Shown here piece after piece: positions 1 through 41,014 of a stretch of DNA of 41,014 nucleotides. The stretch spans positions 1 to 41,014 of the forward strand of contig JAJYUU010000024.1 of the NCBI GenBank assembly GCA_021792405.1, in the 5' to 3' direction. The position numbers and the translations under genes were made by a program. Each line of letters starts with the position of its first letter. Position 1 is the stretch's first letter. Origin of the DNA: Actinomycetes bacterium (lineage in GTDB: Bacteria; Actinomycetota; Actinomycetes; Streptosporangiales; Streptosporangiaceae). Below the pieces are notes generated by a model, which made no database searches, was not told the DNA's origin, and worked only from the letters and a program-made list of their open reading frames with translations.

Positions 1-135
1 TGGCGGACCGGACGGCCGCCCGGACTGTGCCCCGGATGTCCAGAACGGCCGACACACCTGCCGAGCTGCACCCAGGCGAAGCCGCTGGTCGGCGACGGAA
101 TGTACCTGCAGCGCCGAACCGGGACTGATGACTGA
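1..135 (+). CDS. possible 3' end of a truncated upstream ORF
   Basis: An open frame runs from the window edge to a TGA at 133-135 that overlaps the ATG of the next gene (TGATG), the arrangement expected of two translationally coupled genes. The 44 codons contain a CPGC motif and a further Cys, so a small zinc-ribbon tail is conceivable, but I recognise no family. A second frame is also open to 126-128, so this could be chance in GC-rich DNA. It would belong to the mobile element to the left. Confidence 0.3.
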   Translation, partial: WRTGRPPGLCPGCPERPTHLPSCTQAKPLVGDGMYLQRRTGTDD

Positions 136-1073
136 TGGCATCACAATCTTCCCTCGCGCGGCGCGCGCGTGGCGGTGCGGGCGACGACCAGGCGGTGCTT
201 AAGGCAGCGGCCCGGCTGACCGAGCGCGACCGCTATCTAGTCCGCACCGTGGCCGAGCATCGAGTACTGACCACCGACCAACTTGCCGCGCTCGCGTTCG
301 ACAACGTCATCACCGCACGCCACCGGCTTGATGCGCTCGCACGGCTGGGCGCGCTGAACCGCTTCCGGCCGAACCGCGCCACCGGGTCGGCGCCCTGGCA
401 CTACCTGCTTGGCCCACTCGGCGCCGTGCTGCTGGGCGCTGAGGACCGCGACGATAAGAAGTGGCTGCCGCAGGTGCGCGCCGGACGGCAGGTCGCGCTG
501 CAGCGCTCTCAGCGTCTCGCCCACATGATCGGGGCCAACTGGTTCTTCGTCGCACTTGCCGCCCACGCCCGCCAAGGCGCCGGGGAACTGCGGACCTGGC
601 TGACTGGGAGCCACACCACCGAGTTCTTCTACCAGTACCCGATCAGCCTGTCTGCGCTGGCATCCCTCCCGCAGCCGGACGGGATCGGCGTCTGGGCCGA
701 AGGCGGCCGGGCGATTGCGTTCATGCTCGAGTACGACACCGGCAGTGAACATCTGGCCCAACTGGCGGGCAAGCTCGGCGGTTACGCGAAGCTGGCCGAG
801 GTCATGCTCCGCTACGACCAGCAGTTGCCGCTCCTGCTGTTCTGCTTCCTGACTCCGCGCCGGGAGCAGACCGCCCGCCGCGCCCTCGCTGCCAGTGCCG
901 ATTCGCTCAGCTTGAGCATCGCCACTGCCGCTATCGATGCGCGCGCGACTTGTCCGGCCGGGCAGGTCTGGATGCCGCTGCATCGCTCATGCCCTCAGGT
1001 CCGGCTCATCGATCTGGATGGCAACCCTGTCCATGCTGCCCCGTCCGCCTATGCGGCGGACCCGTACCGCTAG
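135..1073 (+). CDS. replication-relaxation family protein
   Basis: A 312-aa protein resembling the plasmid replication-relaxation family (Replic_Relax), common in actinobacterial plasmids and integrative conjugative elements. Residues about 28-105 read as a winged-helix: a LTERDRYLVRTVAEHRVLTTDQL segment (broken here: LTERDRYLV...VLTTDQL), then ARHRLDALARLGALNRF. A mixed alpha/beta part follows with a conserved-looking EYDTGSEH stretch near residue 203. Family members are thought to help plasmid replication or relaxation, with the biochemistry poorly defined. The start ATG overlaps a preceding TGA. The next gene is an excisionase-like HTH protein and the element ends at an initiator tRNA, which supports a mobile-element origin. 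Confidence 0.8.
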   Translation: MASQSSLARRARGGAGDDQAVLKAAARLTERDRYLVRTVAEHRVLTTDQLAALAFDNVITARHRLDALARLGALNRFRPNRATGSAPWHYLLGPLGAVLLGAEDRDDKKWLPQVRAGRQVALQRSQRLAHMIGANWFFVALAAHARQGAGELRTWLTGSHTTEFFYQYPISLSALASLPQPDGIGVWAEGGRAIAFMLEYDTGSEHLAQLAGKLGGYAKLAEVMLRYDQQLPLLLFCFLTPRREQTARRALAASADSLSLSIATAAIDARATCPAGQVWMPLHRSCPQVRLIDLDGNPVHAAPSAYAADPYR

Positions 1074-1169
1074 CCAACCACCCGAGTCGAGTTCACCCAG
1101 GAGGATGCCATCGACACCGCCCCGCCCACCATTAGCCAGCTCGCCAGCCTTCCTCCGACCATCGACCTG

Positions 1170-1349
1170 ATGACCGCCGCGAAGATCCTCGGCATAGGCC
1201 GGACCAAGGCCTACGAACTCGCCCGCCGAGGTGAGTTCCCTTGCCTCGTCATCCGCGTCGGAGACCTCTACCGCGTATCCACTTCCGACCTGCTGCGGTT
1301 GCTGGGCATCACGACAGCGCAGGTCCACGCGCCGCCAACTGCCGCGTAG
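1170..1349 (+). CDS. excisionase-like small HTH protein (Xis), start uncertain
   Basis: A 59-aa protein if begun at ATG 1170. It carries the MerR/excisionase-type helix-turn-helix typical of actinobacterial integrative elements: TAAKILGIGRTKAYELARRG, then the wing VIRVGDLYRVSTSDLLRLLG. Such proteins bend DNA and steer the integrase toward excision. Homologues usually start before the PPTIDL segment. Here that segment is open in frame back to 1074, but no ATG/GTG/TTG is present. A strong AGGAGG at 1099-1104 lies 5 nt before an ATC at 1110, which would give 79 aa. The same AGGAGG abuts ATG 1105 in another frame, a 21-codon ORF whose TGA (1168-1170) overlaps ATG 1170. The start is either ATC 1110 or a coupled ATG 1170, or it has decayed. 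Confidence 0.7.
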   Translation: MTAAKILGIGRTKAYELARRGEFPCLVIRVGDLYRVSTSDLLRLLGITTAQVHAPPTAA

Positions 1350-1410
1350 GGACGCGAATGAACACGTGGTCACGTCCGATAGCACGGTCAAACGACGGTC
1401 AAACGATCAA

Positions 1411-1443
1411 GAGCCGGGTCGCCATCCGCTGGCGATCCGGCTC
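1411..1443. terminator. strong hairpin between xis-like gene and tRNA
   Basis: Arms 1411-1424 and 1430-1443 pair over 14 positions with one G-T wobble around a 5-nt loop. It lies 61 nt after the xis-like stop and 15 nt from the tRNA 3' end, so it can terminate transcription of either. There is no T-run, as is usual in actinomycetes. Just upstream, 1387-1407 holds two direct copies of ggtcaaacgac/ggtcaaacga, possibly recombination-protein sites. Confidence 0.55.
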
Positions 1444-1458
1444 CGACCTGCTGGAACT

Positions 1459-1500
1459 TGGTAGCGGGGGCGGGATTTGAACCCGCGACCTCTGGGTTAT
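1459..1500. other. probable attachment site in the tRNA 3' half
   Basis: Mobile-element genes abut the 3' end of the initiator tRNA gene, and tyrosine-recombinase elements commonly integrate in tRNA 3' halves while restoring the gene. The extent given is only the T-arm/acceptor part. The duplicated att core that would prove it must lie left of the window and is not visible. Confidence 0.35.
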
Positions 1501-1535
1501 GAGCCCAGCGAGCTACCGAACTGCTCCACCCCGCG
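1459..1535 (-). tRNA. initiator tRNA-fMet (CAT)
   Basis: A 77-nt tRNA on the minus strand with anticodon CAT and an encoded CCA (complement of 1459-1461). Initiator identity is visible. The 1-72 pair is mismatched (C1 opposite U72), the formylation determinant in bacteria, and the anticodon stem has the three consecutive G-C pairs (GGG/CCC) needed for P-site binding. The T-loop reads GTTCAAATC. The 3' end faces the mobile element to the left, the usual orientation for a tRNA used as an attachment site. Confidence 0.97.
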
Positions 1536-1547
1536 TCGTGTGCCTTA

Positions 1548-1577
1548 ACTTTATGGGCACCACGCCCTCCCTGGCAA
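1548..1577 (-). promoter_or_regulatory. candidate promoter of the initiator tRNA
   Basis: On the minus strand a TTGCCA (-35, complement of 1572-1577) is followed after 18 nt by TAAAGT (-10, complement of 1548-1553), which fits the actinobacterial TAnnnT. It ends 12 nt before the mature tRNA 5' end. Spacing and position are good for a housekeeping-sigma tRNA promoter. Confidence 0.55.
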
Positions 1578-1649
1578 ATCAGGCCTGCTCGGCCCAGCGG
1601 TGCAGCTCCGGGCTCCGCAGCTCCGTCCCCTACCGCGTCCGGGTAAGGG

Positions 1650-4292
1650 TCAGGCCCCGACGCCGGCGGCACCCGGTGCGGTCAGCCAGATCTGGTAACG
1701 CACCGGCACGGACGCGGTCGGAAGCCGGGTCAGATCCTGCGGGTCCTGCGCCGTGGCCAGGTCCAGCACCCGGATCGGGGTGCCGCCGAACGGCGCAAGC
1801 TGGCTCTCACGGCCCGCCAGCAGCAGCGGTTTGCGGCCGGCCGCCGCAATCGACCCGATCACGCTGTCCACCGCAGTCACCGGCCGGCCGGGCATCCACG
1901 CCACCGGCACTCCGCACATCCCCCTGACTAGCTGCGTGAACTCCGCAGCCGCCGGCCAGCCGATGATCACCACCGAGGCGTTGCCCGGCAACTGGGCGCA
2001 CAAGTCCGCGACCGCGCTGACCTCGCCAGCGCCGATCCGGCTCAACGCCATGCCCTGCGCGACCGGGTGCAGGCCGCCGGACTTGCCGCTGTGGCTGAAA
2101 CCCAGCCCGAACGTGGTGGACACGGTGGGCACCAGCATGGCCGCGATGCACGCAAGGGCGACCACCGCTCCGGTCACCTGACTCGCGCCACGGTCCCGCG
2201 CCCGCCGGGTCAGCCACGACGAGGCCCACAGTGCGCAGATGATCAGTCCGGGGATCACCGTCACGACGAGCCGGCGACTCGCCCAGGGCTGGTCCGGGTC
2301 AATATCCGGAGACCACAGGGGCACCACCGATGCGCCGCAGATGATGGCGAGCGGCAGGCCCCATGCGCGCCAGATCCCGGCCGGATCGCGCCAGGTCAGC
2401 AAGGCTCGCAGGCAACGCCGCGCGAGTATCGCGACACCGAAGCCGCCGAGCAGCACGGTCGGCAGGCCGATGTACCAGATCACCCAGTACAGCGTCTGCT
2501 CGGCGTACAGGCGCGTCGGATCGACCGGCAGGCCCTGAGCCCGCTGCAGCGTCGCCACCAGGTGGTATTCGGCTCGGGTCGGGTGACCGCGGACTGTCTG
2601 GATATACGGGCGCACCGCGAACCCGGTCAGCGCCGCGGCCACGATCGCTGCGCCCGCCTCTGGCAGCCACCGCAGCGGCCGCTTCGCCAGCACGGCCGGG
2701 ACCAGCGTGCGCACTCGCGTGAACCGCGCCAGCTCGATCACCACGAGGCACACCGCAATGAGCCAGATCGCGACGAGCCCGGACAGCGCGACGGTCTTCC
2801 CGACCGAGTCAAGGAAGGGCCGGTCCAGCAGGTAGCAGCCGAGTAGGCCGTAGCAGATACCAAAAACACATCCCGCCGGGAACGCGCTAGCTTCCGGCCG
2901 GTGACTTGCGAAAAGCGCGCCGCAGAACGGGATAACGACGAGCAGGTACACCAGCCCGTCGAGACTTATCAGCAGGCCGAAGCCGAGTGCCAGTCCGGCG
3001 AGCGCCGCAAGACTGCGCTGTGGCGTGAGCCAGGGCCCGAAGCGCGATGGGACAAGCGCCCGGCGCACGCTCGCCAGTCGGCTGGTCAGCTTGCTGCGCC
3101 CGGCTACCGGCAGCGGGAGGACGGCAGTTTGGTCCGGCCCGACCAGGGGCACCGGTGCCGTGACCTCGACCGCTGTTGCGGCGCCCGCCGGCACCGGCCG
3201 CACCGGCCCAGGCGGTGAACTGCGTAGCGCCATCGAGTCAGCAAGCAGGCAGAGGCCGCCGAACAGCAGGATCTGCAGCGCGGTCTCGCTCAGCGTGGTC
3301 CGGCCGATGTACTGCTGGGGCAGGCTGAGCCCGAGTAGCAGAGCTCCGGCCGGCGCCCACTGCGCACCTGCCAGCCGGGCCACGAGGCCGGCAAAGGTGA
3401 ATGTCGCCAGCCCGCCAAGCACCGGACCGACGGCGGTTGCCGCGGTGATGCCGTGCACCCAGAAGGCACCCGCAAGCAGCATCGGCAGCCCGGGCGCGGC
3501 AGCCGGGAAGAGCGAGCCGCCGTGGGCCAGGAAACCGGTACTAGTAAAGCTGAGGCCCGGATGTGCACCGCCGAAATACCTGGCCATCTCCGGTATCGGC
3601 AGCGAGCCATGCTGCGCGATCCAGTAACCCGCCTGCAGGAAGGCACCGGGGGACCGAACCACGATGAGTGCCTCGGAGGCCTTGGTGAGCTGCCATGCGG
3701 TGAGCCCGGCAACGATGGCGACAGTGGCGAGCAGGCCGAGCCAGGTTGTCCACGCGGGATCGGTCGTCCGGCCGCCGGACAACAGCCGCGGCCAGCTAGC
3801 CGGCACCCTGCGCAGCCCGTTCACGGCGAGCGCAACTGCTAGCGGGACCGAGATGAGCAGCATCGGAACTGGCAGGAAGTCGCCGGCCAGAAGGAGCGGC
3901 AGGCCGGGAATCAGCCACGCCACTATCAGCACGGCAGGCAGGACGGTCAGCCTGGCGAACAGCGCCCCGGCGACATCAGCAGACGGTGCCCTGCCATCGG
4001 CGGACCATGGCCAGCCCGCCCCGGCCACGGCCCGGCGCACTGCAGACCCCGCGATGGACACTGCAGACCCCGCGATGGACACTGCGGACCGCGTGCGGGA
4101 CACTGCGGACCGCGCGCGGGCTGGCCGGGCTGACTTTCCGGCCTGCGCTGACTTTCCGGCCTGCGCTGAGTTCTCGGCCGACGCACCGTCCTCAGCGGCC
4201 GGTGCAGTGTCCTCAGCCGGGCCGCCGCCACCGGCCAGCCCGGGCTGCTGGTTGACGCCGGCGCCGCCGCCAGGGCTGTCACGAGGGAGCAC
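1650..4292 (-). CDS. large polytopic membrane protein, GT-C glycosyltransferase-like
   Basis: An 880-aa protein from a GTG start, without a clear ribosome-binding site, so the true start may lie further inside. The first ~110 residues are low-complexity Ala/Ser/Gly with tandem repeats (AQAGKS; AVSIAGS). From about residue 115 there are a dozen or more hydrophobic helices, then a C-terminal soluble segment of about 150 residues. The fold resembles actinobacterial GT39/ArnT-like polyprenyl-phosphate-sugar-dependent transferases, but I see no decisive catalytic motif. It is divergent from an LCP-family gene about 230 bp away, suggesting a role in envelope polysaccharide assembly. The function is inferred from fold and context only. 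Confidence 0.65.
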   Translation of the reverse strand: MLPRDSPGGGAGVNQQPGLAGGGGPAEDTAPAAEDGASAENSAQAGKSAQAGKSARPARARSAVSRTRSAVSIAGSAVSIAGSAVRRAVAGAGWPWSADGRAPSADVAGALFARLTVLPAVLIVAWLIPGLPLLLAGDFLPVPMLLISVPLAVALAVNGLRRVPASWPRLLSGGRTTDPAWTTWLGLLATVAIVAGLTAWQLTKASEALIVVRSPGAFLQAGYWIAQHGSLPIPEMARYFGGAHPGLSFTSTGFLAHGGSLFPAAAPGLPMLLAGAFWVHGITAATAVGPVLGGLATFTFAGLVARLAGAQWAPAGALLLGLSLPQQYIGRTTLSETALQILLFGGLCLLADSMALRSSPPGPVRPVPAGAATAVEVTAPVPLVGPDQTAVLPLPVAGRSKLTSRLASVRRALVPSRFGPWLTPQRSLAALAGLALGFGLLISLDGLVYLLVVIPFCGALFASHRPEASAFPAGCVFGICYGLLGCYLLDRPFLDSVGKTVALSGLVAIWLIAVCLVVIELARFTRVRTLVPAVLAKRPLRWLPEAGAAIVAAALTGFAVRPYIQTVRGHPTRAEYHLVATLQRAQGLPVDPTRLYAEQTLYWVIWYIGLPTVLLGGFGVAILARRCLRALLTWRDPAGIWRAWGLPLAIICGASVVPLWSPDIDPDQPWASRRLVVTVIPGLIICALWASSWLTRRARDRGASQVTGAVVALACIAAMLVPTVSTTFGLGFSHSGKSGGLHPVAQGMALSRIGAGEVSAVADLCAQLPGNASVVIIGWPAAAEFTQLVRGMCGVPVAWMPGRPVTAVDSVIGSIAAAGRKPLLLAGRESQLAPFGGTPIRVLDLATAQDPQDLTRLPTASVPVRYQIWLTAPGAAGVGA
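4039..4166 (-). repeat. in-gene tandem repeats (21 bp x4, 18 bp x2)
   Basis: Four 21-bp units at 4039-4122 (first two identical, last two diverged) are followed by two identical 18-bp units at 4131-4166. Both unit lengths are multiples of three, so copy changes keep the frame. They encode the low-complexity N-terminal segment of the large membrane protein, before the first membrane helix. Confidence 0.9.
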
Positions 4293-4519
4293 GGGTCAAC
4301 TGTAGAGGCGTCGGACCGGCGCACCGAAATGTCAGCTGGCAGCACGGCGTGGCGGGGAACCGGATGAGACCGGCCACTGCCCCGGAACTCGGCTAATTCT
4401 GCGGTTGCGGTGCGTCTCCGCTCCCTATTTCTTCGCATAGTGGCAGCACATACCATGGGCGATAGGCCAGAGTTCGCCGGCCCGCTGACCAGTTGTCAGC
4501 GCTTGACCCAGAGGAGCTA

Positions 4520-6076
4520 ATGCGCCGCCACGACGAGAATGGCGAGCAGGCCAGCCGCGCGTCCCGGTTCTTCCGCAACCGCGACCGCGGCCCCCGGCCG
4601 CGGCGGCGGTCTACCTCCACGCTGATTCTCGGCGGTCTCGCCGTCATGATGGCCGCCGTCCTCGCGGGCGGGTCGCTAGCGGCCTACGCGAAGTACCGGG
4701 CTATCTGGGACGGCATTAAGCGCGTCGACGTAACCCGCGACCTGACCGGCAAGCGACCGCCAGCCGACCCGAACGCGCTCAACCTCCTCCTGATCGGCTC
4801 GGACAGCCGGTCCGGTATCAACGGCCGCATCGGCGGCGGCCCCGACGGGGGTATCGCTGGCGCACGGTCCGACACGATCATGGTGCTGCACATCGCACCG
4901 GGGGCGCACCAGATCGTCGTGCTCAGCATCCCGCGGGACTCAGTGGTGCCGATCCTGAACTGCGCGCCCGAGGACGGCACCACGGGACAGACGGCGCAGC
5001 CCGCCAGCGACATCGAGCAGATCAACGCCACCTTTACCGACGGCGGGCCGGGCTGTCTGTGGAAGACCGTCGAGCAGACGACCGGCATCCACATCAATGA
5101 TTTCGTCGAGCTCACGTTCATCGGGTTCGAGCGGGTCATCGACGCCCTGCACGGTGTCTGGGTCTGCCTGCCCGCGGCGGTGCACGATCCCGTGTCACAC
5201 CTGAACCTGAGCGCTGGCCGGCACCACATCGATGGCAAGCAGGCACTGGCATTCTGGCGCACCCGGGAGGACCTCGGGATGGGCGACGATCCGCAGCGCA
5301 TTCAGCGCGACCAGTTCCTGATGGCGTCGCTGCTGCAGGGCATCGAGCACAGCGGACTGCTCGACAGCCCGAGCACGATCCTCACTGTCATCGACACGCT
5401 GACCGGGCACGGCTACCTCACCACCGACACCGGCCTGACCCAGCAGCGAATGCTCCAGCTAGGTGAGAACCTGCGGGGGATCTCCACCAGGTCCGTGCAG
5501 TTCATCACGGCGCCATGGACGACCTACGTCGGCGACGCTCAGTGGATCAACTCGGCACAGACGCCCAGCACCGGGAACGTCAACTGGATCCAGTGGCTAC
5601 AGCCTCAGGCCAACGACCTGTTCAACGCGATCTCGCATGACACCAAGCTGCCCGGCACCGGCAAGTCCGCAGTCAGGCCGGCTGCGGTGGCGGTCAGGGT
5701 GCTCAACGGGACCAGCACCCAGAGCCTGGCAGCCAGCACCGCGACAACCCTGACTAGCCGCGGCTTCGACGTGATCGGGCCAGCCGGCCAGGCGCCTAGC
5801 GCTCATTACCGCGACACCGTTATCGAATACCGCTCCGCGGCTGACCTGCCCGCAGCACACACGCTGGCCGCGTTGTTCAGCAATGTGCGGCTGGAGCAGG
5901 ATTCACATCTGAAGACCGGCACGCTGCACCTGATTCTCGGCTCGAATTTCGCCGGCCTTAATGCAGCCAGCGGACACTCGAGTATCTCGAACCTCGCCAG
6001 GACCTATGGCGGGATCACCGGCAACGCCAATATCTGCGGCGACGCCAGCGCATTCGCCGGCCCGGACGGAGGCTGA
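4520..6076 (+). CDS. LCP family protein (LytR-CpsA-Psr), cell-wall glycopolymer ligase
   Basis: A 518-aa type II membrane protein. LCP enzymes transfer polyprenyl-pyrophosphate-linked glycopolymers onto peptidoglycan outside the membrane. A basic N-terminus with a run of Arg is followed by one membrane helix (about residues 34-56). The LCP domain has LLLIGSDSR, GARSDTIMVLHI and LSIPRDS, where the Asp and Arg residues bind the pyrophosphate head, and FWRTREDLGMGDD / RIQRDQFL near residue 250. A C-terminal LytR_C domain (AVRVLNGT to LILGSNF) follows from about residue 385. I chose ATG 4520 because GAGGAG lies just upstream. An in-frame TTG at 4493 would add 9 residues but has no site. It neighbours three glycosyltransferase-like membrane proteins. 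Confidence 0.92.
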   Translation: MRRHDENGEQASRASRFFRNRDRGPRPRRRSTSTLILGGLAVMMAAVLAGGSLAAYAKYRAIWDGIKRVDVTRDLTGKRPPADPNALNLLLIGSDSRSGINGRIGGGPDGGIAGARSDTIMVLHIAPGAHQIVVLSIPRDSVVPILNCAPEDGTTGQTAQPASDIEQINATFTDGGPGCLWKTVEQTTGIHINDFVELTFIGFERVIDALHGVWVCLPAAVHDPVSHLNLSAGRHHIDGKQALAFWRTREDLGMGDDPQRIQRDQFLMASLLQGIEHSGLLDSPSTILTVIDTLTGHGYLTTDTGLTQQRMLQLGENLRGISTRSVQFITAPWTTYVGDAQWINSAQTPSTGNVNWIQWLQPQANDLFNAISHDTKLPGTGKSAVRPAAVAVRVLNGTSTQSLAASTATTLTSRGFDVIGPAGQAPSAHYRDTVIEYRSAADLPAAHTLAALFSNVRLEQDSHLKTGTLHLILGSNFAGLNAASGHSSISNLARTYGGITGNANICGDASAFAGPDGG

Positions 6077-6078
6077 TA

Positions 6079-6094
6079 GCCCGGCGAGCCGGGC
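6079..6094. terminator. short GC hairpin between convergent genes
   Basis: Arms 6079-6085 and 6088-6094 (GCCCGGC/GCCGGGC) lie 3 nt after the LCP stop. The inner pair would open to give a 4-nt loop. It sits between the LCP gene and the convergent membrane-protein gene ending at 6161, so it can serve as a shared terminator. Confidence 0.4.
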
Positions 6095-6160
6095 CACCGT
6101 CACGGTCGGACGTTCGGCCGGCCCGCCTTGCCCTGGCGCGCCCCGCTGGTTCCGCTTCCG

Positions 6161-7654
6161 CTAGCCTTTCGCGGCGGCTCGCAGCGCGGCCCGCGAGATG
6201 TGCGCCGTGAACACCGGACTGGTGGCCGGCAAGTAGACGATCGGCGGCTGCGAGCCCGGCAGCTGCAGCAGCCGCCAGTACTTCAGGCCCTGCGCGGTGC
6301 GGGTCTGCAGGAACTGGCGCATTACCTGGCCGACGGATCCCATGGTCGTCCACGGCGCCGAGCAGCCGATGTAGTAGGCGACCGACGGGTTTTCCAGCAC
6401 GCAGGGCGGATGGACGCCGATCTTCTCCAGTGCCGCGGCCTGAGCCTGGAACTGGCGCCCCGCATCCTGGTTAGCCGCCTCGTGCTGCACTATCACCCGC
6501 TGCGAGATGATCCCGCCGACCAGGAACAGGCAGGCGGCGACCGCAGCCAGCCGGCGCCACGGCGACTCCGTCACCGCCCAGACGATCCCGTCCGCGATCA
6601 GGATGGCCATCAGGGCGAAGCTCGGCAGCAGGTAGCGGGGTGCCCCGAACGGCACCAGGAACGCATACAGCAGGAACACCCACAGCGCGGTGGCCGCGGC
6701 CAGCACCGAGGACGCCTTCATCTCGCTGCGGTGCCAGCCGACCCACAGGCCGAGGATGGCTATTGCCAGGAAGGCAAGCCACCACGGCGTCTCCAGCGGC
6801 ACGGCCCAGCTGGTGCAACCCTTGCTCGAGCCGCAATACCACGGGCCATTGAGAAACCTCAGCTGAGTGCCGAGCGCCATGTACAAACGGAGGGACGGCG
6901 GCTCGCCGCCGGCCAGGTGGACCCGTCCGAAGAAGCCGCCGAACCAAAGGTAGCCACCGATGGTCCATTCCACGGCGCCGAGCACGGAACCGATGACCAT
7001 TGCCGCCATCACCTTGAAGTTCTGCCAGCGCCGCACCACGAGCCAGGCGATGATGGCCGGGCCCATCAGGAACACCAGGTTCTGCGGGCGCATCAAGATG
7101 ATGAGCAGACTGGCGACCGCGATGAGCGGCAGCACGACGCGGTCGCGCATGGTGCCGTTGACCGCGTGCAGGAACAGCCCGGTCAGCGCGAGCAGTCCGA
7201 TGGCGCCCCACCAGTCCGGGTAGATCTGCACGCCGCTGTTCTGCGTGATCGCCAGGCTCACCAGGACCAGTTCGGCCAGCGCGAGCACCCGCATGGACCG
7301 CAGCCCGCGCCAGCACAGCACGGCCAGGAACAGCCCGACCGCCGACAGGACGGACATCCAGATCCGGATCGCGGTCAGCGACATCGTGAACAAAGTCACG
7401 GGGGCAGCGAGCAACCCCGCTCCCTGCCCGTGCACCGGCGGGAGGGACACGCCGGAAGCGTGCACGCTGGTCCGCGCGATGTAGGTAATCTCATCCGCGC
7501 CAAGCGGCATCCGCAGCAACGGCGGAGTCAACTCGGCGGCCAGGAACGCCACCGACACGATCGCCGGCCAGAAGAGACTCTCCGGGCTGACCAGATTGCG
7601 CCTGGACCGGCCAGTTGGCCGTGCCTGCGGGTCGCCTACCTTAAGGTCATGCAC
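6161..7654 (-). CDS. polytopic membrane protein, GT-C glycosyltransferase-like
   Basis: A 497-aa protein with about 11 hydrophobic helices. An Asp-Glu pair (GADEITYIA, near residue 53) sits in the first extracytoplasmic loop, where GT-C transferases of the GT39/ArnT type carry a catalytic acidic motif. The C-terminus is a soluble extracytoplasmic tail with several Cys. I infer a lipid-phosphosugar-dependent transferase or mannosyltransferase-like protein, with unknown donor and acceptor. It is convergent with the LCP gene and divergent from another membrane protein at 8004, and all three seem to belong to one envelope locus. Confidence 0.65.
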   Translation of the reverse strand: MHDLKVGDPQARPTGRSRRNLVSPESLFWPAIVSVAFLAAELTPPLLRMPLGADEITYIARTSVHASGVSLPPVHGQGAGLLAAPVTLFTMSLTAIRIWMSVLSAVGLFLAVLCWRGLRSMRVLALAELVLVSLAITQNSGVQIYPDWWGAIGLLALTGLFLHAVNGTMRDRVVLPLIAVASLLIILMRPQNLVFLMGPAIIAWLVVRRWQNFKVMAAMVIGSVLGAVEWTIGGYLWFGGFFGRVHLAGGEPPSLRLYMALGTQLRFLNGPWYCGSSKGCTSWAVPLETPWWLAFLAIAILGLWVGWHRSEMKASSVLAAATALWVFLLYAFLVPFGAPRYLLPSFALMAILIADGIVWAVTESPWRRLAAVAACLFLVGGIISQRVIVQHEAANQDAGRQFQAQAAALEKIGVHPPCVLENPSVAYYIGCSAPWTTMGSVGQVMRQFLQTRTAQGLKYWRLLQLPGSQPPIVYLPATSPVFTAHISRAALRAAAKG

Positions 7655-8003
7655 GAACGACTCCCGGTTGAGGGCTACGACAGCGCTCTGAGCCTACCTA
7701 TCGGGCCGGCCTGATAACCGCCTCAGGGCAGTTTGGGGCCTTCCCAGCTTGGTCAAGTATCAGACAACGGCTGATAGTCCGGGTCGGAGTTGACCGTACC
7801 GTATACTGGCGACGCATTTCCGCTGCTCACTGCACGGGGGCACGCGGAAATCTTTATTAAGGCAGGTCAACGCTGCCCTAGTTGGCGCCAGGATGGCTCG
7901 CGGATTGCGTAATCTTTACCGTGATCTGATCGCGGATGCAGCCGGCGCGCGACGAGGAAACCTGCGGTTGGGAACAGGTCTGAAAACACCGGAGGAGGCG
8001 TCG
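7655..8003. other. 349-bp divergent intergenic region with an 8-bp inverted repeat
   Basis: This separates two divergent membrane-protein genes. A perfect inverted repeat ATTTCCGC/GCGGAAAT (7816-7823, 7844-7851) spans a 20-nt loop. A TATACT at 7803-7808 could be a -10 box, but no good -35 is visible. An in-frame ATG at 7893 would add 37 residues to the gene at 8004, so 7893-8003 is either leader or N-terminal coding sequence. Confidence 0.4.
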
Positions 8004-9851
8004 GTGACGAGACTCGCCACGGAAGTGGCCGAGTCGCCGCAATCCCAGTCGTCACGGATCCTGCGGCGGCCCGGCCACCGGCTAGCCGTCGTCCTCGCGC
8101 TCTATCTGGCTGGCGCGTTCTTCGTCACCGGCCCGCTGTGGGTCCACCCGACAGGACTCCTCCAGGCCGGCGACCCGCAGGACGTGGACCAGGCGACCTG
8201 GTTCCTTAGGTACACCGCGACGGCGATCGAGCACTTCAGGCTGCCGGCCCTGATCACCACGGCGATGAACGCCCCGCACGGCGTGAACCTGATGTGGAAT
8301 ACCTCGCTCTTGCTGCCTGGCATCCTCATCACGCCGGTCACCGCGCTGTCCGGCGCCCAGGCCGCCCTCACCAGCCTGCTGGTCATCGGCTTCGCGGGCT
8401 CAGCCGCCAGCATGTACTACGTGCTGCGACGCTGGCAGGCAAGCCAGCTCGCGGCCGCCCTGGGCGGCGCGCTCTACGGCTTCTCGCCGGCCCTGGTGGA
8501 CTCCGGCATCGGCCATTACTCGCTGGTCATCGCGATCTTGCCGCCGCTGATCATCGACCGGGTGCTGCGGCTCGTCACCGACCGGGGCACGGCGCTGCGC
8601 AACGGCAGCTGGCTTGGCGTGCTGGTCGCCGGGCAGCTGTTCATCAGCGAGGAAGCGCTGGTGGACACGGTCATCGCGGCCGTCGTCCTGCTGGCGGTGC
8701 TGGCGGCTTGCCGACCGCGCGAGGTGCTGCACCGGATCCGGCCGCTGCTCGCCGGGCTGGCCGCCGGCGGGCTGATCGCGCTGATCCTCTGCGCGCGGGC
8801 CCTGTGGGTACAGTTCCACGGCGTCAGGGCCGGGTCCGCGGCCGCCACCGTGATCATCAACTATCAGGGCCACGCGACGAACCTGGGGACGCTCCCGTAC
8901 GCGTTCATCAACCCGGCCAGCACCGTCTTGCTGCACACCCATGCGACCGGGGTCATCGCTAACTACTACCCGCAGCCGCTGCCTGAGTACCTTGCCTTCC
9001 TGGGCGTGCCGCTGATCATCATGCTGCTGGCGGCGATCGTCTACTTCTGGAAGTACCTCCCGATCCGGGCAGCAGGCCTTGCCTGCATCATCCTGGAGTG
9101 GCTGGGGATGGGCGCCACGCCGATCCGGCCGGGCACGTTCACGCTGCCCGGGTTCCTGCTGCCGTGGAGCGCGCTGCGGCATCTCCCGCTGCTCGGCGGA
9201 ATGGTGCCTGACCGGCTGTGCATCCTGGCCGACGCCGGGGCCGCCGCCGTGCTGGCCTTCTCCCTTGACCTGGCCCGCAGCGGCACGGTCGCGCCGTTCT
9301 CGGGCTGGCGTAACGGCAGGATCATCGCCACCGCCATTGCCGCGATCGCGTTGCTGCCGGTGGTGCCCGCGCCGTACCTGGCTGTCCCGGCCGAGCCGCT
9401 GCCGGCCGGCTGGACGGCCACCTTCAAGGCGCTGCACTTGCCGCCGGACGCCCGGGTCCTGCTGGCGCCGTTCCCCTACAACGCGACGTCGGAGGTGGTG
9501 CGCTGGCAGGCCGAGACCGGCTATCCGGCCACGATGATCGGCGGCGATTTCATCGCGCCGGACCAGCCCGCCTTGCTCAGCCGGGCCGGCCGGGCAGCCA
9601 TGACGCCCACCTCCTACTACATCGATGACCTGTACGACCCGCAGCTGGGGCCGCCGGTCAAGCCGTCGCCGGCGGAGATCCAGGCCAGCCTGGCTGGCTG
9701 GAAGCCCGACGCGGTCGTCGCGGACGCCTCGCCTGCCAGCCCGCTCGGCAACTTCCTGATCGGGCTGTTCGGCCCGCCGGACACCCGGATAGGCAGCGTG
9801 CTCGGCTGGAAGCTCCAGCCCGGCGCGGTCTACGGCTCAGGCTCAAGCTAG
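8004..9851 (+). CDS. large polytopic membrane protein (glycosyltransferase-like), unknown substrate
   Basis: A 615-aa protein from GTG 8004, chosen because GGAGGAGG (7991-7998) lies 5 nt upstream. An upstream ATG at 7893 would make 652 aa. There are about a dozen membrane helices. The first outer loop has GDPQDVDQATWFLRY, with an acidic GD/D motif of the sort seen in YfhO/GT-C-like transferases, then NAPHGVNLMWNTS. The C-terminal ~150 residues are a soluble domain. Similar proteins are widespread in actinomycetes as uncharacterised membrane glycosyltransferases. The next gene (minus strand) ends 18 bp away, so transcription converges. Confidence 0.6.
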   Translation: MTRLATEVAESPQSQSSRILRRPGHRLAVVLALYLAGAFFVTGPLWVHPTGLLQAGDPQDVDQATWFLRYTATAIEHFRLPALITTAMNAPHGVNLMWNTSLLLPGILITPVTALSGAQAALTSLLVIGFAGSAASMYYVLRRWQASQLAAALGGALYGFSPALVDSGIGHYSLVIAILPPLIIDRVLRLVTDRGTALRNGSWLGVLVAGQLFISEEALVDTVIAAVVLLAVLAACRPREVLHRIRPLLAGLAAGGLIALILCARALWVQFHGVRAGSAAATVIINYQGHATNLGTLPYAFINPASTVLLHTHATGVIANYYPQPLPEYLAFLGVPLIIMLLAAIVYFWKYLPIRAAGLACIILEWLGMGATPIRPGTFTLPGFLLPWSALRHLPLLGGMVPDRLCILADAGAAAVLAFSLDLARSGTVAPFSGWRNGRIIATAIAAIALLPVVPAPYLAVPAEPLPAGWTATFKALHLPPDARVLLAPFPYNATSEVVRWQAETGYPATMIGGDFIAPDQPALLSRAGRAAMTPTSYYIDDLYDPQLGPPVKPSPAEIQASLAGWKPDAVVADASPASPLGNFLIGLFGPPDTRIGSVLGWKLQPGAVYGSGSS

Positions 9852-9869
9852 CCGGGTCCGGCCTGGGCG

Positions 9870-10922
9870 TCAGCCGGCGATTATCTTGGCGAACTCGGCC
9901 AGCCGACCGGCAATCTCGGCTTCCGTCAGTTCCAGCCGCTCGAGGATCGTGTACCGGCCCGGCCGTGTCTTCGGCGCGTAGCGCACGGCGGCCACGAAGT
10001 CCGGGTCAGGCATACCCAGATCGGCCGGAGTTCGCGGCAGCCCGTGCCGGTCCAGGCAGGCCGCGATCTGCCCGGTCCGGGCGACGTCCCCGCGCAGGTA
10101 GCTGCAAAACAGCGTGCCTACCCCGGCGAGTTCGCCGTGGCTGCCCGTTCCCGGAAAAAGGTCGTTGATCGCATGCATGATCTCGTGCTCGCCGCCGCTG
10201 CCAGGACGGCTTGACCCGGCCACGGCCATCGCCATGCCGGACAAGATCAGCGCCTCGGCCAGCACCGTGAGGAACTCATCCGAGCTGGCATCTCCCGGCT
10301 GATGCAGCACAGCCTGGGCGGCCGACCGGCCCATGGCGACAGCCAGGCCGTCGATCCGCTCACCGAGATCGGCCGCCGCGAGCTCCCAGTCGGCTATTGC
10401 CGACAGGTTAGCGAGCACGTCGCCGATGCCGGCGGTAGCCAGCGATCCGGGTGCGGCGCGAACCCGGTCAAGATCAACGATCACGGCCACCGGCATCGCC
10501 ACGCCGTAAGAGCCGGTGCCTGATTCATGCCGGAGGGTGCTGATCGGGGAGCAGATGCCGTCATGCGACAGGCTCGTCGCCACGGCGACCATGGGGATTC
10601 CGGCCATATGCGCCGCGAACTTCGTGACATCGATGGTCTGGCCGCCGCCGATTCCGGCAACCGCTTCGTAGGACCCTGCGCGCAGCCGCTGGCCGAGATC
10701 CGCGGCGGCAGCATGGCTGCCCTCCGGCACCCGGATCACCTCGGCAGCCATCAGCGTCAGCTCGGCAGCGATGCTGTCGCCCTGACCCGGGCCGACGACG
10801 ACAGCCACCCGGCCCTCGGTCGCGATCCGATGGTCAGCGAGCAGCGCGCCAAGGCTCCCGATCGCTCCCCGCCGGACGTCGATCATCAGCGGCGAGGGCA
10901 GCATCCGGGCCAGTAGCGGCAT
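9870..10922 (-). CDS. glycerol-1-phosphate dehydrogenase family protein
   Basis: A 350-aa homologue of NAD(P)-dependent sn-glycerol-1-phosphate dehydrogenase, which reduces dihydroxyacetone phosphate to G1P in archaea and in bacteria such as B. subtilis (AraM). Visible signatures are the dinucleotide-binding GIGGGQTIDVTK (residues 90-101), SLSHDGICSP (117-126), and metal ligands Asp168 (GIGDVL), His246 (GGEHEIMH) and His262 (SHGE). The start is ATG 10922, with GGGAGGA just upstream. It is the last gene of a minus-strand run, 31 bp after a LicC-like nucleotidyltransferase. Context suggests it makes a polyol phosphate to be activated for a surface lipid or polymer. The exact substrate could differ from DHAP. 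Confidence 0.85.
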   Translation of the reverse strand: MPLLARMLPSPLMIDVRRGAIGSLGALLADHRIATEGRVAVVVGPGQGDSIAAELTLMAAEVIRVPEGSHAAAADLGQRLRAGSYEAVAGIGGGQTIDVTKFAAHMAGIPMVAVATSLSHDGICSPISTLRHESGTGSYGVAMPVAVIVDLDRVRAAPGSLATAGIGDVLANLSAIADWELAAADLGERIDGLAVAMGRSAAQAVLHQPGDASSDEFLTVLAEALILSGMAMAVAGSSRPGSGGEHEIMHAINDLFPGTGSHGELAGVGTLFCSYLRGDVARTGQIAACLDRHGLPRTPADLGMPDPDFVAAVRYAPKTRPGRYTILERLELTEAEIAGRLAEFAKIIAG

Positions 10923-10953
10923 GTTCCTCCCTCGGCGAGCGGCTTGCCCGACC

Positions 10954-11697
10954 CTAGCAGCGCCAGGCAATCTCCCTGGCACGCGCCAGGTCCTGGTGAT
11001 CGTCCACCTCGACCCAGTCGACCGTGCCGATCGGCGCCACGGCCACAGCACCACCGCGGTCCGCCAGCTCCTGGAAGCCGTCCTCGTAATACCGGCTAGG
11101 GTCGATCCTCCAGGTGACTTGCAGCGCGTCGGCCAGCGCGCCGGCCGCTGTCGCCTCGATCAGCGTCGCTCCGATGTACTCACCGTCAGCCTCGGCCGGG
11201 TCAAGGAGCTTGCTGATCCGCCTCATCAGCCCGCGGTCGTCGAGCATGACTTTCATCTCCTCGTCCGCAAGCTGCTTGACGTCGTCCAGGGCGAGGATCA
11301 GGTCGGCTCCCGGCTGGGCAGCGGCGGCCGCGAGCAGCGCCTGTTCCACGCTGACCGGGTGCACGGTGTCGCCGTTGACCAGCAGTACGCCCTCGCCGAA
11401 GTACGCGCGGGCCAGCCAGAGCGAGTAGGCGTTGTTCCAGTCCTCTGCCCGGTCGTTGTGCACCAGTTCGATCGCGACATGGTGCCGCCGCTCAAGCGCC
11501 CGGACGCGGCCGGCCACCGCGGCCGCGGCGTACCCGACCAGCACCACGATGTCGGTCAGGCCGACCGCGGCCAGGTTCGCCAGGGCGATATCCAGGATCG
11601 TCACGTCCCCGCGGACCGGGAGCAGCGCCTTAGGCAGGTGGTCGGTGTCAGGACGTAGCCGGCGGCCTGCGCCGGCCGCCAGCACCAAGCCGATCAC
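10954..11697 (-). CDS. LicC-like NTP transferase (CTP:phosphocholine / polyol-phosphate cytidylyltransferase family)
   Basis: A 247-aa single-domain nucleotidyltransferase. The pyrophosphorylase signature is clear: LAAGAGRRLRPDT then PKALLPV (residues 6-27). NDRAEDWNNAYSLWLA near residue 81 resembles LicC and inositol-1-phosphate cytidylyltransferases. NGD (108-110) and VDDHQD (231-236) supply metal-binding Asp. The product would be a CDP- (or other NDP-) activated alcohol or sugar phosphate. The start is GTG 11697, 9 nt after AGGAGG. An ATG at 11724 in frame lies before that site. The 5' end overlaps the DUF5941 gene by 50 bp and the dehydrogenase follows 31 bp later, so the three are probably co-transcribed. 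Confidence 0.8.
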   Translation of the reverse strand: MIGLVLAAGAGRRLRPDTDHLPKALLPVRGDVTILDIALANLAAVGLTDIVVLVGYAAAAVAGRVRALERRHHVAIELVHNDRAEDWNNAYSLWLARAYFGEGVLLVNGDTVHPVSVEQALLAAAAAQPGADLILALDDVKQLADEEMKVMLDDRGLMRRISKLLDPAEADGEYIGATLIEATAAGALADALQVTWRIDPSRYYEDGFQELADRGGAVAVAPIGTVDWVEVDDHQDLARAREIAWRC

Positions 11698-13453
11698 GGA
11701 CGGGTCCCTCCTGACGCGCGGCAAAGGTCGTCACGACCCTGACAACGATGAGGAACCCAAAATAGACCGTTAGCGCCAGGTAAGCGAATGTCGCGATGCC
11801 CATGGCCGCGGCCAGGCCCGCGATCAGCAGGCGCCCCTCCCAGCCGAGCGCCGTGCCCCGCTCGCTGCCGTCACCATCTGGCGCCCGCCTCCTGGTCAGG
11901 ATCACGGGCCGGCCGGGCGCGGCCAGGTCGGCGTAGCGGAGCAGCAGCGCCGCCCCGAGCGCGAAGATCAATGGCCGCGGCACGCCCACGCTGAGCCCGA
12001 CCGCGGCCAGGTAAAGTAGCTGTGCGCCGAGGAGCACGGCCGGGACTAGCCAGTCGAGCCGCCCGGAGTGCGGGTGCGCCGATCCCGGCGCCGCCAGCAG
12101 CATGACGACCGCCGGGGCGACCATCAGCGCTGCCGGCAGGCCGCGCAACCCGAGCGGGCCGAGCGCCGAGATCGCGGCCAGGCCCAGCACGGCAGGCGGT
12201 AGCGGCAGCAGGTTCCCCCGGACCAGGGCCCCGAGGGCGCGGGCTAGCGCCCCGTCATCCCGCAACCGCAACAGCAGCGAGTTCTGCCGGTCCGGTCGCT
12301 CGCCGTCAATGCCGGTGACGCCCGGCGCCGCCCGTCCGGCCAGCCCGCAGGCGATCGCCACGATCGCCCAGCCCAGCACGGCGAGCAGCGCGACCCTGGC
12401 ACCCCAGATGGGCGCGACCAGGCCGATGAGCAGGACCCGGCCGCCGAACGGCATGGTCAGCGCGGCCGCGCATAGCCGGCGGACCGGACCCTCAGCCTGC
12501 TCGCCGAACCCGGGCAGCGTCGAGCACGCGCTCATCAGGTTGCGGACCCCGGTCAGCCCGAGCACGGTGATGGTGAGCGGCCATGCCCGGCCCCAGTGCT
12601 CAGCGGCGGCACCGAGCCCGAGCCCCGCATAGACCAGGCACTCGGCCAGGCAACTCCCGAGCGCGGTCAGCCAGCCGACCCGGACCGCCGGCGCCCGGAC
12701 AGCGGGCAGTTTCTGCCCTGCCTTGAGCACGAGGTAGCCGGTCCACAACGCGGCGACGCCGCGGAGTAGGTCGGTCCTGCTGCCGGCCGAGAACCAGGCG
12801 GCCGCGCACGCGGTGAGCGCGATCGTGATGCCGCAGGCGGCACTGCGGCCGAGATACCGGCCAGCCGCCCAGGCGAGCGCAAGCCGGCCAGCCTCCGCCA
12901 GCAGGCCCGGCTCATGCAGGGTGCGGTCGGGCTGGTCACCGAGCAGCTCAGGGGCGTTGCCGACGAGCGCTAGCCGGCCGACCCCGGACAGCAGGCCGAT
13001 GCTGATGGGCTGGCCGGACGAGACCTCGTCAGCTTCCCCGGCCACGGCGGCCCCGGCCACGGCGGCCCCGGCCACGGCGGCCCCGGCGCCGATTTCGCCG
13101 GGCTCGCGATAACCGGGCTCACCGTCGCCGGGCAGGAGACCGTCGCCGGGCAGGGACCCCGTGCGCTGCCCGTCGGCGGGCGCGGCGTATCCGGTCAGCC
13201 AGCCAGCTGGTCCGGCGGGATAAGACTGCATGGCCCCCGGCCTGCCACGGGGCGGCCGCCCCGCACCTGACGGGTCCGCCCGGTCAAGCCGGCCGGGCAC
13301 ACGCGGCCGTTTCCTGGCAGCGGCCGCTGACGCGCCTGCCGCCGGGCCTGCACTAGGTTCGGCCGCGGGCTCGTTCGAGCCAGCGGTGGCCTCATCGTCC
13401 GTGATGATCGCCCTTGCTAACCTCAGGTAGCCAGACTGATACCTAGCGTACAT
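11648..13453 (-). CDS. DUF5941-type membrane protein with degenerate CDP-alcohol phosphotransferase-like domain
   Basis: A 601-aa protein. Residues 1-140 are low complexity, with AAVAG repeats. Residues about 180-320 form membrane helices that align by pattern with the CDP-alcohol phosphatidyltransferase domain found in relatives. The C-terminal half (LLLRLRDDGALARALG, SAHPHSGRLDWLVP, LRYADL, ALGWEGRLL) resembles DUF5941, named from memory. The transferase motif D-G-x2-A-R-x8-G-x3-D-x3-D is not intact: the matching stretch is AGQKLP...RVGWLTALGSC (245-268), with Ala245, Ala264 and Cys268 where Asp is required. The domain is probably catalytically dead. The start ATG 13453 is about 100 bp from the divergent TarI-like gene. 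ATG 13231 (MQSYPAG) is an alternative start. Confidence 0.65.
   Translation of the reverse strand: MYARYQSGYLRLARAIITDDEATAGSNEPAAEPSAGPAAGASAAAARKRPRVPGRLDRADPSGAGRPPRGRPGAMQSYPAGPAGWLTGYAAPADGQRTGSLPGDGLLPGDGEPGYREPGEIGAGAAVAGAAVAGAAVAGEADEVSSGQPISIGLLSGVGRLALVGNAPELLGDQPDRTLHEPGLLAEAGRLALAWAAGRYLGRSAACGITIALTACAAAWFSAGSRTDLLRGVAALWTGYLVLKAGQKLPAVRAPAVRVGWLTALGSCLAECLVYAGLGLGAAAEHWGRAWPLTITVLGLTGVRNLMSACSTLPGFGEQAEGPVRRLCAAALTMPFGGRVLLIGLVAPIWGARVALLAVLGWAIVAIACGLAGRAAPGVTGIDGERPDRQNSLLLRLRDDGALARALGALVRGNLLPLPPAVLGLAAISALGPLGLRGLPAALMVAPAVVMLLAAPGSAHPHSGRLDWLVPAVLLGAQLLYLAAVGLSVGVPRPLIFALGAALLLRYADLAAPGRPVILTRRRAPDGDGSERGTALGWEGRLLIAGLAAAMGIATFAYLALTVYFGFLIVVRVVTTFAARQEGPVRDRLGAGGRRRPPATS
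13036..13080 (-). repeat. 15-bp x3 in-gene tandem repeat
   Basis: Three identical units ccccggccacggcgg encode the AAVAG-type repeat in the N-terminal linker of the DUF5941-like protein. The unit keeps the frame. Confidence 0.9.
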
Positions 13454-13543
13454 TCGCCCCGCCGGCCGCCCCCGATGGCCACCGGGGTGGGACCTGTTCG
13501 CCGCCGGGCAGGACCGCCGGCCGGGGCAGGACCGCCGACCGGC

Positions 13544-13549
13544 TATGGT
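13544..13549 (+). promoter_or_regulatory. candidate -10 box for leaderless TarI-like gene
   Basis: TATGGT (TAnnnT) ends 6 nt before the ATG at 13556, and no Shine-Dalgarno is present. This spacing is typical of leaderless actinobacterial transcripts that start at or next to the ATG. No convincing -35 is visible. Confidence 0.4.
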
Positions 13550-13555
13550 CTGGCC

Positions 13556-14272
13556 ATGCGGACCGTGGCGGTGGTACTGGCGGGAGGGTCGGGCCGCAGG
13601 TTCGGCGCGGCCATGCCGAAGCAGCTGGGCTTGCTGGCGGGCCGGACGCTGATCGAGCACTGCGTCCGGGCGTTCGATGCCGCGCCTGCCGTCGACGAGG
13701 TGATCGTTGTCGCCGCGCCGGACATCACGGCCGAGGTGCGGCAGGCCACGGCCGCCTACCCCAAGGTCAGCAGCGTCATCCCGGGCGGTGCCAGCAGGAC
13801 CGACTCCACCAGGCAAGCGATCAGCTGGCTGCGCGGCGAGAGGGCCGCCGCGGACTGGAAGGTGCTGTTCCATGACGCGGCGCGGCCGCTCGTCGAACAG
13901 CGGACGATCGCGGCCTGCGTCGCGGCGCTCGACCACTGGCATGCCGTGAGCGTCGTCGTGCCGTCGGCTGACACGGTCGTCGAGGTCGCCAGCGGCGCCA
14001 TCCAGCGAGTGCTGCCGCGCGACGTGCTGGCCCGCTGCCAGACCCCGCAAGGGTTCCGCCTGTCAGTTATCAGCCGGGCTTACGAGCTGGCCGAGGCCGA
14101 CCCTGGCTTCGCGGCAGTCCCCGCGACCGACGACTGCGGCGTCGTCCTGCGCTACCTGCCCGAGATCCCGGTCGGCGTCGTCACCGGCAGCGAGCGGAAC
14201 CTGAAGATCACCTACGCCGCCGACCTGGCCGTCGCGCACACGCTAGCCGAGTGGCCCGAAACCGGCGACTGA
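13556..14272 (+). CDS. TarI/IspD-family cytidylyltransferase
   Basis: A 238-aa CTP-dependent transferase of the family shared by IspD (methylerythritol-4-P) and TarI/Bcs1 (ribitol-5-P). Visible motifs are the G-loop LAGGSGRRFGAAMPKQ (8-23), HDAARP (106-111), QTPQGF (162-167), TDD (191-193) and NLKIT (215-219). In actinobacteria the MEP-pathway IspD normally sits with ispF and carD. Neither is here, whereas a G1P dehydrogenase, a LicC-like enzyme and a glycosyltransferase are. I therefore favour a TarI-like role activating a polyol phosphate, while IspD remains possible. The gene is divergent from the DUF5941-like gene and converges with the GT2 gene, overlapping it by 30 bp. Confidence 0.8.
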   Translation: MRTVAVVLAGGSGRRFGAAMPKQLGLLAGRTLIEHCVRAFDAAPAVDEVIVVAAPDITAEVRQATAAYPKVSSVIPGGASRTDSTRQAISWLRGERAAADWKVLFHDAARPLVEQRTIAACVAALDHWHAVSVVVPSADTVVEVASGAIQRVLPRDVLARCQTPQGFRLSVISRAYELAEADPGFAAVPATDDCGVVLRYLPEIPVGVVTGSERNLKITYAADLAVAHTLAEWPETGD

Positions 14273-15364
14273 CCCGGCGTCAGCTCGCGGCGCGGGAACG
14301 AGGCTGCGCGGGCTCGTCAGGAAGCCTGCGCCCCAGCAAATGTGCATCGTCGCGAGAGCGATCGGTACCCGGCTGGCCACGCCGGGCGGCAGCGTCCTGG
14401 CCGCCCGGGCAGCGACTGCCGCGATTCCTGCCAGGTAGCCGGCCGGGACGATGAAACCGAGGGTCAGCCAGCCCAGCCAGGTGCCCGCGGCCAGGCCGCC
14501 GAGACCCGCCAGGCCGGCAAGGCTCCCGGCAGCTAGCAGCGCTACCACGACCGGCGGCGCGAGGTAACGCAGATTGATGGTCCCGGCGTGGGCACGCGCG
14601 ACGGCGCGGCGCCACCTGCCGTACCGGAAGTACTGGGTGCTGAGCTCGGCCACCGTCGCGCGCGGCCGGTAGGTCACGCGCATGGCCGGCTGGAACCAGA
14701 TCAGACCGCCGGCCTTGCGGATCCGGTGGTTGAGCTCCCAGTCCTCGGCGACCTCGAAGTCCTCGTTGTAGCCGCCGGCCTGCTCGATCGCCTCGCGCCT
14801 GAAGACCCCCAGGTAGGCCGTGTCGGCAGGCCCGGCCTCGCCGCCGGTATGGTTCTTGGCCGCGCCGACCCCGAACGGCGACGTCATGGCCCACGCGACT
14901 GCCTGCTGGAACGGGGTAACCCCGGCCGCTGCCATCAGTCCGCCGACGTTAACGGCGCCGGTCTCGCGCAGGGTGTCGACGGCGGTCTGGATGTAGGCAT
15001 CCGGGAGCATCGAGTGGCCGTCGACGCGCACCACGACCGGGTGCTTGGAGGCGGCGAGGGCCAGGTTGATCGCAGCGGCGATCTGGCCGGTGGGGTTCTC
15101 GATGACCGTGATGCGCGAATCGGACGCGGCCAGATCGCTGACGACCTCGGCCGTCCGGTCACGCGATGGGCCGAGCGCTATCACCAGCTCAAGCTCACCG
15201 TCGTAGCGCTGGCTGAGGATGCGGCCGACCGACTCGGCAATGTAGCGCTCCTCGTTGCGCACCGGCATGACCACCGAGACCGGCTCCGGCACGCCAGTGA
15301 CGAGGCGTTCGGCAGCGGTGGGCGTGCTGCTAGTAGCGTCGTGCGGGCTCATGACGCGAGTCAC
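14243..15364 (-). CDS. GT2 family glycosyltransferase (ExoA-like)
   Basis: A 373-aa inverting GT-A glycosyltransferase with C-terminal membrane helices. Visible features are PVSVVMPVRNEERYI at the nucleotide-binding start, VRVDGHSML as the DxD-type metal site, EDWELNHRIRKAG as the catalytic acidic motif, and QYFRYGRWR, typical of ExoA-type enzymes. Three or four hydrophobic helices follow from about residue 270. It probably adds a sugar to a membrane-bound intermediate on the cytoplasmic side. A GTG at 15364 and an ATG at 15352 are both possible starts. Its 3' end overlaps the convergent TarI-like gene, which suggests the pair is a fixed unit. Confidence 0.85.
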   Translation of the reverse strand: MTRVMSPHDATSSTPTAAERLVTGVPEPVSVVMPVRNEERYIAESVGRILSQRYDGELELVIALGPSRDRTAEVVSDLAASDSRITVIENPTGQIAAAINLALAASKHPVVVRVDGHSMLPDAYIQTAVDTLRETGAVNVGGLMAAAGVTPFQQAVAWAMTSPFGVGAAKNHTGGEAGPADTAYLGVFRREAIEQAGGYNEDFEVAEDWELNHRIRKAGGLIWFQPAMRVTYRPRATVAELSTQYFRYGRWRRAVARAHAGTINLRYLAPPVVVALLAAGSLAGLAGLGGLAAGTWLGWLTLGFIVPAGYLAGIAAVAARAARTLPPGVASRVPIALATMHICWGAGFLTSPRSLVPAPRADAGSVAGFGPLG

Positions 15365-15414
15365 GGTACCGCCCCCGGCCGCATAGCGCGAGTCGGGGGC
15401 GGCCCGCAGGCAAG

Positions 15415-17028
15415 TCAGATACCGGGGTCCTCCAGCATCTCGGTGACCAGCGCGGCAATCGGCGAACGCTCCGACCTGACCAGCGTGACGTGCGAGAACA
15501 GCGGATGGCCCTTGAGCTTCTCGATCACGGCGACCACGCCATCGTGGCGGCCCACGCGCAGGTTGTCGCGCTGGGCGATGTCATGGGTCAGCACCACCCT
15601 GGAGCCGGCCCCGATTCTGGACAGCACGGTCAGCAGCACGCCTCGCTCGAGCGACTGCGCCTCGTCGACGACCACGAACGAGTCGTGCAGCGACCGGCCG
15701 CGGATGTGGGTCAGCGGCAGCACCTCCAGCATGTCCCGGTCGAGTACCTCCTCGATGACGGCCTGTGATGTCACCGCCGACAGGGTGTCGAACACCGCTT
15801 GCGCCCACGGGTTCATCTTGTCTGCCTCGGAACCCGGCAGATAGCCGAGCTCCTGGCCGCCGACGGCGTAGAGCGGCCGGAAGACGACGAGCTTGCGGTG
15901 CTGGCGGCGCTCCATCACCGCCTCCAGGCCCGCGCACAGAGCCAGCGCGGACTTGCCGGTCCCGGCCCGGCCGCCAAGTGACACGATGCCGACCTCGCTG
16001 TCCAGCAGAAGGTCAAGGGCGATCCGCTGCTCGGCACTCCGGCCGCGCAGCCCGAATGCCTCCCGGTCGCCGCGGACCAGCTTGACGGACTTATCCGGCT
16101 GCACCCTGCCGAGCGCGCTGCCGGCGCCGGCCTGCCCCGATATCAGCACCAGGCCGGTGTGGCAGGGCAGGTCACGGGCCGCGGCAAGATCGATGCGGCC
16201 GGTCTCATACAACTCGCCGATCTCGGCAGCCGCGACTTCCAGCTCGGCCATGCCCGTCCAGCCGGAGTCCGGTGGCAGCTCGGCACGGTACTCCTGCGCC
16301 GTCAGCCCGACCGCCGCCGCCTTGACCCGCAACGGCAGGTCCTTGCTGACCAGGATCACGCTCTCGCCCTCGGCCGCCAGGCTGCACGCGACGGACAGGA
16401 TCCTGGTGTCGTTGTCACCCAGCCGGAAGCCGGCCGGCAGTACCGCGGGGTCGGAGTGGTTGAGCTCGACCCGGACGCTGCCGCCGGAGTCGCCGACCGG
16501 CAGGTCGGCATCCAGGCGGCCGTGACGGACCCGGAGATCATCGAGGTATCGCAGCGCCTGGCGGGCGAAGTAGCCGAGCTCAGGGTGCTGCCGTTTGGCC
16601 TCTAGCTCGGTGATGACGACGACCGGCAGCACCACGCGGTGCTCGGCGAACCTGCCGACTGCCGCCGGGTCCGCCAGCAGCACGCTGGTGTCCAGGACGA
16701 AGGTACGGCGCGGGTGACCGGAACTGACGAAGTCGGCCGGCTCCCGGCCGGTACCGGTCGCGACGCTGACAGGCGGGACGGATCCTGCCTTGGCTGTGCT
16801 TGCCTCGCTTGTGCTCGCCTCGCTTGTGCTCGCCCGGACTGGGCTCGCCCGGACTGGGCTCGCCTTCTCCGGGACTGCGGGCGCGCTGCCCCGCGAGGCT
16901 TGCGTTGATCGGCGTGCTGAGGAACTGGCCACTCGCTCTCCCCTGGGCGCCAGGCGGGCGCCGCGGTCGGACACAGACGTGTCGGCGGGACCGGGTCCGG
17001 CCAGCGAGAGGCCGGGAACCCGGCCCAT
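15415..17028 (-). CDS. PhoH family ATPase with N-terminal PIN domain (PhoH2-like)
   Basis: A 537-aa protein. After a repeat-rich ~100-residue tail, a PIN-type nuclease domain starts at [12 protein letters not shown], with acidic residues Asp113, Glu141 and Asp205/Asp207. The PhoH ATPase domain has Walker [10 protein letters not shown] (352-360) and Walker [10 protein letters not shown] (451-459), then [11 protein letters not shown]. Mycobacterial PhoH2 of this architecture is reported to be an ATP-dependent RNA helicase/RNase, so a role in RNA turnover is likely. It lies 156 bp downstream of the cis-prenyltransferase gene on the same strand. The N-terminal tail (ASPVR and STSEA repeats) is not part of the family core. 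Confidence 0.93.
16795..16864 (-). repeat. 15-bp in-gene tandem repeats in phoH-like gene
   Basis: Two adjacent arrays. Units at 16795-16824 (15 bp x2 plus a partial, one mismatch) encode STSEA. Units at 16831-16860 (15 bp x2, identical) encode ASPVR. Both lie in the tail before the PIN domain and keep the frame. Confidence 0.85.
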
Positions 17029-17184
17029 CGCTCATCTCGCCTGCGCACCAGGACGCGAAGCTCGAGGATCTCAAGGGCCTTCCCGGCGGGCGGCTAGGCA
17101 CCGCCCGTCAGTTCAGACGGTACCTAAGGGAACCGAGCGGCGGAAGTACCGTAACTAGCTGTTCACGACGGGCCCCGCTAAGGA

Positions 17185-17946
17185 TCACGCGCCGAACCGC
17201 CGGTGCCGCTCGCCGTAGGAGCGCAGCGCGCGGAGGAAGTCGACCCGGCGGAAAGCGGGCCAGTAGGCGTCGCAGAAGTAGAACTCGGAGTGCGCGCTCT
17301 GCCAGAGCAGGAAGCCGCCGAGGCGCTGCTCTCCCGAGGTCCTGATGACCAGGTCAGGGTCCGGCTGCCCGGCGGTGTACAGGTGCTCGGCGATGTGCTC
17401 GACATCCAGGATCTCGGCTAGCTCCTCGATCGTGGTGCCCTTGGTCGCATGCTCCTGCAGAAGCGACCGGACCGCGTCGGCGATTTCCCGGCGGCCGCCA
17501 TACCCGACCGCGACGTTCACCAGCAATCCGCTGTGCCCGGCGGTGACCTCAGCCGCGTCCTTGAGCACCTGCGCTGTGTCGGCGGGCAGCAGATCGAGCG
17601 CACCGACCGGCTTGACGTGCCACCCCTGCGCAACAAGTTCGCGGACCGTGTCCTCGATGATGCGCAGCAACTGCTCCAGCTCGGCCGGCTCCCTGGTCAG
17701 GTTGTCGGTAGACAGCAGCCACAGGGTGACAACCTCGACCCCCGTCTCCTGGCACCACCCGAGCAGCTCGAAGATCTTGTCGGCACCAGCCTGGTGACCG
17801 CTGCTGACATCGGCGAGCCCGGCTGATCTCGCCCACCTGCGGTTACCGTCGGCCATCACCCCGACGTGCCGGGGGATCGCCTGAGGGGCCAGCGTCGCCT
17901 CGAGCCTGCGCTCGTATAGCCGGTAGACGAGAGCGCGCAATCCCAT
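17185..17946 (-). CDS. isoprenyl transferase (cis-prenyl diphosphate synthase)
   Basis: A 253-aa UppS-family enzyme that condenses isopentenyl diphosphate in cis onto an allylic primer to build polyprenyl carriers for cell-wall precursors. Visible signatures are HVGVMADGNRRWAR with catalytic Asp33, LWLLSTDN, VGYGGRREI, and the C-terminal RTSGEQRLGGFLLWQ...EFYF. Actinobacteria often have two paralogues, short-chain (Z-farnesyl-PP) and long-chain, and I cannot assign which this is. I chose ATG 17946 for its GAGGAAGG upstream and the typical MGLR beginning. A GTG at 17994 overlapping the upstream stop (GTGA) would add 16 residues. Confidence 0.93.
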   Translation of the reverse strand: MGLRALVYRLYERRLEATLAPQAIPRHVGVMADGNRRWARSAGLADVSSGHQAGADKIFELLGWCQETGVEVVTLWLLSTDNLTREPAELEQLLRIIEDTVRELVAQGWHVKPVGALDLLPADTAQVLKDAAEVTAGHSGLLVNVAVGYGGRREIADAVRSLLQEHATKGTTIEELAEILDVEHIAEHLYTAGQPDPDLVIRTSGEQRLGGFLLWQSAHSEFYFCDAYWPAFRRVDFLRALRSYGERHRRFGA

Positions 17947-17990
17947 CCGGAACCCTTCCTCGCTGCCGCCAAAGCGCCACCCGGTCGCCG

Positions 17991-18779
17991 TCACTGCGCC
18001 GACCGGGACACTCCCCCGGCCGGAACGCTCCCGGCTGAGACAGCAGCATCTGCTGTCTCAGGAGTCCCCGGTTCTGTCAGCACCGTATCCAAGAATGCCA
18101 CCAGTTCGGCCGAAGTCAGGACAGCCCGCACGCCCACGCCGCCGTCGCCCCACGCCTCGATGAACGCCCGCCTGGTCAGATGCCACCGGCCGGCGCCGCC
18201 CGCCGGGCGCCGGGCCGGCCAGGCCCGCTGCCCCGGAACGCCCTGCGGCCCGGGTGGCGGCGCAGGCAGGCCATGCTGGGCTGGGTGCTGGCCGGCGAGC
18301 CCATGCTGGCCGGCGAGCCCGTGCTGGCCCGCGAGCCCGCGCTGGCCCAGGTGAGGGAACTGCCCGTGGGCGGCCGGCTCGCCGTGTCCGGTGCCCATGC
18401 ACTCCCCGAGCCACACCGCTGTCGACCGCAGTACGCAGCGCAGTTCACCGCCGCCGGGCAAGTCGCTGCGCTCACGGGATCGCAGCATGAAGTACTCATG
18501 ATCGCCGGGCAGGCGACCGGGCCCTGGCCCGCCGCACGCACCCGGGAACCGGTCGTCCGGGTCGGGCCAGGCGGCAGCCTGCTCCGGGTCGGCCCTGGCC
18601 GCACTGACCCGCTCTGCCAGTTCGGCGAACTGGTAGCCGCAGCGCTGGCCGACGGCGGCGAACGGGACAGAGTCCCTGGCCAGTCTCAGGGTGATCTCGT
18701 ACGGCCGGCCGACCGCGTCCCGGCAGTTGACAGCGTGCACGGACAAGACGGAGCCATCTACGCAGCGTAGTGCTACCAT
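17991..18779 (-). CDS. uncharacterised protein coupled to isoprenyl transferase
   Basis: A 262-aa protein that I do not recognise. Its TGA overlaps the upstream candidate GTG of the prenyltransferase (GTGA), so the two are likely co-translated. The N-terminal ~130 residues look like a small alpha/beta domain (VALRCVDGSVLSVHAV, YEITLRLARDS). Gly/Pro/His-rich repeats (GLAGQH) occupy about 146-185. A C-terminal piece (WHLTRRAFIEAWGDGG, ELVAFLDTVL) seems folded. There is no signal peptide or membrane helix. Confidence 0.55.
   Translation of the reverse strand: MVALRCVDGSVLSVHAVNCRDAVGRPYEITLRLARDSVPFAAVGQRCGYQFAELAERVSAARADPEQAAAWPDPDDRFPGACGGPGPGRLPGDHEYFMLRSRERSDLPGGGELRCVLRSTAVWLGECMGTGHGEPAAHGQFPHLGQRGLAGQHGLAGQHGLAGQHPAQHGLPAPPPGPQGVPGQRAWPARRPAGGAGRWHLTRRAFIEAWGDGGVGVRAVLTSAELVAFLDTVLTEPGTPETADAAVSAGSVPAGGVSRSAQ
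18291..18344 (-). repeat. 18-bp x3 in-gene tandem repeat
   Basis: Three near-identical 18-bp units (gccggcgagcccatgctg type; the third is more diverged) encode GLAGQH in the linker of the uncharacterised protein. Confidence 0.85.
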
Positions 18780-19060
18780 GACGGAACGTTAACATCGCTC
18801 CGAGCGAGACCGGCACCCCCACACTGGTGGTTTGGCCGGTCCGTTACGTCGCCTTTCCGTTCTTGAGGCAGGCGGCCGGCCGAGCGCACGGGCAAGCCCC
18901 ACGCCGAGTCCGCTGCGTCGCCGCTGTACTCGAACCGGATCGGGAACGGGCTGTCCCATTTGCGTGTTTAGCACGGCCCTGCCGCAGCTCTGTTGCTAGC
19001 AGGCCCGCCGCACCTGCCCGATTTGCACGTTAAGACAGGGTCTGGCGAGTCGGCCGCTGA
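18780..19060. other. intergenic region, leader of the unknown gene/uppS
   Basis: No convincing gene. It holds two imperfect copies of a short motif, cccatttgcgtgttta near 18956 and cccgatttgcacgtta near 19017, about 62 bp apart, which could be regulator sites for the minus-strand gene starting at 18779. No clear promoter hexamers are visible. Confidence 0.3.
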
Positions 19061-19112
19061 TGATGGATGTAGGTTTTCTGTCGCTATAGCGACAGAAAAC
19101 CTACATCCATCA
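19061..19112. repeat. 52-bp perfect palindrome
   Basis: Both arms are 26 nt with no spacer, centred between 19086 and 19087 (TCGCTA/TAGCGA). I checked it base by base, and the flanks 19060/19113 and 19059/19114 do not pair. It is markedly AT-richer than its surroundings. It lies 61 nt downstream of the pckG stop and upstream of the unknown gene, so it may terminate pckG. It has no U-run after either arm. Direct repeats of tcaagatcatc follow at 19110 and 19129. Confidence 0.95.
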
Positions 19113-19173
19113 AGATCATCCGGCTCCCTCAAGATCATCGGAGGACAGGGGGACCGGAACGATCATCAGCTAG

Positions 19174-21051
19174 CTAGCCCTCCCGGGCGGCGGCGAGCGC
19201 TGCGGCGATGCGACGGTGCGCTGCCCAGATCTCCTCGGGCAGGCCGTCGAACTGGGCCAGGTGCGCTTCGCGATGCGCCATCTCGGATATCCACCGGTCG
19301 GTGTCGATGCGCAGGATCCTGTCCAGGTCGCCGGCGCTGATCGCGACGCCGTCGAGGTCGAGTTCGTCCTTAGCCGGGACGATCCCGACGGGCGTCTGCT
19401 CGCCCTGGACCTCTCCGTCCTTCAACCGCAGCAGCCACAGCAGCGGGCGCAGGTTCTCGCGGTAGCCGGGCCACAGGAAGCGGCCGTCGGCCGGATCGCG
19501 CTGGAACCAGTTGACATGAGCGAAGATCGGCTGTTCGGCAGCGGAACCGATGATCTTGAGCCAGTGAGCGGCGTAGGCGCCCTCGGGGTAGGACATGAAC
19601 GGTCGCATCGACATCGGGTCGTAGCGGAGCTGGCCGTCCACGCCCTCGGCCGCGAAGGTCGCCTCGGCGCCGAGCGTGAGGCCATCGTAGACGCCCTCGG
19701 CGAGGTCGGTAATGGCCCGGATCAGCGGCTCGCGATCACGCGTGCGGCCACCGAAGATGACCGCGTCGATCGGGACGCCCTTGCCGGCATCGAAGTCCGC
19801 GGCGATATTCGGCACGTTTGTCAGCGACGTAGTGAAACGGCTGTTCGGGTGCGCCCAGGGCTTGTCCTGCTCGCCGGCTGACCGCTCGGAGATGAGCTGC
19901 CCGGTCCAGTCCCGCCAGCCGGTCACGTCGGCGGGCGGCTGCGGCGTCCTGCCTTCCCACCACACCTCGTGGGTGTTGTCGTTGTAAGCGACGTTAGTAA
20001 ACAAGACCCCGGTGCCCGGCCCGACCGAGCGGACCGCCGTCGGATTGGTGACCTCGTTGGTGTCCTTCGCGACGCCGAAGACGCCGAACTCGGGGTTGAT
20101 CGCGTAGACCTTCCCGTCCGCCGGATCCACCCGCAGCCAGGCGACGTCGTCGCCGTAGAACGAGACGTGGTACCGGTCGCCGAGGCTGTCAGGGGCAAGC
20201 ATCATCGCGAGGTTGGTCTTGCCGGACGCGCTCGGGAAGCCGCCGCAGATATGCCAGGTACGGCCGGTCTGCTTGTCGGTGATGCCGATCAGCATGAACT
20301 GCTCGGCCAGGAACTCGCCGGAGACCCAGCCGTCATAGGCCGCCTGACGGAGGCCGTGCGCGATCTTGCCCAGCAGCGCGTTGCCGCCGTAGGAGGAGCC
20401 GAAGTGCAGGATCGTCCGCTCGTCCGCGAACGTCACGAAATACCGCTGGTCATCAGGCGTGCCCTGGCCCAGGTTCTCCAGGTCACCGGTGACGTGCACG
20501 CCGCGCACGAACCCGTTCGGGTCGGCCAGGTTGTTCACGTGCTCGACGCCGCACCGCGCCATCCTGATCATGTGCAGCGCGACGGTGCGATGGTCGGTGA
20601 GCTCGACGCCGGCAGCGTACGGCTCGAGCGGCGAGCCCGGCGGGGCCATCAGGTACGGGATGACGTACATGGTCTTGCCCGCCGACGCGCCCCGCATCAG
20701 CCTCTCCAGCAGCGGGCGCATCTCGCTGGCCGGGTGCCAGTTGTTGTAGGTGCCCTTGTCCGCCGGGTCAGCGGTGGCCACTATCGTGCGCTCCTCCGAG
20801 CGTGCGGTGTCCTTGGTGTAGCTGCGGGCGTAGTAGCGGCCCTCGCCGGCCGGCCAGATCTCCCCGGCCTCGAGCGACTCGCTGATGAGCCGGGCGTCAT
20901 CGGATGCGCCGATCACCTCGACGCGCTCGGCACCGGTAAGTTCCGCCCAGTGCCGCACGTACTCGCGCACGCGCGGATTCTTCAGGCCAGCATCGTCGAG
21001 ACTTGTCTCGAGGCCAGCCAGATCCGGGGCCGCATTCACGTCAGACGCCAC
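19174..21051 (-). CDS. pckG: phosphoenolpyruvate carboxykinase (GTP)
   Basis: A 625-aa cytosolic GTP-dependent PEPCK (oxaloacetate + GTP to PEP + CO2 + GDP), the gluconeogenic enzyme of most actinobacteria. It has full family length. The P-loop GGFPSASGKTN (271-280) and the metal/nucleotide site YGDDVAWL (299-306) are intact, as are RYFVTFADERT, WWEGRTP and NWFQRDPADGRFLWPGY, the conserved C-terminal block. It starts at GTG 21051 with GAGGAGG 7 nt upstream. It is monocistronic by its surroundings, with a long structured region upstream and a perfect palindrome downstream. Confidence 0.97.
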   Translation of the reverse strand: MASDVNAAPDLAGLETSLDDAGLKNPRVREYVRHWAELTGAERVEVIGASDDARLISESLEAGEIWPAGEGRYYARSYTKDTARSEERTIVATADPADKGTYNNWHPASEMRPLLERLMRGASAGKTMYVIPYLMAPPGSPLEPYAAGVELTDHRTVALHMIRMARCGVEHVNNLADPNGFVRGVHVTGDLENLGQGTPDDQRYFVTFADERTILHFGSSYGGNALLGKIAHGLRQAAYDGWVSGEFLAEQFMLIGITDKQTGRTWHICGGFPSASGKTNLAMMLAPDSLGDRYHVSFYGDDVAWLRVDPADGKVYAINPEFGVFGVAKDTNEVTNPTAVRSVGPGTGVLFTNVAYNDNTHEVWWEGRTPQPPADVTGWRDWTGQLISERSAGEQDKPWAHPNSRFTTSLTNVPNIAADFDAGKGVPIDAVIFGGRTRDREPLIRAITDLAEGVYDGLTLGAEATFAAEGVDGQLRYDPMSMRPFMSYPEGAYAAHWLKIIGSAAEQPIFAHVNWFQRDPADGRFLWPGYRENLRPLLWLLRLKDGEVQGEQTPVGIVPAKDELDLDGVAISAGDLDRILRIDTDRWISEMAHREAHLAQFDGLPEEIWAAHRRIAAALAAAREG

Positions 21052-21375
21052 GACTGGTCCTCCTCAAGGGCATTGCGGTAGCTCCGCTGCGGGGGGACCC
21101 GGATGCACGCAGGGCCCGCAGGACCTGAGAGCCGGGATTGGGGGAGTGTACCCCGGCGTGACCGAGTCAATTCGGCCTGGTCACGGCTAATCGGACCGGC
21201 AAGGAGCAATCGTGGTCACGTTCCGTAGAAGAAACGTCGTCAAGCGGCTACAGCGGACCGGCCCAGACTCGGTCCGCAGCCGGGCAGGGCGGGCCCCGTC
21301 AGCCCCGTTCCCGCCTGGTGACCGCCAGCGGCGCGAATGCCAGCACGACGCCCTCGCCAACCATCACGATGCGGG
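21052..21375. other. pckG upstream region with inverted repeat
   Basis: Arms CGTGACC (21157-21163) and GGTCACG (21179-21185) flank an inner CCGA/TCGG, forming a possible operator or stem-loop about 110 bp before the pckG start. On the minus strand TTGACT and TACACT occur near it, but only 14 nt apart, so the promoter is uncertain. No gene is supported here. Confidence 0.4.
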
Positions 21376-21885
21376 TTATTGCCCTGGGCCGTCGGCCCTG
21401 ACCTGCTCAACCTTGCGCAGCGCCGCCCTCAGGTCGGCTAGCCATGGGTCCTGGTGCTGACCGACAAGGCGCACGCACCAGGCGAGGGCGTCGCTGCGGC
21501 TGCGGGCCACGCCGGCGTCCACGAGCGTGTCGAGCACCTGCCGCTCGGGCTGCCGCAGTCGCGTCATGACGGGCACGGAAAACGTGGTGAACATCACCCT
21601 GCGGCCGTTGCACTCGACGCCCCAGGAAACCTTCCGGCCGAACCTGTGCTCAGCCTCACGGGCGATCTCGATCCGGTGCTCGCGGGTCTCTTCACGGAAC
21701 CGGCGGCTGCGCCCCTCGGCAGCGGCCGCAGCCTCGGCATCGCCATGGCCGGCCGCGGCCTCGGTGTCGGCGAGCGGGCCGATGACGGTGATCTCCTCGC
21801 GGTCTGCCGTGATCTCCGGCGCGGCAGTGAACCAGCCAGCCGGGAGGCGGCCGGAGAACCAGGCACGAAGCTCGTCGGGATCCAT
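21376..21885 (-). CDS. conserved actinobacterial hypothetical protein
   Basis: A 169-aa protein of a type I recall as common and uncharacterised in actinomycetes. It is soluble and mixed charged. The N-terminal part has WFTAAPEITADREEITVIG, then an Ala/Glu linker, then REETREHRIEIAREAEHRFGRKVSWGVECNG and a C-terminal RLRQPERQVLDTLVDAG (broken here) followed by SRSDALAWCVRLVGQH. That last part looks like a ribbon-helix-helix-like or small helical domain. The ATG at 21885 sits inside a TGTAAT-n4-ATTACA palindrome with no Shine-Dalgarno, which hints at autoregulation. Confidence 0.75.
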   Translation of the reverse strand: MDPDELRAWFSGRLPAGWFTAAPEITADREEITVIGPLADTEAAAGHGDAEAAAAAEGRSRRFREETREHRIEIAREAEHRFGRKVSWGVECNGRRVMFTTFSVPVMTRLRQPERQVLDTLVDAGVARSRSDALAWCVRLVGQHQDPWLADLRAALRKVEQVRADGPGQ

Positions 21886-21900
21886 GTAATTATGATTACA
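21885..21900. promoter_or_regulatory. TGTAAT-n4-ATTACA palindrome at a start codon
   Basis: The perfect 6-bp arms at 21885-21890 and 21895-21900 overlap the start codon of the conserved hypothetical. This AT-rich operator-like site in GC-rich DNA could be a repressor site. On the minus strand it also supplies -10-like hexamers (TGTAAT, CATAAT). Confidence 0.5.
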
Positions 21901-21997
21901 CAACTGCGTCCGGGTGTCCACAGCCTGCCGCTGGCCGTGAGCGCGTAAGGAATTCGCCGTCGGCGGCGAAAGTGCCTCGTCCTCGCGGGTGCCCGCG

Positions 21998-23458
21998 CTA
22001 AGCAGCCGGATCAGCGGCGACGGCGGCGGCGAGCCGCGGATAGACCGCGACCGCTCCGGCGAAGCCGCCAGTGAAAATGGCCGGCACGATCTGCACGTCC
22101 TCACCGGGCTCGGGTGCTTGCAGCATGAGGCCGTTGCCGAGGTAGATCGCGACGTGCGAGATGTACGCCGGCGCCGTCGGGTCGGTGTGGTAGAAGAGCA
22201 GGTCACCCGGAACGAGGTCGGACAGCGGGACCTGGGGTCCGGTCTGCGCCTGGCTCGCCGCGACGCGCGGCATGACGATGCCAGCCTGCCGCATCGACCA
22301 CTGCACCAGGCCCGAGCAGTCGAAGACATTCGGTCCGTCGCCGCCCCAGACGTAGGGCTTGCCCACCTGGGCAAGCGCCGCGGCCAGGAAAGCCCTGGTC
22401 TGCGCGGCCGTGAGGCCAGGCCCGTCGGAGGACGTATTACCGATCGCGCCAGCCGAGCCGGGCAGGCCATGCAGGGCTGCCTGCCCGACGAGCGGAGCGA
22501 CCGCGGCGGCTTGCGGCAGCACGCGCTTGATATGCCGCATCAGGGAACTCAGCCTGGCGCGCGGCGCGCTGACGACGATCGCGTTCCCGGTGGGCATGCC
22601 GAGCGAGCGGGCTACCGAGCCGGACACCACGGCGTCCACGCCGCTGATGCCCACGGTGCCGAAGCCGCCGACCCGCAATTCCTCCGTCCGCGCGCCGGCG
22701 ACTTGCACTGTCCCGCCGAGCCTCAGTTTTTCCTGCTGGCCCATCAGGTAGGAGACGGCGATGTCCCCGGCAGCGACGTTGCGCCACAATGCGGTCGACT
22801 GAGCGGTCGGTTTGGCCGCGAACTCCCGGAACGTCGACGGGTCCACGCCGAGCGTGGCGACGTAGCCGCCGTTGACCTTTATCCGGGCAGCGTCGAGCAG
22901 GTTCGCGGCCGCCACGCCCGGCAGCTTCCTGATCGCCGCGATCGCACTCCGCGGCAGCGCGGCCGGCCCGACCACGAGCAAGTCGGCCGGCCGCAACCTG
23001 CGCAGCGGCCGGACTCTCGGTGCTGTCCGCGTGCCCGGCAGGCTGACTACGGGGACGGCGGAGGCTCGCGAACTACCCTGGCCGGGCAGCAGCACGCCGG
23101 CCTGCCGGGCAGCAGTCAACTCGGTCTGGCCAGCTGCCTTGCGCGCCGCCGTGGCCGCGGCGCCCGCGCTAGCACCGGACAGCGCCCGCGTTGCGCCGAT
23201 CCCGCTGAGAACCGCGGCGTACCGCCGGTCGGTGGCAGCCGCTGCCCGGCTCGCTGCGGCACTGCTCGCGCCGCTGCTGCTCGCGGTGGCAATGCTCGCG
23301 GTGGCACGGCTGGCGAAGGAAGGGGCGAGCCTGCCGCCGGTGACGACCAATCCGGACAGCCCGGGAATGGCGACTTCCAGGGACAGCAGCCCCGCCGCGA
23401 CGCCCACTGCGACGGCTATCCACAAGCCAGCGCGCAGGCGGCGGGTTGCTACGCGCAC
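21998..23458 (-). CDS. NlpC/P60 family peptidoglycan endopeptidase, exported
   Basis: A 486-aa secreted or membrane-anchored cell-wall hydrolase. The N-terminal RRLRAGLWIAVAVGVAAG is a signal/anchor. A Ser/Ala-rich stretch follows, then a roughly 180-residue region (LLVVGPAALPRSAIAAIRKL onward) that I do not recognise. The catalytic NlpC/P60 domain covers residues about 350-470, with Cys381 (FDCSGL) and His435 (SHVAIYLG). The third polar residue is Gln447 (MLQAP), where His is more usual. It would cleave peptide stems (typically D-Glu-mDAP). It starts at GTG 23458 with GGAGG upstream. Confidence 0.9.
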   Translation of the reverse strand: MRVATRRLRAGLWIAVAVGVAAGLLSLEVAIPGLSGLVVTGGRLAPSFASRATASIATASSSGASSAAASRAAAATDRRYAAVLSGIGATRALSGASAGAAATAARKAAGQTELTAARQAGVLLPGQGSSRASAVPVVSLPGTRTAPRVRPLRRLRPADLLVVGPAALPRSAIAAIRKLPGVAAANLLDAARIKVNGGYVATLGVDPSTFREFAAKPTAQSTALWRNVAAGDIAVSYLMGQQEKLRLGGTVQVAGARTEELRVGGFGTVGISGVDAVVSGSVARSLGMPTGNAIVVSAPRARLSSLMRHIKRVLPQAAAVAPLVGQAALHGLPGSAGAIGNTSSDGPGLTAAQTRAFLAAALAQVGKPYVWGGDGPNVFDCSGLVQWSMRQAGIVMPRVAASQAQTGPQVPLSDLVPGDLLFYHTDPTAPAYISHVAIYLGNGLMLQAPEPGEDVQIVPAIFTGGFAGAVAVYPRLAAAVAADPAA

Positions 23459-23623
23459 CCGTCACCCCCTCCCGGCCCTGCTCAAGGGCTCCTGCGGCGT
23501 TCCGCGTTCTTGTCCTACGATGCACGCGCCGTTGGCATGCGTCCATACCTCTCGATTCCCGATCATCGCGCAGGGAATTCCCGCTAGCCCATATGCGGGG
23601 CGAAATCAATGGCAAATTTCTGG

Positions 23624-23647
23624 CCGGCGCCGGACTGGCGGCGCCGG
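23624..23647. terminator. GC-rich hairpin after thioredoxin-domain gene
   Basis: Arms CCGGCGCC (23624-23631) and GGCGCCGG (23640-23647) with an 8-nt loop lie directly against the stop of the minus-strand gene at 23648. A likely terminator without a T-run. Confidence 0.5.
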
Positions 23648-25759
23648 TCAGCCCGGCAAGCTCAGCGCCGCGCGCAACTGCTCGGGTTCAGTGACCGGCG
23701 CCTGGCAGCTGAAGTTCCGGCAGACATACGCAGCCGGGCCGCCGTCGACTGCCCCCTTCCCCGCGAGCAGCGGGATCGGCTCGCCGACGCCATCGCCGAC
23801 CGCTATGACCGCTCCGGGCGGCGCTTTCATCAGCGCGACCCGGTGAAGCTCGGCCCGCCGCGCCGTTAGCGGCCCGGCTATCGCGATCTCTACCGGGCCG
23901 GACAACACGGCCTCGGCCGTCGCCAGCCCGGACCCGGCCGCGCGCGGGAACCTGGACGCCAGGTCAGCGACGGGGGCCAGGGCAGCGATGGCCGCATCGC
24001 GGTGGCGGCTGGAACCCGTCAGCGCGGAGAAGCTCAGCAGGGCGTCCGCCACCGCGAATGTGCCCGACGGGCTCGGTCCGTCGGCCGCCTCGGCTGGCCG
24101 GTAGATGAGCTGCTCGCTGTCGTCGGCGGTGTCGTAGAAACCGCCCGTTCCGGCACTGAACCGGGTCAGGGCCGTGTCGAGCAACTGGCCGGCCACCGCT
24201 AGCCAGCGCGCCGCACCGGGCGCCGCGGGCCCGGCAGCACCCTCCGGCCCGGCAGCACCGGCCAGCGCGATCAGGCCAGCCGCGACGCAGCCGTAGTCCT
24301 CGAGGACGCCCGGTGCCGTTGACGCCCGGCCGTCTCTCGATGTCCGCGCGATCCGGCCGGCACTGAGGTGCACGGTGATGAGCAACTGCGCTGCCGCAGT
24401 CGCGGCGGCGATGAAATCGGGCCGGTTGAAGAGCAGCCCGCAGTCGGCCAGTGCCGCGATAGCCAGGCCGTTCCAGGCGGCGACCACCTTGTCGTCACGG
24501 CCGGGACGGATCCGCTCCGCCCGCGCCATGCGCAGGCCGGCCCGCACCCTGGCCAGCCGCGCAGAGTCAGCCGGATCTACGCGCAACTGCAGAACCGATG
24601 CGCCATGCTCGAACGTTCCCGCCTCGGTCACGCCGAACAGCCCGGCCGCGTAGCCGCCGTCGTCGGCACCGAGCGCCGCGGTTAGTTCGGCCGGCGTCCA
24701 CACGTAGAACGCGCCTTCCGAGCCGTCTGAATCCGCGTCGAGCGCGGCGGCGAAACCGCCTTCAGGCGTCCGCAGCTCAGCCATCAGCCAGTCACACGTC
24801 TCCTCCGCGACGCGCCGGGCAAGCGCGCTGCCGGTACGCCGCCACAGGTGCGCGTAGACCCGCGCCAACAGCGCATTGTCGTAGAGCATCTTCTCGAAGT
24901 GCGGAACCACCCAGCCCGCATCAACGCTGTACCTGGCGAAGCCGCCGGCTAGCTGGTCGTAGATGCCGCCTCTGGCCATCGCGCCGGCGGTGACCTCGGC
25001 CATGGCCAGCGCCTGCTGCGCAGCGGGCCCGGTGACGCGCTCGGAGTGGCGGAGCAGGAACTCCAGCACCATCGACGGCGGGAACTTCGGCGCGCCCCCG
25101 AACCCGCCCCGGCTGGCGTCGAACTCCCTGGCCAGCGTGGTGGCGGCCGAATCGCAGGCGGCACTGAGCCGGCTGGCCGGGTCCGTGGCCGCTCCAGCCC
25201 CGGCCGCCCCGGCCGCGGCCGCACCGGCCGCTCCGGCTCCCGCTGCAGGCCCGCCGGACCCCGGACTGGTCCGCTCGGCCAGCGCAGCCGCAATCTGGCC
25301 GGCCTGGGCGGACACCCTGGCCCGGTCCTCGTGCCAGGCTCGCGCCACGGCCAGCACCAGATGCTCGAACTGCGCGCGCGGGAAGTAGGTGCCACAGAAG
25401 AAAGGGTCCCGGTCGGGCGTCATGAACACGGTCATCGGCCAGCCGCCCTGCCCGGTCATCGCCTGCGTAGCCGTCATGTACACGCTGTCGACGTCCGGCC
25501 GCTCTTCCCGGTCCACCTTGATGCAGACCAGGTGCTCGTTCATGATCGCGGCCGTCTGCTCGTTCTCGAACGACTCATGAGCCATCACATGACACCAATG
25601 GCAGGCCGAGTAGCCGACCGACAGCAGAACCGGCACCCCGCGCTCTGCTGCCGCCGCGAACGCCTCGTCGCTCCACGGCCACCAGTCAACGGGGTTGTCC
25701 GCATGCTGCAACAGATACGGACTGGTTGCGCCGCGAAGCCGATCTGCCATGAGTCCCAT
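23648..25759 (-). CDS. thioredoxin domain-containing protein, DUF255/YyaL family
   Basis: A 703-aa protein of the YyaL/spermatogenesis-associated-20 family. The N-terminal thioredoxin-like domain begins [17 protein letters not shown], has a CxxC (SACHWCHVM), then [11 protein letters not shown] and [14 protein letters not shown]. After an Ala/Gly linker (about 160-195) there is an alpha/alpha-barrel of the type found in N-acylglucosamine 2-epimerase-like proteins ([31 protein letters not shown]). The cellular function is unsettled, with a redox or sugar-related role proposed. ATG 25759 and ATG 25750 are both possible starts. In several actinomycetes a homologue lies near mca and the prenyltransferase/phoH genes, as it does loosely here. 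Confidence 0.93.
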
Positions 25760-26143
25760 CCTGCCCCGTGCCCGGCCGTGACGTCGCGGCCGCCGGGTTC
25801 TGTGGTAGAGAAAGCTGATTTGTCGCTGCAGCCATGCTGGGTGCTAGCTGTCAATCGGCCGCCGGCCCTGGCCGCCTGGACACTTGCGGGTCATGCTTGG
25901 GAAAAGTCGTCCTCGCAGGCTGGCTCAGCAGGGGCCCGGGATGCGGGCGGCGAAAGAATAGGGCTGGACTGAAGTGTCAGTCGCCTCACATAGTGATAAG
26001 GAAACGAGCAACGCGGGGAAGTCGCCCGGTACACTGCCACGGATGCCAACCTTGGGAGCCTGGCTCTTAAGCTCTGACTGCCCGCCGTGGCGACGCAGGA
26101 CCGGGCGCGATCCGAGAGCAGTGAAGCAAACTTTGGAGCACTT
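25760..26143. other. 384-bp intergenic region upstream of the sulfosugar gene
   Basis: It contains no gene I can support. A weak promoter candidate for the plus-strand gene is TGGACT near 25964 followed after about 18 nt by CATAGT. GGAG about 5 nt before ATG 26144 is the ribosome-binding site. Confidence 0.3.
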
Positions 26144-27352
26144 ATGCGCGTTCTGGTCCTCGGCGGTGACGGCTTCTGCGGCTGGCCCACCTCGCTGTAC
26201 TTGTCCGATCATGGTCATGACATCACAATCGTCGACAACCTGAGCCGCCGGAAGATCGACGTCGAGCTCGAGGTCGACTCGCTGACGCCGATCCGGCCGA
26301 TCAGCCAGCGGCTGGCAGCGTGGCAGGAAGTGTCCGACCGCACGATCGGGTTCGTGAACCTGGACCTGGCCACGGACTACGACGCGCTGGTCGCGCTGCT
26401 GCTGGAGCTGAGGCCGGACGCGATCGTGCACTTCGCCGAGCAGCGCGCCGCGCCGTACTCGATGCGGACCCAGCAGACCAAGCGCTACACCGTCGACAAC
26501 AATGTCCGCGGCACCCACAACCTGCTCACCGCCCTGGTCGAGACCGGTCTCGACGTCTCGCTCGTGCACCTCGGCACGATGGGCGTGTACGGCTACGGCT
26601 GGTCGGGCAGCGCGCCGATTCCGGAGGGCTACCTGGCCGTCAAGGTTCCGACGCCAGACGGTGAGCTCGAGCGAGAGATCCTGCACCCGGCCAACCCCGG
26701 CTCGGTCTACCACCTGACCAAGACGCTCGACCAGCTGCTGTTCTCGTTCTACGCCAAGAACGACGGCCTCCGGATCACCGACCTGCACCAGGGCATCGTG
26801 TGGGGCACCCAGACCGACCAGACCGCGCGGGACGAGCGCCTCATCAACCGGTTCGACTACGACGGCGACTACGGGACCGTGCTCAACCGGTTCCTCATGC
26901 AGGCGGCCATCGGCCACCCGCTGACGATGCACGGCACTGGCGGCCAGACCCGTGCCTTCATCCACATCCGGGACACCGTCCGGTGCATCGAGATCGCCAT
27001 CAACAACCCGCCCGAGTCCGGCGACAAGGTGCTGGTACGCAACCAGGTCACCGAAACGCACCGGCTGCTCGACCTGGCCAAGATGATCGGCGACATGACC
27101 GGAAGCGAGATCGCCTACCTGCCGAACCCCCGGCTGGAAGCCGACGAGAACGACCTGATCGTGCGCAATGACCAGTTCCTGGCTCTCGGGCTGCAGCCGA
27201 CCACGCTGTCGGAAGGCCTGCTGGAGGAGATCACCGAGATCGCCGGCCGGTACCGGCACCGCGTGGACCCGCACAAGATCATCGCGCGGTCGGTCTGGCG
27301 CGCCGGGATGGAAACCTCCGCAGACCTGATGGCCGAGGTTCCGCAGCAGTAG
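26144..27352 (+). CDS. sqdB: UDP-sulfoquinovose synthase homologue (SQD1/SqdB)
   Basis: A 402-aa extended SDR enzyme closely resembling plant SQD1 and bacterial SqdB, which form UDP-sulfoquinovose from UDP-glucose and sulfite. Visible features are the NAD site LGGDGFCGWP (6-15), DNLSRRKID, HFAEQRAAPYSM (96-107), the catalytic Thr145 (LGTMGVYG), Tyr189 and Lys193 (VYHLTK), then GIVWGTQTDQT, NRFDYD, GGQTRAFIHIRDTV and PNPRLEADEND. These track SQD1 nearly block by block. No sulfoquinovosyl-transferase (SqdX/SqdD) is adjacent. ATG 26144 is preferred for its GGAG and because the Rossmann motif starts right there. Zur follows 84 bp later on the same strand. Confidence 0.9.
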   Translation: MRVLVLGGDGFCGWPTSLYLSDHGHDITIVDNLSRRKIDVELEVDSLTPIRPISQRLAAWQEVSDRTIGFVNLDLATDYDALVALLLELRPDAIVHFAEQRAAPYSMRTQQTKRYTVDNNVRGTHNLLTALVETGLDVSLVHLGTMGVYGYGWSGSAPIPEGYLAVKVPTPDGELEREILHPANPGSVYHLTKTLDQLLFSFYAKNDGLRITDLHQGIVWGTQTDQTARDERLINRFDYDGDYGTVLNRFLMQAAIGHPLTMHGTGGQTRAFIHIRDTVRCIEIAINNPPESGDKVLVRNQVTETHRLLDLAKMIGDMTGSEIAYLPNPRLEADENDLIVRNDQFLALGLQPTTLSEGLLEEITEIAGRYRHRVDPHKIIARSVWRAGMETSADLMAEVPQQ

Positions 27353-27424
27353 CAGTTCCACCACCAGCATCACGCCGCCATCCGCCGGGCCAGCGAGGCG
27401 GTCAGAGCGCGGCGTTCGGGCTGC

Positions 27425-27430
27425 TACCGT
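27425..27430 (+). promoter_or_regulatory. candidate -10 box for leaderless zur
   Basis: TACCGT (TAnnnT) ends 6 nt before the GTG at 27437, and there is no Shine-Dalgarno. This is consistent with a leaderless zur transcript separate from the upstream gene. Confidence 0.4.
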
Positions 27431-27436
27431 GCGAGT

Positions 27437-27871
27437 GTGAGTTCACCGCAGCCAGCGTCGCCGTCGGCCGCGCGCGGCACCCGGGTCCGGGGCACCCGCC
27501 AGTCCGAAGCGCTCTCCGCCGTGCTCGGTGGCCTGCCCGGATTCTGCAGCGCCCAGCAGATTCACGCTGAGTTGCGGCAGCGCGGTGAGCACGTCGGCCT
27601 GACCACCGTCTACCGGCATCTGCAAGTTCTGACCGAAGCCGGCCAGGTCGACGCGATCAGGGACTCCGGCGGCGAGACGCTCTACCGGCGCTGCCGCACC
27701 GACACGCATCACCACCACCTGACCTGCCGCCACTGCGGCCGCAGCGTCGAGGTCGAGGGCAAGGCCGTAGAACGCTGGGCCGAGCAGGTGGCAGCGGATG
27801 CCGGCTTCACTCAGGTTGGCCACACCGTTGAGCTGTTCGGACTGTGCCCGGACTGTTCGGCCGGCGGCTGA
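27437..27871 (+). CDS. zur: Fur-family zinc uptake regulator Zur
   Basis: A 144-aa metalloregulator. The winged helix includes FCSAQQIHAELRQRG and VGLTTVYRHLQVL (recognition helix). The metal-binding half has HHHH (91-94), CRHC (97-100) and CPDC (137-140), the two CxxC pairs forming the structural zinc site. HHHHLTCRHCGRSVEVEG and AEQVAADAGF match Streptomyces Zur better than Fur or Nur. It should repress zinc uptake and zinc-free ribosomal protein genes when zinc is replete. The start is GTG 27437. Its stop lies inside a duplicated 15-bp unit, opposite a convergent DUF2461 gene. Confidence 0.92.
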   Translation: MSSPQPASPSAARGTRVRGTRQSEALSAVLGGLPGFCSAQQIHAELRQRGEHVGLTTVYRHLQVLTEAGQVDAIRDSGGETLYRRCRTDTHHHHLTCRHCGRSVEVEGKAVERWAEQVAADAGFTQVGHTVELFGLCPDCSAGG

Positions 27872-27896
27872 CCGGCCGGCCGCTGACCGGCCGGCC
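27867..27896. repeat. 15-bp tandem duplication at zur stop
   Basis: Two identical units of gctgaccggccggcc at 27867-27881 and 27882-27896. The first carries the zur TGA, and the second repeats it. Each contains the palindrome GGCCGGCC. It occupies nearly all of the gap between convergent zur and DUF2461 genes, so it may act as a compact bidirectional terminator. Confidence 0.85.
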
Positions 27897-27900
27897 GCAC

Positions 27901-28539
27901 CTACCGGCCCGGCGCGTCCGACGGCCCGACGTTGCGGGCAAGCCACTCGCTCAGCGGTTCGGTCGCGGCAAGGAAGTCCGAGATCACCTGCCTGGCGCCG
28001 GCGGTACCTAGCCACGGCTCGACCGGCCATTCCCGCCAGGCCACCAGGCCCTTGTGCCTGAGCAGTTCGACGCGAGAATGGTTGGCCGGGTAGCCGCGCG
28101 GCGCGCGCTTCAGCGAATCCCGGCCGCGCACGTCGATGTCGTGCGTGCGCAGGCGGGCGACGACATCCTCCAGAGCCGCGCCAGTCCGGTCGGCCGCGAC
28201 CGCCTCCCGGTAGCGCTCCAGCTGGTCAGCCGCCATTCCGTAGATACCGCGAGCAGCCGCGAGGCCGGCCGCGGACAGCTGGACGTAGCCCTCGCCGACA
28301 TGCGCGCCGATGGCTGTCTTATACGGCGACTTGTCCTTGCTGAACCGCAGGTCACGGTAGGGCCGGTAGATCTTGGTCTCGCCATAGACTGGCTCAAGCT
28401 CGGCCAGCAACTCGGCCATCGGCTGCAGCACGCAGGTCTCGTAGACCTCCTTGTGCGCCTGCCAGTAGGTTCGTGAGTTGTCGGCCTCAAGGCCGTCGTA
28501 GAAATCGAGGGCCTCCTCCGGCCAGCCCTGGAATGCCAT
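27901..28539 (-). CDS. DUF2461 domain-containing protein (TIGR02453)
   Basis: A 212-aa protein. The family signature is plain: FYDGLEADNSRTYW then RPYRDLRFSKDKSPYKTAIGAH, and GVYG/GIYGMAADQLERYREAV in the middle. The function is unknown. It starts at ATG 28539 with AAGGAG 4 nt upstream. The 3' end of the MMPL gene overlaps its first 53 bp, so translation is probably coupled to the transporter. Confidence 0.92.
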   Translation of the reverse strand: MAFQGWPEEALDFYDGLEADNSRTYWQAHKEVYETCVLQPMAELLAELEPVYGETKIYRPYRDLRFSKDKSPYKTAIGAHVGEGYVQLSAAGLAAARGIYGMAADQLERYREAVAADRTGAALEDVVARLRTHDIDVRGRDSLKRAPRGYPANHSRVELLRHKGLVAWREWPVEPWLGTAGARQVISDFLAATEPLSEWLARNVGPSDAPGR

Positions 28540-30817
28540 CGTGCTCCTTAGCGGCCCGATACGGACGGGAACGGGCAGTTAGCCGCCCATCGCCCGAGCA
28601 TGCCACCGCCGTGGCTGCCAGTGCATCCGAACTGGCTATCCCTGCTGTCCGTGCACCGCTGTCGTCGCTGAATTCGCCGTCCCCGCTTTCGCGGATGCCG
28701 TACCTGGCATACAGCCGGCCCAGCGGGCCCGGTGCCCACCAGTTCGCCCGGCTCAGCAGGCGCATGGCGGCCGGAACCAGCAGCACGCGGACGAAGGACG
28801 CGTCGACGATCAGCGCGACGATCATGCCAACGCCCATGAGCTTGATGAACGTGATTCCCGACGCAGAGAAGGCACCGACCACGATCACCAGCAGCAGTGC
28901 GGCGCTAGTGATCACTCCGCCGGTGCGCTGCAAGCCGCTGGCGATGGCCTCCGGGGTGTCGCCGGTCACGTCGTAGCGCTCGCGAATCCGCGACAGCAGG
29001 AACACTTCGTAGTCCATGGACAGCCCGAAGATGATGGCGAGCATCAGGATCGGCATGGTCGGGTCGATCGTCCCGGTCGGCGCGAACCGCAGCAGGCCGG
29101 ACAAGTGGCCTTCCTGGAAGATCCAGACCACCACCCCGAACGTCGCCGACAGCGACAGCAGGTTCGCCACGATGGCCTTAACCGGCAGCACCACTGACCC
29201 GAAGGCAAGAAACAGCAGCACGAACGTCGCGGCGGCCATCACCAGCGCCATCACCGGCACGGTGGTCGACAAGCTGCTCAACTCATCCACTAGCTGGGCG
29301 GTCTGGCCGCCAACTTGCACCAGGGCGGAGGCCGGCCCAGGCACGCCGCGGACCCGCAGCAGGAGCAGCCTCGCTTGCGCCGACAGCGGGTCAGGCTGGT
29401 AACGCAGGTCGACCCTGGCCACGTCGCCGCGCACACCGGTGAGTTGCGCGCCGATGACGCCAGGCAGCCTGCCGAGCCTGCTGACGTACGCGGCCAGTTG
29501 CGCCTGGCGGACGGGCGAGCCCGCGATGGGACCGCGGAACTGCACTAGTGATTCGATCGGCGCGGCGGCGTTGCCGGGGAAATCGCGGGTCAGCGCTTCA
29601 GTCACCCGGCGAGCCGGAGCTGCCGCTGGCAGCGCACGGGCGTCCGTGCCCCCCCAGCTGATATGGAGCACAGGGGCACCGAGTGCGAGCAGTACGACCA
29701 CGATGGCTACAGCGAAGGCCAGCGGCCTGCGCATCACTCTGCGCGCCAGCCGGTACCAGCCGCCGGTCTTGGCCTGTTTCGGCTTCAGGACGGAGCGCCG
29801 GATGCGCAATGCATTCACCCGGTAGCCGAGCACTGCCAGTAGTGCCGGCATCACCGTCAGTGCAGCGAGCATGTCGACCGCCGTGGTCGCCACGCCGCCG
29901 TAGCCCATCGAGCGCAGGAATACCTCGGGGAAGAGCATCAGGCTGGCCAGCGCGGTCGCCACGGTGATACCCGAGACCGCGACCGTGCGCCCGGCAGTCG
30001 CCATAGTCCGGGCGACCGCATCCGCGACGCTCGGCTGCCGGTGCAGTTCCTCGCGGAACCTGCCGACCATGAACAGGCCGTAGTCGATGGCCAGCCCGAG
30101 ACCAAGGATCGTGGTGATGTTGACCGAGTAGATCGAGACCGGCGTCGCCAGCGCCAGGAGCCGTAGCGCCGTGAACGAGCCGATGATGCCGATGCCGCCG
30201 ATGGCCAGGGGCAGGCTGGCAGCCGCGAGGCTGCCGAAGATGACCAGCAGCAGGATGAGCAATGCCGGCATCGAGATAGCCTCGGCCCGTCCGATATCGC
30301 TGGTCACCTCGTGGCTGATCGCGGCTTCGGTCGGGATCTGGCCGCCTGCCAGGACCGTCAGGCCAGGCGCCGTGAGGTCGCCTTGAATCGCCTCGAAGCT
30401 CTTGATCCTGGCCGGGTCGCTGCCGCCGGCTAGGTCCAGTACCGCATACGTGACACGGCCGTCGGAGCTGACGAACTGCGCGGACCGGGTGGACCAGTAG
30501 GTCACGGCCGACACCACGCGGCTGCGCGGGAGCCGGGCCAGCGAGCTAGCGACCGCGTCCCTGTAGGCCGGCGAGTGGACCGTCTGCGTGGCACTGCTGT
30601 AGAGCAGTACGACATCTCCGGCGTCGCGGCCGAAGACCGCGGCTGCGTGGTTCGCCTCTTGCTGACTCTGGCTAGCCGGTGGTGCGAAGCCGCCAGCCGA
30701 CTGGAGCTTTCCGAACACTCCGGTACCCCAGATTGCGGCGAACACGACGCCGACCACCGCGACGGCCAGGACAAGCCGTCGACGACGAAAGATGACGTGT
30801 CCCCAGGCCTCGAACAT
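28487..30817 (-). CDS. MMPL family RND-type transporter
   Basis: A 776-aa inner-membrane protein with the two-repeat MMPL layout: one helix, a large outer loop, five helices with LGLAIDYGLFMVGRFREEL, then a second helix/loop/five-helix set with IIFGLSMDYEVFLLSRIRERY. The two DY motifs match the proton-relay Asp-Tyr pairs of MmpL3-type proteins. The end (WWAPGPLGRLYARYG) is typical of exporter-type actinobacterial members, followed by an extra ~75-residue tail. The substrate is probably a lipid or drug. It is divergent from a TetR regulator at 31024, with two palindromes between, suggesting inducible export. Confidence 0.94.
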   Translation of the reverse strand: MFEAWGHVIFRRRRLVLAVAVVGVVFAAIWGTGVFGKLQSAGGFAPPASQSQQEANHAAAVFGRDAGDVVLLYSSATQTVHSPAYRDAVASSLARLPRSRVVSAVTYWSTRSAQFVSSDGRVTYAVLDLAGGSDPARIKSFEAIQGDLTAPGLTVLAGGQIPTEAAISHEVTSDIGRAEAISMPALLILLLVIFGSLAAASLPLAIGGIGIIGSFTALRLLALATPVSIYSVNITTILGLGLAIDYGLFMVGRFREELHRQPSVADAVARTMATAGRTVAVSGITVATALASLMLFPEVFLRSMGYGGVATTAVDMLAALTVMPALLAVLGYRVNALRIRRSVLKPKQAKTGGWYRLARRVMRRPLAFAVAIVVVLLALGAPVLHISWGGTDARALPAAAPARRVTEALTRDFPGNAAAPIESLVQFRGPIAGSPVRQAQLAAYVSRLGRLPGVIGAQLTGVRGDVARVDLRYQPDPLSAQARLLLLRVRGVPGPASALVQVGGQTAQLVDELSSLSTTVPVMALVMAAATFVLLFLAFGSVVLPVKAIVANLLSLSATFGVVVWIFQEGHLSGLLRFAPTGTIDPTMPILMLAIIFGLSMDYEVFLLSRIRERYDVTGDTPEAIASGLQRTGGVITSAALLLVIVVGAFSASGITFIKLMGVGMIVALIVDASFVRVLLVPAAMRLLSRANWWAPGPLGRLYARYGIRESGDGEFSDDSGARTAGIASSDALAATAVACSGDGRLTARSRPYRAAKEHDGIPGLAGGGPRFLRRP

Positions 30818-30842
30818 GGCTCACCCCGCGACTAGACTCGTT

Positions 30843-30855
30843 AGCGATCATCGCT
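30843..30855. promoter_or_regulatory. palindrome AGCGAT-C-ATCGCT
   Basis: A perfect 6+1+6 palindrome 26 bp before the MMPL start, in the short divergent region shared with the TetR gene. A candidate TetR operator. Confidence 0.5.
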
Positions 30856-30858
30856 TTG

Positions 30859-30888
30859 ATTAACGCCGTTAATTGATTACGGTGTAAA
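30859..30888 (-). promoter_or_regulatory. candidate MMPL promoter overlapping operator ATTAACG-C-CGTTAAT
   Basis: On the minus strand TTTACA (complement of 30883-30888) is followed after 18 nt by GTTAAT (complement of 30859-30864). The second box lies inside a perfect 7+1+7 palindrome at 30859-30873. A repressor bound there would block the transporter promoter, the usual logic for a divergent TetR/MMPL pair. Confidence 0.45.
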
Positions 30889-31023
30889 CTTGGCATACGC
30901 GGTTAACGTAGTCAAGCCGGCAGTTGGCACAGCCAAGGCAGCGGGGCATCGGCCGCTGGCGCAGGCGCAGGGGCCAGGTCCTGGTCAGTACCCGCCAGGC
31001 GGAGCCCGGACAGGCGGAGGTGG

Positions 31024-31791
31024 ATGGCGGTCATGGTTCAGGCGCCGAGCAGGCGCGATCGCGTCCGGGCCGCGACGACCCAGGAGATCATCCAGACCGC
31101 GCGGCGGCTGCTCGTGCAGCAAGGTCCCGATGCGGTCTCACTGCGCGCGATAGCGCGGGAGATGGGGATGACCGCGCCCGCGCTCTACCGTTACTTCGGC
31201 AGCCACGAGGAACTGCTGCGGCACGTCGTCGCCGACATTTTCACCGAGCTGGCCAGCTACGTGCGAGCGGCTATTCATGACGCCGCAGCCGGGGCTGCAG
31301 GCCTGCGCGAAGCCGAGGTCATGGCCGTCAAGATGATCGCCGGCTGTCGTGGGTTCCGGGCCTGGACGCTCGAGCACGTGCCTGAGTTCAGCATGATCTT
31401 CGGCAGCCCGCTACCGGGTCTTGAGGTACTCCGCGAGGTGCACCGGGATCCGACCGTTGACTGTGGTTACCAGTTCGGCCGGGTGTTCCTGGACCTGTTC
31501 GGGGACCTGTACCGCCGTCGGCCGTTCCCGATCCCCGCCGATGACGACATCGACCCGGCACTGGCCGCGCAGCTTGCCCGCTACCGCGAGCTAACCGGCT
31601 CGGACCTGCCGCTTGGCGCGCTGCAGACCTTCCTGCGCTGCTGGGTGCTGCTGTACGGAACTGTCAGCCTGGAGGCGTTCGGGCACATGCGATTCGCGCT
31701 CGACGACCCCGCACCGATGTTCGAGCTGATGCTGGCCGACCTGGCGCCGATGATCGGGCTGCCGTACCCGCTGCCGGAGCGGTCTGGCTGA
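31024..31791 (+). CDS. TetR/AcrR family transcriptional regulator
   Basis: A 255-aa repressor. The N-terminal HTH is standard: AATTQEIIQTARRLLVQQG, SLRAIAREMGMTAPALYRY with FGSHEELL. The C-terminal part carries TetR_C-like segments (RAWTLEHVPEFSMIFG, CWVLLYGTVSLEAFGH) common in actinobacterial regulators beside transporters. It probably controls the divergent MMPL gene through the palindromes at 30843-30873. GGAGG lies 3 nt before ATG 31024. An ATG at 31033 in frame is an alternative. Confidence 0.92.
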   Translation: MAVMVQAPSRRDRVRAATTQEIIQTARRLLVQQGPDAVSLRAIAREMGMTAPALYRYFGSHEELLRHVVADIFTELASYVRAAIHDAAAGAAGLREAEVMAVKMIAGCRGFRAWTLEHVPEFSMIFGSPLPGLEVLREVHRDPTVDCGYQFGRVFLDLFGDLYRRRPFPIPADDDIDPALAAQLARYRELTGSDLPLGALQTFLRCWVLLYGTVSLEAFGHMRFALDDPAPMFELMLADLAPMIGLPYPLPERSG

Positions 31792-31816
31792 CGCCGGACC
31801 GGCGTAGCACACCGGG

Positions 31817-32155
31817 TCAGGCCACGAACGGCACGGCGCCGGAGTCACTGACCATCGCCTTGCCCGCGGCCGCCCAGTCCTGCATGCCGCCCGCTACGTT
31901 GACCGCTTGCCAGCCGGCCCGGTTGAGCGCCTGCGCTGCCATGGCCGACCTCGAGCCAGCGCGGCAGATCACGTAGATCTGCTGATCCAGGGGTATCTCG
32001 GCGGTGCGCGCACCAAGCTGGCCGAGCGGAATGTGGGTAGCATCCGGCGCATGGCCTGCTGCCCACTCGTCGTTCTCCCGGACGTCGAGCAGCCATGCCT
32101 GCGCTGGCACGCTGGCCGCCGGCACCTCAGATAGTGCGTCCGCCACGCTAACCAC
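31817..32155 (-). CDS. rhodanese-like domain protein
   Basis: A single rhodanese domain of about 112 residues. WLLDVRENDEWAAGHAPDA and the active-site loop CRAGSRSA (catalytic Cys) are present, then AAQALNRAGWQAVNVAGGM and W at the end. It is a sulfurtransferase or persulfide carrier, substrate unknown. I chose GTG 32155 because it leaves just the domain. An upstream in-frame ATG at 32260 adds a basic low-complexity 35 residues. Confidence 0.88.
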   Translation of the reverse strand: MVSVADALSEVPAASVPAQAWLLDVRENDEWAAGHAPDATHIPLGQLGARTAEIPLDQQIYVICRAGSRSAMAAQALNRAGWQAVNVAGGMQDWAAAGKAMVSDSGAVPFVA

Positions 32156-32299
32156 TGCTCCCCGGTCTCCGGACTCTCTGGCCTGTCTGGCGCCGACATG
32201 GCTGCGGCTGACCTGGCGCCGGCCAGCCGGACCTGCTGCCCGCCGCCTGGCTTCCGCCAACCCTAACCGGCACGCAGGAGTGCCGCGGCGGCCGCGGCG

Positions 32300-32842
32300 T
32301 TAGCGAACGGCGAGGTCGAGCTCATACGCAAGGAGGTCGACACCCGGCTCCGGAGAGGTATCGCGGTCCGGCAGCCGGGTGAATCCTGCCGCCTCGTAGA
32401 TGAAATGCGCGGTCTTCATCTCTGGCTGGGTGCGAAGCAGCAGATGCCTGACGCCGAGGCTGACGGCCCGTCCGATCACCGCGCTGACCAGCGCCCGGCC
32501 GACGCCCTTACCACGAGCCTCGGGCCGGACGGCAAGCGCGCGGATCTCCGCATCAGCCGGGCCGCGGAGCAGGTCGCCGCCATTCGGCCAGGCCTGCAGC
32601 ATGACCGTGCCGACGATCGCAGATTCGTCGGCGGCGACCAGCACCGGGCTGAGGCCGTCCGAGCCAAGCTCGCGCAGTCGCGGCAAGTAACCCGAGTCCG
32701 GCGAGAGGAATCCGCCCGCAAGGTAGGCACTGACCCTGATTTCACCGATCTCGGAAAACTCGTCCGGATGTGCGTCCCTGATGAGCATTCCGACATTTAA
32801 CCAGCCCGGCCGGGCATCGGATGAGGCGGCGGGGTCGGTCAC
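32300..32842 (-). CDS. GNAT family N-acetyltransferase
   Basis: A 180-aa acyl-CoA-dependent acetyltransferase. The GNAT core is visible: MLIRDAHPDEFSEIGEIRV at the start, AEIRALAVRPEARGKGVGRAL with the acetyl-CoA pyrophosphate loop (RGKGVGRAL), and LLLRTQPEMKTAHFIYEAAGF. The acceptor is unknown. A GTG at 32842 gives the full length. An ATG at 32788 (MLIRD) would remove a non-domain tail and is equally plausible. Confidence 0.88.
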   Translation of the reverse strand: MTDPAASSDARPGWLNVGMLIRDAHPDEFSEIGEIRVSAYLAGGFLSPDSGYLPRLRELGSDGLSPVLVAADESAIVGTVMLQAWPNGGDLLRGPADAEIRALAVRPEARGKGVGRALVSAVIGRAVSLGVRHLLLRTQPEMKTAHFIYEAAGFTRLPDRDTSPEPGVDLLAYELDLAVR

Positions 32843-32953
32843 ACTGACCGCTGCCCGGCACTTTGTTACTCGATACCGCCGTCGCTAGCGACCTTATCAA
32901 CCTATATGCCGGTTTCTGAGCGCAACTATCGCGTGCTAAGTCGCACGCTCGGG

Positions 32954-33925
32954 CTACTCGGTGGCCGCCCTGTCGCCGTCGCTGCCCTCGCCGTCGCTGC
33001 CCTCGCCGTCGCTGGTCTCGCCCGCAGCGCGATCGTCGCCAGCCAGCAGCAGGTAGGCCGGGCGCAACAGGGTAACCAGGTCCACGCCGCCGGCCGTGAT
33101 CATCGGCGGGTCGAGGCTGCGCAGTAGCAAGTCGGCGGGAGCCGGGGCGGCGGGCGGCAGCGCTCGCAGGCGGGCACTACTCAGCGATGTGGACCAGAAC
33201 CCGGCGATGCACTCGGCCAGTGGCTTGCCGGCAACGTCGATGGCCTGCCGCGGACCGGCCGGTGATTCCCCGCCATCCCCGCGCTGGCCAGACCCGGGCG
33301 CGCTAACCCCGAGCCTGCCGTTAGCCCGCGCTCCGCTGCTCCGCAATGCCGCCAGCAGGTCCGCCCGGCCCTTGCCGCGCCACGCGAGCATCGCGAACGG
33401 GTCGTCGTCGAACGTCTCGGCCAGCACATAGCAGACCGCGGCCAGGTGCTTGCACGGCACCTCCCAGTCCGGGCAGGAGCAGGTCATCTCCAGGTCGCGG
33501 GCCGACTTCGGGAACAACGGCGTGCCACAGTCGGCGAAGACCTCCTCGATCTCGGCCGGCATCTCCCCGGCGAGCAGCCGGGCACGGAAAACGGCCCGCG
33601 CGGCGAGTGCCTCCTCCACTCGCCGCCACTGCGGCGTGGTCAGCGGATCGACCGTAAGCTTCACCCGGTACGGCTTGACCCGCGACCCCTGCACGCTTGC
33701 CGTCACGTGCCCGGTGCCGATGTCCAGCGTGAGGACCTGCCCGGACCTGGCATAGTTGCGGCCGCGGCTGAGCCTGCTGCGCAGCCCGAACGACTCCAGC
33801 ACGTCGATGAAGCGGCGTGACCACCACTGCTCGCCGATCGAGCCGCGCTTGCTGCGCGCCTTGATGCCGCCCGCGGCCTTGCGCGGTCGCGACGGCGCGA
33901 AGCGCTCGCCATCCCAGCCGCTCAC
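32954..33925 (-). CDS. SWIM zinc-finger protein
   Basis: A 323-aa protein with the SWIM motif TCSCPDWEVPCKHLAAVCY (Cys149, Cys151, Cys158, His160), usually a DNA- or protein-binding zinc finger. The N-terminal IGEQWWSRRFIDVLESFG is typical of the SWIM protein that partners bacterial SNF2 helicases. The C-terminus ends in an acidic GEGSD repeat. The GTG start at 33925 overlaps the stop (GTGA) of the last mini-ORF in a repeat array leading from the SNF2 stop, so its translation probably depends on re-initiation after SNF2. Confidence 0.93.
   Translation of the reverse strand: MSGWDGERFAPSRPRKAAGGIKARSKRGSIGEQWWSRRFIDVLESFGLRSRLSRGRNYARSGQVLTLDIGTGHVTASVQGSRVKPYRVKLTVDPLTTPQWRRVEEALAARAVFRARLLAGEMPAEIEEVFADCGTPLFPKSARDLEMTCSCPDWEVPCKHLAAVCYVLAETFDDDPFAMLAWRGKGRADLLAALRSSGARANGRLGVSAPGSGQRGDGGESPAGPRQAIDVAGKPLAECIAGFWSTSLSSARLRALPPAAPAPADLLLRSLDPPMITAGGVDLVTLLRPAYLLLAGDDRAAGETSDGEGSDGEGSDGDRAATE
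32975..33019 (-). repeat. 15-bp x3 in-gene tandem repeat
   Basis: Units gccgtcgctgccctc at 32975-32989 and 32990-33004, plus a diverged third, encode the acidic GEGSD tail of the SWIM protein. Confidence 0.85.
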
Positions 33926-33929
33926 CGTG

Positions 33930-33991
33930 CTCGCCTCATTGGGCTCGCCTCATTGGGCTCGCCTCATTGGGCTCGCCTCATTGGGCTCGCC

Positions 33992-33999
<8 letters not shown>
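33930..33999 (-). repeat. 14-bp x5 perfect tandem repeat forming a stop/start ladder
   Basis: Five identical units; on the minus strand each reads CCCAATGAGGCGAG. The first contains the SNF2 stop (TGA, 33992-33994). Every unit holds ATGA, so an ATG overlaps each stop. Each ATG opens a 5-codon ORF (MRRAQ; the last is MRRAR) that ends in the TGA overlapping the next ATG, and the final TGA overlaps the GTG of the SWIM gene (GTGA). The AGGCGAG in each unit gives a purine-rich Shine-Dalgarno-like segment. The unit is not a multiple of three, yet copy changes preserve the relay. Confidence 0.95.
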
Positions 34000-37228
<3,229 letters not shown>

Positions 37229-37315
37229 GCCACCGCACCCCGCACTTGCCGGGACTGTCTGGCAGGAACCTAGCAATCATCCGGCGCGGACACGCCGCAA
37301 ACCGGTGGTGCTCTG

Positions 37316-37528
37316 CTATTTGGCCGATCCGTGGTATGGCTTGCCCTCACCCAGGTCGGCCTGCGCGGCCTCGAGCCGGGCGGCCTCGTTAATCTTGCGC
37401 AGGTGCCTGGCCAGCGACCTGAATACGAAGAACAAGATGACGGCCATCCCGAACACGACGAGGAACCCGAGCGTGCCGGGCTCGTCCCAGGCACTCACCG
37501 ACTTGGCAGCCGCTGCCGCGAGTTCCAT
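37316..37528 (-). CDS. small single-pass membrane protein coupled to mca
   Basis: A 70-aa protein with one membrane helix (about residues 19-38, TLGFLVVFGMAVILFFVFRS), then a basic/helical tail ending in GEGKPYHGSAK. Its ATG overlaps the mca TGA (TGATG), implying coupled translation. Similar short proteins follow mca in other actinomycetes, with unknown role. Confidence 0.8.
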   Translation of the reverse strand: MELAAAAAKSVSAWDEPGTLGFLVVFGMAVILFFVFRSLARHLRKINEAARLEAAQADLGEGKPYHGSAK

Positions 37529-38490
37529 CACAGGACCACCCTCTCCCGGATCCCGGCGAACAAGTCGTCTTCCGGCCGTCCGGAATCCACCAGGGACCTG
37601 GCCAGATGATAGTCCTCGGTCGGCCATGCGCTGCGCTGGACCTCCGCCGGAACGGCGAACCAGCCGCCGTTCGGGTCGACCTGGGTGGCGTGCGCGAGCA
37701 GGGCCTGGTTGCGAACTTCGAAGTACTCACCGCACTGGATCAGGGTGGTGATCTCGTACTGCGGCCTCTTCGCGGCCGCGGCCTCGGCGTCCTGGCTGGC
37801 CCACTCGGCGATCCGGTCCGCGTACGGCGACTGGAGGCCGAGGCGGAGCATTGCCTCATGCAGCGCCAGCACCCGCTCGCGGTGGAAGGTGAGGAAGTAG
37901 TAGAGCTTGAGCGGCTGCCACGGCTCGCCGCAATCTTCGTACCGGTCCGGATCGGCCGCCGCCTCGAATGCCTCCACGCAGACCTGATGCGTCTTGACGT
38001 GGTCGGGATGCGGGTACCCGCCGTTCTCGTCATAGGTGAGCATGACGTGCGGCCGGAACTCCCTGACCGCCTGGACCAGCGGCCTGGCCGCCTCCGCTAG
38101 CGGCGCAAGCGCGAAGCAGCCGTCCGGCAGCGGCGGCGGCGGATCGCCCTCAGGCAGCCCCGAGTCGATGAAGCCGAGAAATCGCTGCTGCACGCCGAGG
38201 ATCTCGCGCGCCCTGTCCATCTCGGCCCGGCGGATGGCGGGCAGGTTCGCCCGGACATCCGGGTGCTCCATGGCAGGGTTCAGGATGTCGCCGCGTTCGC
38301 CGCCGGTCAGCGTGCAGACAAGTACGTCGACGCCCTCCCGGACGTACCTCGCCATGGTCGCGGCACCTTTGCTCGACTCATCGTCCGGGTGAGCATGCAC
38401 CGCCATCAACCGCAGCGGCTCGCGGCCCGGCTGATCCTGGCTGATGATCGTCTTGCTGTCGGCGGCGCCATGGTCGGGAACCGAGAGCAC
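37528..38490 (-). CDS. mca: mycothiol S-conjugate amidase Mca
   Basis: A 320-aa zinc amidase of the PIG-L/LmbE family that cleaves mycothiol conjugates of toxins and antibiotics to a mercapturic acid and GlcN-Ins. The zinc motifs are HPDDE (34-38) and HPDH (161-164). GGERGDILNPAMEHPDV, TYDENGGYPHPDHVKTH and KLYYFLTFHRERV are characteristic of Mca rather than the deacetylase MshB. GAGGTGA precedes GTG 38490. An ATG at 38406 (MAVHAHPDD) is too short for the usual N-terminus. This implies a mycothiol-producing actinomycete. Confidence 0.96.
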   Translation of the reverse strand: MLSVPDHGAADSKTIISQDQPGREPLRLMAVHAHPDDESSKGAATMARYVREGVDVLVCTLTGGERGDILNPAMEHPDVRANLPAIRRAEMDRAREILGVQQRFLGFIDSGLPEGDPPPPLPDGCFALAPLAEAARPLVQAVREFRPHVMLTYDENGGYPHPDHVKTHQVCVEAFEAAADPDRYEDCGEPWQPLKLYYFLTFHRERVLALHEAMLRLGLQSPYADRIAEWASQDAEAAAAKRPQYEITTLIQCGEYFEVRNQALLAHATQVDPNGGWFAVPAEVQRSAWPTEDYHLARSLVDSGRPEDDLFAGIRERVVL

Positions 38491-38648
38491 GCGGAAGTCA
38501 CCTCAACATCGTCTGGCCGGGGAAACCGGACTTGCCGGACCGTGCGCTGCCAGCCGGGCTAGCGCCAGGACCACGGAATCTGCAACGCAGCGGTCTGCTC
38601 GGCGCATTCCCTGGGCGGTCGGCGCGCGGGCGGCGGCACGCCGAGTGC

Positions 38649-39281
38649 TCACGCGGCGGACTGAGCCGGGAGCAGCAAGTCCGCGAAGACGGCCGCCAGC
38701 ATCCGGTGACCGTTCGCGTTGGGGTGCAACCGGTCGGCGGTGAAGAGGTCCGGCCGCGCCGTCACGTCCTTCATGGCCCAGGTGTCGAGGCACAGCGCGC
38801 CGCAAGCGGCGGCCTGCTCGCGGATGATGTCACTGGCCTGTGCCAGCCTCCGGCGAGCGGTCGCGACGTACTCGGGCGGCAGCGGGACTACGTCGGCAAT
38901 GTCCGGCAGCGTGCAGGTCAGCACGGTGGCCCCGGTCTGCGTGAGGGCGCCGAGAAGCCGGCCGACGTCGGCGGCAAACCGATCCGGACTGAACTGCGCA
39001 CCCCGGATGTCGTTCATCCCGACGGTTGCGCTGACCAGGTCGGGAGCAAGGTCGCCGAGCCGGGGCACCTGGTCGGCCAGCACCCGGCTAACGGTGGCGC
39101 CGTCGACCGCCAGGTTCGTCAGCGCGCAGTTCACCGCGGTCCGGTCAGTGAGCAGGGCGGCCAGCCGCCTCGCCCAGCCGATCGGGAGCCCGTCCGGGCC
39201 GACGTCGCCTCGTCCGGCGGTCAGGCTGTCACCAAGCGCAACGTACTGCGACCATGAGCGCGGGGCGGGGAAAGGGTCCAT
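38649..39281 (-). CDS. SGNH/GDSL-family hydrolase
   Basis: A 210-aa esterase/lipase-like hydrolase. Block I is YVALGDSLTAGRGD with the nucleophile Ser, block II Gly is near ALTNLAVDGA, block III TVGMNDIRG has the Asn, and block V DRLHPNANGH has the catalytic Asp and His. There is no signal peptide, so it is likely cytosolic. I chose ATG 39281. On the minus strand TATCCT lies 5 nt before it with no Shine-Dalgarno, which suggests a leaderless mRNA. The substrate is unknown. Confidence 0.92.
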   Translation of the reverse strand: MDPFPAPRSWSQYVALGDSLTAGRGDVGPDGLPIGWARRLAALLTDRTAVNCALTNLAVDGATVSRVLADQVPRLGDLAPDLVSATVGMNDIRGAQFSPDRFAADVGRLLGALTQTGATVLTCTLPDIADVVPLPPEYVATARRRLAQASDIIREQAAACGALCLDTWAMKDVTARPDLFTADRLHPNANGHRMLAAVFADLLLPAQSAA

Positions 39282-39319
39282 ATCGCAGGATAATCGGTGC
39301 GATTGCCGGGCCCGCCCGG

Positions 39320-39754
39320 TCACTGTGGCGCTTTGCCTGCCTTGTCCCTCCGGCGGCCCGGGCCGCGCGGAGAAAGCCTGGCGCCGGGGAACGATCGCCC
39401 GGACGGCCGCTGGGTCAGCCACGAGATCGCGAGGAAAACCGGCAGGCTGATCCCCAGGAGCAGCAGGGTCCCGGTAGCAGCGCTGGCCAGGAAACTACCG
39501 CCAACTCTGGCGACGCCGTAGTAGTACAGCACTACGACGACCATCAGCACCAGGTAGCCGCCGAGTGCGTCGGTCAGGACGTGCATGATCAGCGCCAGCC
39601 AGCCGTGGTCGCGGCGCCCGGCGAGCCGCTCGGTGGGCTCACCCGCCGCCGCCCGCCGGCGCTGCGCCCACAGGCCGGCTGCCAGCACCACCATGAAAAT
39701 GACATAGCCGCCCAGAATGGGATCCAGGTCGGATCGGAACAGGTGTGACGACAT
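39320..39754 (-). CDS. small polytopic membrane protein (DUF6256-like)
   Basis: A 144-aa protein with three hydrophobic segments (about 13-29, 54-79, 87-113) and a basic C-terminal tail rich in Arg/Lys. It resembles actinobacterial DUF6256 proteins (name from memory). It follows a second small membrane protein by 36 bp on the same strand, so the two are probably an operon. The role is unknown. Confidence 0.65.
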   Translation of the reverse strand: MSSHLFRSDLDPILGGYVIFMVVLAAGLWAQRRRAAAGEPTERLAGRRDHGWLALIMHVLTDALGGYLVLMVVVVLYYYGVARVGGSFLASAATGTLLLLGISLPVFLAISWLTQRPSGRSFPGARLSPRGPGRRRDKAGKAPQ

Positions 39755-39790
39755 CTCACTGCTCCGCAGGCCGGGTACTCGCCTGGCCGG

Positions 39791-40021
39791 TCATGACCGC
39801 AGCAGGAAGTGCCAGCCGCGCACGAAAAGGTGCCAGCCGACCCACAGCCATAGCGCGAACAGCGCCCACCGGCCGGGCGGGTACTTCATTATGAAGCGGA
39901 ATGTCGCACTCAGCGTGGGCACGGTACCGCTGATTCCGCTAAGGGCCAGGCCCTCCCAGGCGAATACGGCACCGAACAGTACCGCCCAAACCAGATAACC
40001 AAGAACCGGATGATTGGCCAT
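39791..40021 (-). CDS. small membrane protein (DUF6186-like)
   Basis: A 76-aa protein with two hydrophobic segments separated by GISGTVPTLSATFRFIMKYPPG, ending in a Trp-rich helix (WALFALWLWVGWHLFVRGWHFLL). It resembles DUF6186 (from memory). I chose ATG 40021 for its GGAGGT 4 nt upstream rather than an ATG at 40045. It is first in a short minus-strand run, about 296 bp from divergent greA. Confidence 0.7.
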   Translation of the reverse strand: MANHPVLGYLVWAVLFGAVFAWEGLALSGISGTVPTLSATFRFIMKYPPGRWALFALWLWVGWHLFVRGWHFLLRS

Positions 40022-40317
40022 CCCCACCTCCAGGTCGCGCACCAAGGCATACGAAATAAGACACTATTCCGGAATCCACTCGGCTGGTGGCACCGGGGAG
40101 ACGAGCTGGCCCCGCCAGGAACGGCGCCGCGCGTGGCCCCTCCGCGACTGCGAGATCCCCCGGACGCGCATTATTTGCCCAGTTTCGACCTGACTTGTTT
40201 AGCCTGGGGCATTGACAGGTACGACGTACTTGCAGAGCCTTGTTAGCCTGAAGGATTACCCCCAATGGGCAGACCGGCCCAGCGGACCCTAACTCCGCAC
40301 CCATCCGAGGAGTACCC
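40022..40317. other. divergent region upstream of greA
   Basis: It holds GAGGAG just before GTG 40318 and a TTGACA near 40213. The best AT-rich downstream box (TTAGCC near 40243) is too far from that TTGACA for a normal spacer. TTGCCC/TAGCCT near 40176-40206 is another weak pair. No gene is supported. Confidence 0.3.
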
Positions 40318-40818
40318 GTGACCGAGACTCGCGACGACACCTTTACCTGGCTCACTCAGGAGGCGTACGACCGGCTCAAGGCCGAACTCGACTACCTGTC
40401 GGGCCCCGGCCGGGTCGAGATCGCGAAGAAGATCGAGGCAGCGCGGGAAGAGGGCGACCTCAGGGAAAACGGCGGCTATCACGCAGCCAAGGACGAACAG
40501 GGCATGAGGGAGGCTCGGATCAGGCAGCTAACACAGATCCTGGAGACCTCCAGGGTTGGCGAAGCTCCGTACGCCGAGGGCGTGGTTGGTCCCGGCATGA
40601 CGGTCACGATCAGGTTCGCGGGCGACGAGGACGAGGTGACTTTCCTGCTCGCCTCGCGTGAAGAGGTCGGCTCTCCGATCGACGTCTACTCGCCCAAGTC
40701 GCCGCTTGGCAGCGCGATCTCCGGCAAGAAGGTGGGCGAGACCGCGACCTACACCCTGCCGAACGGCCGCGCTACCACGGTCGAGATTCTCGAGGCCGTC
40801 CCGTACACCGGCGGGTAA
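40318..40818 (+). CDS. greA: transcription elongation factor GreA
   Basis: A 166-aa factor that inserts its coiled coil into the RNA polymerase secondary channel to cleave backtracked RNA. The N-terminal coiled coil is visible (AYDRLKAELDYLSGPGRVEIAKKI broken at AEL; then AREEGDLRENGGYHAAKDEQG), with the tip acidic residues in EEGDLREN and MREARIRQLTQIL. The C-terminal FKBP-like part includes VTFLLASREE and SPLGSAISGKKVGE. It starts at GTG 40318 with GAGGAG. mca is a frequent neighbour of greA in actinobacteria. Confidence 0.96.
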   Translation: MTETRDDTFTWLTQEAYDRLKAELDYLSGPGRVEIAKKIEAAREEGDLRENGGYHAAKDEQGMREARIRQLTQILETSRVGEAPYAEGVVGPGMTVTIRFAGDEDEVTFLLASREEVGSPIDVYSPKSPLGSAISGKKVGETATYTLPNGRATTVEILEAVPYTGG

Positions 40819-40834
40819 GGCTCACTCCAAGATC

Positions 40835-40874
40835 GCTGACGCCGGCCTCCGCAGTAGCGGGGGCCGGCGTCAGC
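40835..40874 (+). terminator. greA terminator hairpin
   Basis: Arms GCTGACGCCGGCC (40835-40847) and GGCCGGCGTCAGC (40862-40874) pair perfectly over 13 bp. An inner CCGC/GCGG stem (40849-40852, 40857-40860) closes an AGTA loop. It is followed by TCGTTT, a short T-run. It lies 16 nt after the greA stop. Confidence 0.85.
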
Positions 40875-41014
40875 TCGTTTCCGGGTACGTTGGGCTAGGA
40901 CGGCTCTGAACAACAGTGCTACGGCGGCGAGTCCGGCGCAGCGCCGGTCGCTACGCTAACCCCCTGCCGGGCGATCCGGCACGCTGAACGCCCCGCCGCC
41001 GATGGATGCCAGGC
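40875..41014. other. window-end region, no gene seen
   Basis: No supportable ORF. It has a 6-bp hairpin tgccgg/ccggca near 40965-40981 and another GC stem near 40928-40952 (gcgagtccggcgc/gcgccggtcgc). These may belong to a gene that starts beyond the window. Confidence 0.3.

Follow-up and report, generated by a model that had tools for sequence, protein, structure and literature searches.

The genes of an SNF2-family helicase and a SWIM zinc-finger protein are joined, in the actinobacterial DNA examined here, by an unbroken ladder of overlapping stop and start codons built from a 14-bp tandem repeat. We consider it rather likely that the two genes form a translationally linked pair, and that an array made by slippage is tolerated between them because the link stays whole at any copy number. 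Comparison of sequences from related genomes suggests that conservation applies to the link, and that the repeat number is free to drift. The window (the whole stretch of DNA that was analysed, 41,014 nucleotides) belongs to a genome of 5.39 Mb in 314 contigs.

The SNF2 gene, the upstream member of the pair (33992..37276, minus strand), is an ORF of 1094 amino acids with an uncertain start codon and a TGA stop at 33994-33992. Its product matches the Pfam families SNF2-rel_dom, DUF3670 and Helicase_C. The SWIM gene (32954..33925, minus strand; ORF of 323 amino acids) has a predicted GTG start, and the Pfam SWIM match of its product is weak (residues 148-167, 23.7 bits for a cut-off of 19.6). 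Read directly on the minus strand, NTGA overlaps run without a break from the SNF2 stop through five mini-ORFs to the SWIM GTG, with such an overlap at every step. The SNF2 frame finishes with ...TCC CAA TGA, and its terminal ATGA opens the first mini-ORF, ATG AGG CGA GCC CAA TGA (33978..33995). The same letters, again with an ATGA overlap, make up the second (33964..33981), third (33950..33967) and fourth (33936..33953) mini-ORFs. The fifth (33922..33939) reads ATG AGG CGA GCA CGG TGA, and its stop lies over GTGAGC, the GTGA of which is the SWIM start. All five, located on the minus strand, are 18 nt long, contain five codons and step by 14 nt, with their ATG codons at 33995, 33981, 33967, 33953 and 33939 and the SWIM GTG at 33925. 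A GAGG motif resembling a Shine-Dalgarno sequence, and possibly acting as one, lies 8 nt 5' of the SWIM GTG (33934..33937, minus strand); further copies (33948-33951, 33962-33965, 33976-33979 and 33990-33993, same strand) each lie 8 nt 5' of the next ATG.

Tandem Repeats Finder places the array at 33929..33999 (minus strand), with period 14, 5.1 copies and a 100% match; its score of 142 is the highest of the 56 rows obtained for the window. Both this program and the direct reading confirm the ladder of 14-bp units between SNF2 and SWIM that had been proposed in a first-pass annotation. The units had there been described as five identical ones, which is true of four: in the phase of the mini-ORFs, units 1-4 are identical and the fifth carries two changed bases within its 14-bp unit (GCACGG compared with GCCCAA in that region). 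Since 14 is 2 modulo 3, the stop belonging to every ATG falls over the next start, which makes stepwise reinitiation possible in principle, and the chain cannot be broken by a change in copy number. The earlier statement to this effect follows from the arithmetic alone, and congeners with different numbers of units (see below) all stay linked.

The array exceeds chance, being a perfect tandem repeat and the single site of its kind in the genome: its stretch matches one place only, and nowhere else in the 5.39 Mb does ATGA recur four times at 14-nt intervals (the array itself gives two overlapping matches). A dispersed or mobile element was rejected, given the one matching place and the unlike units of the other ladders listed. 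No promoter-like or terminator-like sites were found by a consensus scan of positions 33850-34250, a type of scan that other classes of promoter escape, and an internal promoter or terminator was rejected on that result. There is no case for RNA structure: a 131-nt stretch folds slightly better than its shuffles (z of -1.56, equalled by 13 of 200 shuffles), and the two-unit relative does not (z of 1.00). A role in defence was set aside as well; the PADLOC matches of SNF2 fall mostly within the helicase part. The same genome has a second SNF2-SWIM pair (L313, G000:C226), with a SWIM protein about 40% identical.

A SWIM match is present in eight of the nine genomes of the window's genus. Copy number varies between species: the first-pass annotation had proposed counting the copies in relatives, and the count in three congeners is five here, two in the closest relative (G004, with a SWIM protein 95% identical) and one in G006, whose unit shares 11 of its 14 bases with the last unit of the window's array. 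The strain-level variation expected in that annotation is not supported by this comparison, which was made between species. The array is a tandem repeat in the ordinary sense, with near-identical units placed head to tail and a copy number that differs between relatives; its copies probably arose by slippage. Single mini-ORFs with a 26-nt step are found in G007 and G008, and one with a 44-nt step in G003. SNF2 and SWIM overlap directly in G001 (L009) and at L037, a record taken as G002.

A wider comparison started from 116 SNF2-SWIM loci; removal of 16 duplicates and of nine loci that lacked a SWIM match within 600 nt left 91 distinct junctions with predicted SWIM starts. At 76 of them the genes are direct neighbours or overlap. 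This group consists of 75 direct junctions and of L279, classed as spaced by the script but really an overlap of 14-38 nt; it is counted here as close, yet enters both P values given below. Among the direct junctions, 67 have the SWIM start no more than 10 nt from the SNF2 stop (40 of the 67 by NTGA) and eight have a SWIM frame already open upstream of that stop. A true spacer separates the genes at the other 15 junctions. Mini-ORF bridges are retained across these spacers, which are unlike in length and sequence: ten are crossed by a bridge with NTGA at both ends, with steps of 14 x 5, 14 x 2, 14, 20, 26, 26, 44, 59, 62 and 113 nt, and four more (L013, L058, L061 and L076) through other short overlaps or gaps. 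L013 is without weight, because nearly every random spacer (0.98) would be bridged there. In all, 14 of the 15 spaced junctions are bridged, which supports a linkage of SNF2 to SWIM that is retained among relatives. By the definition used, L027 is the unbridged one. This junction (genome G058, from another genus) contains four 15-bp repeats of separate origin, which do not form a ladder since a period of 15 leaves one frame open.

The bridges were compared with a null model in which the flanks were kept, the sequence and length of the spacer were randomised and the NTGA ends were taken as given (16 rows, including L279). Against such random spacers, and with relatedness ignored, 14 of 16 junctions are bridged where 7.0 are expected (P = 8e-6), and 10 of 16 have strict NTGA-to-NTGA bridges where 4.3 are expected (P = 3e-4). 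Independent cases are few, L002/L003 and L006/L007 being homologous pairs; for a smaller set lacking L003, L007, L058 and L061, the P values are 0.013 and 0.004. With the window locus and L007 set aside, the same random-spacer null gives the other eight NTGA-to-NTGA bridges a joint chance of 0.001. For a second operon pair, studied in one genus, 27 junctions are direct and three are spaced, and all three are bridged, one of them having been chosen for its ladder. To judge from these alignments of stops and starts, the linkage of SNF2 to SWIM appears to be what the relatives retain, the ladder being an extreme case.

In published accounts, the NTGA overlap (-4 nt) is by far the commonest spacing motif among closely spaced ORFs (PMC12548453, PMC6728339, PMC10666635) and translational coupling at NTGA is standard (PMC6728339). 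Each rung of the ladder has this same start/stop geometry; the difference is that the ladder strings together five hops, by way of five-codon frames, where the usual pair has a single direct overlap. With reporters in E. coli and Haloferax, a spacing of about 20 nt almost abolishes coupling (PMC10666635), so a gap of 66 nt without a bridge should impair the SNF2-SWIM link or abolish it. The chain supplies an NTGA contact at each step of this gap. The review PMC12548453 cites some E. coli studies with coupling across longer spacings, so that a bridge need not be required.

We therefore picture SNF2 and SWIM as a translationally linked pair, which in relatives usually has its stop and start in short, direct overlap. 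Slippage in the window's lineage would have copied a 14-bp unit bearing GAGG, a start and a stop. A terminating ribosome could, in principle, reinitiate at each rung and lastly at the SWIM GTG. The array would be tolerated whatever its copy number, as the 14-bp step preserves the link, and the copy number itself may be near neutral.

Similar arrays are distributed throughout the family. Of 341 family genomes, 63 contain four ATGA spaced at 14-nt steps, and nine contain the backward pattern (hand count). In a common sample of 200 genomes, those with ATGA arrays number 9, 10, 35, 10 and 19 for periods 11, 13, 14, 16 and 17, and those with the backward ATGA controls 1, 5, 7, 6 and 8; the control tallies and the period-14 ATGA tally on 200 genomes are hand counts of table rows, and the genomes, related by descent, are not independent. 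CTGA arrays, which contain a stop without a start, are commoner, being present in 85 of 200 genomes at period 14 and 69 of 200 at period 13, with 28 and 12 of 200 for their backward controls (AGTC). At period 14, CTGA exceeds its backward control (85 versus 28); one such array is found in the window's own genome (G000:C184:71958-72017).

The neighbourhoods of 74 ATGA arrays at 70 loci were studied among the matches listed, four loci being counted on both strands; the neighbouring genes were predicted by a home-made GC-frame caller, which treats the orthologues L126 and L127 differently. Among these listed matches, 33 of the 74 arrays are flanked by genes that both run in the direction of the ladder and 28 by convergent genes; 28 start on an upstream stop, 13 finish on a downstream start and six do both. 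Because of the arrays between convergent genes, an array by itself is no evidence of a coupling device, and many 14-bp ATGA arrays cannot serve as one. The idea of a special device is weakened by the family-wide occurrence of such arrays, by the commoner stop-only arrays, by the lean of the backward controls to period 14, by the convergent sites and by the absence of the L107 ladder from its congeners, described below.

These distributions could be taken to mean that the window's array results simply from neutral slippage where a gene ends, with a chain of mini-ORFs that is incidental to the duplication of an ATGA-containing stretch and plays no role in translation. Stop-bearing arrays are indeed common in the family and, among the matches listed, 28 of the 74 ATGA arrays have convergent neighbours. 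This explanation nevertheless fails to account for the bridges in the right frame that contain no tandem array (steps of 20, 44, 59, 62 and 113 nt), and we regard it as unlikely.

The array might, instead, be a copy-number rheostat, in which every further unit alters the proportion of SWIM to SNF2 by a single reinitiation step and selection favours slippage for the variation that it creates. Congeners do differ in copy number, and the unit length keeps any copy number viable. The ATGA arrays, furthermore, lean to period 14 over period 13 (35 versus 10) more than the CTGA arrays do (85 versus 69; Fisher P = 0.009). This lean cannot be called special to ATGA, however: it does not differ from that of the two backward controls (7 versus 5 and 28 versus 12; P = 0.27 and 0.46), one of which, AGTC, has a preference of its own for period 14 (28 versus 12 of 200, P = 0.012). 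Likewise, no preference for periods 11, 14 and 17 over 13 and 16 was detected relative to the backward controls (P = 0.14). These comparisons do not establish a period preference that depends on the start codon, and we do not claim one specific to ATGA. As each unit brings a GAGG of its own, any effect could go in either direction. Finally, L107 in another species is a comparable ladder, with five rungs and diverged interiors, and no ladder of at least three rungs is present at the 29 other loci examined in its genus, which were obtained from a search of 53 other genomes; long-term conservation of ladders was rejected on this ground. Regulation by copy number, which the first-pass annotation had inferred, is not supported and in our opinion quite improbable. 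In a broader version, the unit number would set how many reinitiations a ribosome has to survive on its way from SNF2 to SWIM, and like ladders of separate origin between other operon genes of these actinobacteria would act alike; this is if anything less probable still.

A few species of another genus illustrate how such leaders change. Ahead of a gene of 177 amino acids, the rungs are spaced 14, 14 and 14 nt apart at L244 and L245, 11, 14 and 14 at L246, and 20 at L249, differing by species but always 2 modulo 3. At L247 a single ATGA is followed 18 nt later by an ATG in frame, and L248 has a second ATGA 10 nt further, within the predicted gene. Ladders come and go; across these few species, most steps retain their value modulo 3.

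At the spaced junctions, conservation of a ribosome-binding site is roughly as frequent as that of the frame: GAGG is found within 18 nt 5' of the SWIM start at 10 of the 15, and at eight of the ten with NTGA-to-NTGA bridges. Given how frequent this motif is, fresh entry of ribosomes at SWIM has to be considered seriously, in place of reinitiation or together with it. In its strong form, that the array serves as a group of ribosome-binding sites admitting new ribosomes near SWIM, with irrelevant stops and starts, this hypothesis fits the GAGG placed 8 nt ahead of each start but is very doubtful, because the frame is also kept, including at the NTGA-bridged junctions without GAGG (L004 and L008, the latter with GGAG instead), and because among the matches listed only 11 of the 74 arrays have GAGG in at least half of their units.

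The nearest precedent for the ladder is provided by the mycobacterial interspersed repetitive units (MIRUs), reportedly described by Supply et al. in 1997. MIRUs are longer than the 14-bp unit and occur in tandem between senX3 and regX3. Like them, the window's repeat contains a short ORF that stands at -4 nt relative to its downstream neighbour. According to PMC12548453, the ORF of a MIRU is coupled in this way to the gene that follows, so that insertion is thought to be nearly harmless, and MIRUs are present in many mycobacteria and apparently mobile. The window's array differs from the elements described there in occupying one site of its genome, and the units of other ladders are unlike it.

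Short translated ORFs that boost translation of the next gene have also been reported for the axe-txe minigene (PMC8708949) and for ORF-11 of integrons, where ribosomes are loaded at its own site (PMC8876359). They resemble the ladder as short ORFs delivering ribosomes to a downstream gene, but neither is a tandem ladder. In the ladder of the window, in contrast to ORF-11 as described in that source, the ribosomes would be supplied by the upstream gene. The first-pass annotation had held that no tandem reinitiation ladder was described. None was found in the literature searched, the scope of which excluded most subscription journals; the claim of novelty is nevertheless weakened by the MIRU ORF at -4 nt, as PMC12548453 presents it.

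The ladder offers a natural test bed for serial termination and restart by one ribosome. The comparison of junctions hints at a rule by which, when coupled genes drift apart, the gap is filled by a mini-ORF in the one frame that brings the ribosome back to the next start. As for the repeats, they have the look of drift inside this bridging rule. If the rule were general, many of the short frames found between genes of an operon would act as bridges instead of coding for proteins.

Several other arrays have features of their own. L144 (genome G302, rungs at 1493 to 1759) is a 14-bp ladder of 20 rungs between genes of the same direction, leading from the upstream stop to the downstream start. 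Arrays based on TCATGA (L089, L120, L130 and L131) can be read as ladders on both strands. At L131 and L154, TTCATGAAC-like palindromes recur at 14-nt steps between divergent genes, and resemble an array of operators more than a ladder.
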